From positions 1-64,000 of the forward strand of contig JACRIM010000014.1 of assembly GCA_016235815.1 (NCBI GenBank): a stretch of DNA of 64,000 bases, read 5' to 3'. The stretch is from Planctomycetota bacterium. GTDB lineage: Bacteria > Planctomycetota > Phycisphaerae > UBA1845 > UTPLA1. Numbering within the stretch: position 1 is the first letter of the stretch; each line of letters starts with the position of its first letter. Below, piece after piece: positions 1 to 64,000 of the stretch. The position numbers and the translations under genes were made by a program. A model generated the notes under the pieces. It was given only the letters and a program-made list of their open reading frames with translations. It did not search any database and was not told the DNA's origin.

Positions 1-1
1 C

Positions 2-124
2 CTGGAACGCTTCCGAAAGCATCCGCGCGGCCCCAAGAAACCCAGGCCTCGCCGAACACGCTTCGCAAAGGCCAAACACATCTCCACCGCACGCCTGCTG
101 GCTGACGAGAAACGATTACAATGA
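2..124 (+). CDS. C-terminal remnant of a transposase (partial, enters from left edge)
   Basis: An open frame enters from the window edge and stops at 122-124, giving about 40 very basic residues. It contains RGPKKPRPRR followed by ISTARLLA. From memory, this Pro/Lys/Arg-rich stretch followed by xSTARLLA is how many planctomycete IS4-type transposases end, so this is either the 3' end of an intact insertion sequence to the left or a remnant. No terminal inverted repeat can be identified, because only about 120 bases are visible. The family call is a recollection, not a search result. Confidence 0.4.
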   Translation: MERFRKHPRGPKKPRPRRTRFAKAKHISTARLLADEKRLQ

Positions 125-129
125 CACCT

Positions 130-336
130 TCAAAGGGCTGGCAGGGCGATAGCAACGGCGGGCAGGAGAGCAAAGCTCAACAAGAACTTGGAAGTAAAGA
201 AGAAAGCAACACCTAGACCCAAGGCCTCCCACCGTCCGAGGATCGCGAGCCAGATTCCAGAAACGATTCCACCGAGCAAGTTTAGAACCATAAATGGGAT
301 TAAGAGCGAGCCGAAGAGTCCCAGTAGTACCTTCAT
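130..336 (-). CDS. Small hydrophobic membrane protein
   Basis: This 68-residue frame is almost entirely hydrophobic, with two or three predicted membrane helices (about residues 2-25, 28-45 and 47-66). The start at 336 is preferred over 357 because GGGAG lies 8 bases upstream of it and the Met-Lys-Val start fits a membrane protein. It converges with the transposase remnant, its stop lying 5 bases away. Nothing else shows its function; it could be a shortened copy of a longer membrane protein, since it ends abruptly after a hydrophobic run. Confidence 0.5.
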   Translation of the reverse strand: MKVLLGLFGSLLIPFMVLNLLGGIVSGIWLAILGRWEALGLGVAFFFTSKFLLSFALLPAVAIALPAL

Positions 337-448
337 TTGTAGGCTCCCTACAAGCAATGATCAGGAATGAATTGTACCTTTCGATGTCGACAGTGTATTG
401 CTAAACGAGTTGGGTTGTGTACAGATCACTCTACGGCCACCCCGATGA

Positions 449-853
449 TCACCATCCACCGCCCCCTGCTCTAACGTCGAATTCATACGCCTTCGTTTTC
501 GCAAAACTATTTCCTGTCATGAGTATATTCGTTGCTCCCTTTGCGATGCTAATCCCTGAGCCTTGAGGTCCGACAAACGACCTGTAATATTCTTGCGCGA
601 GCGGCACAAATGCAGCGTGATCCCACGGCCCTTTATACGGCCCTTGAATCTTGCCGACCTCAATCTCCTCATCATAGTTTGTGCCATATGGATGCGAAAT
701 GTCCACACTCATCCCATTGTGATTCTCGCCGCCCACTTCGAGGGCAAAGTGAAGGGTCGCGCAAATATGATTCCTTTTCTCATCTGAAGCCTCGAAGGCG
801 TGGCTGTCCTGCTGACATTGATAAAACGTTACCTTCGCTTTCTTTTGTGTCAT
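449..853 (-). CDS. Hypothetical protein
   Basis: This frame encodes 134 residues with no signal peptide or membrane segment. The middle (about residues 35-70) is hydrophilic and rich in His, Asn and Asp, and the C-terminus ends in a glycine run. The start at 853 is preferred over 865 because GAGG lies 7 bases upstream of it. It reads away from groEL. I do not recognise a family. Confidence 0.5.
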   Translation of the reverse strand: MTQKKAKVTFYQCQQDSHAFEASDEKRNHICATLHFALEVGGENHNGMSVDISHPYGTNYDEEIEVGKIQGPYKGPWDHAAFVPLAQEYYRSFVGPQGSGISIAKGATNILMTGNSFAKTKAYEFDVRAGGGGW

Positions 854-908
854 TGAAATCCTCATAGTGTGCGTTAGGTACTGTGTTCGAGCTTCGCCGG
901 TACTAATA

Positions 909-945
909 AAGCCCCGGAGCGATCACATCGACCGCTCCGGGGCTT
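909..945 (-). terminator. Rho-independent terminator of groEL
   Basis: A perfect 13-base stem (909-921 with 933-945, core GCCCCGGAGCG) is followed on the minus strand by TTTATTAG. It lies 36 bases beyond the groEL stop, where a terminator is expected. The T-tract is interrupted, so efficiency is uncertain. Confidence 0.75.
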
Positions 946-980
946 CGTTGATTTCTATTCAGTTCTTGCGAACGCGTTCA

Positions 981-2612
981 TTACATTCCCATCCCACCCC
1001 GTCCGCCCGGGGCCTTGGGCTTGTCTTCCTTGATTTCGCTGATTACCGCGTCCGTCGTGAGCAGGAGCGTCGCCACGCTCGCTGCATTCTGCAACGCGAT
1101 GCGCTCGACCTTGGTTGGGACGATGACGCCCATGTCGACCATGTTGCCGTATTCAGCGGTGAGGGCGTTGTAGCCGAAGCTCGGGTCCTTGGCCTCGAAC
1201 ACCTTTTGGGCGACGATGCTGCCGTCGATGCCGGCGTTTTCCGCAATCGCCTTGATGGGTGCCCACAGGGCGCGGCGAACGATGTCGACGCCGGTCTTCT
1301 GGTCGCCCTTGAGCTTCTTCTCTTCCTTATCCAGGACGGCCGCCAAGGCTCGCAGGGGAGCGACGCCGCCGCCGGGGAGGATGCCCTCTTCGACGGCCGC
1401 ACGGCAGGCGTGCAGGGCGTCTTCGACGCGGGCCTTCTTCTCCTTCATCTCGACTTCGGTGGCTGCGCCGACCTTGATCTGAGCCACGCCGCCGGAGAGC
1501 TTGGCGAGGCGTTCCTCGAGCTTCTCCTTGTCGTAGTCGCTGGTGGTCTTGTTGATCTCGTTCTTGATCTGCTCGATGCGGCCCTTGATGTCGGCCGTGG
1601 TGCCGGCGCCTTCGATGATGGTGGTGTTGTCCTTATCGACGACGACGCGCTTGGCGGAGCCGAGGTCCTTGAGGTCGAGGGATTCGAGCGTGATGCCGAG
1701 GTCTTCGAAGATGGCCTTGCCGCCGGTCATGATGGCAATGTCTTCGAGCATGGCCTTGCGTCGGTCGCCGAAGCCGGGGGCCTTGACGGCGCAGCACTGC
1801 AGCGTGCCGCGGAGCTTGTTCACGACGAGGGTGGCGAGTGCTTCGCCATCGACATCTTCGGCGATGATGAGCAGGGGGCGGCCGGACTTGGCGATCTTCT
1901 CGAGCAGCGGGATGAGGTCCTTGATCGAGGAGATCTTCTTCTCATTGATGAGGATGTAGGGCTTGTCGAGGCGGACTTCCATCGCGGCCGGGTCGGTGAC
2001 GAAGTGCGGCGAGGTGAAGCCCTTGTCGAACTGGAGGCCTTCGACGACGTCGACGGTGGTCTCCAGGGCCTGGCCCTCTTCGACGGTGATGACGCCATCC
2101 TTGCCGACCTTGTCCATGGCGTCGGCGATCTTCTTGCCGATGTCGCCTTCGTGATTGGCGGCGCAGGTGCCGACCTGGGCGATCTGCTTGTTTTCCTTCA
2201 CGGGCTTGCTCATGCGCTTGTACTCTTCGACGATGGCTTCGACGCCGATGTCGATGCCGCGCTTCAGCTCCATCGGGTTTGCGCCGGCGGCGACGTTCTT
2301 CAGGCCTTCGTTGAAGATGGCCTCGACGTAGACGGTGGCGGTGGTGGTTCCGTCGCCGGCGTCGGTGCTGGTCTTGCTGGCGACTTCCTTGACCATTTGG
2401 GCGCCCATGTTGGCGTAGGGGTCGTCGAGTTCGATTTCCTTGGCGACGGTGACGCCGTCTTTGGTGACGGTCGGCGAGCCGAAGGATTTCTCGAGGACGA
2501 CGTTTCGGCCGCAGGGGCCGAGGGTGACTTTGACGGCGCGGGCGAGGGTGGTGACGCCCACGCGGATGGCCTCACGGGCCTCCATGTCGAATGCGATTTT
2601 TTTTGCAGCCAT
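981..2612 (-). CDS. groEL: Chaperonin GroEL (60 kDa subunit)
   Basis: GroEL forms the double-ring cage that folds proteins using ATP together with GroES. The 543-residue length and the start [16 protein letters not shown] match the family; the frame extends further upstream, but the start at 2612 has GGAG about 7 bases before it. Visible hallmarks include [16 protein letters not shown] near the N-terminus, DGTTTATV in the ATP site, and a Gly/Met-rich tail ending GGMGM. It is the last gene of a leftward group (receiver-like gene, groES, 102-residue gene, groEL). A 399-base leader full of small palindromes separates it from the previous gene. Confidence 0.97.
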
Positions 2613-2671
2613 TTTCTGTTCTCCGTTTATTTTCGTTTCTGATATTGCGCTTCGTTTCGGTCGGCTCCGTC

Positions 2672-2955
2672 GCCCCTGCCGGGGCTTTATTCTTCGCCGC
2701 CCTTTTTTCCACGGGCTTGCGCCCGTGGCTACGATCCTTCGCCCCATTCGGGGCTGCGTACTTTCGTTGCAAGCTTCTTTCGCCCCTACGGGGCTTTTGC
2801 CTTTATTTGCGATCGTCCGAGGGCTTTCGCCCTCGGCTATTGGCTTTCGCCCCTTTCGGGGCTTTTGCCGAGCGGGCTCGGCGATTTCAACTCTCCACGC
2901 CGAGCAAGCTCGGCGGTTACATGAGTTTCAATTCTTCGCGCCGAGCAAACCCGGC
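2672..2955. repeat. Cluster of nine short palindromes in the groEL leader
   Basis: Eight perfect short inverted repeats and one imperfect one follow each other in under 290 bases. They are GCCCC/GGGGC at 2672-2685, 2741-2754, 2782-2794 and 2849-2862; CCACGGGC/GCCCGTGG at 2709-2728; CCGAGGGC/GCCCTCGG at 2817-2836; GCCGAGC/GCTCGGC at 2867-2882 and 2899-2914; and an imperfect copy from 2940. Loops are 2-4 bases, often TTGC, ATTC or TTTC. The block lies between the 102-residue gene and groEL and would be transcribed into the groEL leader. It may be a family of dispersed palindromic repeats or an RNA-level regulatory element. Confidence 0.8.
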
Positions 2956-3011
2956 GGTTGATTTATCCGTATATCACTGAGCGCGATTTGCGGGTCAGTG
3001 ATTCAATCCCT

Positions 3012-3320
3012 TCACTGTTCCTCTTCGTCGCCGATGCCCTGGAAGGGTTCATCGTGCCAGACGCCGCCTTTTTGTTTGACCTGCAGCTCGACGGTTTCGA
3101 CGGAGGTGGCGTCGACGAAGATGACGTCGTCCACGACTTCGGCGTCGTCGTATTTCGAGACGCGGATTTCGACACGGAAGCCGCAGGCCTCGATCTTGGT
3201 GTAGGCCAGCGGGTGCAGGTGCATGGCATCCTCGTTTCCGGGGAAGGTCAGCACGAGCCTCGCCGCAGGGCCGAACTTGATGGCTTCGTCGAGTGCCGTT
3301 TCAAACAGTTTGGGCGTCAT
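3012..3320 (-). CDS. Hypothetical protein between groES and groEL
   Basis: This 102-residue acidic cytoplasmic protein starts MTPKLFETALDEA and ends in a Glu-rich tail. No signal peptide or membrane helix is visible. It contains two beta-strand-like segments (about residues 20-60) followed by a second beta-rich part. It sits in the chaperonin gene group, 101 bases after groES, in the same direction. I do not recognise a domain. Position suggests it is co-transcribed with the chaperonins, but that does not by itself give a role in folding. Confidence 0.6.
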   Translation of the reverse strand: MTPKLFETALDEAIKFGPAARLVLTFPGNEDAMHLHPLAYTKIEACGFRVEIRVSKYDDAEVVDDVIFVDATSVETVELQVKQKGGVWHDEPFQGIGDEEEQ

Positions 3321-3421
3321 GATCGTGGCTTTCGAATTACGAGTGTCGAGCAGTGAGTTCCGGGTATCGAGGCGACATCGCTCGCGACTCGTAACTCGCC
3401 GGACAGAGCCGACGGCGCATC

Positions 3422-3724
3422 CTACTCAAGGACGGCCAGGATGTCGGATTCGTCCATGATAATGAACTCTTCGCCGTCGAGCTTGATCTCGGTGCCGGCA
3501 TAGCTGGTGAAGAGGACTTCATCGCCCTTCTTGACCGTCAGCTTGGCGCGCTCGCCGGTGTCCAGCATTTTGCCTTCGCCGACGGCCTGAATGCGGCCGC
3601 GCTTGGGCTTCTCCTTGGCCGAGTCGGGCAGCACGATGCCGCCGGCGGTCACGGATTCGGCCTCCAGTCGCTTGATGAGGACCTTGTCACCGAGGGGTCG
3701 AACTTTCACTTTCGTCACAGCCAT
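3422..3724 (-). CDS. groES: Co-chaperonin GroES (10 kDa subunit)
   Basis: GroES caps the GroEL cage. The 100-residue protein starts [19 protein letters not shown] and shows the family's mobile-loop region ([19 protein letters not shown]) and the C-terminal strand (ILAVLE). Two in-frame ATG codons exist (3730 and 3724); the second is preferred because AGGAG lies 8 bases before it but only 2 bases before the first. It lies 41 bases downstream of the receiver-like gene. No CIRCE inverted repeat is seen upstream, so HrcA control is not indicated at this position. Confidence 0.97.
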
Positions 3725-3765
3725 CTCCATTACTCCTTTCCGAATCGAATCGGATAATCCAAATA

Positions 3766-4179
3766 TCAGTTAAAGGCCGAAGCATCAGCCCAGTTCATCT
3801 GATAGACCTGCTTGAAGACTTTGAGCACCATCGGCGTGAGGACATCACGCTCGGCGATGGGGGCGATTACGCTGAAGACATCGAGGGCGAGGGCATCTCG
3901 CAACATGCGAGGGTCGGCGTGGTCGCAGATAATGAGGCACGGCTTTGTCCAGCCGAGCTGGCGCACGCGCTTCAGCACGCGGAGGCCGCCGCCGGGGAGC
4001 TGGTCATCCACAATGGCGACGTGGACGCCGGTCGTGGTGATGATGTTGATCACGTCGCGATCGGTGTGTGTCCAATGCAGGTCGACCGGAAGCGGTTGAA
4101 GTGCGCGGGCGAGACCCTGTGCCCAGGGGCTGGGGCCGGCGTCGGCGATCAACAGGTTTGCTCTGGTCGTATCCAGCAT
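3766..4179 (-). CDS. Receiver-like domain protein upstream of groES
   Basis: The 137-residue protein resembles a stand-alone response-regulator receiver domain: a first strand ANLLIADAG, a possible phospho-acceptor strand [14 protein letters not shown] near residue 60, and a later strand [10 protein letters not shown]. No DNA-binding domain follows. Key receiver residues are only partly clear; the acidic pair after the first strand is weak and the conserved Lys is not obvious, so it may be degenerate. The start at 4179 ([10 protein letters not shown]) is chosen because the upstream extension is Arg/Pro-rich and unlike a protein. It is co-directional with groES, 41 bases upstream. Confidence 0.6.
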
Positions 4180-4524
4180 GGTCAAAAACCGGTGGGCCGG
4201 GCGGGGAATCCGCGCGGTCGAACGGCTATCCCTGAGCAAGGGGCGTGCCAGTGGGTCAGAAATGCGGGGGACTTGATGTAAGATATTGTCAATGCTGTAG
4301 TTAGACAAAGATGTGTAGTGTAATCCGCGATTTGCCGGTACGCCAAAGCGGCAGGGCGGGTTGTGGAGGAACGAACGAGGCTGCCTATGTGGCAGGGGAT
4401 CGTCAATGGGAGGGCAGGTTAGCAAAATAGGATAACCAGCGACCCTTCGGCGATGCCGGATCGAGAGGCCCTGCGTGCTATGCTATAAAGAGGTACCACT
4501 ATTCGGCGCTCGGGGAGAGTCACG
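4180..4524. other. Intergenic region between divergent genes
   Basis: This 345-base stretch separates the leftward receiver-groES group from the rightward FIST gene. Toward the FIST gene an extended -10 element (TGC-TATAAA, 4481-4489) lies about 36 bases before the start. Toward groES a weak TTGTCT-N17-TATCTT pair can be drawn on the minus strand near 4285-4315. No CIRCE element and no stable hairpin is seen. Confidence 0.4.
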
Positions 4525-5709
4525 GTGAGCATGCAATTCAAATCTGGGTTGAGCACGAATCCACACACGGGGGCGGCGGTCCACGAGGCTTGTGCGCCGT
4601 TGGCGGACTTTTCGCCGGATTTGGCGATCATGTTTGTCTCGCATCACTATGGTCCTGAGTTTGAGGATGTTCTGGATGGGGTTTGGGGGAAACTCAATTG
4701 CCGCAATCTGATCGGTTGCACGGGTGGCGGCATCATCGGCCCGGATCGCGAAGTGGAGGAAGCGCCGGGGTTGGTGGTGTGGGGCGCGAAGATGCCGGGC
4801 GTGCGCGTGCTTCCGTTCGTGATCGATCAGAATGATGTCAACGATTTCGACGGTGTGGAGGTGTGGCAGGAACATCTCGGCGTGAATCCGTCGGAGAAGC
4901 CGGGGTTCGTGGTGTTGCCGGAGCCATTTTCAATCGATGCGGAGTCGTGCCTCGGGGAATTGGACAAGGCCTTTCCGGGCAGCACGATTGTCGGCGGCAT
5001 GGCGAGTGGCGCGAGCGGGCCGAATCAGAATCGATTGTTTCTGAATGATCAGGTGCTGCGACAGGGGTTGGTCGGTGTGTCGATGTCCGGTCCTTTGGTG
5101 ATCGACACCGTGGTGTCGCAGGGATGTCGTCCGATCGGCGATCCTTTTGTCATTACCAAGGCCGATCAGAATGTGATCTACGAGCTTCGGGGAAAGCCGG
5201 CGCTGGATGTGCTGCGCGGCGTGTTTAACAAGGCTGCACCGCACGATCAGGAGCTGATGCAGCAGGGTTTGCAGGTCGGCAATGTCGTCGACGAGCACCT
5301 CGGCAAATTCGAGCAGGGCGATTTCCTTGTGCGCAATCTCATGGGTGTCGTTCAGGAGACGGGGCTTGCGGTGAATGCGATGGTGCGGCCGGGGCAGACG
5401 ATTCAGTTTCATGTGCGCGACGGCAAATCGGCGGATGAGGAAATGCGGCGTCTTTTGACGGGCAAGGTCGCGAGCATGACCGGTCCGCCGACGGGCGGAT
5501 TGCTGTTTACCTGCAATGGGCGCGGACGGCGGATGTTCGGCTCGCCGAATCATGACATCGCGGTTGTGAATGAGGCGGCGCGGGGTTGCGCGGTGGCGGG
5601 TTTTTTCGCGGCGGGCGAGATCGGGCCGGTCGGCAAGCGGACGTTTATTCACGGGTTCACGAGCAGCCTGGTGCTGTTTCGAGAGGCCGCGATGCCAACG
5701 GCGGGTTAA
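4525..5709 (+). CDS. FIST domain sensory protein
   Basis: The 394-residue protein matches the FIST N plus FIST C pair, a predicted small-ligand-sensing module found with signalling proteins. Visible features are the early LIGCTGGGIIGPDREVEE block (about residues 64-81), GSTIVGGMASGASG (about 152-165), and the C-terminal GGLLFTCNGRGRRMFG (about 321-336) followed by GCAVAGFFAAGEIGPVG, which are typical of FIST C. The start codon is GTG at 4525. It stands alone with no linked kinase or cyclase, so its output partner is unknown. Confidence 0.85.
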   Translation: MSMQFKSGLSTNPHTGAAVHEACAPLADFSPDLAIMFVSHHYGPEFEDVLDGVWGKLNCRNLIGCTGGGIIGPDREVEEAPGLVVWGAKMPGVRVLPFVIDQNDVNDFDGVEVWQEHLGVNPSEKPGFVVLPEPFSIDAESCLGELDKAFPGSTIVGGMASGASGPNQNRLFLNDQVLRQGLVGVSMSGPLVIDTVVSQGCRPIGDPFVITKADQNVIYELRGKPALDVLRGVFNKAAPHDQELMQQGLQVGNVVDEHLGKFEQGDFLVRNLMGVVQETGLAVNAMVRPGQTIQFHVRDGKSADEEMRRLLTGKVASMTGPPTGGLLFTCNGRGRRMFGSPNHDIAVVNEAARGCAVAGFFAAGEIGPVGKRTFIHGFTSSLVLFREAAMPTAG

Positions 5710-5725
5710 GCGTATTCCTTGTGCA

Positions 5726-6016
5726 TTAAGGGGCCGGCGGGATCACAGGCGCACTCGGGTTTTGTGAGGTACTTCCCTGTGCGGTCTGCGCGCCGATCGC
5801 GCCGAGGAAGACCGGTGGATTATGATTGGGCGTTGGATAGACCGGGAAAACGACGAAGCCGGCGGACGACAATGGCGAGGTCGTGAAACCGAAAGGTCCG
5901 GCCGGAAGCGGATACGTGCCTCCCGCCAGATCAAGGGTGACGTCGCACGTCTGCCCCGCTGAAACAGCGAAAACAGCGAGCAACAGAACGACAAGACGTG
6001 GCGTTAACTTCCTCAT
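5726..6016 (-). CDS. Small secreted protein
   Basis: This 96-residue protein has a clear signal peptide (MRKLTPRLVVLLLAVFAVSAG) and a mature part of about 75 residues rich in Pro, Gly and Thr. A cysteine just after the likely cleavage site (QTCD) could in principle be lipidated, but the lipobox is poor. It lies downstream of, and in the same direction as, the collagen-like lipoprotein gene, 81 bases away. I do not recognise the family. Confidence 0.6.
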   Translation of the reverse strand: MRKLTPRLVVLLLAVFAVSAGQTCDVTLDLAGGTYPLPAGPFGFTTSPLSSAGFVVFPVYPTPNHNPPVFLGAIGAQTAQGSTSQNPSAPVIPPAP

Positions 6017-6097
6017 CCCAAAAACACCCGGCGAGAAGTGGAGGGACTCTCACTGCATGATAGCCCGTCGCCGGGGTGAATTCCGAATCAGAACAAC

Positions 6098-7822
6098 TTA
6101 TTTCAGTGTAATCAAGACTCGGATGGTGCCCGAGCCTTTGGGAAGCGGGTCCAGTGCCTTGCCGAGGATCGTGCCGGCGCCAAAAACAGCCACCCCATTC
6201 ACAAGGACAGGGGAGGCTCGCATGGCGTGTCCGGGGGTGTTGGATGTTGTCAGCAGGTCGCCAGGGCGGATTGCGCCGTTTTCAGCGGACACTTTCGTGG
6301 GAACGATACCGGTGATTGCGACAGGGATGTCGTCGGCGTTGATGAGGGTTTCGTCGTTGCCGGAGATTCCGATCATGCCGGGGCGCGTGGAATAGACACC
6401 GGCCACTTTGTTGTCGTCGGCTCGACTACTTTTTTCGATGCCGCCGGGGTGGTCCTGGCTGAGGATCAGCACATCGCCCGGTTCATAATGGCTCTTGCCG
6501 CCGACGGCATGGAGGGCCTCGGCGAAATCGCCACCGGCGTTGTAAGTTCCGTTGGCGTCGATGTGAAACTTGCGCGTGGCGGTCGCGCCGCCATCCCAGT
6601 TGATGCCTTCCACGAACCGGTTGGTTCCATTGGGATTCCGATGGAGCTTTAGCACGGGAATGTTCACGTTGTTGATGGGAACAGCGGTTCGCAACCATGC
6701 GCCTTCGCCGTCGGCCAGGAATGTTTCGACGTGGAGCGCCGCGCTCGTGGACGTGAGCGACGTGCCGTAAGCGTTTCCTTTCTGAATTCGAACGCCACCG
6801 GTCGCGCGGATGCAAAACTGATTGGGCGCGATGGTGGGGAAGGGGTTATCGATGCCGCCAGCATCGGCCCAGACGAAGGAACCGTCATGAAGGGCCTTGG
6901 CCTCCCAACCTCCGGCGAAACTGTAATTGCCCTGGGCCAGGTTTGTGCGGCCGCCGGGGACCGTTGAGTCCGTTCCGGTGGCGTCGTTATTGTCGCCGCT
7001 GCCGATAAAGGAAAGCCCGCCGGTGGCGACATTGAAATTTCCGGCGCCGACGAACGAACCACTCCCCATGGTTCGATTTCCCGTGCCAGCGCCTATGAAC
7101 GAATTGCTGGCGCTGGTGTTGTTATTGTTTCCGGCCGCGATGGCGCTTTGCTTCCCCACGATGAGCGTATTGTCCAGCCGCGATTCAACCCTATTGTCGA
7201 TTCCCCCGCCGATGAAACTGGAATCGGCCGACACTCTGTTATCCCGCGTCGATGTGACGGAACCATTTTCAAGAATTTCATATCCACCGGCGACCCACGA
7301 GCCGACGACGCCGGCATCGATCTGGTTCGAGGGAGTGCCCATGAACAGGTTACTCGAGCGGAATGTTTTGTCGGGCGCGCCCGGCTCCAGCCGTTCGGTA
7401 TAAGCAAGGCGCAAGGCGCGGCGATTGTTGGTGCGAAAGTCCAGCGGGTTGTTGTCGGTTGTGCCGAGAAATCGTGTGGCAGGGTTCATGCCGGAATTGC
7501 CGGTTTGCGACCAATAGCGAATGTCGGTGAATGTGGTGTCGAGTGAGACTTCGCCATCGTCAACGAGAATGCCCAATCCGGCCGTGACGTTGGCGTTTGC
7601 ACCGGCGGGACCTTGAGGGCCGGCTGGACCAATGCTGCCCGGAGTGCCTTGAATCCCCTGCGGACCTTGCGGCCCGGCCGGCCCGGGTGGACCTTGCTCG
7701 CCGGGAATAGGATCCGAGGACGGCGTCGTCGAGGTGAGGTCCGACGGGCATGACGTTCCTGCAAGCGGCACGAGGGCTATTGTGATCAATAGAAACCAAC
7801 GCGAATGTTTCAGACGAGCCAT
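6098..7822 (-). CDS. Collagen-like, YadA-head-like repeat lipoprotein
   Basis: The 574-residue protein starts with a lipoprotein signal (LVPLAGTSC, Cys about residue 25). Next comes a collagen-type Gly-X-Y run (about residues 42-76), then a long region of 14-16-residue repeats of the form SFIGxGxxNxxxG (about 200-310), like the beta-helical heads of trimeric autotransporter adhesins. The C-terminal part (about 420-574) resembles the tail-fibre and head regions of phage or pilus proteins. A strong ribosome site (AGGAGGAG) precedes the start. It probably forms a trimeric surface filament; that is inference from collagen and head repeats being trimeric. Confidence 0.8.
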   Translation of the reverse strand: MARLKHSRWFLLITIALVPLAGTSCPSDLTSTTPSSDPIPGEQGPPGPAGPQGPQGIQGTPGSIGPAGPQGPAGANANVTAGLGILVDDGEVSLDTTFTDIRYWSQTGNSGMNPATRFLGTTDNNPLDFRTNNRRALRLAYTERLEPGAPDKTFRSSNLFMGTPSNQIDAGVVGSWVAGGYEILENGSVTSTRDNRVSADSSFIGGGIDNRVESRLDNTLIVGKQSAIAAGNNNNTSASNSFIGAGTGNRTMGSGSFVGAGNFNVATGGLSFIGSGDNNDATGTDSTVPGGRTNLAQGNYSFAGGWEAKALHDGSFVWADAGGIDNPFPTIAPNQFCIRATGGVRIQKGNAYGTSLTSTSAALHVETFLADGEGAWLRTAVPINNVNIPVLKLHRNPNGTNRFVEGINWDGGATATRKFHIDANGTYNAGGDFAEALHAVGGKSHYEPGDVLILSQDHPGGIEKSSRADDNKVAGVYSTRPGMIGISGNDETLINADDIPVAITGIVPTKVSAENGAIRPGDLLTTSNTPGHAMRASPVLVNGVAVFGAGTILGKALDPLPKGSGTIRVLITLK

Positions 7823-7875
7823 GGCGCTCCTCCTGAGACAGATTTGGAGGAAGGAAGCATTTCCGAACAGGCGTC

Positions 7876-7881
7876 ATTATA
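7876..7881 (-). promoter_or_regulatory. Extended -10 promoter element of the collagen-like lipoprotein gene
   Basis: On the minus strand TGG-TATAAT ends about 53 bases before the start codon at 7822. A matching -35 is poor, as is common for extended -10 promoters. The call rests on sequence alone. Confidence 0.45.
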
Positions 7882-8053
7882 CCACAGATTTCGGGGGCGA
7901 ATAAAGGTTAATCGATACTGTGTTGATGCCCGCCGAATGCGTCTGCGCGTTACACGTCCGTTACAGCCTTGAGCGCGTGCATCTGTTATACTTTTTCAAG
8001 CAGGAATGGCCTTCTGAACGTCCGCTCCTTCGGCGAGATTATTGGAGAAATCC

Positions 8054-9262
8054 ATGATGGTTTGTTCGGGAATCAGAGTATCGGTGCTGCTTTCGGCAGT
8101 GCTCCTTTATCATGCCGCCGTCGTTTCGGCCCAGGCGCCGGCCGGGAATGTTCCGCCCGCGACACAACCGGCGGCTTCGCAGCCCGGCGGCAAGGATGTT
8201 GGCACTGGGGCGCCAACCGTCGTCCTGAAGCCGGGGGAAGTTCCCAAGATCGTCTTCGATACGCTTGCCTACGAGTTCCCCAAGGTTGTGGTCGGCAAGG
8301 ATGTCTTTCACGAGTTCACCTACAAGAACACCGGCAACGGCCCGTTGGAGCTTCTGGCGATCCGACCGGGCTGCGGGTGCACAACGGCCGGGGCGTATGA
8401 CAAGGTGGTCGCGCCGGGCGGCACGGGACGACTGCCGATCAAAGTGAACACAGACAAGTTCAGCGGGTATATCAGTAAGACCGTGACTATCCTGACGAAT
8501 TGCCCGCAACCCGATGCGGCGATCACGCTCATCATGAAGGGGGAAGTGTGGGAGCCGATGACCTTCATGCCCAAGACGGTCGGATTCGGTCGCGTGTCAT
8601 TGCAGGACCCGAAGGGAATGGCGGCGACACAGACGCTGACGATCATCAACAATTCCAAGACGCCGGCGAGCCTCTCGCCGCCCAAGAGCAACAACCCCGG
8701 CATCAAGGGCGAGTTGAAAGTCGTTGAGCCGGGAAAGAAGTTTGAGGTGATTGTGTCACTCGTGCCGCCGCTTCAAGGCGGTGTGCTCGGGGCGTCGCTT
8801 TCGTTCGAGACCGGACTGGCGGAATACCCGCGATTCGAGGTGCCGGTAAGCGCCTATCTGTCGGCCGACATCGAAGTTTTCCCGAATCGTCTGACGCTTC
8901 CGCCAAACCGCTCCAACGATTTGCAGCGGCAGTTTTCCATCGTCAACAACTCGACGAATCCGATCAAGATTTGGGAGGTCAAGGCGTCAAACCCGATGAT
9001 CAAGACCACGGTCGAGGATACGCGACCGGGTTTCGCGTTTAAGTTGCTGGTGGACATTCCGAAGACCTATCCGCTCCGCAAAGGCGGGGACGTGATTACG
9101 GTGCGCACGGATTCAACGTCGTCGCCGATGATTTCGATCATCATCAGCGAGGCAAAGATCACCGGTCCTTCGAAGGGCGAGGCCATCAACGTTGGCCAGC
9201 CCGAGACGCGCGACCCGGCCAATCCGAACCAGCCGACCAAGCCGACGGGAGGAACTCCATGA
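8054..9262 (+). CDS. DUF1573 secreted protein with repeated Ig-like domains
   Basis: The 402-residue exported protein has a signal peptide (about residues 1-27), a Pro/Gln linker and then DUF1573-type ASH-like beta domains. The first carries the DUF1573 hallmark RPGCGCTTA (about residues 100-108) after a YKNTGNGPL strand. A TTG at 8042 would lengthen the frame by four codons, but GGAG lies 6 bases before the ATG at 8054, which decides the start. Its stop overlaps the next gene by 4 bases (ATGA), so three genes form one operon. DUF1573 proteins are abundant in planctomycetes and Bacteroidetes; their exact role is unknown. Confidence 0.85.
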   Translation: MMVCSGIRVSVLLSAVLLYHAAVVSAQAPAGNVPPATQPAASQPGGKDVGTGAPTVVLKPGEVPKIVFDTLAYEFPKVVVGKDVFHEFTYKNTGNGPLELLAIRPGCGCTTAGAYDKVVAPGGTGRLPIKVNTDKFSGYISKTVTILTNCPQPDAAITLIMKGEVWEPMTFMPKTVGFGRVSLQDPKGMAATQTLTIINNSKTPASLSPPKSNNPGIKGELKVVEPGKKFEVIVSLVPPLQGGVLGASLSFETGLAEYPRFEVPVSAYLSADIEVFPNRLTLPPNRSNDLQRQFSIVNNSTNPIKIWEVKASNPMIKTTVEDTRPGFAFKLLVDIPKTYPLRKGGDVITVRTDSTSSPMISIIISEAKITGPSKGEAINVGQPETRDPANPNQPTKPTGGTP

Positions 9263-9840
9263 ACAAGGTCATGACTCAGATCATCACACTTCTTGTTATC
9301 GCCAGTGCACTCGGCGCGGCGACTAATTCGATTCGGCCCACGTCGATGCCATGGATGAGAGCGGAGCGTATCAATGGGTCTGAAGCCGTCACAAATACGG
9401 CTACGACTCCAAAAGTTGTGCCTGTGGAACCGAAGCGCGCAGGTTCCGGCTCGGTTGCCAATGCCGTGGAACCAGCACCGGCTGCTCCTGCGGCAGGTCC
9501 GTTGACGGCCGAGGATGTTTTGTTGCATCTGAAGAACGGGTCGGCCCGATTTGTCGATGCTCGCGAGCAGCATGAGTGGGTGGAGGGTCACTTCCGCAGC
9601 GCGATTCACATACCGGCCAGCGCGATCTACGCCAACATCGATCGCATCGTGCGCGAGGTTCCGCCGAATGAGAAGATCATTGTGTATTGCGGCGGCGGCG
9701 ATTGCGAGGCCAGCCACCACGTTGCGGATGCGTTGAAGAACGACTTCAAATATCAGGACGTGACGGTGTATGTGAAGGGGTGGCAGGAAGTTGACTCGAA
9801 GATGTCGATGTTCGCGTCGTATGTCGCGAAGGGGGACTAA
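9259..9840 (+). CDS. Exported rhodanese-like protein
   Basis: The 193-residue protein has an N-terminal signal or anchor and, from about residue 80, a rhodanese domain: DAREQHEWVEGHFRSAIHIP followed by the active-site loop IVYCGGGDCEASHHVA (about residues 135-150). The loop cysteine is in the position used for sulfur transfer or redox chemistry, with a second Cys five residues later. It overlaps the DUF1573 gene by 4 bases and the MauE-like gene by 1 base (TAATG). Together with MauE this suggests a thiol or sulfur function outside the cytoplasmic membrane. Confidence 0.85.
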   Translation: MNKVMTQIITLLVIASALGAATNSIRPTSMPWMRAERINGSEAVTNTATTPKVVPVEPKRAGSGSVANAVEPAPAAPAAGPLTAEDVLLHLKNGSARFVDAREQHEWVEGHFRSAIHIPASAIYANIDRIVREVPPNEKIIVYCGGGDCEASHHVADALKNDFKYQDVTVYVKGWQEVDSKMSMFASYVAKGD

Positions 9841-10319
9841 TGACGAAGCAACAACTGGCAATTGTTTCACATGTGTGCGCCCTTGGCGTCGCCGGTGTGT
9901 TTCTCTACGCGTCGCTCGAGAAAATCTGGGAGCCGCGACAATTCGCGATGGACGTCACCAACTTTCGCATCCTGCCCGACGCGTATGCGAATCTGGTCGC
10001 AATTATTCTGCCGTGGTGGGAACTTGCCGCGGCCATCGCCCTGCTGATTCCCGCGACGCGCCGAGCCGGTGCATGGGTCATCAGCGGAATGCTGGTCATG
10101 TTCATCGGCGCGGTCGCTTATGCGGCGCTTTATAAGGGGCTGCACATCAGCTGCGGCTGTTTCGGCAAGGATGGCAGCACGGCCGCTGGATGGAAGACGA
10201 TCGGGCTCGACGCATTTTTGCTCGTGGTCACCTTTCTCTCGGTTCGGCTGATGCCGGAGGCGAGCGAGCGTCAGCCAGTCGAGACGTTTCCTGCGGCCGC
10301 TGCATCGCAGGGGGCGTAG
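9840..10319 (+). CDS. MauE/DoxX-family membrane protein
   Basis: The 159-residue protein has four predicted membrane helices (about residues 5-25, 45-67, 73-97 and 118-137) and the MauE-type motif HISCGCFG (about residues 100-107) just before the last helix. MauE proteins help form disulfides in exported proteins; DoxX relatives act in thiosulfate or quinone chemistry. It is the last gene of the DUF1573-rhodanese-MauE operon. The closely spaced cysteines and the rhodanese partner fit a membrane-coupled thiol redox module. Confidence 0.8.
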   Translation: MTKQQLAIVSHVCALGVAGVFLYASLEKIWEPRQFAMDVTNFRILPDAYANLVAIILPWWELAAAIALLIPATRRAGAWVISGMLVMFIGAVAYAALYKGLHISCGCFGKDGSTAAGWKTIGLDAFLLVVTFLSVRLMPEASERQPVETFPAAAASQGA

Positions 10320-10343
10320 CGAGTACGCCTCTTTTCTACGTCA

Positions 10344-11144
10344 TCAACGTTGAAAACCCGCGATGATCGCGAAGCGGCCAGTGTCCGCGCCGTCGCGGCG
10401 GTGGGAATAGAAACGTGGGTCGGCCATAGTCGAGTGATTCGCGATGAAGATTCGATCCGGATTCACGCCCATTCCGATGAGCTGCGCGGCGTTCGCGGTG
10501 CGCATGTTGAAGTAGATGCGGCCGTCGCGCATGGGAAAGAAGCGATCCACGTCGCCGAGCCGGGCGGCGGCGATGCGGCGAACATCTTCGCCCACTTCAT
10601 ATTCGACGGGGCCTGCGCAGGGGCACATGGCCACGATCAGTTCGTCGGGTTTCGTGCCAAACTCGCGAGTCATTTGTCGCAGCATTTCTTCGGCGATCTG
10701 CGTGACGGTTCCCCGCCAGCTCGCGTGGGCCGTGCCGAATGAGCGATGGCGCGGGTCCACCGCGAGGATCAATGGGCAATCCGCCGAGAACTGAATCAGC
10801 GGGACTCCCGGCACGTCGCAGACCAAACCATCGGTGAATTTGATCGCCGTGTCGCGGGAGGCGCGGCCCGCGCCGGCATCCTCTGCGCGCACGCGGAGGA
10901 CATGCGGGCTGTGCACTTGATCGGCGGCAGTAAGCTTGTCGAACGAAAGGCCGATGTGCTCGCAGAGTTGTCGACGACGCGAAACCGCCAGTTCGTGTTG
11001 CGGACCGCGATGGGTGGCCATGTTCCAGGGGCGCGTGGTGACGATGTGTACAAACCCCGGTATTTTTTGAAGCGCATCAAAACGCAGCAACTCTGTATCG
11101 TGGAATTTCTCGATCTGAAGATCGACGAGGTGCGGCCCGTTCAT
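10344..11144 (-). CDS. YfiH-family multicopper-fold purine nucleoside phosphorylase
   Basis: The 266-residue protein matches the YfiH/DUF152 family (PgeF-like), zinc enzymes described as purine nucleoside phosphorylases/adenosine deaminases and also linked to peptidoglycan editing. Metal-site motifs are visible: QVHSPHV (about residue 79), DCPLILAVD (about 124) and GTAHASWRGTV (about 142-152), the first two supplying a His and a Cys and the last a His. The frame extends upstream to 11300, but the ATG at 11144 overlaps the stop of the dehydrogenase gene by 4 bases, showing translational coupling. Confidence 0.9.
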   Translation of the reverse strand: MNGPHLVDLQIEKFHDTELLRFDALQKIPGFVHIVTTRPWNMATHRGPQHELAVSRRRQLCEHIGLSFDKLTAADQVHSPHVLRVRAEDAGAGRASRDTAIKFTDGLVCDVPGVPLIQFSADCPLILAVDPRHRSFGTAHASWRGTVTQIAEEMLRQMTREFGTKPDELIVAMCPCAGPVEYEVGEDVRRIAAARLGDVDRFFPMRDGRIYFNMRTANAAQLIGMGVNPDRIFIANHSTMADPRFYSHRRDGADTGRFAIIAGFQR

Positions 11145-12097
11145 GTGTTGCACGCGAGGAGAATCTTGATGTGGTTTGGGTCGGCGGCGAGTGACATCGC
11201 GGCAACGCCTTCGCTGAGGGGCATTTGTTTGGAGATCATCGATTGAACGTCGACCTGTTTTCGCGCCAGTGCCCCGAGCGCGTCGCTGAATGGCCCGCAT
11301 CGGCTGCCGAGCAGTGAGATCTCATTCACGACCAGTGGTGTCAAGTCGGCGGGTGTCGGCGTCGCGCACGTCGTCTTGAGGATGATGGTGCCTTTGGGGC
11401 GGACCATTCGCATGGCCAGCGGCAACCCCTCGGGCGAGCCGGTGCATTCGATGACGACGTCCTGCTCGCCCCAATGAGAGAACTCGGTGACGTTGGAGGT
11501 GCGAATGCGCTTGCGATCGAGCAGGTCCAGCGTCCTCGGATTGCGACCGACGGCGGTTAGGCGGCAGGGGAATTGGGCCAGAACCTGCGCCACGAGCAAG
11601 CCGAGGCGGCCCGTTCCGATGACGGCGATGCTGGTCTTGGTTTCGAGCTTGATCTGCCGCAGCACTTGGTAAGCGGCAGCAAGCGGTTCGGTGAAGACGG
11701 CTTCGGCGTCGGTCACGCCGTCGGGGACGAGATGGCAGTTTCGCTCGGGCAGGGTGACGAACTCCGCGAAGACGCCGGGCCGACCCTGAATGCCGAGGAC
11801 CGTGCGCCGTCGACAGTGACTCGACAGGCCGCTGGTACACATGTCGCATCGGCCGCAGACGCAGTTGATCTCGCCGACGACTCGTTTGTTTATGAGCGCA
11901 TCAGGCCCGATGGTGACGACGCCGACGAATTCGTGTCCGAGGATGCCTTTGAAACCGCCGTAGCCTTTGAGGATTTCGAGATCGGTCGCGCAGATGCCGG
12001 CGAGGGAGACTTTGATGAGGACTTCACCCGCCGATGCGGTCGGCGTTGGTTCGTCGCGGAGGGAGAGTTTGCCGGAATCGACTACGAGGGCACGCAT
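11141..12097 (-). CDS. Zinc-type alcohol dehydrogenase (MDR superfamily)
   Basis: The 318-residue protein is a medium-chain dehydrogenase. The catalytic zinc motif GICATDLEILKGY (about residues 34-46) and GHEFVGVV (about 53-60) are present, followed by the structural-zinc cysteine cluster NCVCGRCDMCTSGLSSHC (about 77-94) and the nucleotide-binding VIGTGRLGLLVAQ (about 160-172). The start at 12097 (MRALVVDSGKL) fits family N-termini; the frame extends upstream without support. Substrate cannot be told. It is the first gene of a two-gene unit with the YfiH protein. Confidence 0.9.
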   Translation of the reverse strand: MRALVVDSGKLSLRDEPTPTASAGEVLIKVSLAGICATDLEILKGYGGFKGILGHEFVGVVTIGPDALINKRVVGEINCVCGRCDMCTSGLSSHCRRRTVLGIQGRPGVFAEFVTLPERNCHLVPDGVTDAEAVFTEPLAAAYQVLRQIKLETKTSIAVIGTGRLGLLVAQVLAQFPCRLTAVGRNPRTLDLLDRKRIRTSNVTEFSHWGEQDVVIECTGSPEGLPLAMRMVRPKGTIILKTTCATPTPADLTPLVVNEISLLGSRCGPFSDALGALARKQVDVQSMISKQMPLSEGVAAMSLAADPNHIKILLACNT

Positions 12098-12651
12098 GAT
12101 GCTGGATGATACGAAGCAGCGGCAAGCCCGTACAGCGTAGCGTCCTTGATAGCGAAAAAGTCGCACCCCCGGGGGATGCGACTTTCACGCGAGAACAGTT
12201 GAAATAATGGCCGCCAGCCGCTGGACGATTCCGATAGCAGGGCCGAGATCCAGTCCGGTCCTTTCCAGTCGTTGAGGTCCGCCTTGACCTCACCGGCTGC
12301 TCGCATCGGAATGCCGCAGCTTGCAATTCCGTTCGCCTCGACGGCCGATGGAGGATGTTATCGACCGCTCAAGGCAACGCAATAAAGATCCGGGGAAAAT
12401 AAAAAAAAATCTGCGGGCCAGGCGCGAGCGAGGTAGAGCGTTGGGGATCGTCCACGCTTCGTCCTCTTGAGACGCTGCGCGTCGCGCAGATTGTCCCTGG
12501 TCGCCGTTGCCCAACGGGGTGGATCGCCGCGCACTCGGCGTATTGTCGTCATCGCGATTTTCAATACTGCCGTGCCGCATTGCCGAGCCTCAACATTGCA
12601 GCGCTTCGTTTGATCCACTAGATTGACCCGGTCTTTCATGGAGCATCTCAC
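12098..12651. other. Intergenic region without a convincing gene
   Basis: This 554-base stretch contains the hairpin terminator near its left end and an A-run at 12401-12410. Several minus-strand frames exist but are Arg/Ser-rich and lack ribosome sites. One short frame ending at the T-run side (about 12191-12295) has a hydrophobic tail but no ATG. I see no supported gene here. Confidence 0.4.
12157..12185 (-). terminator. Strong hairpin with T-run, minus-strand terminator lacking an obvious gene upstream
   Basis: The stem AAAGTCGCA/TGCGACTTT encloses CCCCC and GGGGG (12157-12185) and reads into TTTTT on the minus strand. It lies 60 bases before the dehydrogenase start, so it does not terminate that gene. 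The minus-strand DNA feeding into it (about 12190-12600) has no convincing gene. It may end a short RNA, or attenuate the dehydrogenase-YfiH unit if transcription begins further upstream. Confidence 0.65.
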
Positions 12652-13320
12652 GTGGGAGTCCCCGGCGTCGTAACCCATCGGCTTGTGAACTGCGTCAATA
12701 TGCCGCAGCTGATTCAACGCTGCGGACTGCGGGCCTTTGTGGAGACAGGCATTCTCGACGGGGACGGGATTGCGGTGGCGCTGCACTACGGGTTCAGCCG
12801 TGTATTTTCGTGTGATATCGCCCGCGAATGCATCGAGAAGGCCCAACGGCGGTTTACCAATACCAATGTGTGTTTGTCCCTTGGCGATTCGCGCGAATTC
12901 ATCCGGCAAATGGCGGCGCAGGTGGAGGGACCGGCACTTTTTTGGCTGGACGCCCATTTTCCGGATCACGCGGCCGGCGACGTGGGGGAGTTCCCCTTGC
13001 CCGATGAACTGGCCACGCTTCGGGCACGCAAGGGCGTCGAGCGGGATGTGATCATCTGCGACGACATGCGATGCATCCCCGGCGACGACAACCCGACGCT
13101 GATTCCGCGAACGCACCCGGACATTGCCGCAAACCCCGATCGCTTCATCCAGAAGGGCCTAACGCTCAAAATGCTATGGGGCCCGTTTGCCGATTCGCAC
13201 GACGTATACCTGATTAATGAGGAGACCGGTGTGCTGCTGTTGGTGCCGCGCGGAACGGCATATCGGGGACACTTTCGTTGGCGCATCCTTCGGCGGCCAC
13301 GAATGATACGGCTGCACTGA
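12652..13320 (+). CDS. Uncharacterised protein with a methyltransferase-like fold
   Basis: The 222-residue protein has the order of elements seen in FkbM-like or other class I methyltransferases: VETGILDGDGIAVALHYG (about residues 30-47), VFSCDIARECIEKAQ (about 51-65), CLSLGDSREFI, then FWLDAHFPDH (about 98-107) and a later DVIICDDMR. The classical glycine-rich loop is replaced by Asp-Gly-Asp-Gly, so binding of S-adenosylmethionine is uncertain. The start is GTG with GGAG 8 bases upstream; an internal ATG at 12700 is possible. It precedes two glycosyltransferases and may modify a glycan. Confidence 0.65.
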   Translation: MGVPGVVTHRLVNCVNMPQLIQRCGLRAFVETGILDGDGIAVALHYGFSRVFSCDIARECIEKAQRRFTNTNVCLSLGDSREFIRQMAAQVEGPALFWLDAHFPDHAAGDVGEFPLPDELATLRARKGVERDVIICDDMRCIPGDDNPTLIPRTHPDIAANPDRFIQKGLTLKMLWGPFADSHDVYLINEETGVLLLVPRGTAYRGHFRWRILRRPRMIRLH

Positions 13321-13380
13321 TCACGGCGGCGGCGATACCAATTGCAATCGGGGCGGATCGTTCGACCGAGAGACATCGCG

Positions 13381-14316
13381 ATGCAGGTCTTCGCCGTCAT
13401 ACCCGTACACAACCACGTCGAGGAGACGCTTCGATGCCTGGCGGGGCTGACCCGGCAGACGGGCGTTGAATGCGGCGTGTTTGTGGTGGATGGTGGATCG
13501 ACCGACGGCACGCCGGAGCGGATTGCGGCGGCGTTTCCGCAGGTGACGGTGGTGCGGGGCGATGACTCGCTGTGGTGGACGGGCGCGACGGCACTCGGGG
13601 TGGACGCGGCGCTAGAGGTTGCAGGTGCCGGTGATTTCATTCTGTTCCTGAATAACGACACAGAGGTCGGCACCGATTATTTGCAGAAGCTCGTGGCGTG
13701 TTCCGAGCGGCATGGGCGTGTGCTGGTCGGGTCGCTGAATGTCAGCATGGATACCCCGCCGGTGGTTGTGGACAGCGGTGTGCGCTGGGATTGGGCGAGT
13801 GTGTCGTCAGCGCAGCTGCCGGTGGAGGCGGGCGCGATCGACACGACGGACGTCACCACGCTGTCCGGGCGTGGGATGCTGGTGCCGGTGGAGGTGTTTC
13901 AGAAAATAGGCAATGTGGATGCGCGACGGCTGCCGCACTATGCCGCGGATTATGAATTCTCCATGCGCGCGGCGCGGGCCGGCTTTCGACTTGCGTTTTC
14001 TTACGAAGCCGTGGTGCGCGTCAACACGACGATCACCGGGCGCGAAGGGGATTTGGCGACGCCGGTCGGATTCGGTGAGGCGCTGCACCTGCTTTTTTCG
14101 CGCCGGAGCATTCGCAATGTCATGGATCGGTTGCGGTTTGTGGCGGCAGCCTGCCCGCCGGAGTATCGGATTCGAAATTATGCGGCCGTGGCAGCGGCGT
14201 CGGCATGGTTACTGACGAACGTGCCGATTTTGTTTCAGATCAAACATGGGTTGCTGCGCATCGTGCTGCCGGGGCGATTGAAGTCGTGGATGCGCGCCCG
14301 TAAGCTGTTGGCGTAA
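13381..14316 (+). CDS. Family 2 glycosyltransferase
   Basis: The 311-residue enzyme has the GT-A fold of family 2. Visible are FAVIPVHNHVEETLRCL at the N-terminus, FVVDGGSTDGT (about residues 38-48) for the sugar nucleotide, and FLNNDTEVG (about 95-103) as the DxD-like metal site. The overall layout, including SLWWTGA, is like rhamnosyltransferase-type members. The start at 13381 is preferred over an upstream TTG because it begins at the first strand and has a purine-rich site upstream. The donor and acceptor are unknown; it lies in a three-gene surface-glycan group. Confidence 0.85.
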   Translation: MQVFAVIPVHNHVEETLRCLAGLTRQTGVECGVFVVDGGSTDGTPERIAAAFPQVTVVRGDDSLWWTGATALGVDAALEVAGAGDFILFLNNDTEVGTDYLQKLVACSERHGRVLVGSLNVSMDTPPVVVDSGVRWDWASVSSAQLPVEAGAIDTTDVTTLSGRGMLVPVEVFQKIGNVDARRLPHYAADYEFSMRAARAGFRLAFSYEAVVRVNTTITGREGDLATPVGFGEALHLLFSRRSIRNVMDRLRFVAAACPPEYRIRNYAAVAAASAWLLTNVPILFQIKHGLLRIVLPGRLKSWMRARKLLA

Positions 14317-14353
14317 CAAGGACGCCCGCAGCAGAAAAGAAGCCCGTGCCGCG

Positions 14354-15442
14354 ATGCCCGAACCGTCGACGCCGCTCATCTCCGTGATCATTCCATCGTT
14401 TAATCGGCGCGAGAAGCTCGCCGCCTGCCTCGAGTCGCTTTGCAGGCAGAACTATCCGCGGTACGAAGTTATTGTTGTCGACGATTGCTCGACCGACGGC
14501 ACGGCCGAATTCCTTGATGAGTTCGGCCCGGCGCATCCGACGGTTGACTTTCGCTGGTACAAGAACGAGACCAATTCCGGGGCGAATCACAGTCGCAACC
14601 GCGGCGTGCGCGAGTCCAAGGGCGCCATCCTTGCGTTCATTGACAGCGACTGCATTGCCCGGCCCGATTGGCTGGAGAAGATCAACCGCGCCTTCGATTC
14701 GCCGGACATCGCCGCCATCGTCGGACGCATCACGGATCCGCCGGTCCGCAATGTCTTTGAACTCACCCATCGCGGCGGCAATCGGATTCCCGGCGACGGC
14801 GACCCGGGGCGGCTCGTCGGTTGCAACATGGCGGTGCGGCGGGCCGAGATGTTGCACATCGGCTGGGATGAGGATCGACGGTTTCAGGCGATGACGGCCG
14901 TCGGGGTGCCCGATACGGCCACGTCCGGCGGTTGCGACGAAGAACATATTTATCTGATCCTTCGCGCCCTTGGCTATCGGCAGCGCGCTGCGCAAGACGC
15001 GGTCGTGCTGCACGAGCACTATTACACCGGTCGCTCGCTCATGCGACAGGCCTATATCGGCGGCGGGTCGGCGGCGCACCTTGTGTACAAGTATCGTCTG
15101 CCTATACGGATTGATATCCTGCCGTTCGTTCTGACGTATGTGACGCTGCCGTTCATGGCGTGGGATGTGCGGCTGGGATTCGTGCCGTTGTTTTTCTTTG
15201 CGGGGGCATGCGCGGCACTTTTCTACAATGACGTGTGGCGGAAAGGGAAGAACGTTGCACAGACGATTGCGACGTTTCCGATCCTGCTTGCGTATTACCA
15301 CGTGCGTGTGCTGGGCTATGCGATCGAAGCAGTGCGCGTACGTCTGCGGCGAAACAAGATGAAGCGGGTCAGCCTGAGTGACATGGCGCGGGATTCGGCG
15401 GACATTCGCGCGAAGATTGCGGAAAGCGCACTACGAAACTGA
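14354..15442 (+). CDS. Family 2 glycosyltransferase with C-terminal membrane segments
   Basis: The 362-residue enzyme begins with the GT2 strand ISVIIPSFNRREKL and has VIVVDDCSTDGTAEFL (about residues 37-52) and FIDSDCIARPDWL (about 95-107), which holds the DxD motif. The C-terminal third has two hydrophobic segments (about residues 255-300), which probably anchor it to the cytoplasmic membrane. Its 3' end overlaps the convergent rnpA gene by 12 bases. Confidence 0.88.
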   Translation: MPEPSTPLISVIIPSFNRREKLAACLESLCRQNYPRYEVIVVDDCSTDGTAEFLDEFGPAHPTVDFRWYKNETNSGANHSRNRGVRESKGAILAFIDSDCIARPDWLEKINRAFDSPDIAAIVGRITDPPVRNVFELTHRGGNRIPGDGDPGRLVGCNMAVRRAEMLHIGWDEDRRFQAMTAVGVPDTATSGGCDEEHIYLILRALGYRQRAAQDAVVLHEHYYTGRSLMRQAYIGGGSAAHLVYKYRLPIRIDILPFVLTYVTLPFMAWDVRLGFVPLFFFAGACAALFYNDVWRKGKNVAQTIATFPILLAYYHVRVLGYAIEAVRVRLRRNKMKRVSLSDMARDSADIRAKIAESALRN

Positions 15443-15793
15443 CTTTGCTCGCGCGGCAGCACGCCGAGCAGCATCAACCAGAGACTGACGCACGCCGGTC
15501 AGTTCCCAATCGCCGGCCGTTCTAGCGACGACGACGAAATCGCATCCGCCCGGAATATTGGATTGTTCCATGCGGAATGCCTCGCGGAGCAGCCGTTTCA
15601 CGCGATTTCGCACTACGGCCGACCCGAGCTTGCGGCTCACCGAAAGACCGACGCGCGAATAGGCCCGCACATTGGCCGCGGCATAGACAACCATGCGCTG
15701 GTTTGAGGCGGTTTGACGCTTTGCAAAGACGCGGGCAAAGGCGGATCGACCACTGAGTCGTCTTGTCGCAGGAAATGTGTTTCGGGCCGCCAA
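15431..15793 (-). CDS. rnpA: Ribonuclease P protein component
   Basis: RnpA binds the RNase P RNA and helps mature tRNA 5' ends. The 120-residue basic protein has the family signature VVRNRVKRLLREAFR (about residues 60-74) and the N-terminal FPATRRLSGRSAFARVF. The start is TTG, decided by AGGAG 7 bases upstream. The usual neighbour rpmH is not found upstream on this strand, so the common rpmH-rnpA pair is broken here. Confidence 0.93.
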   Translation of the reverse strand: MAARNTFPATRRLSGRSAFARVFAKRQTASNQRMVVYAAANVRAYSRVGLSVSRKLGSAVVRNRVKRLLREAFRMEQSNIPGGCDFVVVARTAGDWELTGVRQSLVDAARRAAARAKSVS

Positions 15794-16089
15794 CGCCGTG
15801 CTCCTATCTGACCACTATGCCGCTCGGGAACCTTCTTAACAACCTGTGAAATCCTTGTGCAGTTCGTGGAAAGTCTGTTGATTTGACTGCCGGCGTACGG
15901 CGGCCAGCTTGTGATTTTACAGGGTGACCGGAGAATTTACGAAAACCCAGCAATTCTTGCGCGCGGCATTACTCGTTGACTGATGTGAGGTTGCGCGACT
16001 CCCCATTCTTGTAAGTCCGGAATCGCTGCGTGTGAGACACTGCCCCGGGCGCATTTTCCCTGGAATTCGGTGCATCATGGGTTAGGTTG
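15794..16089. other. Intergenic region
   Basis: These 296 bases lie between the start of rnpA and the structured RNA candidate. No protein-coding frame of note is seen and no rpmH is present. The segment must hold the rnpA promoter, which I could not identify with confidence. Confidence 0.3.
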
Positions 16090-16224
16090 AGTTCGCGGCG
16101 ACCTACGGACTGTTGGTCGTCGCGACAACCACGATCCAGCGCAATCGGCTTCGATTGCGAAGTGAATAAGGCGCGGTCTGCCTGCTCGTAGACGGAACTC
16201 CGACGGCAGGCCGCCTTTGTTTTT
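16090..16224 (+). ncRNA. Candidate structured small RNA with three hairpins and a terminator
   Basis: Three hairpins follow each other: CGCGGCGACC/GGTCGTCGCG (16094-16124, one G-U pair), a perfect CGCAATCG/CGATTGCG (16140-16159) and a GC-rich stem with bulges (16170-16182 with 16205-16215) that runs into TTTGTTTTT. The last is a typical intrinsic terminator on the plus strand. No protein gene lies upstream on this strand for more than 600 bases, so the terminator would serve an untranslated RNA. A -10-like TAGGTT occurs at 16083-16088, but the -35 is poor. The 5' end could lie further left, and no RNA family is recognised. Confidence 0.5.
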
Positions 16225-16380
16225 ACGCATCCGCGTTCTTTATTCTCCGGTTCATGACGACAGGCCGTTTCGGTTATCAGCCGTCGCGAATCCTCGTTCT
16301 CAGTATTCCTGAACGAGCATTCTCGCTGAACCGATAGCCCTTCGGCCGCGCGAACGTCGGCGTGGCCAGGAGAAGGGGAA

Positions 16381-16998
16381 ATGAAGAAGCACTTCGCGGA
16401 GGCGGGTTCCGTACCCTATCACAGGGACCGACATATCCAGATCGCGCTCGCTGCGATTATCGGATTGCTTGCAATGTGGGCGGTTGTCATTTCGCTTACC
16501 GAGCGCGGCATGTCGCTTGCGGCCGTCGAACAGCTCGGCGTCCTTCTGGTTCTTACTGTTCCACTCCTGTTGCTCGCTGTTATTTATGGTTGGGCCGGGA
16601 TCCTTGACGCAGTGCTCTGGACCGTTCGCCCGCCGATGCCATGCCCCGCGGCGCACGAGGCGGTGACGTTTTTCCACCTGGCGGCCGCGTTTTCGCTTGC
16701 AACCGGATTCGTATGCACGCTTCTTGGGCTTGTTGTTTCGTTGGCTAATCTCGGGCATCCGCGCGACCTCGGCCCAAGTCTGGCCGGAACGCTGATCTGT
16801 CAATTCATCGGAATCCTGCTTGCGATCGTCAGCCTGATTGCCGCAGCCCGTATCGCACGCCGACACGTCGGTATGACGCTTCTCTCGCCGCTGGCGCGGC
16901 GCTCGGCCGGCGTTGCGGGCGCGACGGTCATCGCCGGCACGCTGACTACACTCATTGCCTTCGGGATCTTGCGATTGTCGGTTTGCCCGGGTCTTTAG
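16381..16998 (+). CDS. Membrane protein resembling MotA/TolQ/ExbB proton-channel subunits
   Basis: The 205-residue protein has about four membrane helices (near residues 20-40, 50-72, 96-125 and 135-160, plus one at 178-198). The stretch TGFVCTLLGLVVSLANLG followed by LGPSLAGTLICQFIGILLA (about 110-150) resembles the conserved TM3-TM4 region of MotA/TolQ proteins. Length fits the family, but no MotB/TolR partner lies next to it. A strong ribosome site (AGGAGAAGGGG) precedes the start. The assignment rests on one region. Confidence 0.5.
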   Translation: MKKHFAEAGSVPYHRDRHIQIALAAIIGLLAMWAVVISLTERGMSLAAVEQLGVLLVLTVPLLLLAVIYGWAGILDAVLWTVRPPMPCPAAHEAVTFFHLAAAFSLATGFVCTLLGLVVSLANLGHPRDLGPSLAGTLICQFIGILLAIVSLIAAARIARRHVGMTLLSPLARRSAGVAGATVIAGTLTTLIAFGILRLSVCPGL

Positions 16999-17044
16999 AC
17001 ACCACCATTTGCAAGGGGCACTGGCGCAATGCTACGCTGCGCCC

Positions 17045-17392
17045 ATGCAAACCGTCCTCCTTCTCATCGCCAGTAATCTCTTCATGACCATCGCATGGTA
17101 TGGCCATCTGCGTCACAAGAGCACAGACCTGTGGAAGGTGGTGCTGATCAGTTGGGGCATTGCGTTTTTTGAATACTGCCTGCAGGTCCCCGCCAATCGC
17201 TGGGGCCACGGCCGCTGGACGGCGACCGAGCTGAAGATCATGCAGGAGGTGATCAGCATTGTGGTGTTCTCGGGGTTTTGCTTTCTCTATTTGCGTGAGA
17301 CGATGCGCTGGAATCATGTCGTGGCTTTCGGGCTGATTGTGGCGGCGGTGGCGTTTGCGTTTTGGCCGACGAATCCGGCGAAGGCGGGATGA
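17045..17392 (+). CDS. DUF486 (DMT-type) small membrane protein
   Basis: The 115-residue protein has four predicted membrane helices and matches the DUF486 family of small drug/metabolite-transporter-like proteins: SNLFMTIAWYGHL near the start, WGIAFFEYCLQVPANRWGH (about residues 37-55) and FSGFCFLYLRETMRWNH (about 74-90). The start at 17045 is chosen because the 30 residues upstream are not protein-like. Function of the family is unknown. Confidence 0.88.
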   Translation: MQTVLLLIASNLFMTIAWYGHLRHKSTDLWKVVLISWGIAFFEYCLQVPANRWGHGRWTATELKIMQEVISIVVFSGFCFLYLRETMRWNHVVAFGLIVAAVAFAFWPTNPAKAG

Positions 17393-17510
17393 ATCTTCCC
17401 AAGGAGGTGAGTACAAGACGTCGATCGCCGTGGTTAATAAGTGATTTCGCAATGCCGGAGCGACCGCGTGTTCTCCACGGCGAATCTTCGAACGGCGCGT
17501 GCGGCTCGTA

Positions 17511-17538
17511 TTGCCGCGGCGGAACGGGCGAATAGAAT
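17511..17538 (+). promoter_or_regulatory. Promoter of tRNA-Ser
   Basis: TTGCCG (17511-17516), a 16-base spacer and TAGAAT (17533-17538) precede the tRNA by 11 bases, a spacing expected for a directly transcribed tRNA gene. Confidence 0.6.
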
Positions 17539-17549
17539 AGGGAGCCTCA

Positions 17550-17636
17550 GGAGAGGTGGCCGAGTGGCTTAAGGCGGCGGTCTTGAAAACCGCAGTGCTG
17601 GAAACGGCACCGGGGGTTCGAATCCCTCCCTCTCCG
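17550..17636 (+). tRNA. tRNA-Ser (anticodon TGA)
   Basis: The 87-base sequence folds as a class II tRNA with a long variable arm. The acceptor stem GGAGAGG pairs with CCTCTCC, the discriminator base is G, the D-arm contains GGCCGAGTGG, the anticodon stem GCGGT/ACCGC carries loop CTTGAAA (anticodon TGA), and the T-arm contains GGTTCGAATCC. CCA is not encoded. A truncated integrase begins 125 bases downstream, so this gene is the likely attachment site of the island to the right. Confidence 0.97.
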
Positions 17637-17761
17637 TTCTTCATTCCTGGCGCAAATCGGTAAGTACCGATTTGGCCGTCAGTTGGCTCAACTTTCGATC
17701 ATCAGTTCCGAACCTTTTGGTGCACAGTTGGTGCACGCTTTGTGCGCCGGAGGTTTTCCAA

Positions 17762-18355
17762 GTGAAAATACTAACGCTCAAGAAGCCGCGCGGGAGATTC
17801 CGCGTCGGACAGGTGTCGCTCTATCGTCATCATCGTGCCTGGTGGCTTTACTACCCTAAGCGCGGCGTGGTCCGGCGGAACCGGATCGGAGCCGACCTTG
17901 ACTCCGCCCGACGAGTGGCGGCTGAGATTAACTCACAACTCGTATCGGCGCGGCCAACTCTGTTCTCGTTTTCCCCAATCACGATCAATGACTTAGTCCG
18001 ACAATGGTTGGACCACCACGAGTTCGGTCGGCACACATCGCTTGCCACCATCAGGCGGTACCGCGCCGCCACGCAGCACCTCATCAATTTCGTAGGTTCT
18101 CGTCGCGGTGCGACGTGCGCTCACGAGATCGTCCCCGATGCATTCGTTCGGTACCTACGGGCAATTCGTGTGTCATCCAACGGTCACTCCAACACGACGA
18201 AGCGCCCGCTGCGTGAGAAGGGCATTCGGTTCAGCGTCCGTCTTGAGAATCTGCGTTATCACAATCGTCAAGGCACACAATGGCCGAGACATCAAATTGA
18301 GGCGATCCATATGCTATCCCCGATTACGCCATACTTGGAACGGATTCGAGTGTAA
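17762..18355 (+). pseudogene. Truncated tyrosine recombinase (integrase) next to tRNA-Ser
   Basis: From a GTG start with GGAGG about 8 bases upstream, the frame encodes an N-terminal basic segment and a core-binding SAM-like domain (about residues 70-150, with TINDLVRQWLDHHEFGRHTS). It then breaks at about residue 155, soon after PLREKGIRF. The catalytic domain with the R-H-R-Y residues is absent; the last 40 residues look unrelated and run into the convergent NO reductase gene by 32 bases. At 198 residues it is about half the normal length. Its place right behind tRNA-Ser is typical of integrases of tRNA-targeted islands. Confidence 0.75.
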
Positions 18356-20606
18356 GTTCCTGCTCCTTTCGAATAGACCATCCCGTATACAGGCCAAGGA
18401 TGAACCAACCCAGCGCAATGACTCCGGTGGCGAAGATCGTATCGCCGACAATTCGCAACCAGCGAAGTGTTTCCATTGTTGGGGTTTGGAGAAACTCGGC
18501 CGATCGGGCATACCAAAGTCCGTGCTCAACGCTCGCCCATGTCTGGAGAAGCCCCACCGGCAGCAGACTCAACAGGACCATCAGCGCAAGGCCGATGTTG
18601 ATGGACCAAAATGAATAAGCCAGCACCCTGGTGCGCCAGACGTTGTGAGTCGCAAGTCCCTTGAGGCAGAAGAGCATCATGCCGATGCCGAGCATTCCGT
18701 AGACGCCGAAGAGGGCTGTGTGGCCATGAACGGGCGTCGTATTCAATCCCTGCATGAAGTACAGCGCAATCGGCGGATTGATGAGGAATCCGAATAGGCC
18801 TGCACCGACCATGTTCCAGAACGCGACGGCGACGAAAAAGTAGATCGGCCAACGATACGCCGCGATCCACGGTTTTGCACGGCTCAGGGTCAGGTTCTCG
18901 TATGCTTCAAAGCCGATGAGCACAAGCGGCACGACTTCAAGCGCGCTAAACGTCGCGCCCAGGGCAAGTATCACGGTCGGCGTCCCCGTGAAGTACAAAT
19001 GGTGGAACGTGCCGATGATCCCGCCGGTCAGGAAGATCGTGCTAGAGAACAGCACGGCCGCAGCCGCCGTACGCGGGCGAAGCAATCCCATTCTTGTGAA
19101 GAGAAACGCGATGGCCACGGTCGCGAAAACCTCGAAGAAACCCTCCACCCACAAGTGGACGACCCACCAGCGCCAATACTCGATGACGGCCAGGTTGGTT
19201 TGTCGGCCCCACATCAATCCCGCACCGTAAAACAATGCAATCGCGGTCGAAGCAATGAAAAACAACGTCAGCAATGCCCTGTTTTCACCGGGTTTCCGAA
19301 GCACGGGCCACATGGCGCGGCCCATGAGGAAGAGCCACAAAAACAAGCCGACAAAGAGGAACAGTTGCCAGAAGCGACCCAGATCGACATATTCCAGCCC
19401 CTGATGGCCGAACCAGAAATTCGCCACCAGCCCCAGCCGCTGCTGGACGCCGAGCCACTGGCCAACCAAGGACCCCACGACGATTATCAGTAGACACACG
19501 AACAACACGTTCACGCCGAGGCGCTGAAACTTTGGCTCGTATCCCGAGACGGCGGGCGCCATGAAGAGGCCTGTTGCCAGCCAGGCCGTTGCGATCCAGA
19601 AGATGGCGATTTGCGTGTGCCATGTTCTCGTCACGGCGGCGGGAAGGTATTTTGCAAGGGGGAAACCGTAGAACCCTGAACCCTCAACCCCGTAATGCGC
19701 CGTCACCGCACCCAGGCCGACTTGAACAACGATTAATGCCGCGACGATCCAGAAGTATTTGAGCGTCGCCGTCATGGACGGCGTCGGGTTTAGGGCCAGC
19801 AACGGATCATGGGACGGCAAATCATGAGATGTCTCGTTGTGCGAACTCTGTACGGCAAAGTACGAGGCCAGCAGGGCGATACCCGCCAATAGGACGACGA
19901 AGCTGATGACCGACCAGACGATGATGGAACCGGTCGGTCGATTCCCGATGAGACTTTCGGAGGGCCAGTTGTTTGTGTAGGTAATCTCCATTCCGGGGCG
20001 ATGGGTTGCGCATGCCCACGAGGTCCAGAAGAAGAATGTGTTGAGCTTCGCCTGACGATCCGGAGTGCGAATGGTCCCTTCCGGAATGGCGTAAGCGTTG
20101 CGTAAGTTGTTTAGGGCGGGGTCGGTGCCGAAGAGCGAGGCATAATGTTTCCCGACAGCTTCGATTGCTTTGGCTCGTACCGGTGAGACGATCAGGTCGC
20201 CGGACTTTGGATCAAAGGTATTGGTACGAAGCTCGGTTTGTAATCGTTGCTTGAGTGCTGCCTGGGATTCCAAGGGCAGACTCTTGAAGTCTGCGTTGTG
20301 ATCGGCCTTGGCCCAGTGATCCAAGAGCCACGACGATTCCCGATGTAGCCAGTCCGCCGACCAGTCCGGGGCAACGTAGGCTCCATGTCCCCAGATGCTT
20401 CCCACTTCCTGGCCACCCATCGATTGCCATACATTTTGCCCGTCACGAATGTCCGCACCGGTAAACAGGGCGACGCCATCCGTAGTGCGCACGACATGGG
20501 GGATCGGGGGCGCCTGGCGATAGATCTCGAGACCGTAATACCCAAGCACGGCGAAGGAACAGGTGATGACGGCGGCGAAGGCGATCCAAAGACGTTTGTG
20601 TTGCAT
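18324..20606 (-). CDS. norZ: Quinol-dependent nitric oxide reductase (qNor)
   Basis: The enzyme reduces two NO to N2O with electrons from quinol. The 760-residue length and fused layout match single-subunit qNor: an N-terminal helix and periplasmic domain (about residues 30-225) without any CXXCH, then about twelve helices of the heme-copper superfamily. Likely ligands are His330 (RTWHTQ), His484 with Glu488 (HLWVEG), His535/His536 (GTFHHLYF) and His627/His629 (PVHGHT). The start at 20606 (MQHKRLW) is preferred to the upstream extension. It is divergent from an Rrf2 regulator gene with overlapping promoters, which suggests NO-responsive control. Confidence 0.95.
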   Translation of the reverse strand: MQHKRLWIAFAAVITCSFAVLGYYGLEIYRQAPPIPHVVRTTDGVALFTGADIRDGQNVWQSMGGQEVGSIWGHGAYVAPDWSADWLHRESSWLLDHWAKADHNADFKSLPLESQAALKQRLQTELRTNTFDPKSGDLIVSPVRAKAIEAVGKHYASLFGTDPALNNLRNAYAIPEGTIRTPDRQAKLNTFFFWTSWACATHRPGMEITYTNNWPSESLIGNRPTGSIIVWSVISFVVLLAGIALLASYFAVQSSHNETSHDLPSHDPLLALNPTPSMTATLKYFWIVAALIVVQVGLGAVTAHYGVEGSGFYGFPLAKYLPAAVTRTWHTQIAIFWIATAWLATGLFMAPAVSGYEPKFQRLGVNVLFVCLLIIVVGSLVGQWLGVQQRLGLVANFWFGHQGLEYVDLGRFWQLFLFVGLFLWLFLMGRAMWPVLRKPGENRALLTLFFIASTAIALFYGAGLMWGRQTNLAVIEYWRWWVVHLWVEGFFEVFATVAIAFLFTRMGLLRPRTAAAAVLFSSTIFLTGGIIGTFHHLYFTGTPTVILALGATFSALEVVPLVLIGFEAYENLTLSRAKPWIAAYRWPIYFFVAVAFWNMVGAGLFGFLINPPIALYFMQGLNTTPVHGHTALFGVYGMLGIGMMLFCLKGLATHNVWRTRVLAYSFWSINIGLALMVLLSLLPVGLLQTWASVEHGLWYARSAEFLQTPTMETLRWLRIVGDTIFATGVIALGWFILGLYTGWSIRKEQELTLESVPSMA

Positions 20607-20670
20607 GGTTGCATCTCCGATTCGTGGGCGGAGGCGACGCAGTATTCGCCTCGGGATTAAAGTGGACTCA

Positions 20671-20717
20671 GACATCCAGGTTGACATACAGAATAGCCCG
20701 ACTAAACTGGATGTCAA
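20671..20717. promoter_or_regulatory. Overlapping divergent promoters with a perfect inverted repeat (qNor / Rrf2)
   Basis: GACATCCAG (20671-20679) and CTGGATGTC (20707-20715) form a perfect 9-base inverted repeat. Rightward, TTGACA (20681-20686), 16 bases and TAAACT (20703-20708) fit the regulator promoter. Leftward, TTGACA (20717-20712), 16 bases and TATTCT (20695-20690) fit the qNor promoter. The two promoters occupy the same DNA, so one bound protein would control both. Confidence 0.65.
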
Positions 20718-20783
20718 GGTCCAGATACATCGGTGTGCCCGGCGTGGTGACGCGCGGCGGGCAATCAGGATTCAGGAGCAGTC

Positions 20784-21308
20784 ATGACGTCTCAAACAGC
20801 GGAGTATGCCTTGAGGGCGGTGGTTTGGCTGGCCAGTCAACCGGATCAGGCGCTCACAACACGGCAAATTTCGGAAACCACCAAGGTGCCCGCGGACTAT
20901 CTGTCCAAAGTGCTGCAGGCGCTGGCGAGGACCGGGCTTGTTCATTCCATTCCGGGTCGCGGGGGCGGGTTTCGGCTGGCGCGAGCTCCGAAACGAATCA
21001 GTGTGCTCGACGTGATCAATGCTGTCGACGACACCCAGCGTATTCGGCGATGTCCACTGGGTCTCCCATCACACGGAACGAATCTGTGTCCGCTACATAG
21101 GCGTCTTGACGACGCCATGGCCATGGTCGAACAGGCGTTCGCAACGTCCACCATTGCTGAACTGCTCGCAGAATCCAGCACGAGCGCTCCTTTGTGCGAG
21201 AAGAAATCGGTCGTCACCGTCGAACTCGTTACGGAGTCGGCGAAGGCTCCGCGGACTCGAAGCGTGCGAGTCGTAGCGCGGAACAAGAAGCCTGGGTCTC
21301 CGCGGTAA
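20784..21308 (+). CDS. Rrf2-family transcriptional regulator (NsrR-like), divergent from qNor
   Basis: The 174-residue protein has the Rrf2 winged helix: QTAEYALRAVVWLAS, recognition helix region VPADYLSKVLQALARTGLV and wing GRGGGFRLAR (about residues 59-68). In NsrR and IscR three cysteines hold an Fe-S cluster. Here Cys90 and Cys102 are in place in CPLGLPSHGTNLCPLH, but the middle cysteine is missing; a more distal Cys (about 137) exists. It may use another ligand or none. AGGAG precedes the start by 4 bases. Position opposite qNor suggests it senses NO and represses qNor and itself. Confidence 0.88.
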   Translation: MTSQTAEYALRAVVWLASQPDQALTTRQISETTKVPADYLSKVLQALARTGLVHSIPGRGGGFRLARAPKRISVLDVINAVDDTQRIRRCPLGLPSHGTNLCPLHRRLDDAMAMVEQAFATSTIAELLAESSTSAPLCEKKSVVTVELVTESAKAPRTRSVRVVARNKKPGSPR

Positions 21309-21347
21309 CGACCATTGTTGACCGTCGTTGCGCTGCGCGGACTCATG

Positions 21348-21833
21348 TCATCGTTCTGGAGCAACCTCGTTCCCTTCGTCCATGCTTCCGATGACCTCAA
21401 TGCCCTGGCCAACGAAGACACGTCCGGGTTCAACGACACGAGCGAGATAGCCGCATCGTCCGGCCACTGCGGATTGCAGCCGCGGATCAATCTGATCAAG
21501 CACATAGCAGGGTCTGCGAGGTTCGCTTAACTCAACCAGCGGACCGTCCTCGAAACGAATGCGAGTGCCGGGTGAGAGTCGTTGTACACCTAAACCTCGC
21601 ACCGTCAGGTTTTCTCCGAGGATGCCCGGAGCAAGTGCATAGCCTTCACCCGTCAATTCCTCGAGCTTCTCCACATCTTGGATCAGCACCGCTCGATGCG
21701 GGCGAACATGTTTCTCATGCTCATGGCCGTCACCCACGAGCCCTGTGGCAACCACGTGCGCCTCCGGAACCGGAGTCTTGGGAATACCACCGGGTGAGAT
21801 GCACACTGCGATAATGCGACCTCGGTTCATCAT
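21348..21833 (-). CDS. MOSC domain protein
   Basis: The 161-residue protein is a stand-alone MOSC domain (C-terminal domain of molybdenum cofactor sulfurase), a fold that binds the molybdenum cofactor. Key segments are GLVGDGHEHEKH (about residues 31-42), EGYALAPGILGENLTVRG (about 63-80) and SEPRRPCYVLDQIDP (about 103-117), which holds the conserved cysteine. It follows the five-heme cytochrome gene by 9 bases and must be co-transcribed. In an island with a molybdopterin oxidoreductase, moaA and mobA, a cofactor-related role is reasonable but unproven. Confidence 0.85.
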   Translation of the reverse strand: MMNRGRIIAVCISPGGIPKTPVPEAHVVATGLVGDGHEHEKHVRPHRAVLIQDVEKLEELTGEGYALAPGILGENLTVRGLGVQRLSPGTRIRFEDGPLVELSEPRRPCYVLDQIDPRLQSAVAGRCGYLARVVEPGRVFVGQGIEVIGSMDEGNEVAPER

Positions 21834-21842
21834 GCACCAATT

Positions 21843-23708
21843 TCAGAGGCCAAGTAGATTCATTACGAACTGGTTTACATCGTTGATGTCAATTACCTGG
21901 TCAAGTTGAATGTTTGCGGCACAGAATGACGATGTGGCGGGACCATTCGGCTGGTTCAGGATTACATTTACGAAGGCAGCAATATCCATGCCGTTTGTGA
22001 CTGAGTCGCCATTGACATCGCCATTGCCCGGGGCCGTGCAATGCGGGATCACGATTTCCTGAAGCTCCATGAGATAGCCGTAGTGCGGTGGTTGGACATC
22101 ACCGAGTGGATTGCCGTGGCCATCTTGCGTCCACTGTTTGGCATCAACGAGTGCCCGCCATGCGCGTCGGTAGAGAAGCCGCGCGCGAACTCGGATGTCG
22201 CCGGAATTCTGCGGCAAAGTAAACGAATAGGAAGTGGAGTCGACCTCCAGCGCGGCCAGTCGGTTGTCGAAGATATTTCCGGTTGCGTCGGTGAAGAAGG
22301 CGGGATAGTTGTTGGCCGCATCGTGCGGCACCTTGGCGTAAAGCTTGCCCGGGCGCCCGCCATAGTAACCTTGAGAAGGATTGCCGAGGCCTCCCAACGG
22401 GTGCACCGTCTGGATCCCCGTGAAGGGCAGGAGATCCACGATGGGGTCTGCGCCGTCGGGCCAGGCCTCGACAAGGAGGAGCATGTTGCGTGTGGTGACG
22501 CCGGTGGGCACATGGTGGCCGGTGAGGTTGTTATTGAGCGTGATGCTCACGTTCAGGCTTGATCCGACCACGCCGGTTTGCATTGTCATCGTGACGGCAT
22601 TTTCAAGGAATTGCTGCGTCGTGCCGCGGATTTCGTGCGAACGAATCAGGCTGGGGTCGCGCGAGAGCGGCGGGTTCTGCGTCGTGCAGAATTCCGTATC
22701 ACCGGTCGGCGGCATGTGGCAGGTGACACAGTTTGCATACAACGGCGACTGCGGATCGCTGTACGGAGAATCCGCCCACTCGATGTAGGTCGGTTCGGAG
22801 ATCGGACCGGTGTACGTGTGGTTCTCATTGGGGTCGCTGCGATCTTGATGACACGTCCCGCAGACTTCCGCCATGAGCTGCGGTTGATAGGAAGCACGCA
22901 TCATGAACGTTTGATTGACCGTGGTATCGCCGAGTAGCCCGTACTGCACCTGGCGCGGAGGTGTTCCTGCCGGGCGAGTGAAAGTGACGGCGCCTGGAAA
23001 AATGCCGGGGAAGTTTATTTTAGACACGTCCACGTCGGCGACCTTGTGGCAGACATCACACGATACGCCGTGGACAGCAGCGATGGACGGGTACCCGGAA
23101 TCCTGCGGACCCTGCATCCGGCTGAACGGCGTTGGAATCCAAGATTCAGGCTGGTGGCACGAGGCGCATTCGGAATTTGGATTGGTCGGCGCGTAAATCG
23201 AGTCTCGCGTGTAGACAAATCCGCCCATACCGCCGGGTGTTCCCATTCCGTTGTAGATGTCGTGCACCCACGTATTCGTTCCAGCCTTCGACATCGGCGA
23301 ACCGGTCCATTGGGCGAGTTGATTGGGATGGCAGGTACCACAGTTCTCGGGCGCGGCCAGCGCATAGGACGGGTTGTTATCCGGTGGAACTGCCGGGAGG
23401 GTGATTTGCACTCCTGACGACGGCGATGCAATCGTGACACCGGCGTTGTAAAAGCCTTTGGCTGCACCTACGACGACCTTGCCCGGGCCGGCCGGCACGG
23501 AGATCGAAAACGTACCGTCTCCACGTGTCAATACGTGTATGAGTGATGCCTGAAGCGTGACCTTAGCGCCGGCAATCGGCATGAGGTCGCCTTGTCGCAC
23601 GACGGTTCCCGAAATGGTCTGTGCCTGCGCCGGCGCTGCGCAGACTGGCGTAAGCGTCAATGTGATGATCAACAGTGGACGACAAGCGCAAGACGTGTGC
23701 GCGTTCAT
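21843..23708 (-). CDS. Exported five-heme cytochrome c with C-terminal dockerin-like repeat
   Basis: The 621-residue protein has a signal peptide (about 1-30), a carboxypeptidase-regulatory-like beta domain (about 31-105), then a cytochrome c554-like region with five CXXCH sites at Cys123, 181, 217, 283 and 327. A beta-rich domain follows, and the end carries a dockerin-like calcium repeat (GDVNGDSVTNGMDIAAFVN, about 562-580) with a weaker second copy. The start at 23708 has GGGGAG 6 bases before it. Such repeats are common on planctomycete exported proteins. It probably shuttles electrons outside the cytoplasmic membrane, but no enzymatic role can be assigned. Confidence 0.8.
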   Translation of the reverse strand: MNAHTSCACRPLLIITLTLTPVCAAPAQAQTISGTVVRQGDLMPIAGAKVTLQASLIHVLTRGDGTFSISVPAGPGKVVVGAAKGFYNAGVTIASPSSGVQITLPAVPPDNNPSYALAAPENCGTCHPNQLAQWTGSPMSKAGTNTWVHDIYNGMGTPGGMGGFVYTRDSIYAPTNPNSECASCHQPESWIPTPFSRMQGPQDSGYPSIAAVHGVSCDVCHKVADVDVSKINFPGIFPGAVTFTRPAGTPPRQVQYGLLGDTTVNQTFMMRASYQPQLMAEVCGTCHQDRSDPNENHTYTGPISEPTYIEWADSPYSDPQSPLYANCVTCHMPPTGDTEFCTTQNPPLSRDPSLIRSHEIRGTTQQFLENAVTMTMQTGVVGSSLNVSITLNNNLTGHHVPTGVTTRNMLLLVEAWPDGADPIVDLLPFTGIQTVHPLGGLGNPSQGYYGGRPGKLYAKVPHDAANNYPAFFTDATGNIFDNRLAALEVDSTSYSFTLPQNSGDIRVRARLLYRRAWRALVDAKQWTQDGHGNPLGDVQPPHYGYLMELQEIVIPHCTAPGNGDVNGDSVTNGMDIAAFVNVILNQPNGPATSSFCAANIQLDQVIDINDVNQFVMNLLGL

Positions 23709-23741
23709 CGAAGTCTCCCCACGCATGGCCATAAAAGAACA

Positions 23742-23786
23742 CTCGATCTGAATATCGATTATAAAACCATGGGGTCTCCAATTCAA
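23742..23786 (-). promoter_or_regulatory. Promoter and candidate operator of the five-heme cytochrome gene
   Basis: On the minus strand TTGAAT (23786-23781), 17 bases and TATAAT (23763-23758) make a strong promoter. GATATTCAGATCGAG (23756-23742) follows the -10 after one base. A nearly identical element follows the -10 of the second Rrf2 gene, so this is likely a shared repressor site covering the transcription start. Confidence 0.65.
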
Positions 23787-23856
23787 GTGCCCAGCACGCA
23801 CGTTTCACATCGCACCCGCCACCATCAGGACGTCGAGATTATCGCTGGTTCGTTGG

Positions 23857-25476
23857 CTAATCCTTTGCCGCTTCCGGCGCCAAACTCAAAGGCTCGGGAT
23901 ATTTCTTCCACGTATGTTCGGGGCGGCTGAGGATTTCCTTGATCACCGTGTTGACTGCGTCGGCCTGCTTCTTCTTGCCGTGCTTGGCCGACTCGGAGAC
24001 AAGTTCCTGCGCCTGCGGGATGAACTCCTGATAAAACCGTTCGGCAACTTCAAACATTCCGTGCCAGTGGGTGTAGTCCGGACCCATCATGGATGCGCCC
24101 ATGCGTGCGCGTCGCCCCTCATGATGCCAAAGCAGGTAGTAGGTCCACTCAATTTCTTCGTCGAAATCCTGTTTCGTCAGCAGGCCCTGATCGTAGAAGG
24201 CGGTCATGATCTTCTTGCCGGCTTTGGAGAATTTCTCATTGAACAGCACCACGAGATCGTCGTATTGCTTGTAGAATCCGTTGACGTAATCGGGTGTGTG
24301 GCAATGCAGGCAGACGTCTTTCATCCGATTGCGCTTCTGCTCGGCCGTGTCGGCAATCAACTCGGCCCGTTTGGTCGGATCGGTCTCGGTAACGACCCTG
24401 TGCGACTTGTCAGTGTCCATGACCTGACTGATCGGCGGCCGGTTGGTCCAGGAAATGCGTTCGCCGGGATCGTGCGTGATTCGGCCGCCGTTCTTGGTGT
24501 TGCCGGACATGTGGCAGGTCGCGCAGGTGGGGGCGGCGGAATAATCCTTTCCGAGTATCCAGGATTCGGAGTCGAGGTTCATCTGCTCCTTCAAGTCGCG
24601 GAACGCGATGCCGTGTTTTGATTCCTCATAGATTTCTTTTTGTGGATGGTCCGGTCCCATGTGACACTTGCCGCAGCTTTCAGGCTGTCGGGCCCGGCGC
24701 GGCGAGAAATCATGGCGACTATGACAGGCCGAACAGGAACCGAGCGAGCCGTCTAGGTTCAGACGACCGATGCCGGTGTTGGGCCAGGTGGATGGGTGAT
24801 AGGCCGGTTTGCCCTCCTCGTTTCGCACGATGCCTGCGAGTACGGCGATATTGGTGGGCTTGCCATCCGGTCCGGGCTTGAGATCGTCGACCGTGATCAT
24901 GCCGCCGTCTTTGGTTTGCAATCCGACCTTTCCACCGTGGCATTGTCGGCATCCGAGGTTGGCGCTGGCCATACCATCGACCGTGTCGATTTTCTTGCCG
25001 GGCGTGGGCGAATGGGGATTGAAGAAGCCGCGCATGCCTTCGGCGGTTTCGGCAAGCGTGTTGTCCAGCGATGCCAGGATGTTCCCGGCCTTGGAATGGT
25101 GGCTTTGGGCGAACTCCTGCGACTCCTTGACGTGACAGCGCGAACAGTCGCGGGGCGTGACAACGGTGGCGATGTGCTGGCCGTAGTGATCGAAGCCGTC
25201 GGCATCGCCTTTGTCGGCCTGGTGACACTCCACACAGCCGACACCCTTGTGCGAATGCGTGCTGCCTTTCCAATGCTCGACGATTGCCGGCGAGGACTTG
25301 GCATGACAATCCACGCAGGTCCTGCTCGACTCCGGCGTCATGGCGAGGACGGTCGACATGGGCATTTTGTGCGCAGGCTGATGACGGCGAGACTCGGTCT
25401 CGGCCACCATCATGAGGGCGGCGCAGAGGGCAAGGCCGAGGACGAAGACAATGACACGCTTGAGATTAAGGGACAT
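23857..25476 (-). CDS. Octaheme cytochrome c of the hydroxylamine oxidoreductase (HAO) family
   Basis: HAO-family proteins convert hydroxylamine, NO, nitrite or hydrazine in the periplasm. The 539-residue protein has a signal or anchor helix (about 7-26) and exactly eight CXXCH sites, with first cysteines at 54, 81, 111, 176, 248, 268, 318 and 389. The family signature CGKCHMGPDHPQKEIYEESKH spans 268-288. Near the C-terminus PDYTHWHG (466-473) holds Tyr468; whether this is the tyrosine cross-linked to heme 4 in true HAO decides oxidative versus reductive use. It is the last gene of a run FeS-TPR, tyrosine phenol-lyase, Rieske, cytochrome b, HAO, lying 24 bases after cytochrome b. Confidence 0.92.
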   Translation of the reverse strand: MSLNLKRVIVFVLGLALCAALMMVAETESRRHQPAHKMPMSTVLAMTPESSRTCVDCHAKSSPAIVEHWKGSTHSHKGVGCVECHQADKGDADGFDHYGQHIATVVTPRDCSRCHVKESQEFAQSHHSKAGNILASLDNTLAETAEGMRGFFNPHSPTPGKKIDTVDGMASANLGCRQCHGGKVGLQTKDGGMITVDDLKPGPDGKPTNIAVLAGIVRNEEGKPAYHPSTWPNTGIGRLNLDGSLGSCSACHSRHDFSPRRARQPESCGKCHMGPDHPQKEIYEESKHGIAFRDLKEQMNLDSESWILGKDYSAAPTCATCHMSGNTKNGGRITHDPGERISWTNRPPISQVMDTDKSHRVVTETDPTKRAELIADTAEQKRNRMKDVCLHCHTPDYVNGFYKQYDDLVVLFNEKFSKAGKKIMTAFYDQGLLTKQDFDEEIEWTYYLLWHHEGRRARMGASMMGPDYTHWHGMFEVAERFYQEFIPQAQELVSESAKHGKKKQADAVNTVIKEILSRPEHTWKKYPEPLSLAPEAAKD

Positions 25477-25500
25477 AAAGGTTCCTTCGACAAACCCGAA

Positions 25501-26970
25501 CTAAACAGTTGCTTCCCACACCGTGAATACAAGAAACATCAAGAACGCGACGATTCCAATGTAGATGCCAAGGTCTCGCTTCGGAGCGATCTTCTCCAGC
25601 AGCGCATCGATCCAGGGCCAGCCAACGACCATTACTCCCAAAACGCCGGATAGAACGACGGCCGTGTTCAGCCCCGTCAGCTTTAGCATTCGGAACTGAA
25701 AGAAGAAATACCACTCCGGCTTGATATGATCGGGCGTCACCAGGGGATTGGCCTTCTCGGCGAGTTCCGCTGGGAAAACGAGGGTCATCAAGGTCAACAG
25801 GAAGAGTAGCAATGTTCCGATGAGCAATTCGCTGATGATATGATCGGGGAAGAAATTAAAGGGCTTGTCCGCGCCTTTGCCCTCGATGAAGCGATTCTGT
25901 CGCACAACGCCATAGACAGCGGTGATGCCCAATACAACGGCCATCGCGATCCAGCCCGCAGGATGCAGGGCTTCCTGGTGGGTCAGATCAAACAGCAGTT
26001 TGGCGATGGTCATGATGCTGATGCCGAACCAAAGCAGCAGACCGTACATGTGGCCGCGGGAGAGCAGGGCGGAGGCGGTCGCCAGAATCGCGCCGAGCAC
26101 GAGCCACAAGAGTCGTGTGCTCTCTGGACTGAGTTCGCGAGCGAGCATGGTAAATGATGATTTTGCGAAGGCGGCCGCCGCCAGACAGCCGATCGCCCCG
26201 ATCGCCGCGAGAAGCGACAACAGTTTGACGCCCAAGAGATCTTTGGCGAGTCGCGGGTGTTCAGGCTGAATACGCGGGTCGCTGAAGGTCAGTTCGGAAA
26301 CGCCGTGCAAGCGAAGCACGGCAATGTGCAATCCGATCAGAAGGATGGTGATGACGGGCAGAATGCCCACGTGTAGATTGAACATTCGCGTGAGGGTGTT
26401 CGGTCCGATTTCCTCTCCCCCGCGCATGAACGTGGCCAATATGCCTCCGATGAACGGCACATTCGAGACCAATTCGGACGCGACCGTGATCCCCCAGTAA
26501 CTTAGCTGTTCTTGAATCAGTGAATACCCCGTGAACCCCAGCGACAATGTGCACATGAGCAGTCCGCAGCCAACGACCCAGTTGACCTGCCTGGGGTGTC
26601 GAAATGCACATGAGAAGAACACACGACACATGTGCAGCAAGACCGTGATGATCATCAGGTTCGCAGCCCACTTGTGGATGCTGCGTACAAACCACCCGAA
26701 CGGAACGACGTGCGTGATGGCCGCGACGCTGTCATAGGCATGGTCCTGGGACGGCACATAATAAAATGACAGCAGGATGCCGGTCGTAATCTGTATCAAA
26801 AACAAATAGGCGGGTGTGCCCCCGAGCGCGAACCACCATCGCTTGATATGGCCGGGCACCGGTTCGTTGGTGACTTCCTGAATTTTTCCCCAATCAACGG
26901 GCAGCAACTGCCACAGGCGGCCGCCCGTCGCGCGAACGTGTTGCGTGCCGGCTCCCGATTCATGCGCCAT
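25501..26970 (-). CDS. Fused cytochrome b of a bc-type complex
   Basis: The 489-residue protein joins a cytochrome b6-like N-terminal part to a subunit-IV-like C-terminal part. Heme ligands are the pairs in SIHKWAANLMIITVLLHM (about 97-114) and LHVGILPVITILLIGLHIA (about 198-216), each pair 14 residues apart. The Qo-site motif PEWY is at about 421-424. An unusual stretch of three to four extra helices (about 245-350) separates the two parts. Its start lies inside the Rieske gene (11-base overlap, AGGAG upstream). It would pass electrons between the quinone pool and the HAO-family cytochrome. Confidence 0.93.
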   Translation of the reverse strand: MAHESGAGTQHVRATGGRLWQLLPVDWGKIQEVTNEPVPGHIKRWWFALGGTPAYLFLIQITTGILLSFYYVPSQDHAYDSVAAITHVVPFGWFVRSIHKWAANLMIITVLLHMCRVFFSCAFRHPRQVNWVVGCGLLMCTLSLGFTGYSLIQEQLSYWGITVASELVSNVPFIGGILATFMRGGEEIGPNTLTRMFNLHVGILPVITILLIGLHIAVLRLHGVSELTFSDPRIQPEHPRLAKDLLGVKLLSLLAAIGAIGCLAAAAFAKSSFTMLARELSPESTRLLWLVLGAILATASALLSRGHMYGLLLWFGISIMTIAKLLFDLTHQEALHPAGWIAMAVVLGITAVYGVVRQNRFIEGKGADKPFNFFPDHIISELLIGTLLLFLLTLMTLVFPAELAEKANPLVTPDHIKPEWYFFFQFRMLKLTGLNTAVVLSGVLGVMVVGWPWIDALLEKIAPKRDLGIYIGIVAFLMFLVFTVWEATV

Positions 26971-27469
26971 ACGGGGACTCCTGTGTCACCATGACATACA
27001 CGTTGCCAGTGTTCTTGTTGACGTGCACCTGGTATTCGGTGAGGTTCTTTCCCTCGGCGGCGGGTGGGCCGGATACCGCTTTTCCCTGTTTGTCGAAGAT
27101 GCCTTCGTGACATGGACACCGGAAGCGGTCCTTTCCCGATTCCCAGTGAATTTTGCAGCCCAGGTGCGGACATTTCGTCGACAGCGCCCGAAAATCGGCG
27201 ACACGCTGGTCGGGGTTGTCGGCGACCCGGGCGATGATAATCTCCTGGCCACGGGGGTCGCGGACCGTACGCGTGGTGCCGACGTCGAATGTACCCAGCG
27301 TTCCGATGAACATCTCCCGACGACGCCCTTCGCGATGAAGCGGAACGAGGTAGCGGAAGAAATGGAGCGCCCCCGCACCATAGCCGGCAATGAGTCCTGT
27401 CACCATCAACACCCATGAGGCAAACCCACGACGCGTGGTGCCCTCGGGGGGTTCATTGTGATGCGGCAT
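26960..27469 (-). CDS. Rieske iron-sulfur protein
   Basis: The 169-residue protein has an N-terminal Tat-like segment (RRGFASWVLMV, about 13-23) serving as membrane anchor and the [2Fe-2S] motifs CPHLGCKIHW (about 101-110) and CPCHEGIFD (about 118-126). It pairs with the overlapping cytochrome b gene to form a Rieske/cytochrome b complex. GGGAG lies 7 bases upstream of the start. No cytochrome c1 gene accompanies it; the octaheme protein occupies that place in the operon. Confidence 0.95.
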   Translation of the reverse strand: MPHHNEPPEGTTRRGFASWVLMVTGLIAGYGAGALHFFRYLVPLHREGRRREMFIGTLGTFDVGTTRTVRDPRGQEIIIARVADNPDQRVADFRALSTKCPHLGCKIHWESGKDRFRCPCHEGIFDKQGKAVSGPPAAEGKNLTEYQVHVNKNTGNVYVMVTQESPYGA

Positions 27470-27546
27470 CGCTAGTCTCCCAATCCAATCATGTGCGTCA
27501 CACTCGAATCGTCAACAGCGTTTCATCGTCGTCGATCTGCGAGCAT

Positions 27547-30776
<3,230 letters not shown>

Positions 30777-31114
30777 GATGTCTAGTTTATCGGGACGCCG
30801 ATTAAATGGGAAGAGGAACGGGGGCAAAGGGCCTTGTATTAGCAACGCCGCGCAGCGCGGAACGTCGGACGTTATAAGTTATTCCGTAACGCTCGATACA
30901 GGCTGTAACATAATGAATGACAGAATCTTAGAGACAATGCACTGATGTTGGAAGGCAGCGACATTCGTACCTGCTTGACTGGGCAGGGCCGAGCCGATAT
31001 TCTTGATGTGTAGGTCAACATATCGAAAGGTCGTGTTTAGTGGCGGGCGGCCGCTATTTGGTTAATGGACGTCGCTGAACCCTGAACACTCGATGAGCAT
31101 GCAAGGGTGTCGAT
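30777..31114. promoter_or_regulatory. Divergent control region between polyferredoxin-TPR operon and NnrS gene
   Basis: Rightward, TTGACT (30975-30980), 17 bases and TATTCT (30998-31003) form a promoter for the NnrS gene. CGATATTCTTGATGTG (30995-31010) overlaps its -10 and resembles the element at the five-heme and second Rrf2 promoters. The segment 30995-31025 also has CGATAT and ATATCG as an inverted pair 19 bases apart, with TTGAT and GTCAA inside. A leftward promoter for the operon must lie in this region but is not clear. Confidence 0.5.
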
Positions 31115-33004
31115 ATGAATCAACAACGCCTCTCCCCGGTGAACACCATTCAATCGGACATGATGCTGCCCGATGTGCTTCGGCGATTCCCGTTTCTCCG
31201 CGTCATCTTTGATCGCTACGGACTGCGCGGGTGCGGCGGACCGCATGGCCCGGCCGAATCGGTCGGGTATTTCGCCAAGGCTCACGGCGTGAATGAGGGG
31301 CTACTGCTCGATGAGCTCAATCGCGGCGTCGCCAATCCTGCGGCCGTCACACCCGTTGCCAACAGCCTGCCCAATGCACTCGATCAACTGGCGGACTCCA
31401 TCTACCGCCGTTTTTTCAAGGCCGGTGTAGTCGTCATCCTGACAGCCGGCGCGGCATGGGGAGCCCTGCTGCTCGTACGGATCGGGGTGAGCCACTCGTT
31501 CACCGCGATCTCCATCCACGACATTAACGCCCACGGCCACGCCCAGATCTTCGGCTGGGTCGGGTTATTTGTAATGGGGTTTTCGTATCAGGCATTCCCG
31601 CGCATGAAGCACACCAGCCTCAGCCGGCCCGACCTGGCAAACATGAGTTTTTATCTTATGGTGTTTGGTATTTTCGCTCGCGCCATCGGTGAGCCGCTGT
31701 TTGCGCTGCCGATGTTTCGCGAACTGGCCGTCGCCGCGAGTTTTGCCGAAATCGCGGCCATCGGCATCTTCGTCGGCGTACTGCTGACGACGTTATGGCG
31801 ATCCGGAAAACCGTTCGAACAACACGACTTCTACATCATTGCGGCCCTATTGTTCTTTTTTATGCAGGCGGTTTATGACCTTGGCCTTCTTTACGCGACA
31901 ACGGCGGCCATCACTCGTGAAGAGTTGTTGCGAATCATTGCGACCTATCAGGCGCCGCTTCGCGACCTGCAGATCCACGGTTTCGCAATGCTCATGATCC
32001 TCGGCGTTGGCGTGCGAATGTTTCCCGCACTCTTCGGCTTGGCCGCGCCCGGGCCCAAGCTGGTAAGAAACGCGCTCGTTTTGCTTGTTGTCGCCGTGAT
32101 CTGCGAGTCGGTTTTCTTCATCATCATGCGCCGGTCGGGTAATCACATCTGGGCGATTCCGCTCTACGCGTCCATGTTTGTTCTCGCCGGCACGAGCATC
32201 GCGCTGACCTTTCGCTGGGGCCTCCTTGCCCGCCCAACCGAACGGGACCGAAGCACAAAGTTCGTACGCATCGCGGTTGCGTGGCTCCATACCTCCATGA
32301 TCATGCTGGTCCTCGCCCCGCTTTATATGCGTGTCATTCTTCCGGCCGCTGCGACACTCTCAGAAAGCGGTCGCGCGGCGGCGAGTAGTGGGTTCTCTCA
32401 CGCCTATTACGGCTCCGTACGCCACGCTATTACGGTCGGTTTTATCAGCATGATGATCCTCGGCATGGCGGGGAAAGTCGTGCCTACACTGAACGGCGTG
32501 GACATTCGGCGTTTGCGACCATTGTGGGTGCCGTTTGCGTTCGTAAACGTCGGGTGCCTGATGCGTGTGAGCTTTCAGATTGCAACGGATTTCGGCGAAT
32601 GGGCCTACCCTATTGCAGGCGTCAGCGGACTGTTGGAACTGACCGGAATCGCCGTTTGGGGCATTCATCTTTGGCGAATCATGAACGGGTGGAAGCCCGC
32701 GGAGCTTGAGCCGTCGGGGCCGCCGACGCGAATCACCGCCGATGACAAGATCGGTTGGATCGTTGAGTGGTTCCCCCAGACACTTCCGCTTTTGATTGGC
32801 AAAGGGTTCGCGCCGCTCGCGAATCCGGTCATGCGCCGGACCATGGCCCGTGCGATTTCAGTACGCACAGCGGCTGAACACCACCACCTTGACTTGGAGT
32901 CGTTGCTCGCCGAACTAAACGCCGCCGCGTTCGAGGTGGACCGCCCAAGTACAGGTGGATCGAGAGGAACGAATTTCTCCTTACCGGTCATCAGCCATGC
33001 CTGA
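31115..33004 (+). CDS. NnrS-family membrane protein with N- and C-terminal accessory domains
   Basis: NnrS proteins protect against NO and nitrosative stress. The 629-residue protein begins with a ScdA_N/DUF542-like domain (about 15-75, with RYGLRGCGGPHGP), continues with about twelve membrane helices typical of NnrS (HDINAHGHAQIFGWVGLFVMG, about 130-150; a second HGFAM segment near 289), and ends with a DUF1858-like domain (about 545-610). Histidines facing the helices are candidate heme or metal ligands, as in the family. The next gene overlaps its end by 8 bases. Presence with qNor and HAO points to NO handling. Confidence 0.85.
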   Translation: MNQQRLSPVNTIQSDMMLPDVLRRFPFLRVIFDRYGLRGCGGPHGPAESVGYFAKAHGVNEGLLLDELNRGVANPAAVTPVANSLPNALDQLADSIYRRFFKAGVVVILTAGAAWGALLLVRIGVSHSFTAISIHDINAHGHAQIFGWVGLFVMGFSYQAFPRMKHTSLSRPDLANMSFYLMVFGIFARAIGEPLFALPMFRELAVAASFAEIAAIGIFVGVLLTTLWRSGKPFEQHDFYIIAALLFFFMQAVYDLGLLYATTAAITREELLRIIATYQAPLRDLQIHGFAMLMILGVGVRMFPALFGLAAPGPKLVRNALVLLVVAVICESVFFIIMRRSGNHIWAIPLYASMFVLAGTSIALTFRWGLLARPTERDRSTKFVRIAVAWLHTSMIMLVLAPLYMRVILPAAATLSESGRAAASSGFSHAYYGSVRHAITVGFISMMILGMAGKVVPTLNGVDIRRLRPLWVPFAFVNVGCLMRVSFQIATDFGEWAYPIAGVSGLLELTGIAVWGIHLWRIMNGWKPAELEPSGPPTRITADDKIGWIVEWFPQTLPLLIGKGFAPLANPVMRRTMARAISVRTAAEHHHLDLESLLAELNAAAFEVDRPSTGGSRGTNFSLPVISHA

Positions 33005-33773
33005 CATGTTGAGCCATCCGATGTTCGACGAAGTGGCGACGCGATACGATTGCCTTGTCGACTGGCCGAAGCGACTCGCGCGAGAGGGGCCTTTCTTCCG
33101 CGAACTTTTTCAGCGCCATGGCGTTCATCGTGTCCTCGATGTCGCGTGCGGAACGGGGCATCATGCGGCGATGTTTCATTCGTGGGGCCTGGATGTGGTT
33201 GGGACGGACATCAGTGCGGCCATGCTCGACGAATGCCGCCGATTGCATGGGACAAACGACCGGCTCCATTGGCAACAACGCTCGTTCACGGAGCCGGTTG
33301 TGCATGATCGCCCGTTTGATGCCGTGGTTTGTCTGGGCAATTCGCTTGCGTTGGCAGGCGATGCCCTGCGCATGGGAACTGCCGTCCAACAGTTGGTGAA
33401 ATCGTTGCGCCCGGGCGGAGCAGGGGTCATTCAGGTGCTGAACTTGCATGCGATCCCAGAAGGGCCAACCCGATGGCAGAAGGTGCAGCGAATCGACGAT
33501 CATGACCCTCCGACCGTCCTGCTTAAGGGTATTCATCGCGCAGCAGATCGGGGATTCGTCGAACTCGTGGAGCTTCGGCTTCCGGAATACGGCGTCGAAT
33601 GGCAGTCTCAATCGGCGTCATTCTGGGGAGTTGGTTCATCCGGCCTGTGTGAGATGGTTCGAGCGTGGGGCGGAGAAGTGGAAGGAATCTATGGCTCATA
33701 CAACCGCGACCGTTTCGATGAGACACAAAGCGCGGACTTGATCGCAGCGTGGTGGCGGGGGAGGTGCGGGTAG
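32997..33773 (+). CDS. SAM-dependent methyltransferase
   Basis: The 258-residue protein is a class I methyltransferase: VLDVACGTGHHAAMF (about residues 44-58) is motif I, VVGTDISAAMLDE (about 63-75) motif II, and FDAVVCLGNSLAL (about 100-112) the motif IV region. The start at 32997 lies inside the NnrS gene (8-base overlap), so the pair is translationally coupled; an ATG three codons later is an alternative. The substrate is unknown; small molecules or a quinone are possible for this family. Confidence 0.85.
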   Translation: MPDMLSHPMFDEVATRYDCLVDWPKRLAREGPFFRELFQRHGVHRVLDVACGTGHHAAMFHSWGLDVVGTDISAAMLDECRRLHGTNDRLHWQQRSFTEPVVHDRPFDAVVCLGNSLALAGDALRMGTAVQQLVKSLRPGGAGVIQVLNLHAIPEGPTRWQKVQRIDDHDPPTVLLKGIHRAADRGFVELVELRLPEYGVEWQSQSASFWGVGSSGLCEMVRAWGGEVEGIYGSYNRDRFDETQSADLIAAWWRGRCG

Positions 33774-33780
33774 ATTTCAC

Positions 33781-33824
33781 TTGACATACGGCGGAATTAT
33801 CAGACAATGGATATTCAAGTCGAG
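33781..33824 (+). promoter_or_regulatory. Promoter and candidate operator of the second Rrf2 gene
   Basis: TTGACA (33781-33786), 16 bases and GACAAT (33803-33808) form the promoter. GGATATTCAAGTCGAG (33809-33824) follows the -10 directly, which places it over the transcription start and ahead of the start codon at 33834. The same arrangement occurs at the five-heme cytochrome promoter, so autorepression is likely. Confidence 0.65.
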
Positions 33825-33833
33825 ATGTAACAT

Positions 33834-34262
33834 ATGTTGTCCATGACCGCCCAATACGCCTTGCGTGCTTTTGTGTATATCGCCGGCAAGGACGATAAGG
33901 AACCGGTCTTGGCCAAAGAGATCGCCGCCAAGACGGGCGTTCCACCGCATTATCTATCGCGAATCCTGCGGGATGCGGTGCGTGCGGGATTGCTGGATTC
34001 GGCCCGCGGCGTGGGGGGCGGATTTCGATTGTCGCGACCGCGGCACAAAATCCGTCTTTCCGAGATTCTTGCACCATTTGATGACATCTTAAGCAGGTCG
34101 AGCTGCCCCTTTGGCCAAGCCCAATGCAATGATCGTAACCCGTGTGGATTCCACGAGCATTGGAAGCCCATTGCGTCGTCGTACCTCAAGATGCTGGAGG
34201 AAACGACACTCGACAGCGTCGGCCCCGAGGGCCTGGGGAGCGGCCGGAAAGGCAGTCGCTAG
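33834..34262 (+). CDS. Rrf2-family Fe-S regulator with three cysteines (NsrR/IscR type)
   Basis: The 142-residue protein has the Rrf2 fold (MTAQYALRAFVYIAG, VPPHYLSRILRDAVRAGLL, GVGGGFRLSRP) and the complete cluster set Cys91-x6-Cys98-x5-Cys104 in CPFGQAQCNDRNPCGFHEHW. This is close to the spacing that holds an NO-sensitive Fe-S cluster in NsrR and the Fe-S cluster in IscR. It lies 80 bases before the gamma/alpha/beta oxidoreductase operon and shares a GATATTC-type element with that and other island promoters, which makes it the best candidate for the island's master regulator. Confidence 0.9.
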   Translation: MLSMTAQYALRAFVYIAGKDDKEPVLAKEIAAKTGVPPHYLSRILRDAVRAGLLDSARGVGGGFRLSRPRHKIRLSEILAPFDDILSRSSCPFGQAQCNDRNPCGFHEHWKPIASSYLKMLEETTLDSVGPEGLGSGRKGSR

Positions 34263-34279
34263 CTTTTTTTGCAAACATT

Positions 34280-34308
34280 CTTGACAAGAATATCCGTAAG
34301 TATGTAAT
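34280..34308 (+). promoter_or_regulatory. Promoter and candidate operator of the nxr-type operon
   Basis: TTGACA (34281-34286), 16 bases and TGTAAT (34303-34308) give a near-consensus promoter. CTTGACAAGAATATCC (34280-34295) covers the -35 and, read on the other strand, is GGATATTCTTGTCAAG, which matches the element at the second Rrf2 gene in 13 of 16 positions. A repressor here would block RNA polymerase at the -35. Confidence 0.6.
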
Positions 34309-34342
34309 ATGCGTCCAGAACGGCTGACGGAGGATATCACTC

Positions 34343-36085
34343 ATGCTCAGTGACAAGGCTCGATTAACACGTGTTACCGTGGTTGGCTCTCTTGCGGGCT
34401 TTCTTCTCTTGTTTGCGTGTGCTGCGCGGGCGCTAAACCCACAGCCCACCGCCGCTCCCAAAACGGCCGCGGTGCCTGACCAAGCGACTACATCAACCGT
34501 GACGCCGGCAACGTCGGTTGATTCGCCGATCGTCGCACGTGGTCAGGCGCTGTTTGCTCGACAGTGTGCGATCTGTCACGGCGAGGCGGGCGATGGCGCC
34601 GGAAAGTTTGCATATCTGATGAACCCGCGTCCCCGCAACTTCAAGCTCGGTAAGTTCAAACTCAGCACAACACAAAACCAAGTGCCATCCGATGACGACC
34701 TGATGCGAACGATCAGTCGAGGCATGCCCGGATCCGCCATGCCGCCGTGGGGACATCTCCCGATCGCCGATCTCCAGGCGCTCGTTCAATACGTTCGTCA
34801 AATATGGTCGGACGCGGTTCGTGCGGACCTGCAAAGTCAGGTCGCGGCGGGGGAGTTGAAGGGCGACGAGGTCTCCGCGCAACTCGCGACAGCGACCACA
34901 CCCGGTGCCCCGATTGTCGTTCCGCCGGAGCCGAAGGGCGATGATCTTCGCTGGTTCAACGGTCGCCGTGTGTATGTCGAGGCCTGTGCGTCGTGCCACG
35001 GTCAGGATGGGCATCCGGTTGCCGAAGCAGTCAAGTTTGACGACGAAGGGTTCCCCGATCCGCCACGGTCGTTTGTAAATGGGATCTTCAAGGGCGGAAT
35101 GGATGGACCGGGCCTTTATGCCCGCATTCTCAAAGGCATGCGCGGTACTCCGATGCCGGCTTCCGAAGGCAATTACTCGTCGGATGATGTCTGGGATTTG
35201 ATTCACTACGTGCAATCGCTGGCGCGATCCGGCTCCCAGGACCGCGCCCAACTCCGCCAGGGGACGATCAGCGCGCCGAAAGCGGCGGGGACGCTGCCTT
35301 CTGGCCCCAAGGACCCCGCCTGGAATCAGGCCCGAGCAACGTATGTCGCGATGACACCATTATGGTGGACGGACCATCGTGTCGAAGGATTGGTCGTACA
35401 GGCGATTCACAATGCGGATGAACTCGCCATTCGTCTGAGTTGGCTCGATCCCTCTCAGGATGACCGCGCCGTGCGGGTGGACGAATTCCGCGATGCCGTT
35501 GCGATCCAGTTTTCGATGTCAAGCGACCCGCCCTTCTACATGGGTGACGCACAACAGCATGGCGGCGTCAATATCTGGATGTGGAAAGCGGACCGTCAAA
35601 AGAACATCAATGAAGGATATCAGGATGTCGATGCCGCGTTTCCTCAGCGAGCGGTGGACATGTACGACGCGTGTCCGATTCGCGCGAAGGACATGAGCCA
35701 AGTGGATTGGCCGCATGGAAAGATTACCGAACACTTTTCACGGTACATCACGGCCTGGGGTGCGGGCAATCTTGTCGCCGATCCGAACCTGACGACCCCG
35801 GTTGAATGCCTCGTGGCTCGCGGCCCGGGCACACTGGCCGGCAAGCCTGCCAACGCACAACTGGTTAAAGGCCAGGCAGTGTACGAGCGCGGCATTTGGT
35901 CAATTCAGCTTCAGCGAACACTCGAACTACCGTGTCATCACGATCAACCCAATGCCGAAACGGATGAGCGCGTCTTTCGGCCCGGAGACTATCTGCCAAT
36001 TTCATTTGCGATTTGGGACGGCAGTGCGGGTGATCGCGATGGGAAAAAAAACATCAGCATCTGGCAGAAACTGGTGATTGAGTAA
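34343..36085 (+). CDS. nxrC: Gamma subunit: di-heme cytochrome c fused to ethylbenzene-dehydrogenase-type heme b domain
   Basis: This 580-residue exported protein has a signal peptide (about 8-30) and two cytochrome c domains with CAICH (Cys75) and CASCH (Cys215), each followed by a Met in GSAMPPWG and RGTPMPASE as axial ligand. From about residue 330 comes a domain like the gamma subunits of ethylbenzene dehydrogenase and Nxr, which bind heme b. It would carry electrons from the Fe-S beta subunit to cytochrome c or the membrane. It is first in the operon and precedes the catalytic subunit by 48 bases. The symbol is by analogy with Nitrospira/anammox Nxr. Confidence 0.85.
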   Translation: MLSDKARLTRVTVVGSLAGFLLLFACAARALNPQPTAAPKTAAVPDQATTSTVTPATSVDSPIVARGQALFARQCAICHGEAGDGAGKFAYLMNPRPRNFKLGKFKLSTTQNQVPSDDDLMRTISRGMPGSAMPPWGHLPIADLQALVQYVRQIWSDAVRADLQSQVAAGELKGDEVSAQLATATTPGAPIVVPPEPKGDDLRWFNGRRVYVEACASCHGQDGHPVAEAVKFDDEGFPDPPRSFVNGIFKGGMDGPGLYARILKGMRGTPMPASEGNYSSDDVWDLIHYVQSLARSGSQDRAQLRQGTISAPKAAGTLPSGPKDPAWNQARATYVAMTPLWWTDHRVEGLVVQAIHNADELAIRLSWLDPSQDDRAVRVDEFRDAVAIQFSMSSDPPFYMGDAQQHGGVNIWMWKADRQKNINEGYQDVDAAFPQRAVDMYDACPIRAKDMSQVDWPHGKITEHFSRYITAWGAGNLVADPNLTTPVECLVARGPGTLAGKPANAQLVKGQAVYERGIWSIQLQRTLELPCHHDQPNAETDERVFRPGDYLPISFAIWDGSAGDRDGKKNISIWQKLVIE

Positions 36086-36133
36086 GCCTTGTCCCGGCCG
36101 CGGCCGGGATGCGATTGCTATGGAGATTTGATC

Positions 36134-39100
36134 ATGGCGTCGAACCAACGATTTGTACCCTCACGTCGCGAGTTCATTGAAGGGTCTGTGGTATTGGCGG
36201 CCGGCGCTTCCGGCGTCCTTGGCTGGCCGCTGAGAGCATTGGCTGCCCGGCCTGACGTTGCAAATCCTCTGGCGGGCTATCCGGCCCGCGGCTGGGAAAA
36301 GATCTACCGCGACCAATATGCCTACGACGGTACGTTTAGCTGGGTCTGCTCGCCGAACGACACCCATGCCTGCCGCGTATTGGCGTATACGCGAAACGGC
36401 GTCATCGTCCGCATGGGCGCTCAGTATGACATGGAAAAATACGCCGACCTCTATGGAAACAAGGCGACGGCGAATTGGAACCCGCGCCAGTGCGCGAAGG
36501 GGTACACCTTTCACCGATTGGTCTATGGTCCCTACCGTTTGAAGCATCCGATCATCCGCAAAGGGTGGAAGCAATGGGCCGATGACGGTTTTCCACCACT
36601 GACACCTGAAAACAAGACCAAATACAAGTTCGACAGCCGCGGCACGGATATCCATCTCAAGATCGACTGGGACAGCGCCCTGAAATACATCGCCAAAGCC
36701 TATGTGGCCATCGGAAAGCGCTACAGCGGCGAGGCCGGCGCGAAACTCCTGCGCGAGCAGGGGTACCCCGAGGAAATGATTCAGCCCATGGAAGGCGCGG
36801 GAACGCGCACCTTCAAGATGCGCGGCGGAATGGGTCTGCTTGGTGTGCTCGGCAAGTATGGCATGTACCGGCTGAACAACTCCATGGCCCTACTCGACAG
36901 CGCGATTCGCAAGGTCGGACCGGACAAGGCGAAGGCGGGGCGCAACTGGAGCAACTACACCTGGCACGGCGACCAAACACCCGGGCAGCCGTGGGTGCAC
37001 GGGTTGCAAAACTCCGACTGCGACTTCAACGACCTGCGTTTCAGCAAGCTCATCATCATGGACGGGAAGAACCTGGTGGAGAACAAGCTGCCGGATTCCC
37101 ACTGGTTCATCGAGTGCATGGAACGCGGCGGGCGTATCGTCGTCATTGCGCCGGAATACGGCGCGCCCAGTACCAAGGCCGACTATTGGATTCCGATTCG
37201 TCCGGCCACGGATGCCGCGCTCTGGCTCGGCATCACGCGCCTGATGGTCGACAACCACTGGTACAAAGACGAATTCGTGAAAGGCTTTACGGATTTCCCA
37301 TTGCTGGTGCGTACCGACACGCTCAAACGCCTGCGTGCGGAGGAGGTCTTCCCCAATTATGCCGGCGCGCTCGCCAAAGACGGCGCGAGCATGAAGATCC
37401 AGGGACTGACCACCGAACAGCATAAGAAAATCGGCGACCGAGTCGTATGGGACGCCAAAACCAAGAAGCCCGCGGCCATCACGCGCGACGATGTGGGCAA
37501 ACGAATGTCCTCAAAAGGGATCGACCCCGTCTTATCAGGTACGTGGAAACTAACGCTTGTCGACGGCAAGGAAGTCGAGGTCATGACGCTCTGGTCCATG
37601 TATCAGACGCATCTGAAGGACTATGACGTCGACAGCGTCGCGGAGATGACGCATTGTCCGAAGAACCTGATCGAGCAGCTCGCCAGGGACATCTGGGATA
37701 CGACCAAGGCCGGTGGACCGGTTGCGATCCATCAGGGCGAGGGCATCAACCACTGGTTCCACGCGACCGAAGCCAACCGCGCTGCGCTGCTGCCGATGCT
37801 GCTGACCGGCAACATTGGCCAACCCGGCGCCGGCGTCCACGGGTGGGCCGGCAATTACAAGGCCGCGCTTTTCCAGGGCAGCGCCGTCACCGGTCCGGGC
37901 TTCAAGGGTTGGGTGGCGGAAGATCCGTTTGAACCTGCGCTCGACGAAATGGCCCCGGGCAAGAGCGTTCATGCACATGCGTATACGAAGGACGAGGAAC
38001 CGGCCTATTGGAATCATGGCGACCGCCCGCTGATCGTCAACACACCGAAAGATGGTCGAAAGGTCTTTACCGGCAAGACGCACATGCCGACACCGACCAA
38101 GGCGTTGCACTTCACAAACGTCAATTTGTTTAACAACGCCAAGCATGCCTATGACATGTTCAAGAACGTGAATCCGAACATCGAGATGATCATCGCGCAG
38201 GATATCGTGATGACGTCGTCGGTGCAGTACTCCGACTTCGGATTGCCTGCGAATAGCTGGGTAGAGTTTGAAGACCTGGAAGTCACGGCGTCCTGCTCCA
38301 ATCCGTTCTTGCAAATCTGGAAAGGCGGCATCAAGCCCGTATTTGACTCTCGTGATGACCTTTGGATCCTCGCCAATGTCGCAAAGGCGGTGGGCGAGGA
38401 ACTCGGCGGCGAATGGAAGCAGAAATTCTACAACTACTTCAAGTTCGAGCACGAAAAGAAGCGCCGCGTCTACCTGCAACGACTTCTCGACACCTGTACC
38501 ACCACCATCGGTTACAAGCTCGATGACATCATGGCCGGAAAGTATGGACCGCCGGGCGCGGCGTTGATGCTTTTCCGCACCTACCCACGAATCCCGTTCT
38601 GGGAACAGGTGAACAAGGACGAGCCATTTTACACCGACACCGGCAGGCTTCATGCCTACGCCGACATTCCCGAAGCGCTGGAGTATGGCGAGAACTTCAT
38701 CGTTCATCGTGAAGGCACGGAGGCGACACCCTATCTGCCCAATGTGATTGTCTCCAGTAATCCTTACATTCGGCCCAACGACTATGGCATCAGTCCGGAC
38801 GCCGAGCATTGGGATGAACGAACGGTGCGTAACATCAAGCTTCCATGGCGTCAGGTGAAGCAGACCAAGAACTTCCTTTTTGAAAAGGGTTTCAAGTTCT
38901 ATGCGCTGACACCCAAGACGCGCCATCGCGTGCATTCATCGTGGAGCAACGTCGATTGGCACAACATCTTCGACAGTAGCTTTGGCGACCCGCACCGGAT
39001 GGACAAACGAGCCCCGTATGTCGGTGAACATCAAATGCACATCAACCCGCAAGCGGCGCGCGACCTGGGCATCAACAATGGCGACTTTGTTTATGTCGAC

Positions 39101-39646
39101 GCCAATCCAGCGGATCGCCCCTATGTCGGGGCAAAGCCAAACGACCCGTTTTACAAAGTCGCACGCTTGATGCTTCGGGCCGTTTACAACCCGGCGTATC
39201 CGTACAGCTGCATCATGATCAAACACGCCCCCTACATCGCAACGGAGAAAAGCGTAAAGGCTCATGAGACGCGGGCCGATGGGCGCGCCCTCTCCGATGA
39301 CGGGTACCAGGCCAACCTGCGCTACGGCTCGCAACAGAGTCTCACGCGCAATTGGCACATGCCCATGCATCAGACCGACAACCTCTTCCACAAAGCCAAG
39401 GCATTCATGGGCTTCATCTTCGGTGGCGAGGCTGACAATCACGCCATCAACACCGTGCCCAAGGAAACGCTCGTTCGTGTGGTCAAGGCCGAAGACGGCG
39501 GCCTCGGTGGAAAGGGGATCTGGCTGCCGGCGACAACCGGCATGTCCCCCGGCCAGGAAAGCGACATGATGAAACGCTACCTCGCAGGCGGCTTCATGGG
39601 CGGCGATGAATCGACCAGCACGCCGGCGAAGTTAGAGGAATTTTGA
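36134..39646 (+). CDS. nxrA: Catalytic molybdopterin subunit, nitrite oxidoreductase/nitrate reductase type (type II DMSO reductase family)
   Basis: The 1170-residue protein is the size of NxrA of Nitrospira and anammox bacteria. A Tat signal (SRREFIEGS, arginines 11-12) sends it to the periplasm. The FS0 region CSPNDTHAC (72-80) with Cys120 gives Cys-Asp-Cys-Cys instead of the His-Cys-Cys-Cys of NarG, as in periplasmic type II enzymes. YGNKATANWNPRQC and YTFHRLVYGPYRLKHP are typical Nxr stretches. The Asp expected to bind molybdenum is probably in NSDCDFND (about 295-302). It could oxidise nitrite or reduce nitrate; chlorate or selenate reduction by relatives cannot be excluded. GGAG lies 9 bases before the ATG at 36134, which decides the start over 36089. 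Confidence 0.92.
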   Translation: MASNQRFVPSRREFIEGSVVLAAGASGVLGWPLRALAARPDVANPLAGYPARGWEKIYRDQYAYDGTFSWVCSPNDTHACRVLAYTRNGVIVRMGAQYDMEKYADLYGNKATANWNPRQCAKGYTFHRLVYGPYRLKHPIIRKGWKQWADDGFPPLTPENKTKYKFDSRGTDIHLKIDWDSALKYIAKAYVAIGKRYSGEAGAKLLREQGYPEEMIQPMEGAGTRTFKMRGGMGLLGVLGKYGMYRLNNSMALLDSAIRKVGPDKAKAGRNWSNYTWHGDQTPGQPWVHGLQNSDCDFNDLRFSKLIIMDGKNLVENKLPDSHWFIECMERGGRIVVIAPEYGAPSTKADYWIPIRPATDAALWLGITRLMVDNHWYKDEFVKGFTDFPLLVRTDTLKRLRAEEVFPNYAGALAKDGASMKIQGLTTEQHKKIGDRVVWDAKTKKPAAITRDDVGKRMSSKGIDPVLSGTWKLTLVDGKEVEVMTLWSMYQTHLKDYDVDSVAEMTHCPKNLIEQLARDIWDTTKAGGPVAIHQGEGINHWFHATEANRAALLPMLLTGNIGQPGAGVHGWAGNYKAALFQGSAVTGPGFKGWVAEDPFEPALDEMAPGKSVHAHAYTKDEEPAYWNHGDRPLIVNTPKDGRKVFTGKTHMPTPTKALHFTNVNLFNNAKHAYDMFKNVNPNIEMIIAQDIVMTSSVQYSDFGLPANSWVEFEDLEVTASCSNPFLQIWKGGIKPVFDSRDDLWILANVAKAVGEELGGEWKQKFYNYFKFEHEKKRRVYLQRLLDTCTTTIGYKLDDIMAGKYGPPGAALMLFRTYPRIPFWEQVNKDEPFYTDTGRLHAYADIPEALEYGENFIVHREGTEATPYLPNVIVSSNPYIRPNDYGISPDAEHWDERTVRNIKLPWRQVKQTKNFLFEKGFKFYALTPKTRHRVHSSWSNVDWHNIFDSSFGDPHRMDKRAPYVGEHQMHINPQAARDLGINNGDFVYVDANPADRPYVGAKPNDPFYKVARLMLRAVYNPAYPYSCIMIKHAPYIATEKSVKAHETRADGRALSDDGYQANLRYGSQQSLTRNWHMPMHQTDNLFHKAKAFMGFIFGGEADNHAINTVPKETLVRVVKAEDGGLGGKGIWLPATTGMSPGQESDMMKRYLAGGFMGGDESTSTPAKLEEF

Positions 39647-39648
39647 TC

Positions 39649-39972
39649 ATGCCGTACGACGACCCTGATGCAACCGACCCGATGACGCTCACCGGCGTCG
39701 AAGTGCCCGTTGAGGATGACGGCGCCGTGCGCGACATGGCTGCCTGCTTTATCGAGGAGTATGTTCGACTGGGGCACGGCGCCGACGCCATCATGACCCT
39801 TTTCGCGTGCGGTGAGTTCGCCGGACCGACCATGGCGTTTCAGCAACTGGGCCGTCATTCGATTCAAGCGTTGATAGATGAGCAAGTGATGTTGCGCGGA
39901 CCGCGTGGGCCGCGCCTGCCGATCCACATGACTCCGGCCGGTGCACTGAGCCTGCCGGTCCTGGAAGGATAG
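39649..39972 (+). CDS. Small unknown protein between catalytic and Fe-S subunits
   Basis: This 107-residue acidic protein starts at the ATG two bases after the nxrA stop. It has no signal peptide and no cysteine cluster, only one or two single cysteines. The middle (about 30-75) looks helical (AACFIEEYVRLGHGADAIMTLF), and a short Pro/Arg stretch follows. It is inserted between the genes for two subunits that form one complex, with 9 bases to the next gene, so its product is probably needed in step with them, as a chaperone or small subunit. I do not recognise the family. Confidence 0.75.
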   Translation: MPYDDPDATDPMTLTGVEVPVEDDGAVRDMAACFIEEYVRLGHGADAIMTLFACGEFAGPTMAFQQLGRHSIQALIDEQVMLRGPRGPRLPIHMTPAGALSLPVLEG

Positions 39973-39981
39973 GAGCCGATC

Positions 39982-41259
<1,278 letters not shown>

Positions 41260-41997
41260 CACATCGACCGCGCGAGAGCGCGCCAAACTTGCCCGTTTCA
41301 TCGCTGCAATGCTCTGCGAGCCGTCACCTGCGTGCATCGACGATCTCGAACATCCGGCAATTCGAGACGAACTGCAGTCCGCGGCAATCGCGTTGGGGAT
41401 TCCGTCGCAATTGATTGAACGAGTATTCGAGGCGCATTCGATCACCGCTCGGGAGGAGTCGTTTGTCCGACTCCTCGGCCATACAGTGCGGAGCGAGTGT
41501 CCGCCTTATGAACTGGAATACAGGTCCGCGGAGGTATTTCAGCAGAGTCAGACACTGGCGGATATCGCGGGCTTTTATCGAGCATTCGGTTTCGACGCCT
41601 CAGGTCCTCTGACTGAGCGCGAGGATCATGTGGCGACTGAATGGGAGTTTCTCGCCGCGAATTCCATGTTGGAGTCGCTGGCTACGGACGAAGACCAGAT
41701 CGCTTGCTGCCGGGATGCGCAACGCGCCTTCTTGTCGGAGCACGCTGCCGGCTGGATGCCAGCCTTCTTTGAGCGGGTTCGACGTGCCGGCCCTGAGTCG
41801 TTTCTCGCGGAGATCGTCAATCTCGCGGAGGCCGTGTTGCGGAATTGGTGCAATACCGTGGGTGTCCTGGTTGGCCCGGCATGGCTGGAGCTGCGACCTG
41901 TTGATGAAGAGGACTCGACCATTACCTGCGGAGCGCCCGGCGCGGTCGAACTTGGCCCCACGCTTGCGGCTGCGATGGACGAGGGAGCTTGAGTGCT

Positions 41998-42921
41998 ATG
42001 TATCTGGGCGTCCAGCCAAACCTCATGGAACGTGTCGTCTTCGACACCGCGCGACATCAACCCGATTTCCGCTCGCAATACGAGCGACAATTCGCCGATT
42101 GCCACGAGCACCGCGAGCCGGCCCGTCGCGACCAGGCATTCGCAGAACTGCACGACCGGTGGTTTCGCGAGTTGGGCTATCGCGCAAGGTTTGTCGATTA
42201 CGCTGCTGCATTCCCTTTCATCAGCCGACTCGTAGATCGCCTGATGGTCACACAAGCTCCCGGTCCGCGCGATCAGACCATCGAATTGTTCGGAAAACCG
42301 GCGCAATACACGGTTGTCATGTCCGTTGCCCCGGCCGTGCTGCTGGATCTCCCTACTTTTGATTACTGGGCGCGGCACGAACTGCAGCACATCGACGACA
42401 TGCTGAACCCTGCGTTTGAGTTTGACAGCGCGAAGCAGCACCGGGGCGCAACCGATGCAGGCCGGAACCTCGCGCGTGACCGATACGCGGTTCTTTGGGC
42501 TGTGTCCGTGGACTCGCGGCTGGAGGCGTCGGGACATCTGCCTCAGGGCATGAGACAAAAGCGGTATGGTGAACTGTGTCGGGCATTCGGTCTTGTCGCC
42601 GAACCAACGGCGGCCATCGACCGGCTTTGGAAGCAGTGCGTATGCTCGCCGCCATCCCACCCGACGTTGCTCCAGTGGTCCGAACAAGGCCCTCCCGAAA
42701 TCGAATACGCCGGGGATGACCCCGCCCATGGCCGGAGTGGGCAACCATGCCCGCTTTGCGGTTTTCCGACGTTTGACTGGGGCGCGCCCTCGGTCGACGA
42801 CACCGGATTGAATTGCGCCATCATCGCAGATTTTCCTGGATGGAATTCGGAACAGGGTCTATGCAACCGATGTGAAGAGATTTATCGTGCCTGTGTTCCT
42901 GCACCGGTACGCGCAGGATAG
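41998..42921 (+). CDS. Unknown protein with HExxH motif and C-terminal zinc ribbon
   Basis: The 307-residue protein has no signal peptide. It contains HELQH (about residue 124, within ARHELQHIDDML), a match to the HExxH motif of zinc metallopeptidases, and a C-terminal treble-clef or ribbon-like pair CPLC (about 247-250) and CNRC (about 291-294). The start at 41998 follows the upstream stop by 5 bases. It lies between the chaperone and the small peptide and porin, in the Nxr-type operon. It could be a maturation protease or a metal-cofactor assembly factor. I do not recognise the family, and one short motif can occur by chance. Confidence 0.75.
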   Translation: MYLGVQPNLMERVVFDTARHQPDFRSQYERQFADCHEHREPARRDQAFAELHDRWFRELGYRARFVDYAAAFPFISRLVDRLMVTQAPGPRDQTIELFGKPAQYTVVMSVAPAVLLDLPTFDYWARHELQHIDDMLNPAFEFDSAKQHRGATDAGRNLARDRYAVLWAVSVDSRLEASGHLPQGMRQKRYGELCRAFGLVAEPTAAIDRLWKQCVCSPPSHPTLLQWSEQGPPEIEYAGDDPAHGRSGQPCPLCGFPTFDWGAPSVDDTGLNCAIIADFPGWNSEQGLCNRCEEIYRACVPAPVRAG

Positions 42922-42963
42922 GAAATCGTCGGCATCACACGATGCCCGAAAAGGAGCTTGGTT

Positions 42964-43134
42964 ATGTTTCCCCCGTTTATTGATAGTTTTGGCGATCAGG
43001 CGTCGGCCGTGTTTATTAACACCATGGGCACCATCGTCGCGAGTTTTTTCAACACGATATTCGGAGCCTTCGTGAACTCCTTCCTCACTCCGCTGTTCAA
43101 GATTCTTGCAGTCGGAATCGGCGTAACTGCCTAG
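42964..43134 (+). CDS. Unlisted 56-residue amphipathic or hydrophobic peptide
   Basis: A short frame starting MFPPFIDSFG and ending VGIGVTA lies between the HExxH protein and the porin. AAGGAG stands 7 bases before the ATG, one of the better ribosome sites in the operon. The peptide is rich in Phe, Val and Ile, has no charged cluster, and could form one membrane helix or an amphipathic helix. Spacing is 42 bases from the upstream stop and 46 bases to the porin start. Family unknown. Confidence 0.65.
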   Translation: MFPPFIDSFGDQASAVFINTMGTIVASFFNTIFGAFVNSFLTPLFKILAVGIGVTA

Positions 43135-43180
43135 TTTGCCTTTTACAGTCCCCGGGGAGCCTGGAGAGGTAGGTGGATTC

Positions 43181-44680
43181 ATGCGGAGCCGAATGCTCGC
43201 GCGAATTGCATTGATCACCGCCATGACCTTAAACGTGGTGCGGCCGGAGAGTCGTGCCGACCAACCCACGTCTCAGCCAACGACGGCGCCCGCTGCGTCG
43301 ACCGTCAAGCCCGGCCCGAAGTACATGGCTTTGCGCTATAACGATGATTTTTCCTATCTGGACGGGCCCGAAGGTAGCTATGTCAAAGACTTCTTTGACC
43401 CCATCAAAAATATTCATCTTTCCAGGGACTGGACCCTGAGCCTCGGAGGCGAAGCCCGCGTCCGCATGGAGTCGGAGACCAATCGCAACTTCGGCACGCG
43501 CGATCCGACGAACGATACATTCCTTCTCCATCGCTACTTCTTGCACGCCGATCTGAAATATCGAAAACTCGCCCGAGTCTACGCGGAATTGGGCGATGTT
43601 CGCGTCGAGGATCGGGACCTGCCGCAGACCCCGGGAATGGAAAACACGTTTGACATCCACCAGCTCTTTGCCGACGTGAAGTTTCTCGGCGAAGAGGCGC
43701 CTCTCACGTTGCGCGTTGGTCGACAAGAAATGCTTTACGGGAAGGAAAGGCTGGTCAGCAAGCTCGATTGGTCGAATGAGACGCGCCGATTCGATGGCGT
43801 CAAACTCATGTATAGCACTCCCAAGTTTGACGTGGACGCCTTCTGGGTGAAGCCCGTGATGTTCTCGAACCGCCCATTCTCGAACCCCTGGAATACGCAC
43901 ATCAACGAGGGCATGAATCGAAAAATCGACCACTGGCGCGAGGAGCAAAACTTCTATGGGGTGTATTCAACGTATAAGGGAATTGCGAAACACGTCATCG
44001 ATCTGTACTTCCTTGGATTAAACGACCGCGGCATCTTCGTGAACGCCAATAACCGATTTGGAGACTTAAACGTCTATACCCTCGGCAGCCGCTTCGCCGG
44101 GACGAACGGCAACTGGGATTACGACATCGAAGGCGCCGGCCAATGGGGCAAATGGGTCGGCGATGAAGTCCACGCATGGATGATGGGCGCCGATGGAGGA
44201 TACACGTTCAAAAGTGTGGCCATGACGCCACGGCTCGGCGCAGGGTTTGATTTCGCCACCGGCGACGACACGCCACGCGACAATAGCCACGACACGTTTA
44301 ACCAGCTCTACCCACTCGGCCACGCGTACCTGGGGTATCTCGATGATGTCGCGAGGCAGAACATCATTGCTCCCAATCTGAATGCCAGCATCAAGCCACT
44401 CAAAGATGTGACGGTCAAGCTAAGTTGGTTCCATTTTTGGCTCGATTCAGAGCTCGATGCACTCTACAACGCGGGGGGGAATCCGATTCGGCGAAATGTA
44501 ACCGGCTCGTCGGGTAACGATGTAGGCGATGAGCTCGACCTCACGATTAATTGGCAGGTGGACACACACTCCGCCGTGCTCTTCGGCTGGTCTCATTTCT
44601 GGCCGAACAACTTTATTGAAACGTCGGGGCGAAGTCAGGATGCGGATTACATTTACTTGCAATACGCCTTTAAGTTCTGA
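43181..44680 (+). CDS. Outer-membrane beta-barrel porin (alginate-export family type)
   Basis: The 499-residue protein has a signal peptide (about 1-25), a Pro/Thr linker, and then an alternating hydrophobic pattern of beta strands ending in YIYLQYAFKF, whose terminal Phe is typical of barrels. SLGGEARVRMESETNRNFG, RVGRQEMLYGKERLV and RFDGVKLMYS are like the alginate_exp family. It may let nitrate, nitrite or other ions reach the periplasmic enzymes. AGGTGG lies about 5 bases before the start at 43181. It follows the small peptide gene in the same direction. Confidence 0.85.
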   Translation: MRSRMLARIALITAMTLNVVRPESRADQPTSQPTTAPAASTVKPGPKYMALRYNDDFSYLDGPEGSYVKDFFDPIKNIHLSRDWTLSLGGEARVRMESETNRNFGTRDPTNDTFLLHRYFLHADLKYRKLARVYAELGDVRVEDRDLPQTPGMENTFDIHQLFADVKFLGEEAPLTLRVGRQEMLYGKERLVSKLDWSNETRRFDGVKLMYSTPKFDVDAFWVKPVMFSNRPFSNPWNTHINEGMNRKIDHWREEQNFYGVYSTYKGIAKHVIDLYFLGLNDRGIFVNANNRFGDLNVYTLGSRFAGTNGNWDYDIEGAGQWGKWVGDEVHAWMMGADGGYTFKSVAMTPRLGAGFDFATGDDTPRDNSHDTFNQLYPLGHAYLGYLDDVARQNIIAPNLNASIKPLKDVTVKLSWFHFWLDSELDALYNAGGNPIRRNVTGSSGNDVGDELDLTINWQVDTHSAVLFGWSHFWPNNFIETSGRSQDADYIYLQYAFKF

Positions 44681-44749
44681 GTTATGCACGATCCAATCGC
44701 TACAACGCACAAAGTCAGAAGCGATCGCCGTGAGTTCGGAGCCGCACAG

Positions 44750-45763
44750 ATGCTTAAACGTGGGGGCGTCCACCAAGCCGTTCGTGAAGGAACACTAGTC
44801 GACGGGTGCGGCCGCAGAATTGATCACTTGCGACTATCCGTAACCTCGGCCTGCAACCTGCGATGCCTCTATTGCCGCCCGAAGGGGACAATCGATCCAT
44901 TCACAAGCGCACCGGTTCTGGATGACGCCCAACGCCTTGAGCTTATCCAGCACCTGTATGAAACCTATTATCTGCGCCAACTCCGACTGACCGGTGGCGA
45001 GCCGCTCCTCCATTCAACGTTGGTTTCGCTTATTCAGGGAATCCGACGCATCGCACCGGACCTTGACCTGGCGATGACGACGAATGGGTGGCGATTGGCG
45101 GACTTGGCTCGTCCGCTGCTGGACGCCGGCTTGAACCGTGTCAACGTCTCCCTCGACACGCTCGACCCGGCGCAATATCGCCATCTCACCGGCGGAGAAT
45201 TGGCCCCAGTTCTTGATGGGATTGAGCGGTGTATGGCCGTCGGTTTTCCGCCTCCGCGGATAAATGCAGTCGTCCTCGCCGGTGTCAATGATCATCAACT
45301 CGTCGATTTGGTCGAATGGTCGATGCAACAGGGCACGGAGATTCGATTCCTCGAGGCCATGCCGATCGGCCCGGCAGCGAGCTTTAATCGGGACCGATTC
45401 GTGAGTGCCGCGACGATTCGGCACGCGCTTTCTCGCCGTTTCGAGCTGGTTCCACTTCATCGAAACCATGGTGAAACGGCGGTCCGCTACCTCGCGGTCC
45501 ATGGTGGTCAGCGAGGCATCGTCGGAATCATCGCCCCGGTTTCCGAACGCTTCTGCGGACAATGCCGCCGCATGCGCATCACGGCCGACGGTCGCCTGTT
45601 CCCATGCTTGTTGGATGAACGGAATGTAGATCTGCGAACCGCATGGCGTCATGGTGTGTTTTCTCCGGACACCGTGGATGATGTCGTCCAGTCGGCGGTG
45701 GAGGCGAAACAGTGGCAGGGCCCTGCGCTTCAACCGACGGCGATGGTGCAACTCGGAGGGTAG
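44750..45763 (+). CDS. moaA: GTP 3',8-cyclase MoaA (molybdenum cofactor synthesis)
   Basis: MoaA is the radical-SAM enzyme that starts molybdopterin synthesis from GTP. The 337-residue protein has the radical-SAM motif CNLRCLYC (about 36-43), LTGGEPLLH (about 80-88), the C-terminal cluster cysteines in FCGQCRRM and LFPCL, and the ending GG needed for activity. The start at 44750 is preferred over 44684 because GGAG lies 8 bases upstream and the length then fits the family. It serves the adjacent molybdenum enzyme, so cofactor synthesis travels with the island. Confidence 0.93.
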   Translation: MLKRGGVHQAVREGTLVDGCGRRIDHLRLSVTSACNLRCLYCRPKGTIDPFTSAPVLDDAQRLELIQHLYETYYLRQLRLTGGEPLLHSTLVSLIQGIRRIAPDLDLAMTTNGWRLADLARPLLDAGLNRVNVSLDTLDPAQYRHLTGGELAPVLDGIERCMAVGFPPPRINAVVLAGVNDHQLVDLVEWSMQQGTEIRFLEAMPIGPAASFNRDRFVSAATIRHALSRRFELVPLHRNHGETAVRYLAVHGGQRGIVGIIAPVSERFCGQCRRMRITADGRLFPCLLDERNVDLRTAWRHGVFSPDTVDDVVQSAVEAKQWQGPALQPTAMVQLGG

Positions 45764-45778
45764 CCCGGGGTCTGACCC

Positions 45779-46417
45779 ATGCTTTGTCCGCTTGACACAA
45801 TTTCGGGCAGAAGCCGCCGATTGTCGGGAGCCGTGCTCGTCGGCGGAGCAAGTCGGCGGATGGGGAGGCCCAAGGCTCAGCTTCCGTATAAGAACCGTTC
45901 TTTTCTTGAACAGATCCTGGTGACAATCCGGCCCTTTGTTGGGCAATTGGTGGTGGTTGGCGGCGCAACGAGAGAAGAAGCACTTCGCGGAGTCGGCGCA
46001 GAGACTCGCGCGAACGTCGAATGGATTCCCGATGTCGTCGCTCAGGCCGGTCCGCTTGCAGGAATCGTCGCGGCATTGCAACACGACCGGGAGAGCGATT
46101 GGCTGTGCATTGCCTGCGACATGCCGTTGATTGAGCGTGCCGCCGTGCGATGGCTGGTCAAACAATACCGCAAATGCAATACGGATGTTGTTGCCGCTCG
46201 CCGAGCCGATGCATCCGCCCCGGAACCATTTCCGGCAATCTACTCGCGTACGACGTTGCGATCCTTGTACAGCGCGCTGACGTCGCCCTCTCACGGTCTC
46301 CGATCGGCCATGGAACAATTGAGCTGTTGGACCCCCTTGGTCCCGACCGAGTTCACAGACTCGTGGTCAAATATCAACACGCTGGCCGATTATTCTCTTC
46401 TGGGCCAATTGCGCTAA
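45779..46417 (+). CDS. mobA: Molybdenum cofactor guanylyltransferase MobA
   Basis: MobA adds GMP to molybdopterin, giving the bis-MGD form used by DMSO-reductase-family enzymes such as NxrA. The 212-residue protein has the nucleotide-binding loop VGGASRRMGRPKA (about 21-33) and CDMPLI (about 112-117) for the metal. It starts 15 bases after moaA. The N-terminal 16 residues before the first strand are longer than usual, so the true start may be slightly downstream. It is the last gene that clearly belongs to the island. Confidence 0.92.
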   Translation: MLCPLDTISGRSRRLSGAVLVGGASRRMGRPKAQLPYKNRSFLEQILVTIRPFVGQLVVVGGATREEALRGVGAETRANVEWIPDVVAQAGPLAGIVAALQHDRESDWLCIACDMPLIERAAVRWLVKQYRKCNTDVVAARRADASAPEPFPAIYSRTTLRSLYSALTSPSHGLRSAMEQLSCWTPLVPTEFTDSWSNINTLADYSLLGQLR

Positions 46418-46531
46418 GCCAACGTGATTTGGGGTTGCGCTTTGTGCTCGTGAACCCCCTGCACGGTGATGGCATGGATCAATCGATGCACGCCAGCCGC
46501 ACGATCCCTCAGCGTTTATGATGTGCAGAGC

Positions 46532-47347
46532 ATGTTGCCTAGTGAGCGTATCGTGGTTCAGGCCTGCGGGCGGTTTCCGCGAGAGCGCGTGCGCGTGACA
46601 TTCGACGCTGCGCCGCGGCCGAGTACGCCGGCGTTGGATGCATTTATCGCGGAGGAGTGGGAGCGACAGGTCGCGCTGGCGAAGGGCACGCAGCGCATGC
46701 TGTTCAACGGCGGGATGCTGCGCTACGTGTCGCACGCCGTCCGTGAAGATGCATCGGGGCAACGATTTGAAATGACGGTCGGCCCGACGTGTTACCGTGA
46801 CTTTGTCGGGACGAATCTCTACGGCGGCCATTGGCTTGACCGAGTGGGCTGGGAGCGTTTCTCCAATGCCGTCGGCACGACGGCCACGATCCTCACGGCG
46901 GATGGCATGATCTGTTACGGACGGCGCTCGCAGCGCGTTGCGTTCCACGCAGGCCATGTTCACACGTTTGGCGGGGCGTTGGAGATGAACGACCGCACCG
47001 CCGACGGCAGCGTCGATGTGTTTGGAAGCCTGCGGCGGGAACTTCGCGAGGAACTCGCCCTTACTCCCGACGACATCGACGCCATCGAGTGCGTTGGGCT
47101 GATCCGCGACAAGGAGATACACCAGCCGGAATTGCTTTTTGAGGCACGCGTGCGCTTGACGGCAAAGGAGATTCACATCCGCTGGGAGTCGGCCGAGGCG
47201 AAGGATGAGCACGAGGGCATTGTGTCGTTTCGCGACGACCCGGCGGCGATTGAGGCGTTCATCTCATCGTGCGGGGCGATCGCGCCGGTGGCGGTGGGGG
47301 CGCTGGTGATTCACAGGATGATTGGATCTCAGGGTGGTGCCGGTTAG
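46532..47347 (+). CDS. Nudix-like hydrolase (NUDT22-like)
   Basis: The 271-residue protein has a stretched Nudix box: GGALEM, an insertion of about ten residues, then FGSLRRELREELAL (about 168-181), which supplies the REx2EE metal-binding core. The layout with an insertion resembles NUDT22, a UDP-sugar-cleaving Nudix protein, but this is from memory. The start at 46532 is chosen because the upstream extension is unlike protein. It lies just outside the island and is not functionally linked to it. Confidence 0.6.
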   Translation: MLPSERIVVQACGRFPRERVRVTFDAAPRPSTPALDAFIAEEWERQVALAKGTQRMLFNGGMLRYVSHAVREDASGQRFEMTVGPTCYRDFVGTNLYGGHWLDRVGWERFSNAVGTTATILTADGMICYGRRSQRVAFHAGHVHTFGGALEMNDRTADGSVDVFGSLRRELREELALTPDDIDAIECVGLIRDKEIHQPELLFEARVRLTAKEIHIRWESAEAKDEHEGIVSFRDDPAAIEAFISSCGAIAPVAVGALVIHRMIGSQGGAG

Positions 47348-47898
47348 TCCGCAAAGAACTCTGACACTTCAATCGAGAATCCCGGCAGGATGTCGGCATC
47401 GGCGATTCGCTCGTCGCGATCGACGATAACCGGTTCGGAATCCGAGCGAAAAACATGAACGCGCTCGGATTCGGGGTCGAGAACCCACACGCGATCCACG
47501 CCCATGCGAAGGTACTCGCCCGCTTTCTCCACCATATCGCGCCAACCCTGCCCTTTGCCGATGATCTCGACGACCAATTCGGGTGGGACGTCCAGAAATC
47601 CTTCGACGCGCCGGCTTTTCGGTAATCGCGTGAACGAGATGAAGGCAACATCGGCTCCGCGAACGGTATCGGGGCCCACCTCAACGATGATGCCGGCCTC
47701 GTTGGTGATGACACGACCACACGTCCGTGATCGTGCCCAATCTTCCAAGGCAAACCCGACGTTGATGCTGATTCGACTGTGTCCAAAGCCACCGGGCGAC
47801 AACTGAACCACCTCGCCCCGGACCAATTCGCACGGCCCGAGTGTTCGGCAAATCGTCTCGAATTCCAGTGCGGTCGTCAATGTAGGAATCGTCGCCAT
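47344..47898 (-). CDS. Uma2-family putative endonuclease
   Basis: The 184-residue protein is of the Uma2 (DUF820) type, with a PD-(D/E)XK nuclease fold. It has GADVAFIS (about 81-88) and PELVVEIIGKGQ (about 105-116), holding the acidic residues and lysine of the presumed active site, then the WVLDPESERVHVF strand (about 137-149). Such genes occur in many copies in planctomycetes and cyanobacteria; their role is unclear. Its stop overlaps the Nudix gene by 4 bases. Confidence 0.85.
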   Translation of the reverse strand: MATIPTLTTALEFETICRTLGPCELVRGEVVQLSPGGFGHSRISINVGFALEDWARSRTCGRVITNEAGIIVEVGPDTVRGADVAFISFTRLPKSRRVEGFLDVPPELVVEIIGKGQGWRDMVEKAGEYLRMGVDRVWVLDPESERVHVFRSDSEPVIVDRDERIADADILPGFSIEVSEFFAD

Positions 47899-47988
47899 TG
47901 GCTTGCCTATGTCCACACTATTATACCATCGACTCCGGTGTAATTCAGCCTTGCGAGAGTTGGCCCTCACTGCTACGTTTATCGCTGC

Positions 47989-48975
47989 ATGGCCATTAAC
48001 TTTAACGATGTCTTCGCAGCGTTTGGATACACGCTGAGCCTGCCCGAGCGGCTGGCCCGCTCGCTTGCGGCCACGCTCGGCGGCACCACGAAAATCCTCA
48101 CGGACACGCTGATCCCCGAGCCGCTTCGCAAGACAAACACCTATACGGCCGTCGTAGGCAATGCCCAGCGATTCTTCATTGAGAAGGTGGCGGAGGTGCA
48201 GGGCGCCTATGCCGATTCGCCCGGCGGGGCATTGCCCGATGATTACATCCCGAGAGTCATTGCCGGCAACATCATCAGTACGGCGGGCATTCTTTCGGTG
48301 CATCTGTCGCCGCTTTGGGTGTTTGCACTCGCGTCGGACGTGGCCCATGGGTCGAAGATTTACCTGAATCGACTCGTGACGGAGTTGAAGGAAAACAAGG
48401 TCATCCCGCCGGACGCCAACATTGACGAAGTCGATGAACTGCTCGATTCATTGGGCAGGGCGGGCAAGGATACGGCGCAGGTGTTCGACATCCCGCCGGT
48501 CGATGTGGGGCAGATTCGCGAGTTGCGCGACCGGCTGACCGCGGGCTATCAAAACGTGTTCAAAGAAGCGACCGACTTGTTGCCGCGCATGGATGCCATC
48601 TGGAAGAAGATGGAAAGCCTTGCCAGCCGCGACAACGTGGCGATGGATTCGCTCGTCGGTTTGATGACGGTCGATCTGGCAAAGGGGGCGGGCAAGGCGG
48701 TCGACGCGGCCTTCGCCGTCGGAAACGTGACCACAAATGTCCTTGCCGAGACGATTCTCCAGTCGTATGGCGAGACGATGCTTCGCGTGCAGAACAAGGG
48801 TGCAATGGTCTGCCTCGAGGAAGCGACCCGCCCATATATGGATGCGGTCTCAACGCACATGAGCCTGGACAAGGAAACGTGGACCGAGTGGGCGCTGAAG
48901 AAGGTGCTCAAGCCCATCGTGGGTGCGCCGACGCCGCCGCCCGCTGCGTCGCCGCCACCGAAATCACAAGCCTGA
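47989..48975 (+). CDS. Hypothetical helical protein
   Basis: The 328-residue protein is mostly helical, with one clear hydrophobic segment (GNIISTAGILSVHLSPLWVFALA, about 93-115) and a Pro/Ser-rich C-terminus. No signal peptide or known motif is seen. The helical second half (about 130-300), with many Asp, Lys and Val residues, could form a bundle or coiled coil. The next gene (recQ) follows after 78 bases in the same direction. Confidence 0.65.
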   Translation: MAINFNDVFAAFGYTLSLPERLARSLAATLGGTTKILTDTLIPEPLRKTNTYTAVVGNAQRFFIEKVAEVQGAYADSPGGALPDDYIPRVIAGNIISTAGILSVHLSPLWVFALASDVAHGSKIYLNRLVTELKENKVIPPDANIDEVDELLDSLGRAGKDTAQVFDIPPVDVGQIRELRDRLTAGYQNVFKEATDLLPRMDAIWKKMESLASRDNVAMDSLVGLMTVDLAKGAGKAVDAAFAVGNVTTNVLAETILQSYGETMLRVQNKGAMVCLEEATRPYMDAVSTHMSLDKETWTEWALKKVLKPIVGAPTPPPAASPPPKSQA

Positions 48976-49053
48976 ATGACAACCCGCGCGACAGTTGGAT
49001 CGGGCCGCTGTGCCCGCTTGAGTCTCGCGTAAACAGGGCGTATCGTTTCCGGT

Positions 49054-51258
49054 ATGACTACGCGGGTCTCCACGTCTTCCGTTTCCCTTTCCACCATCGT
49101 TGCCGAAGTCGAACGCTTTTGGGGCTATCGCACCCTGCGGCCTCTGCAGGAGGAAGCGATTCGCGCCGGGCTGGAGCAGCGCGATTCGCTCGTGGTCATG
49201 CCCACCGGCGGAGGCAAGTCGCTTTGTTATCAGGTGCCGCCTCTAATCAGCGACCATTTCGGCATCGTGGTGTCGCCGTTGATCTCGCTGATGAAGGATC
49301 AGGTCGACGGTCTGCGCGAGTGTGGCTACCCGGCGGCGGCGATCTACAGCGGACTGACGGGCGTGCAGGTGCGCAAGATCACGACTCAGGCCGAAGCGGG
49401 CGAACTCAAGTTGCTCTTTGTCGCCCCCGAACGGCTCATGACTGAATCGTTTCAGCGGTGGCTCGATGATTTGAACGTCCACTCCTTTGCGATTGACGAA
49501 GCACACTGCATTAGCCAGTGGGGGCACGACTTCCGTCCTGAATATCGCCAGCTTGCCATGCTCAAACGGCGTTTTCGCAACGCCAGTGTTCACGCCTTCA
49601 CTGCCACGGCCACACCGCGCGTGCGCGAGGACATCGTCGCGCAGCTGGGTCTTGTGGAACCGCACGTTCTCGTCGGCATCTTCGACCGGCCGAATCTGGT
49701 TTATCGCGTCATCCCGCGCGTGGATGTTCATGGGCAGATCCTCGATGTCGTGCGCCGCCACCCGAGGCAGGCGGTCATTGTCTATTGCATCAGCCGCAGG
49801 GACACTGAAACGACGGCCGAGTTTCTCAAGGCGAGCGGCATCAAGGCGGCGGCCTATCACGCGGGACTGACGCCCGAGGAACGGCGCACGACACAGGAGG
49901 CGTTTTCCGAGGAGCGGCTCGATGTCGTCGTCGCAACGGTCGCCTTTGGCATGGGCATTGATCGCAGCGATGTGCGGTGTGTGATTCACGCGGCCATGCC
50001 CAAGAGCGTGGAGCATTATCAGCAGGAGACAGGCCGGGCGGGGCGCGATGGGCTGGAAGCCGAGTGCGTGCTTTTCTATTCGGGCGGCGATCGCATTCGG
50101 TGGGAATCGCTGATCGAGAAGAGTGCGGAGGAGGCATACGAGCCGGAGGCGGTGATCGCCGCGGCAAAGGAACTGCTCGGACACATGCAGCGATTCTGCA
50201 ATTCGCCGAATTGTCGGCATCGTGTGTTGTCGGAGTATTTCGGTCAGGCGTACGAGCGGGAGAATTGCGAGGCGTGTGACACTTGTTTGGACGAGACCGA
50301 CGTGCTGCCTGAGTCGACGCTGATGGCAAAGAAGATTCTCTCGTGTGTCGCGCGCGTGGGGGAACGGTTCGGCGGCGGGCACGTGGCGGATGTACTGCTC
50401 GGTGCGAATACCGAGATGGTTCGGACGTGCCGGCATGAAACGCTCAGCACGTATGGGCTTCTGAAGGGGGAAAATCGCAAGAGCCTGATGAGTTTGATCT
50501 CGCAGCTCGTCGATCAGGGGCTGCTTGATCGGTCGCCGGGGGATCGGCCGGTGTTGAAACTGAACGATGCGAGTTGGCGGGTCATGCGCGGGCAAGCGGA
50601 CGTGAAATTGATTCGACCGGCGGGCGTGAAGAAGACGCGCGTTGATGCGGAGTCGTGGGAAGGCGTGGACATGGGGCTGTTCGAGGAGTTGCGAGGTCTG
50701 CGGCATGAGTTGGCGACTCAGCGGAAGGTGCCCGCGTTTGTGATCTTCGGCGATGCGACGCTGCGCGGCATGGCGCGCGTGAGGCCCGGCACGGTTGATG
50801 CGCTGGCGTCGATCTCGGGCGTGGGGGAGAAGAAGCTGGCCGAGTTTTCAGGGACGTTTCTTTCGCGGATTCGGTCGTATTGCGAGCGGCATTCATTAAG
50901 GATGAATGATGCGGAATCGGCGCAGGTTGTTGAGCCGGAGTCGACGGCGCAAATGACGAAGAGTCATGCGCCGGCGTTCGCATTGTTTGCAAAGGGGGCG
51001 TCGATTGAGGATGTGATGGCCAGGCTGGGGCGGGCGCGGAGTACGGTGAACGGGTATCTGGCGGATTACATCGAGCAGGCGCGACCGAGTTCGATTGAGC
51101 CATGGGTGGATGCACGGACGTACGCGCGAATCCTGGACGTGATGTCGGGTTGGGACGGTGTGCGATTAAGGCCGCTCTTCGATGCCCTGGATGGCAAGAT
51201 CGGCTTCGAGGTGATCCGATTGGTCGTGGCGCATCAACGGGCGCTGGCGACTGTTTGA
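49054..51258 (+). CDS. recQ: RecQ-family DNA helicase
   Basis: RecQ unwinds DNA 3' to 5' in recombination and repair. The 734-residue protein has Walker A PTGGGKS (50-56), DEAH (148-151), the second RecA domain with the motif VI region QETGRAGRDG (about 325-334), the zinc-binding cysteines in FCNSPNC and CEACDTC (about 385-416), a winged-helix RQC domain and an HRDC domain (about 545-610). A C-terminal helix-turn-helix-like tail (about 640-734, with IEDVMARLGRARSTV) is also found in some bacterial RecQ proteins. Length fits this longer class. Confidence 0.95.
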   Translation: MTTRVSTSSVSLSTIVAEVERFWGYRTLRPLQEEAIRAGLEQRDSLVVMPTGGGKSLCYQVPPLISDHFGIVVSPLISLMKDQVDGLRECGYPAAAIYSGLTGVQVRKITTQAEAGELKLLFVAPERLMTESFQRWLDDLNVHSFAIDEAHCISQWGHDFRPEYRQLAMLKRRFRNASVHAFTATATPRVREDIVAQLGLVEPHVLVGIFDRPNLVYRVIPRVDVHGQILDVVRRHPRQAVIVYCISRRDTETTAEFLKASGIKAAAYHAGLTPEERRTTQEAFSEERLDVVVATVAFGMGIDRSDVRCVIHAAMPKSVEHYQQETGRAGRDGLEAECVLFYSGGDRIRWESLIEKSAEEAYEPEAVIAAAKELLGHMQRFCNSPNCRHRVLSEYFGQAYERENCEACDTCLDETDVLPESTLMAKKILSCVARVGERFGGGHVADVLLGANTEMVRTCRHETLSTYGLLKGENRKSLMSLISQLVDQGLLDRSPGDRPVLKLNDASWRVMRGQADVKLIRPAGVKKTRVDAESWEGVDMGLFEELRGLRHELATQRKVPAFVIFGDATLRGMARVRPGTVDALASISGVGEKKLAEFSGTFLSRIRSYCERHSLRMNDAESAQVVEPESTAQMTKSHAPAFALFAKGASIEDVMARLGRARSTVNGYLADYIEQARPSSIEPWVDARTYARILDVMSGWDGVRLRPLFDALDGKIGFEVIRLVVAHQRALATV

Positions 51259-51405
51259 GCGGAATCGGAATGCTGAAAACTGCGAGAGACAACGGGTCGG
51301 GGCATTCACCACCTACTCGTCGTTGTTAGAGCACGATGAATGATGTTTCTTGCAGCCGCTTGCGGGATCGTCTGGAGCATCGAGATCGTCAAGCCTCTCG
51401 AACGC

Positions 51406-53286
51406 CTACCTGCCGCGTCGGCCGCCGCCACGACCTGCACTGTCGCCGCTCCGATTCCCGCTGCTTCGCATGCCCCCGGATGAACTGCCTGCCGGTGAGC
51501 GCATCGACATCCCACCCGAGCGGGATTCCATTCGAGGACTGGACGAGCTTGATCCGCCGCCGCGAAAGGCACTGCCGCCGGACGATCGCCCGCCTCCGGA
51601 AAATCCAGGCATACGGCCGGCGTCGCGCGACCCACTGCTGCCAAAGCTCCGCGAGGGAGAATCGCCGCCGCTGTAACCACGTTGCGGAGATCCGCGAAAG
51701 AAGTCCCGTCCTCCGCCGGTCGAACTGCTGTCAAATGCGCGCGGCGTGCCGCGGGCGCCACTTGACCGGCTTCCGCCAAACGAGTTGTCTGAATTGCGGC
51801 CTTCCTGATTGGGTCTGACACCGCTGTGCAGTCCGCTTCTGCCGCCATCACGATCGGCCCGGTCTCTATTCAAGAGATCGCCTCGGTTGTCGCCACCCGA
51901 GGAGCGACCTGCTCCACGCGAATCACTTGGCCTGCCATCGCGCGGACTGCGGCCGAATCCACTGAATGGGTCACGCTTGCCCGTTTCGTTTCCAAGAGCG
52001 TTTTGTGAACTACCACCCGGCCGGCCTGAGGGTCCATTGCCTAAATTGTTTTTGTTGTCGGACGCGGCCCGATTGCGTAGTCCGCCGCCGAACTCAGCAT
52101 TGCCCGGGTTATTCCGCGTACTATTCTTTGTGTCACCGGCCAATCCGCCGCGATCGGCTCCGCTCGATCGAGGGCTTGCGAGTCCGTCATTGCGCTCACC
52201 CGCGCGCGTGCCATTTCCAAATCCGGTACTTGTGCCGCCGCGACCCAGCCCTGCTCGTGGACCATTTCCAAAACCTTCACCACCGCGTCGGCTGTTTCCA
52301 ATGCCTTCGCGCGATCCACCCTGACGATTGGCAAACCCGCCGGCTGATCTGTTGGCGAACCCACCACGCAGACTGCTAAAACCCCGGCCTCCTCGGAAGG
52401 CACTGGCTCCGCCACGAAACCGTGGGAGCGAAGAACCAAATCGACGATGCCATGCGCCACCCCATCCGCCGTGACCATAGTACACACCACAGAACCCGCG
52501 CCCGCCGAGATAGCCGCCGCGATAGTAACCGCCATGCCACAAAGGCCATGGACGGTACGACAGACAACGGCCGCCCCAATTGAAGCCCAGGTTCAGCCAC
52601 GAGCCGGTGCTATAGCCGACACCGAACGAGATGGAAGAGAAATAGCCGCCAATCGGTGGCTCAACCCAGCCGTAAACTACTTCAGGAACGTACTGCGGCA
52701 CGTAAATGATCTGCGGATCGGCCGGGAGGATTCCGACAAACGCCTCTTCGGTGTAAACCTCTTGTTGAGGCGAGCTTTGAAGCGCCCCGTTCGATATGGC
52801 CTGAGTGCGAAGACGTTGGACAGCGTCCATGACGTCCTGCTGTTGATTCAAGAACGCGGCACCGAGCGCGTTGGTCCAATCGAGTTCGGCATCCATCATC
52901 TTTAAGGTATCAGGAAACCTCGCGAGCGCCTGGACGCTTGGGTCCAATCCCATTTGATCCAACTGCGACAGATCGGTTGACGAATTCAAGAGGCGGACCG
53001 CCTGAACGATGTCCATAGGATAGGTCGCGGCCGCAAGGACTTGCGCCAGCAGTGGATCTGGATAGAGCGCGATCGGTCCCAGCAGCTCATCGAGTTGTTG
53101 AGGAGAGAGGGGAGTAGCACTCTGTCCGGCTCCCGCCGCCGTTGACCTGTTGCCGGGATCGACCTCTGCTCGGGCGACCTGCAGTTGTTCCGAGTCCTGG
53201 GCGTGTAGATTGGTCGATACCGTCAGAGCCAGGGCGGCCATTAACAACCAGCGTGGTCGGAAATCTCGGATAAAATAGGTGGTCAT
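51406..53286 (-). CDS. DUF3300 exported protein with long Gly/Ser/Arg-rich tail
   Basis: The 626-residue protein has a signal peptide (about 1-29) and a DUF3300 domain (about 60-250): LSPQQLDELLGPIALYPDPL is the family hallmark and YVPQYVPEVVYGWVEP follows. The rest (about 270-626) is low-complexity Gly, Ser, Arg and Asn, ending in a Gly-Arg run, and is probably disordered. GGGGGAG precedes the start at 53286 by about 7 bases. DUF3300 proteins are predicted to be secreted or cell-envelope proteins of unknown role. Confidence 0.85.
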   Translation of the reverse strand: MTTYFIRDFRPRWLLMAALALTVSTNLHAQDSEQLQVARAEVDPGNRSTAAGAGQSATPLSPQQLDELLGPIALYPDPLLAQVLAAATYPMDIVQAVRLLNSSTDLSQLDQMGLDPSVQALARFPDTLKMMDAELDWTNALGAAFLNQQQDVMDAVQRLRTQAISNGALQSSPQQEVYTEEAFVGILPADPQIIYVPQYVPEVVYGWVEPPIGGYFSSISFGVGYSTGSWLNLGFNWGGRCLSYRPWPLWHGGYYRGGYLGGRGFCGVYYGHGGWGGAWHRRFGSSLPRFRGGASAFRGGRGFSSLRGGFANRSAGGFANRQGGSREGIGNSRRGGEGFGNGPRAGLGRGGTSTGFGNGTRAGERNDGLASPRSSGADRGGLAGDTKNSTRNNPGNAEFGGGLRNRAASDNKNNLGNGPSGRPGGSSQNALGNETGKRDPFSGFGRSPRDGRPSDSRGAGRSSGGDNRGDLLNRDRADRDGGRSGLHSGVRPNQEGRNSDNSFGGSRSSGARGTPRAFDSSSTGGGRDFFRGSPQRGYSGGDSPSRSFGSSGSRDAGRMPGFSGGGRSSGGSAFRGGGSSSSSPRMESRSGGMSMRSPAGSSSGGMRSSGNRSGDSAGRGGGRRGR

Positions 53287-53578
53287 GGGAGTGCTCCCCC
53301 TGAAGGATTCGTGCGATGGCGACCTGACTGCGGTTACCGCTGCAACCGACCCGTTGCCATTCTCACAGATGTTCCTACTTGAATAGTAGACACCAAAGGG
53401 AGCCGGCTCGATAGCGAGAAGTCGGAGCATAGCGATTTCCCGCCTGCGAGCCGCCGCTGCCTTGTTTTTTGGATTATGGACCGCAGCCGATCGAATGCGC
53501 GTTGGGCCTCCGCAGGAGTGCCTGCCGGTTGGTCCTGCATCCAATCATCCCGAGTCGTATACGACATGCCCCGTCTGA

Positions 53579-55213
53579 TTAGGGATGGTCGCAGCGTCGG
53601 CGCGTCGGGCGCATCCGGCGGAACATCAAGATCGCTCCGGGCATCAGACCGACGGTTCCCATGCCGCAGGCCGAGCCTTGCTGGCCGCAGGCGGGTATCA
53701 GTTGGCCGCCGGGTGCATCTGCGCAGACGTCGCCCACACCGTTGCCGTCGGTGTCGATCTGATCCGCGTTCGCCGTGGCCGGGCAGTTGTCCACACAGTC
53801 GGGAAGACCGTCCGAATCGGTGTCGGTAACAGAATCGACGATGCCGCATCCGCATGTGCCGGGGGCTGACTTGGTGGGATCGTGGGGGCAGCCATCGTTG
53901 ACGTCGGCCACGCCGTCGCCGTCGTCGTCGCAGGCGAGCGCAAAGGCATAGGCCGAGCCGGCGTCGCTCCCGCTTGTGTTGTCGTCGGCCCTCGCTCCAA
54001 CCACGGCTGTATCGCCCGACAGTGCCACCGAAACGCCGAAGATATCACCGGCCGCCGCGTCGGAGGCGATGAGCTTGGAGTGTTGGGTCCACACCACGCC
54101 TGAGCGGATAAACACGAATGCTGCGCCCGCGTCGGCGCCGCCAACGTTGTCGTCCTGCCACGCCCCTATCAGCGCCGTGTCGCCGGAAAGTGCGACCGAA
54201 AAGCCGAAATTGTCAGCCGCTGCCGCGTCGGATGCGATTAACCTGGCTTGCTGAGTCCACGTCACGCCGGAACGAGTGAAAACGTATGCCGATCCGGCGT
54301 CGGCCTCGCCGGGGTGGTCATCGCCATTCGCTCCGACCAGTGCCGTGTCACCAGAGATTGAAACCGAGACGCCGAACTGGTCACTCGTTGCTGCATCGGA
54401 GGCCGTTAGCTTGGTCTGCTCGGTCCAAGTGGTTCCGGAGCGGACGAAGACATAAGCGGAGCCGGCGTTGGCACCGCCCGCATTGTCGTCGGCGGTTGCC
54501 CCGACCACTGCAGTGTCGCCCGACAGTGCGACCGATGAACCGAACAGGTCGGACGCTGCTGCGTCGGATGCAATGAGTTTGGTTTGCTGGGTCCAGACTG
54601 TGCCGGTGCGCACGAAGACGTAGGCGGAGCCTGCTTCACTTCCGCCCGCGTTGTCCTCGAAAGTTGCGCCGACCAGTGCCGTGTCGCCCGACAGCGCGAC
54701 CGCGGCGCCGAAGAGGTCGGCGACCGCCGCGTCGGAGGCGATCAGCTTTGCCTGCTGGGACCAGGTGGTGCCGGAGCGGACGAAGACATAAGCCGAACCG
54801 GCGCTGGCACCGCCCGCGTGGGTGTCAGACTGTGCTCCAACCACTACGGTGTCGCCCATTACGGCGACTGCGTAGCCGAATTTGTCACCCGCCGCCGCGT
54901 CCAAGGCGTTGAGCTTGGCCTGTTCGGACCAGGAGTCGCCAGCTCGGACAAAGACATAGACCGATCCCGAGTCGATTCCACCTGCGTGGTCGTCGACGTC
55001 CGCGCCGACCACTGCTGTGTCGCCCGAGATCGCGATCGAATAGCCGAAGAGGTCATTCGGTGCCCCGTCGGAGGCGATGAGTCTTGCCAATTGTTGCGGA
55101 TCGCATTGACCCTGCGCCGGCCTCGACATGGCCGCGAATACCACCAGCGTGCATGTTGTCGCAGCGCCCATGCGCAGCAACTTCCGATCCGACCAAGGGC
55201 GGAACTGGTTCAT
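53579..55213 (-). CDS. Secreted FG-GAP repeat protein with calcium-binding tail and C-terminal sorting-type signal
   Basis: The 544-residue protein has a signal peptide (about 1-36), seven FG-GAP (integrin-alpha-like) repeats of about 62 residues each containing xDxFG, SGDTAxVGA and GSAYVFxR, then a thrombospondin-type-3-like Asp-rich part (about 425-510: DDDGDGVADVND). The end has a Cys-Gly pair, a hydrophobic run and an Arg-rich tail, as in the M4 protease at 58-61.5 kb. The seven repeats also appear as a DNA tandem repeat of about 186-189 bases. It is probably a surface adhesion protein with a beta-propeller. Confidence 0.85.
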   Translation of the reverse strand: MNQFRPWSDRKLLRMGAATTCTLVVFAAMSRPAQGQCDPQQLARLIASDGAPNDLFGYSIAISGDTAVVGADVDDHAGGIDSGSVYVFVRAGDSWSEQAKLNALDAAAGDKFGYAVAVMGDTVVVGAQSDTHAGGASAGSAYVFVRSGTTWSQQAKLIASDAAVADLFGAAVALSGDTALVGATFEDNAGGSEAGSAYVFVRTGTVWTQQTKLIASDAAASDLFGSSVALSGDTAVVGATADDNAGGANAGSAYVFVRSGTTWTEQTKLTASDAATSDQFGVSVSISGDTALVGANGDDHPGEADAGSAYVFTRSGVTWTQQARLIASDAAAADNFGFSVALSGDTALIGAWQDDNVGGADAGAAFVFIRSGVVWTQHSKLIASDAAAGDIFGVSVALSGDTAVVGARADDNTSGSDAGSAYAFALACDDDGDGVADVNDGCPHDPTKSAPGTCGCGIVDSVTDTDSDGLPDCVDNCPATANADQIDTDGNGVGDVCADAPGGQLIPACGQQGSACGMGTVGLMPGAILMFRRMRPTRRRCDHP

Positions 55214-55561
55214 CGTTCGTCTTTCTTTTTTTGCGGATCGTCGACAGGCCCGAATTGATCCGAGGACCTCGTCGTATATGGGAGGTGTTGCCTCAATTGT
55301 AGCGCGCAGTCATTGCACAGGCATGATTCCGGTGGTTATTGGAAGGAGTGGATATTGAAGATTGGCCTCCACGAAGGCGTCCACAGCGGTTTCCTTCGCA
55401 TTTCGAACGTTGTCGTTGGCATTCAAGGTTTGAAAAGGCGTGAGCGCGGGGGCGGGGGTTCGTTGGTATAACCCTAGTTGCGAGCAAGTCCTTTCTGTCC
55501 CGTCGGTTCCGATGTTGTTGCCCGCATTGGCTCGCTGCGCGCACGGGTTGTGGGAAACTCT
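55214..55561. other. Intergenic region between divergent genes
   Basis: This 348-base region separates the FG-GAP gene from the ABC transporter. A minus-strand frame from within the ABC gene crosses it but has no ribosome site or local start. No clear hairpin or repeat is found, apart from a T-run near 55216-55229. Confidence 0.3.
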
Positions 55562-56473
55562 ATGTCCGCTGTTGAGATTCAGGGCGTTACCAAGACCTTC
55601 GGGACGAAGGTGGCGGTTCATGATCTATCGCTGGTCGTCCCGGGCGGGTCGGTCTATGGCTTCATCGGGCCCAACGGTTCCGGCAAGAGCACGACCATCC
55701 GCATGATCATGCGCATCTTCCACCCCGACCGCGGCCAGATTCGCGTGCTCGGCGAGGATGCCACGATGGGCGACGCGGCCAACGACCGCATCGGCTATCT
55801 GCCGGAGGAGCGCGGGCTGTATCGCAAGATGTTCATCGGCGAGTTGCTGGAGTTCTGCGCGAGCCTCAAGGGCGCGACCAATGTGAAAGCCGACATCCGC
55901 CGATGGCTGGAGCGACTCGACCTCGCGGGTTACGAGAAAAAGCGATTCGAAGCGCTCAGCAAAGGCATGGGCCAGAAGGTTCAGTTCATCGCGTCGATCC
56001 TGCATCGGCCGGAGTTGCTGATTCTCGATGAGCCGTTCAGCGGCCTCGACCCGGTGAACATGGAAGTTCTCAAGGATGCAATTCTGGAAGTGAAGCAACA
56101 AGGCTCGACGATTCTTTTTTCCACGCACGACATGGATGTGGCCGAAAAGATGTGCGACTTTATCTTCATGATCTACAATGGGCGCAAGGTGCTCGACGGG
56201 ACGCTTGATTCGATTCAAAACGACTACGGCAGCGACACGCTTCGCATTCGCACGGCCGGCAACGGCGTGGCCTATGACCGGCTGCCGGGGGTTGAGCGTG
56301 TGAATGATTATGGACGATTTCAGGAATTGCGAATGACGCGCGGGGCCGACTCACAGGCGATTCTTCGCGAGATCATCAGCAAAACCAAGGTGGAGCATTT
56401 CGAAGTCGCGCGGCCGAGCCTGCGCGACATTTTCGTGCGGATCGCGGGGCCGCAGGAGGCGACCCATGAGTAA
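55562..56473 (+). CDS. ABC-2 type exporter ATPase
   Basis: The 303-residue ATPase has Walker A GPNGSGKST (about 38-46), the signature LSKGMGQKVQ (about 133-142), Walker B LLILDEPFSGLDP (about 154-166) and the switch His in FSTHD. The start at 55562 (MSAVEIQGVTKTF) is the family's usual beginning; the upstream extension has no support. Its 3' end overlaps the permease gene by 8 bases. NatA-like sodium exporters and many antibiotic or lipid exporters look like this, so the substrate is open. Confidence 0.92.
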   Translation: MSAVEIQGVTKTFGTKVAVHDLSLVVPGGSVYGFIGPNGSGKSTTIRMIMRIFHPDRGQIRVLGEDATMGDAANDRIGYLPEERGLYRKMFIGELLEFCASLKGATNVKADIRRWLERLDLAGYEKKRFEALSKGMGQKVQFIASILHRPELLILDEPFSGLDPVNMEVLKDAILEVKQQGSTILFSTHDMDVAEKMCDFIFMIYNGRKVLDGTLDSIQNDYGSDTLRIRTAGNGVAYDRLPGVERVNDYGRFQELRMTRGADSQAILREIISKTKVEHFEVARPSLRDIFVRIAGPQEATHE

Positions 56474-57776
56474 AATCTTTTACATCGCCAAACGCGAGTA
56501 TCGCGCCACGGTCCGAACCCGGGCGTTTCTGGTCTCGCTCATCCTGATGCCGATTTTCATGGCCGGTGGCGGCTTGGCCCAGAAGTTTCTTGAGGGCCGC
56601 GTCGATCTCGAAACGCAGCGCATGGTGGTCGTAGACCCGACCGGGAAAATCCTGCCGGCGCTGGTCACGGACGCCGAGCGTCGAAATAAAGAGGACATTT
56701 TCGACTCGTCGACCGGCCGCCAGGTTGATCCGAAGTTCATCATTGAGGCAGGCCCGAGCGACGTGCTGACCGATGAGCAGCGACTGGACCTGTCCGACCA
56801 GGTACGCCAGCGCCGAATCTTCGCATTCGTTGAAATCAACAGCGACATCTTCAAGGCGGATCGAGCCAATCCCCATGCGATCGACGCGAGTTTTTATTCT
56901 GAAAGCGCCGTTTCCAACGACCTCAATCGCTGGTTCACCGGTGTCCTCAACCGAACGGTTCAGGCTGAAAAACTAAGGGCCGCCGGCCTCGACCCCGTCG
57001 TGGTGAACAAGGCCGTCGCTCGCGTCAACATCGATGTCTTTGGGCTGTACGCGCGCGGAAGAAATGGCGAAATCCGAAAGGCCGACGAAGTGAGTCGCAA
57101 GGCCGCCATCTTTGTTCCGATGGGCGTGATGATGCTGATGTTCATGTCGCTCATGATGTCCCAGGCCATGTTGCAGAATGTCCTGGAGGAAAAGCAACAG
57201 AAGATTACCGAAGTTCTGCTCGGTTCGGTGCGCCCGTTCGAGTTGATGATGGGCAAACTAGTCGGCAACGTCGGCGTCTCGGTGACCATGGTCGCGCTGT
57301 GGCTGTCGGGCGGATTCTACATGCTCCATCGCGCCGGGTATGGCGACTTGCTGCGCAATGAACTTATTGTGTGGTTCCTTGCCTATCAGATCATCGGCGT
57401 TTTGATCTACGGCTCGATCTTCGTCGCCATCGGTGCCTTGTGCAACGAGCTGCGCGAGGCTCAGAATTATCTGATGCCCGTCATGTTGATCCTTGTGCTG
57501 CCGATGATGGTGTGGTTCAAAGTGTTGGAGGAACCGATGAGCAACTTCGCCACCGGCCTCTCGTTGTTTCCGCCGTGCACGCCCATGCTGATGATTCTGC
57601 GAATGTCGGCGACCGCCGCCGTGCCCATCTGGCAGCCCATCGCCGGAATTGCCGGCACGCTGGCCATGACGGTGGCCTGCGTGTGGGTCGCGGGACGCAT
57701 CTTCCGCGTCGGCCTGCTGATGCAGGGCAAGCCGCCGAAACTAACCGACCTGATGCGGTTTGCGATCAAAGGCTGA
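56466..57776 (+). CDS. ABC-2 type exporter permease (NatB-like)
   Basis: The 436-residue permease has one N-terminal membrane helix (about 20-38), a large extracytoplasmic domain (about 40-215) and five or six C-terminal helices (about 220-425) with the ABC-2 motif VLEEKQQKITEVLLGSVRPFELMMGK. This is the layout of NatB and other ABC-2 exporters. The start lies within the ATPase gene, so the pair is translationally coupled. Confidence 0.92.
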   Translation: MSKIFYIAKREYRATVRTRAFLVSLILMPIFMAGGGLAQKFLEGRVDLETQRMVVVDPTGKILPALVTDAERRNKEDIFDSSTGRQVDPKFIIEAGPSDVLTDEQRLDLSDQVRQRRIFAFVEINSDIFKADRANPHAIDASFYSESAVSNDLNRWFTGVLNRTVQAEKLRAAGLDPVVVNKAVARVNIDVFGLYARGRNGEIRKADEVSRKAAIFVPMGVMMLMFMSLMMSQAMLQNVLEEKQQKITEVLLGSVRPFELMMGKLVGNVGVSVTMVALWLSGGFYMLHRAGYGDLLRNELIVWFLAYQIIGVLIYGSIFVAIGALCNELREAQNYLMPVMLILVLPMMVWFKVLEEPMSNFATGLSLFPPCTPMLMILRMSATAAVPIWQPIAGIAGTLAMTVACVWVAGRIFRVGLLMQGKPPKLTDLMRFAIKG

Positions 57777-57993
57777 GGCCCGGCGACTGGGCATCACGTT
57801 TTTGGACCACGCCGGGGATGCCCGGGCGTTGTATGGGCCGGCCAATTGTGGTAAATTCATGTCTGAAGGGCCGTTTCTGACCCGGACTCGCGTCCGGAGT
57901 TCGACGGCCCGGTTGCGGCCCAGGAGGCCTCGCCTCGCCCGAGGGAGAAAACGCAACGGTAACGATTGCAAACCAGTAGTGGTGGGTTCTCAC

Positions 57994-60900
57994 ATGACGA
58001 TGCTTCGACGGAATGGCAGTGCCTTTTCACGCTTAACGTGCGCGTTTTGCGCGATGGCTGCGGTGTTGAGCACCGGTGCGGCGTTTGGGCAGTTGATCGA
58101 CGCCTCGGTGATCCAGACGCCGCGATCGTCGCGGTCCGGCCTTCCGATGATGATCTCCGCGCGCGGCGGTGCGCCGCTGTATCACACGCCGGCGGCGATG
58201 CGCGGGATGCGTGCCGAGGATGTGGCGCAAGTGTTCCTGACTGAAAACGGACATCTCATGGGAATCACGGATGTCGCCCGCGAACTGTCCCTCAAAATGG
58301 TGGAAACCGATTCCATTGGTTTTTCCCATACGACGTATGAACAGGTCTACAGCGGCATTCCGGTTTTTTCCGGCATTGTCAAAGTGCATCAGGACGCGGC
58401 CGGGGATATTTCGAGTGTAAACGGTCGGTTCTACCGAATCTCCGCGAAGCTGGAGGTGACGCCGCTGATCGACGGCGCGGCGGCCGAGCAGATCGCCGCG
58501 GGGCTTTTCCCCGGGATCGAGACGCAGGCGTTTCATAATCAACTGGTGATCGTCGATCCGGGCTGGTATGGCGATCCGCCGAAGGGCGCCAAGCTGGCGT
58601 ACTACCTCAAGCTCAAGGATAACAACCTGCAGGTGGAGGAAGGATTCTTTATCGACGCGCGATCGGGGCAGATTCTCGATCATTGGTCGCTTGTGCATCG
58701 GGCGAAGAGCCGGTCGATCTTCGACGGCGCAGAAAGTTCGGTTTTACCGGGCAATCTGTCGCGCACCGAAGGACAGCCTCCGGTTACAGCTCCGACGGAT
58801 ACGAATCGCGCATACGACTATTACGGTGACACGTACGATTTCTATTCTCGCGCCTTTGGCCGCGACAGCATCAACGGATTGGGAATGACCATGGTTGCAA
58901 CGGTGCGGTCCACGGCACCGGGCTGCCCGAACGCATTCTGGAGCGGCTCACTCGGCCAAATGGTCTTTTGCACGGGGACCGTCACCGACGACATCGTGGG
59001 TCATGAACTGACGCACGGCGTGACGGAGTTCACCTCAAACCTGATCTATCAAAATCAGCCGGGGCAATTGAATGAGTCGATGAGTGATATCTTTGGAGAA
59101 CTTATTGACTTGTTTAACGGCAACGCAGCATTTGCCGGGGTGCCGGGTGGAACGGCCTGGCCGACTCATCCAACAGGGCCGGGCGTGGACACTCCGAACA
59201 ACGCGCGGTCGGGTTGCAGTATTCCGCTTTCCTATGGGAATGGAGTTCGTTGGTTGGTCGGCGAAGACGCGACGGTCTTCGGCGGAGCAATACGAGATAT
59301 GTTCGCGCCGTCCTGCCTTGAGTATTTCCCGGGATTCCCATATCCGGATCGCGCGAACAGCCCCGCCAACATGTGCGAGTCGTTTGACAGTGGCGGCGTG
59401 CACATTGGCAGCAGCATCCCCAATCACGCTTTTGCCATCATGGTGGATGGAAAGTCTTTCAATGGCTTTACGGTGACGGGGATCGGCCCCATCAAGGCCG
59501 GTGCGATCTGGTATCGGGCCCAAACAAAATATCTCACGGCGGGCGCGGGATTCGAGGACGCCTATTGGGCGATCAATCAAGCGGCGACAGACTTGATCGG
59601 CACGACACCAAACGATCCGCGCACCGGAACGGCTTCAGCCAGCGCCATCTCGGCGCAAGATGCCGCCCAGGTGGACATGGCCCTGCAGGCCGTCGAAATG
59701 AACACGCCGGGCGCGTGCGGTCAGCCGGACGATGTCTTGTCGCGGACGCCGCCGACGCTTTGTTCCGGCCGAACGACGATATTCTTCGAGGACTTCGAAG
59801 GGAGCATCTCGGCATGGCAGCGCGTGACGAATCCGACGCCGTTCACACAGTACCAATGGGTGCAGACCACGACGCCACTCCCGGTGGGGCGCCTTGGAAA
59901 GGCCATGTTCTGCGATGACCTGAACAGTTCCTGCGCGCAGGGTTCCCCGGATCAATCCGCGACGCATTCGCTGATCAGCCCGCCCATCATCATCCCCGCA
60001 TCCACCAAGCCCACGTATGTCGCCTTCACGCATTTTGTCAGCACCGAAGGCGTGTTTGATGGTGGAAACCTGAAATACTCAACCAACGGCGGCGCGCTGT
60101 GGTCGATCGTTCCCCGTTCGATGTTTATTTACAGCCCCACCAACGGGCGCGTCCGCAATCTGTTCGGATCCAACTCCAACCCGATGAATGGGCAGGATGT
60201 GTGGACCGGCTCGGGTGGCGGTTGGGGAACAACCGTGTTGGTCGACAAGAGCAACCTGCTTGCTGGTCATACGGTCCAATTCCGATTTGACTTCGGCAAG
60301 GACTACTGTGGCGGTGTGGACGGCTGGTATGTGGACGATTTTGAGGTCTTCACCTGCCCGGACTGCCTGAACGACGGAAGCCCTAATGACGCGTCGTTCC
60401 AGGCGAGTTTCTGTTCGCCCGTGCTTTTGGGCTTCTCATCGGTGGCGACGCGGCAGTTTGGAATTGGCGCTGCGCCCACTGCCCTGAGCGATGTTCGTGT
60501 TACGTGTTTTGCATCCGCCGACCTGGGCCTGCCGGATGAGTTTCTGACGATTCTGATGAATAATGTTTCGATCGGAACCATTTTTGCGGACACCGGCGTC
60601 GATTGCGCCCAAGTTCCCGAGCGGGCGACACTCACCGTACCGGCCGCCACGTTCAATGCACTCCGTGACCCGACAACGTTCAATGTGACCGTGAAAGTGC
60701 AAAGCTCGGTCGAGGTCGACGCCGATGTTTGCGGCAGCGGCATGAACTCCATCGCGCTTCAGTTGGAATACGATCGTTCCGCGGAAAAATGCGTGCCGCC
60801 GCCGGCGATTTTCTTTGGCGATTTTCCGACGATGGCCGTTTGCGTCAACTCGAATTCGCCGCCGCTCGGGCCGACTCCTTTGGTGACCGGGGGCACGCCG

Positions 60901-61551
60901 CCGTTTTCCTATACGTGGCGCGTGACGGCCGGCGAGGCTGCATTTGATCCGCTCGTCATTCACTCGCAGCACCCGATGATCAAGCCCACCGCGCCGGGCG
61001 AAAACACGATCGAATTGGAAGTGACGGATCAGTCGGTCCCGCCGCAAACGGTAACAAAGAGCTTTACGCTGCTTGTCGGTGACAAGGTCACGGTCGATTC
61101 GGGGTTGTACCTTCGCTATCACCCGATCGTTACCGTCGGGCAAGTGCTCGCCTTCGGCAGTGAATTCACGGCGACCGGCGGACTTGCGCCATACACGTTT
61201 GAATGGTCGTTGGAAGACAACCCCAACAACTATGCCACGCTGGATACGACCGATCCGTTGAATCCGACCTTCGTCACGACGCAGCCCGGTACCTATACGA
61301 TCAATCTTTTGGTTCGCGAGCTGGCCGGCTGCACCGCATCGACGCAGTTCTCGCTGACGGCCGTGTTGAACGGTCCGATGTCCCGGCCCAACACGGGCGG
61401 CGACGGGACCGATGGCGGAAACGGCTCGACCGCCGACCCCTGCGGCGTGGGCACAGCTCTTTGTGCACCGACCGGCATCGTCACGATTGCGGGTTGCATG
61501 ATCGGGTTCGGCTGGATTCGCGGCCGCATGACGAAGCGCCGACGGCGCTAG
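57994..61551 (+). CDS. Secreted M4 (thermolysin-family) metalloprotease with large C-terminal domains
   Basis: The 1185-residue protein has a signal peptide (about 1-33), an FTP/PepSY-type prodomain (about 60-230), and an M4 catalytic domain with the zinc motif HELTHG (about 332-337) and downstream glutamate in NESMSDIFGE (about 357-366), plus GGVHIGSSIPNHAF as the conserved C-terminal catalytic segment. After about 590 come beta-rich adhesion-like domains, two PKD-like units (about 940-1120), and a tail with CGVGT, a hydrophobic run and RRRR. The start at 57994 has GGTGGG upstream. It probably digests protein outside the cell while anchored to the envelope. Confidence 0.9.
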   Translation: MTMLRRNGSAFSRLTCAFCAMAAVLSTGAAFGQLIDASVIQTPRSSRSGLPMMISARGGAPLYHTPAAMRGMRAEDVAQVFLTENGHLMGITDVARELSLKMVETDSIGFSHTTYEQVYSGIPVFSGIVKVHQDAAGDISSVNGRFYRISAKLEVTPLIDGAAAEQIAAGLFPGIETQAFHNQLVIVDPGWYGDPPKGAKLAYYLKLKDNNLQVEEGFFIDARSGQILDHWSLVHRAKSRSIFDGAESSVLPGNLSRTEGQPPVTAPTDTNRAYDYYGDTYDFYSRAFGRDSINGLGMTMVATVRSTAPGCPNAFWSGSLGQMVFCTGTVTDDIVGHELTHGVTEFTSNLIYQNQPGQLNESMSDIFGELIDLFNGNAAFAGVPGGTAWPTHPTGPGVDTPNNARSGCSIPLSYGNGVRWLVGEDATVFGGAIRDMFAPSCLEYFPGFPYPDRANSPANMCESFDSGGVHIGSSIPNHAFAIMVDGKSFNGFTVTGIGPIKAGAIWYRAQTKYLTAGAGFEDAYWAINQAATDLIGTTPNDPRTGTASASAISAQDAAQVDMALQAVEMNTPGACGQPDDVLSRTPPTLCSGRTTIFFEDFEGSISAWQRVTNPTPFTQYQWVQTTTPLPVGRLGKAMFCDDLNSSCAQGSPDQSATHSLISPPIIIPASTKPTYVAFTHFVSTEGVFDGGNLKYSTNGGALWSIVPRSMFIYSPTNGRVRNLFGSNSNPMNGQDVWTGSGGGWGTTVLVDKSNLLAGHTVQFRFDFGKDYCGGVDGWYVDDFEVFTCPDCLNDGSPNDASFQASFCSPVLLGFSSVATRQFGIGAAPTALSDVRVTCFASADLGLPDEFLTILMNNVSIGTIFADTGVDCAQVPERATLTVPAATFNALRDPTTFNVTVKVQSSVEVDADVCGSGMNSIALQLEYDRSAEKCVPPPAIFFGDFPTMAVCVNSNSPPLGPTPLVTGGTPPFSYTWRVTAGEAAFDPLVIHSQHPMIKPTAPGENTIELEVTDQSVPPQTVTKSFTLLVGDKVTVDSGLYLRYHPIVTVGQVLAFGSEFTATGGLAPYTFEWSLEDNPNNYATLDTTDPLNPTFVTTQPGTYTINLLVRELAGCTASTQFSLTAVLNGPMSRPNTGGDGTDGGNGSTADPCGVGTALCAPTGIVTIAGCMIGFGWIRGRMTKRRRR

Positions 61552-61568
61552 CGCCGTGGCTCGCGTCG

Positions 61569-62453
61569 TTACAACGCCAATGCCACGGCGAGGTCGCCGC
61601 TGTTGCCGCGCGGGCGGAGCAGGCGATTCTTGAGGGCCAGCCAGAAGTGCGACCCCTTGGGGCCGGGCACAATCTCGGTGACGAGAAACGTCACGTCGTC
61701 GTGCGTAAGTGTCTCCCTGCCACAGTGAGACGTGAGCGCCGCAAGCAGCGCGCGTGCAATGTCGTCGCATGTTCCGCCCGCGTTCGCCCGCAATACGCGC
61801 TCGACATTCTCGACTCCAAAAAGACTACCGTTCGCATCCGGCGCCTCAAGCACGCCGTCGGTGACGAGCAGGAATCGATCGCCCTGTTCGGCCTTAATCG
61901 TCTGCCTCGTGAAATCGGCGTCGGCCTCAATGCCCATCGGCGCGTTGGTCAGCCGCGTCGTCCCGCGAGTTTCAGCCAGCGTCAGTTGGTTCCACACGTT
62001 GGTCGCCCGGCGGAACACCCATCCCGGCGGATGTCCGGCATAGCTGAACGACAGGCTCCGGCTGGGCGGATAATAGGTCACCGCCGCGGCCGTGGTCATG
62101 GCGTGCAGGCCGAGGGCTTCGAGGTTCGCGTTTAAGTCGCGGAGGACCTTTCGTTGGTCGAGCGAATTCATCGCGCGGCGCATGTGGCGGTGCAACTCGC
62201 CGCTGATGGCGGCGACCGTCTCGCCATGGCCCGCGACATCCGCGAGGCACAGCCGCGAGAACACGCCGGAGCCGCACACGGAGAGATAGTGCACATCGCC
62301 CCCGCGCCCGCCGCCGCACGGCTGGGAATAAAGCACGCCGCGCAGGCCCGGCAATTCCACGCGGCGGTGGACCGGCCGATTCCCGCCCCATAATTCGGAG
62401 CAGACGAGTTTCAGAGGGGACGCGGGCGGGAGTGTTTCGGCAGTGGACGGCAT
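61569..62453 (-). CDS. PP2C-type serine phosphatase (SpoIIE/RsbU-like)
   Basis: The 294-residue protein matches the PPM phosphatase domain of RsbU and SpoIIE: GGRGGDVHYLSV (about 53-64), LADVAGHGETVA (about 77-88), TDGVLEA (about 204-210) and HDDVTFLVTE near the end supply the metal-binding aspartates. Such enzymes usually switch anti-sigma-factor antagonists by dephosphorylation. No sensor domain is attached, and no anti-sigma partner is next to it. The start at 62453 (MPSTAETL) is preferred; a longer start at 62495 is possible. Confidence 0.85.
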   Translation of the reverse strand: MPSTAETLPPASPLKLVCSELWGGNRPVHRRVELPGLRGVLYSQPCGGGRGGDVHYLSVCGSGVFSRLCLADVAGHGETVAAISGELHRHMRRAMNSLDQRKVLRDLNANLEALGLHAMTTAAAVTYYPPSRSLSFSYAGHPPGWVFRRATNVWNQLTLAETRGTTRLTNAPMGIEADADFTRQTIKAEQGDRFLLVTDGVLEAPDANGSLFGVENVERVLRANAGGTCDDIARALLAALTSHCGRETLTHDDVTFLVTEIVPGPKGSHFWLALKNRLLRPRGNSGDLAVALAL

Positions 62454-62530
62454 GGTAACGGTGTATACCGTCGCCCGGCCGGGGACTATTCCCACAATTA
62501 TCCCAAGTGAGAAGGCGTTGGGGCGAGGGG

Positions 62531-63334
62531 CTACCGATTGGACCGCCGGCGAATCGCGTCTTCGATGTCGTTGGCGTTTTCGTAGGCCGAACCGAAGACG
62601 GCGTTTTCCTGTCCGCGGAGGAGGAATGGGTCGAGCGGCATCACACGGTCGCGCAGGGCGTATTCGCAGAGGCGCAAATCAAACGGCGTGTCGACATCGA
62701 GGCTCCGTTCCGGCGGCATGATGTAGGCGATTGTCCCCTTGGGTTCGAAGGTGCGTCCGCTCAGGAAGGCCTCGCGCTTGCAAAGGTAGATCGCGCCATT
62801 GAGGGCGTAGGCAGCGGGCAGTGACTGGCGGCTCGGGTAATCGAGGTCGCAGGGGATGAACGCGGCGAGCGTATTGTTCGCATCGAGCCGGCGGGACAGC
62901 ATCGGGTGATGGGCCGTCGGTGTGACGCTGACGACCGACGGTGCATCGGTGCGCAAAGCCAGTTGCACGGCATCGTTGATATCCTGCGACGTTCGCAAAG
63001 GTGACGTCGGTTGCAGCAGAAGTATGTAATCGGGCTTGTAGCTGTCGTGCGTCGCCAGCCATTCGAGTGCGTGCGTCACGACGGCGGCGTGCGGCGAATT
63101 GTCCTGCGCGAGGCTTGCGGGCCGAAGAAACGGAACATCCATGCCCCAGTCGCGACAGACACAGGCGATTTCATCGCTGTCGGTCGAAACCATGCAGCGG
63201 TCAATCGAGGTCGCCCCGGCCGCGGCCTCCAACGTCCAGGCGATGAGTGGTTTGCCGGCCAGCGGCACGAGGTTTTTTCGCGGGATGCCCTTCGAACCAC
63301 CGCGAGCCGTAATCAATCCAAGTACGCGAGCCAT
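62531..63334 (-). CDS. CMP-sugar (acylneuraminate-type) cytidylyltransferase
   Basis: The 267-residue enzyme activates a sialic-acid-like nine-carbon sugar as its CMP derivative for surface glycans. It has the CTP-binding TARGGSKGIPRKN (about 9-21), VSTDSDEIACV (about 49-59), LLLQPTSPLRTSQD (about 101-114) and LNGAIYLC (about 183-190). Which acid it uses (neuraminate, pseudaminate or legionaminate type) is not clear. GGAAGG lies upstream of the start at 63334. It stands alone here. Confidence 0.9.
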   Translation of the reverse strand: MARVLGLITARGGSKGIPRKNLVPLAGKPLIAWTLEAAAGATSIDRCMVSTDSDEIACVCRDWGMDVPFLRPASLAQDNSPHAAVVTHALEWLATHDSYKPDYILLLQPTSPLRTSQDINDAVQLALRTDAPSVVSVTPTAHHPMLSRRLDANNTLAAFIPCDLDYPSRQSLPAAYALNGAIYLCKREAFLSGRTFEPKGTIAYIMPPERSLDVDTPFDLRLCEYALRDRVMPLDPFLLRGQENAVFGSAYENANDIEDAIRRRSNR

Positions 63335-63526
63335 GTTCCTTCCGCCAATTGATACTAGCGCGCTCTGCGCGCGGTTCCACACCTTGGTTATCGGGCGATA
63401 TTGGGGGTTTCTTGATTGGGAAGGATAGGCGGTGCGCAAGAATTGCGCGAAGAGTCTGTGCCTTCATCCGAGCACTAAGGCGCTGGCCTTGTGGCGTATT
63501 GAGCTAACGCATGATCTAAGGAATGA

Positions 63527-64000
63527 TTACGCCGACTCCGGCGTCACCACGGCCGGTGACTCGTCCGTTTCGGTGTCGTCCTCGTCGGTCAGCGGCCCTG
63601 CGAGAATCGTGCTGAGTTCGCCGGTAAGTTCGTGAATCTCATTCTCATCCAGCGACGGGTTGAAGACACGGTGCGAGGTCTTGTCGCGCATCAGCCGCAT
63701 CTCCCAGAACTCGCGACCCTCCTCGCGGATAGTCTTTTCATATTTCAGGTGCCGCTTGCGAAGGAGGATCAGCGAGAGCACAAACCGGAACCGCAGCTTC
63801 GTCGGGTCCGTCGTCTCGGCCATTCGCTGGAAAAAATTGATGAGCACGTCGTCATCGACGAACAGCTTCTTCCGCGCGGCCTCCTTCGGCGGCAGCTTTG
63901 TCTGATAGTGGCACAAGGCTCCCTCCGGCGGACCCTGCCAGGCATCGAGGCAGTAATCCCGCCGCTCGAATCCCTCGGCCGTCTCGAAGATGGCGCTGTG
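63527..64000 (-). CDS. Conserved hypothetical protein (partial, runs off right edge)
   Basis: The frame is open from the window edge to the stop at 63527, at least 157 codons. A TTG inside it (63916) is not the true start, since the coding sequence continues upstream as YCLDAWQGPPEGALCHYQ and beyond. It contains FFQRMAETTDPTKLRFRFVLSLILLRKRHLKYE and ends in an acidic Asp/Glu/Thr-rich tail. I do not recognise the domain; the style is that of a widespread planctomycete hypothetical protein. Confidence 0.7.
   Translation of the reverse strand, partial: HSAIFETAEGFERRDYCLDAWQGPPEGALCHYQTKLPPKEAARKKLFVDDDVLINFFQRMAETTDPTKLRFRFVLSLILLRKRHLKYEKTIREEGREFWEMRLMRDKTSHRVFNPSLDENEIHELTGELSTILAGPLTDEDDTETDESPAVVTPESA

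What the first reader, a model, noticed from the sequence alone, without database searches (positions are those of the whole stretch)
41998..42921. Unknown protein with HELQH and a C-terminal zinc ribbon in the Nxr-type operon
It carries both an HExxH motif and two CxxC pairs and is placed straight after the TorD-like chaperone. No maturation factor of this kind is known to me for Nxr. It may be a protease or metal carrier for assembly of the complex.
Basis: partly seen in the sequence, partly recalled or inferred. Interest (0 to 1): 0.65.

Follow-up and report, generated by a model that had tools for sequence, protein, structure and literature searches.

The report
Nitrite-oxidase operon protein resembling a protease
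A protein of unknown family, encoded next to the genes for the enzyme that turns nitrite into nitrate in many bacteria including anammox bacteria, is predicted to fold like a zinc protease, but many of its relatives have lost the protease-type motif, so it more likely helps build the enzyme than cuts proteins.

Summary
Window 41998-42921 (+) encodes a 307-aa protein with HELQH (residues 127-131) and two CxxC pairs (251/254, 289/292), 5 nt after a TorD-like chaperone gene in an nxr operon. No Pfam or NCBIfam family matches it.

It is not an oddity of this genome. Homologues occur in nxr operons of anammox-type bacteria, other Planctomycetota and many other phyla. In 392 same-phylum genomes, 53 of the 56 with NxrA at 60% identity or more have it; other Nxr lineages lack it.

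AlphaFold2 gives a confident model (pLDDT 92). Its best structural neighbours are zincins, the HExxH metallopeptidase fold, though at Z below 8.

The protease reading fails as a family-wide function. HExxH is intact in only 71 of 109 homologues and changed about ten times on the NxrB tree. R162 and W167 are invariant and D134 nearly so, and one degenerate pair is under purifying selection.

Best reading: a cytoplasmic, clade-specific NXR maturation factor working beside TorD, with a zincin-derived, often degenerate core and a zinc ribbon; comparable in role, not in family, to FdhE. Partner and assembly role are inferred. A 'putative zinc finger' protein in NXR clusters was noted in 2013 (PMC3578206), probably this family.

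The parts
41998..42921 (+). the protein in question: zincin-like domain plus C-terminal zinc ribbon, 307 aa, no signal peptide or membrane helix
   Evidence: ORF; AF2 model pLDDT 91.9; maximum 19-residue hydropathy 1.2
41998..42717 (+). zincin-like domain, about residues 1-240: beta strands 79-86, 94-98, 104-110, HExxH helix 118-136, long helix 153-177
   Evidence: AF2 and DSSP; fold comparison
42376..42390 (+). HELQH, residues 127-131 (intact in 71 of 109 homologues)
42397..42399 (+). D134, conserved in 108 of 109 also where HExxH is lost
42481..42498 (+). R162 to W167 in the helix after HExxH; R162 and W167 invariant in 109 of 109
42748..42873 (+). zinc ribbon CPLC (251-254) ... CNRC (289-292); four Cys in 90 of 109 homologues
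41243..41992 (+). TorD/NarJ-like chaperone gene, neighbour and probable partner
   Evidence: PF02613 E 4.7e-20; adjacent in 72 of 91 homologous loci
39982..41259 (+). NxrB-like iron-sulfur subunit
39649..39972 (+). small unknown operon protein (107 aa) between nxrA and nxrB
36134..39646 (+). NxrA-like molybdopterin subunit with an N-terminal Tat motif (SRREF)
   Evidence: PF00384; N-terminal alignment
34343..36085 (+). NxrC-like gamma subunit fused to two cytochrome c domains
   Evidence: PF13442 and PF09459

Best explanation
The protein is a dedicated, cytoplasmic maturation or assembly factor for one large clade of nitrite oxidoreductases. Its core is a zincin-type (metallopeptidase-like) domain reused as a protein-binding scaffold, often with a degenerate active site, and its C-terminal ribbon presumably holds a structural zinc. 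It most likely acts with the adjacent TorD chaperone on apo-NxrA (or the NxrA-NxrB pair) before export by the Tat pathway, and is not part of the finished enzyme. Shown: the gene and motifs, operon linkage, cytoplasmic-type sequence, predicted fold, conservation pattern and repeated loss of HExxH. Inferred: physical partner, timing, the effect on cofactor insertion or proofreading, and that the ribbon binds zinc.
For: Co-occurrence: in 392 same-phylum genomes, 53 of 56 with NxrA at 60% identity or more have it, against 3 full-length hits elsewhere. In 61 close relatives, 19 of 19 with NxrA at 79% or more have it. Of 91 homologous loci, 84 hold NxrA or NxrB; 72 have TorD next door on the same strand, and others have NxrA or the gamma gene (part of these loci were chosen through NxrB). 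In G020 TorD and this protein stand together with no NxrA found. It diverges at about the rate of TorD and 3.5-5 times faster than NxrB in most pairs tested (dN 0.34 vs 0.35 vs 0.11; 0.37 vs 0.37 vs 0.11). HExxH is intact in 71 of 109, while R162, W167 (109 of 109) and D134 (108 of 109) stay. HExxH needs at least 10 changes on the NxrB tree. A pair with neither HExxH nor ribbon has dN 0.05, dS 0.45. Purified Kuenenia NXR holds only kustd1700, 1703 and 1704, plus 1705 in tubules (PMC8387239). By gene order in the probable anammox family f50, this protein and TorD correspond to 1701 and 1702, which are not named as parts of the mature complex. NxrA carries a Tat motif. moaA and mobA of the molybdenum cofactor pathway lie downstream in the window.
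Against: No interaction or mutant data exist. Several Tat-exported Nxr groups lack the protein (20 loci with full context), so it is not needed for Nxr assembly in general. HExxH is intact in the window's copy and in all anammox-type copies examined, so catalysis there is not excluded. The fold assignment rests on Z below 8. The kustd1701 correspondence is by gene order only.
Confidence: 0.6

Rival explanations
1. In lineages that keep HExxH it is an active zinc metallopeptidase that trims or removes an NXR component or a misassembled precursor; in the others the activity was lost.
For: HExxH sits in a helix after a beta sheet, as in zincins. Stand-alone paralogues of about 210 aa keep HELMHxxD in 6 of 6, and their model also matches zincins: Wss1, M1 aminopeptidases, YbeY, selecase. 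HExxH is intact in all anammox-type copies examined.
Against: 38 of 109 homologues lack one or more of H127, E128, H131, including close relatives of the window's species; four Chloroflexi copies keep both His but have Ala for Glu. No conserved third zinc ligand is evident beyond D134. No cleavage site is known.
Confidence: 0.2
2. It is a metal or iron-sulfur carrier: the ribbon or the His-Glu-His-Asp patch delivers zinc, iron or molybdenum to the complex.
For: The four Cys are kept in 90 of 109. FdhE, the nearest functional analogue, is described as iron-binding through CX2C motifs (PMC10609526).
Against: At least eleven copies with room downstream lack the ribbon, and the other candidate site is degenerate in about a third.
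Confidence: 0.1
3. It is a regulator or general quality-control protein that only travels with the operon.
For: Zinc ribbons often bind nucleic acid (general knowledge); the gene position in the operon varies.
Against: The link with one Nxr clade across many phyla is tight, and no DNA-binding family was found.
Confidence: 0.07

Closest known systems
'Putative zinc finger' protein of the NXR clusters of Kuenenia, Nitrospira and Nitrospina (Lucker et al. 2013, PMC3578206)
   Same: Same operon neighbourhood (NXR subunits, TorD), zinc-binding Cys. By gene order in anammox-type genomes probably kustd1701 in Kuenenia and scal00864 in Scalindua.
   Different: The passages read give one phrase and no function; the zincin-like domain, its degeneration and the wide distribution are not described there.
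FdhE (formate dehydrogenase accessory protein, PF04216)
   Same: Cytoplasmic accessory protein of a Tat-exported molybdoenzyme, with CxxC metal sites, acting beside a second chaperone.
   Different: No sequence match; four CX2C motifs in FdhE against two here; no zincin-like domain is described for FdhE.
TorD/NarJ/DmsD chaperones (PF02613)
   Same: Probable role in molybdoenzyme maturation; encoded next door; similar rate of change.
   Different: No match to PF02613; different predicted fold.
SprT/SPRTN zincins (PF10263) with C-terminal zinc-binding part
   Same: HExxH domain followed by a Cys-based zinc site; SPRTN (6mdx) is among the structural matches, Z 4.5.
   Different: Only 1 of 34 members scores at all (E 0.014); no conserved third His; HExxH often lost.
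Zincin metallopeptidases at large (M61, M1, Wss1, selecase, YbeY fold)
   Same: Predicted fold and HExxH position.
   Different: Active-site residues not conserved; Z at most 6.8.

Membership tests
Zincin metallopeptidase (HExxH, clan MA type) | zincin fold with HExxH in the active-site helix | tested here: inconclusive
   AF2 pLDDT 91.9; HExxH in helix 118-136 after three strands. The best VIA matches are zincins (M61 Z 6.8, M1 Z 6.0, 4l7a Z 5.7), but Z is below 8. The paralogue's matches are nearly all zincins, Z up to 6.0.
Zincin metallopeptidase (HExxH, clan MA type) | H, E and H of HExxH conserved in the family | tested here: not met
   71 of 109 homologues intact; H127 81, E128 103, H131 95
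Zincin metallopeptidase (HExxH, clan MA type) | conserved third zinc ligand and peptidase activity | tested here: inconclusive
SprT/SPRTN | match to SprT-like PF10263 above its cut-off | tested here: not met
   No hit for the window protein; 1 of 34 members at E 0.014; no SprT match in the window's genome
FdhE | match to FdhE domain PF04216 | tested here: not met
   No member of A1 matches; the family search finds nothing in the window's genome
FdhE | accessory role for a periplasmic molybdoenzyme, not part of the final enzyme | not testable with these tools
   Consistent with genetic linkage and with the composition of purified NXR (PMC8387239)
TorD/NarJ chaperone | match to PF02613 | tested here: not met
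   No match; the neighbouring gene matches instead
NXR-cluster 'putative zinc finger' protein (PMC3578206) | located in the NXR cluster beside TorD, with Cys zinc-binding motif | tested here: met
   anammox-type order gamma-NxrB-TorD-this-NxrA fits kustd1704-1700
NXR-cluster 'putative zinc finger' protein (PMC3578206) | sequence identity with the protein meant in that paper | not tested

The most novel reading that the evidence does not exclude
A zincin-type protease fold was recruited as a non-proteolytic, dedicated assembly chaperone for nitrite oxidoreductase: a new fold class among redox-enzyme maturation proteins, working as a pair with TorD and convergent with FdhE.
Probability: 0.45. 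Interest if true: 0.65.

Novelty: new variant of a known kind. Interest (0 to 1): 0.5.

Why it matters
NXR makes nearly all biological nitrate and is central to anammox and nitrification, but how it is assembled and exported is little known, and complete recombinant NXR would need its maturation genes. A dedicated, uncharacterised factor that follows one large NXR clade across many phyla is a concrete candidate for a missing assembly component. It also gives a testable case of a protease fold turned into a non-catalytic helper, with natural variants that already suggest which residues matter (R162, W167, D134) and which do not (HExxH, and in some lineages the ribbon).

Tried and rejected
Family-wide protease: rejected because HExxH is lost repeatedly. 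SprT and FdhE membership: rejected on profile searches. Pseudogene reading of the degenerate copies: argued against by dN/dS of 0.11 in the L057/L120 pair. Missing ribbons as frameshifts: no ribbon was found downstream in any frame, though 3 of the 15 copies checked end at a contig end and one more (L068) lies close to one. A scan of genome contigs with the single protein found no relative, and one with the alignment A1 could not be run; an NxrB alignment was used instead. A column comparison of Nxr subunits with and without the protein gave three insertion or deletion differences and one residue in NxrA and none in NxrB or TorD, but these follow the phylogeny and are too weak to name the partner.

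Full report
OBSERVATION. The ORF 41998-42921 (+) is real: 307 aa, HELQH at residues 127-131, CPLC at 251-254, CNRC at 289-292, starting 5 nt after the stop of a TorD/NarJ-like gene. Shuffling the protein gives HExxH together with two CxxC in 0.05% of cases. No Pfam or NCBIfam family matches at E<=1, and the family profile finds no PDB sequence. It has no signal peptide-like start and no hydrophobic helix, so it is taken as cytoplasmic (inference). Its genome holds a single copy.

SURROUNDINGS. The window holds a gamma subunit with two cytochrome c domains and an ethylbenzene-dehydrogenase-type domain (34343-36085), NxrA with an N-terminal SRREF Tat motif (36134-39646), a 107-aa unknown (39649-39972), NxrB (39982-41259), TorD (41243-41992), this protein, an alginate-export-type porin (43136-44680), then moaA and mobA (44684-46417). 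So molybdenum-cofactor genes lie beside it.

DISTRIBUTION. A search of 392 genomes of the phylum found homologues at 24-36% identity in 62, the strongest of them full length. The same set searched with NxrA gives 56 genomes at 60% identity or more. Of these 53 have this protein, and the three without it (G267, G236, G037) were not followed further. Twelve genomes with NxrA at 53-58% and eighteen at 39-43% have no full-length copy (compared by hand). Among 61 close relatives, all 19 genomes with NxrA at 79% or more have it, and three with 62-65% do not. Eighty NxrB loci from named genomes show it in operons labelled Verrucomicrobia, Acidobacteria, Omnitrophota, Hydrogenedentota, Desulfobacterales, Methylomirabilota, Rokubacteria, KSB1 and some Chloroflexi. 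It is absent from 20 loci with full context: Pirellulaceae-like Planctomycetota, Betaproteobacteria, other Chloroflexi and one Elusimicrobia. On the NxrB tree presence or absence needs 4 changes. It is therefore an accessory of one large part of the Nxr family, not of all Nxr.

OPERON ORDER varies while the link stays: gamma-NxrA-small-NxrB-TorD-this; gamma-this-NxrA-small-NxrB-TorD; and, in families f50 and f95, gamma-NxrB-TorD-this-NxrA. Of 91 loci, TorD is the direct neighbour in 72, and NxrA or gamma is the nearest gene in 13 more. The f50/f95 order fits kustd1704-1703-1702-1701-1700 in Kuenenia (PMC8387239) and scal00868-00863 in Scalindua, described as highly expressed (PMC3655542). That f50 and f95 are anammox families, and that kustd1701 and scal00864 are orthologues, is inferred from gene order. 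The purified Kuenenia NXR contained kustd1700, 1703 and 1704, plus 1705 in tubules; 1701 and 1702 are not named as parts: what one expects of maturation factors. Lucker et al. 2013 (PMC3578206) listed 'one putative zinc finger' protein among genes conserved in the NXR clusters of Kuenenia, Nitrospira and Nitrospina; this is most likely the same family.

FOLD. The AlphaFold2 model from 34 sequences has mean pLDDT 91.9: strands 79-86, 94-98 and 104-110, then helix 118-136 with HExxH, helix 153-177, more helices, and a C-terminal Cys ribbon. Foldseek finds nothing at E<=0.001. In the second look the best chains are zincins: M61 (7xyo, Z 6.8, rmsd 5.0, 153 residues), M1 (3cia, Z 6.0) and 4l7a (Z 5.7); SPRTN (6mdx) and YbeY follow at Z 4.5 and 4.4. 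Short stand-alone paralogues (about 210 aa, not in nxr operons; in two genomes beside mfd-like and surA-like genes) keep HELMHxxD in 6 of 6 and no ribbon. Their model (pLDDT 89.7) again matches zincins nearly throughout (Wss1 Z 6.0, M1 5.8, YbeY 5.4, selecase 5.3). All Z are under 8, so the fold assignment is a consensus of weak matches plus the motif position, not a proof.

CONSERVATION. In 109 homologues with a complete N-terminal domain, R162 and W167 are in 109, D134 in 108, E128 in 103, H131 in 95 and H127 in 81; full HExxH is in 71; the four ribbon Cys are in 90. Losses are scattered: at least 10 changes on the NxrB tree. They include the window's own family (G404, G393, G394), and four Chloroflexi copies that keep both His but have Ala for Glu. 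Copies without HExxH more often lack the ribbon (14 of 38 against 5 of 71, Fisher p 0.0003, not corrected for kinship and including a few copies cut by contig ends). A pair lacking both has dN 0.05 and dS 0.45, so these are not decaying genes. The protein diverges at about the rate of TorD in most pairs and 3.5-5 times faster than NxrB, as expected of a partner chaperone rather than an enzyme subunit.

MECHANISM. Most likely (0.6): a cytoplasmic, clade-specific NXR maturation factor, a zincin-derived scaffold with a zinc ribbon, acting with TorD on NxrA or NxrAB before Tat export. The role resembles FdhE, a CX2C protein needed for periplasmic formate dehydrogenases beside FdhD (PMC10609526). 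It is not an FdhE by sequence. Partner, timing and cofactor step are inference. An active protease in HExxH-intact lineages (0.2) and a metal carrier (0.1) remain open.

NOVELTY. The gene's presence in NXR clusters was known in one phrase; the zincin-like fold, wide but clade-bound distribution and repeated motif loss are, as far as the held literature shows, not described. It counts as a new variant of a known kind (redox-enzyme maturation proteins).

Noticed in passing
window 39649-39972; L105:9640-9984, L158:9733-10008: A 107-aa protein of no Pfam family sits between nxrA and nxrB in most non-anammox nxr operons, including those without the finding's protein; the profile detects none in the anammox-type operons.
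   Followed up: partly
L032:4141-4773, L080:11110-11703, L082:8050-8664, L087:1833-2438, L090:3887-4492: In family f95 (Scalindua-like order) a second, ribbon-only protein of about 200 aa, with a signal-peptide-like start in the one read in full (L032), lies between NxrB and TorD; its ribbon is a paralogue of the finding's ribbon.
   Followed up: partly
L063-L066, L069, L070: Stand-alone zincin-like paralogues of about 210 aa with intact HELMHxxD, no ribbon, not in nxr operons; in L064 and L065 beside mfd-like and surA-like genes. No Pfam family.
   Followed up: partly
window 42964-43134: Small hydrophobic ORF (56 aa, MFPPFIDSFGDQ...) with a good ribosome-binding site between the finding and the porin gene.
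   Followed up: no
window 44684-46417: moaA (radical SAM, Mob_synth_C) and mobA-like genes directly downstream of the nxr operon and porin.
   Followed up: partly
window 31115-34262: NnrS-like membrane protein and an Rrf2-type regulator just upstream of the nxr operon, candidates for NO or nitrite control.
   Followed up: no
L107: A contig titled Akkermansia muciniphila MAG holds a complete nxr operon; it groups with Verrucomicrobia by NxrB, and the species name is doubtful.
   Followed up: no
L073:5027-6789: TorD and the finding's homologue stand together beside a hemerythrin-like gene, with no NxrA found in that genome (91% complete).
   Followed up: partly
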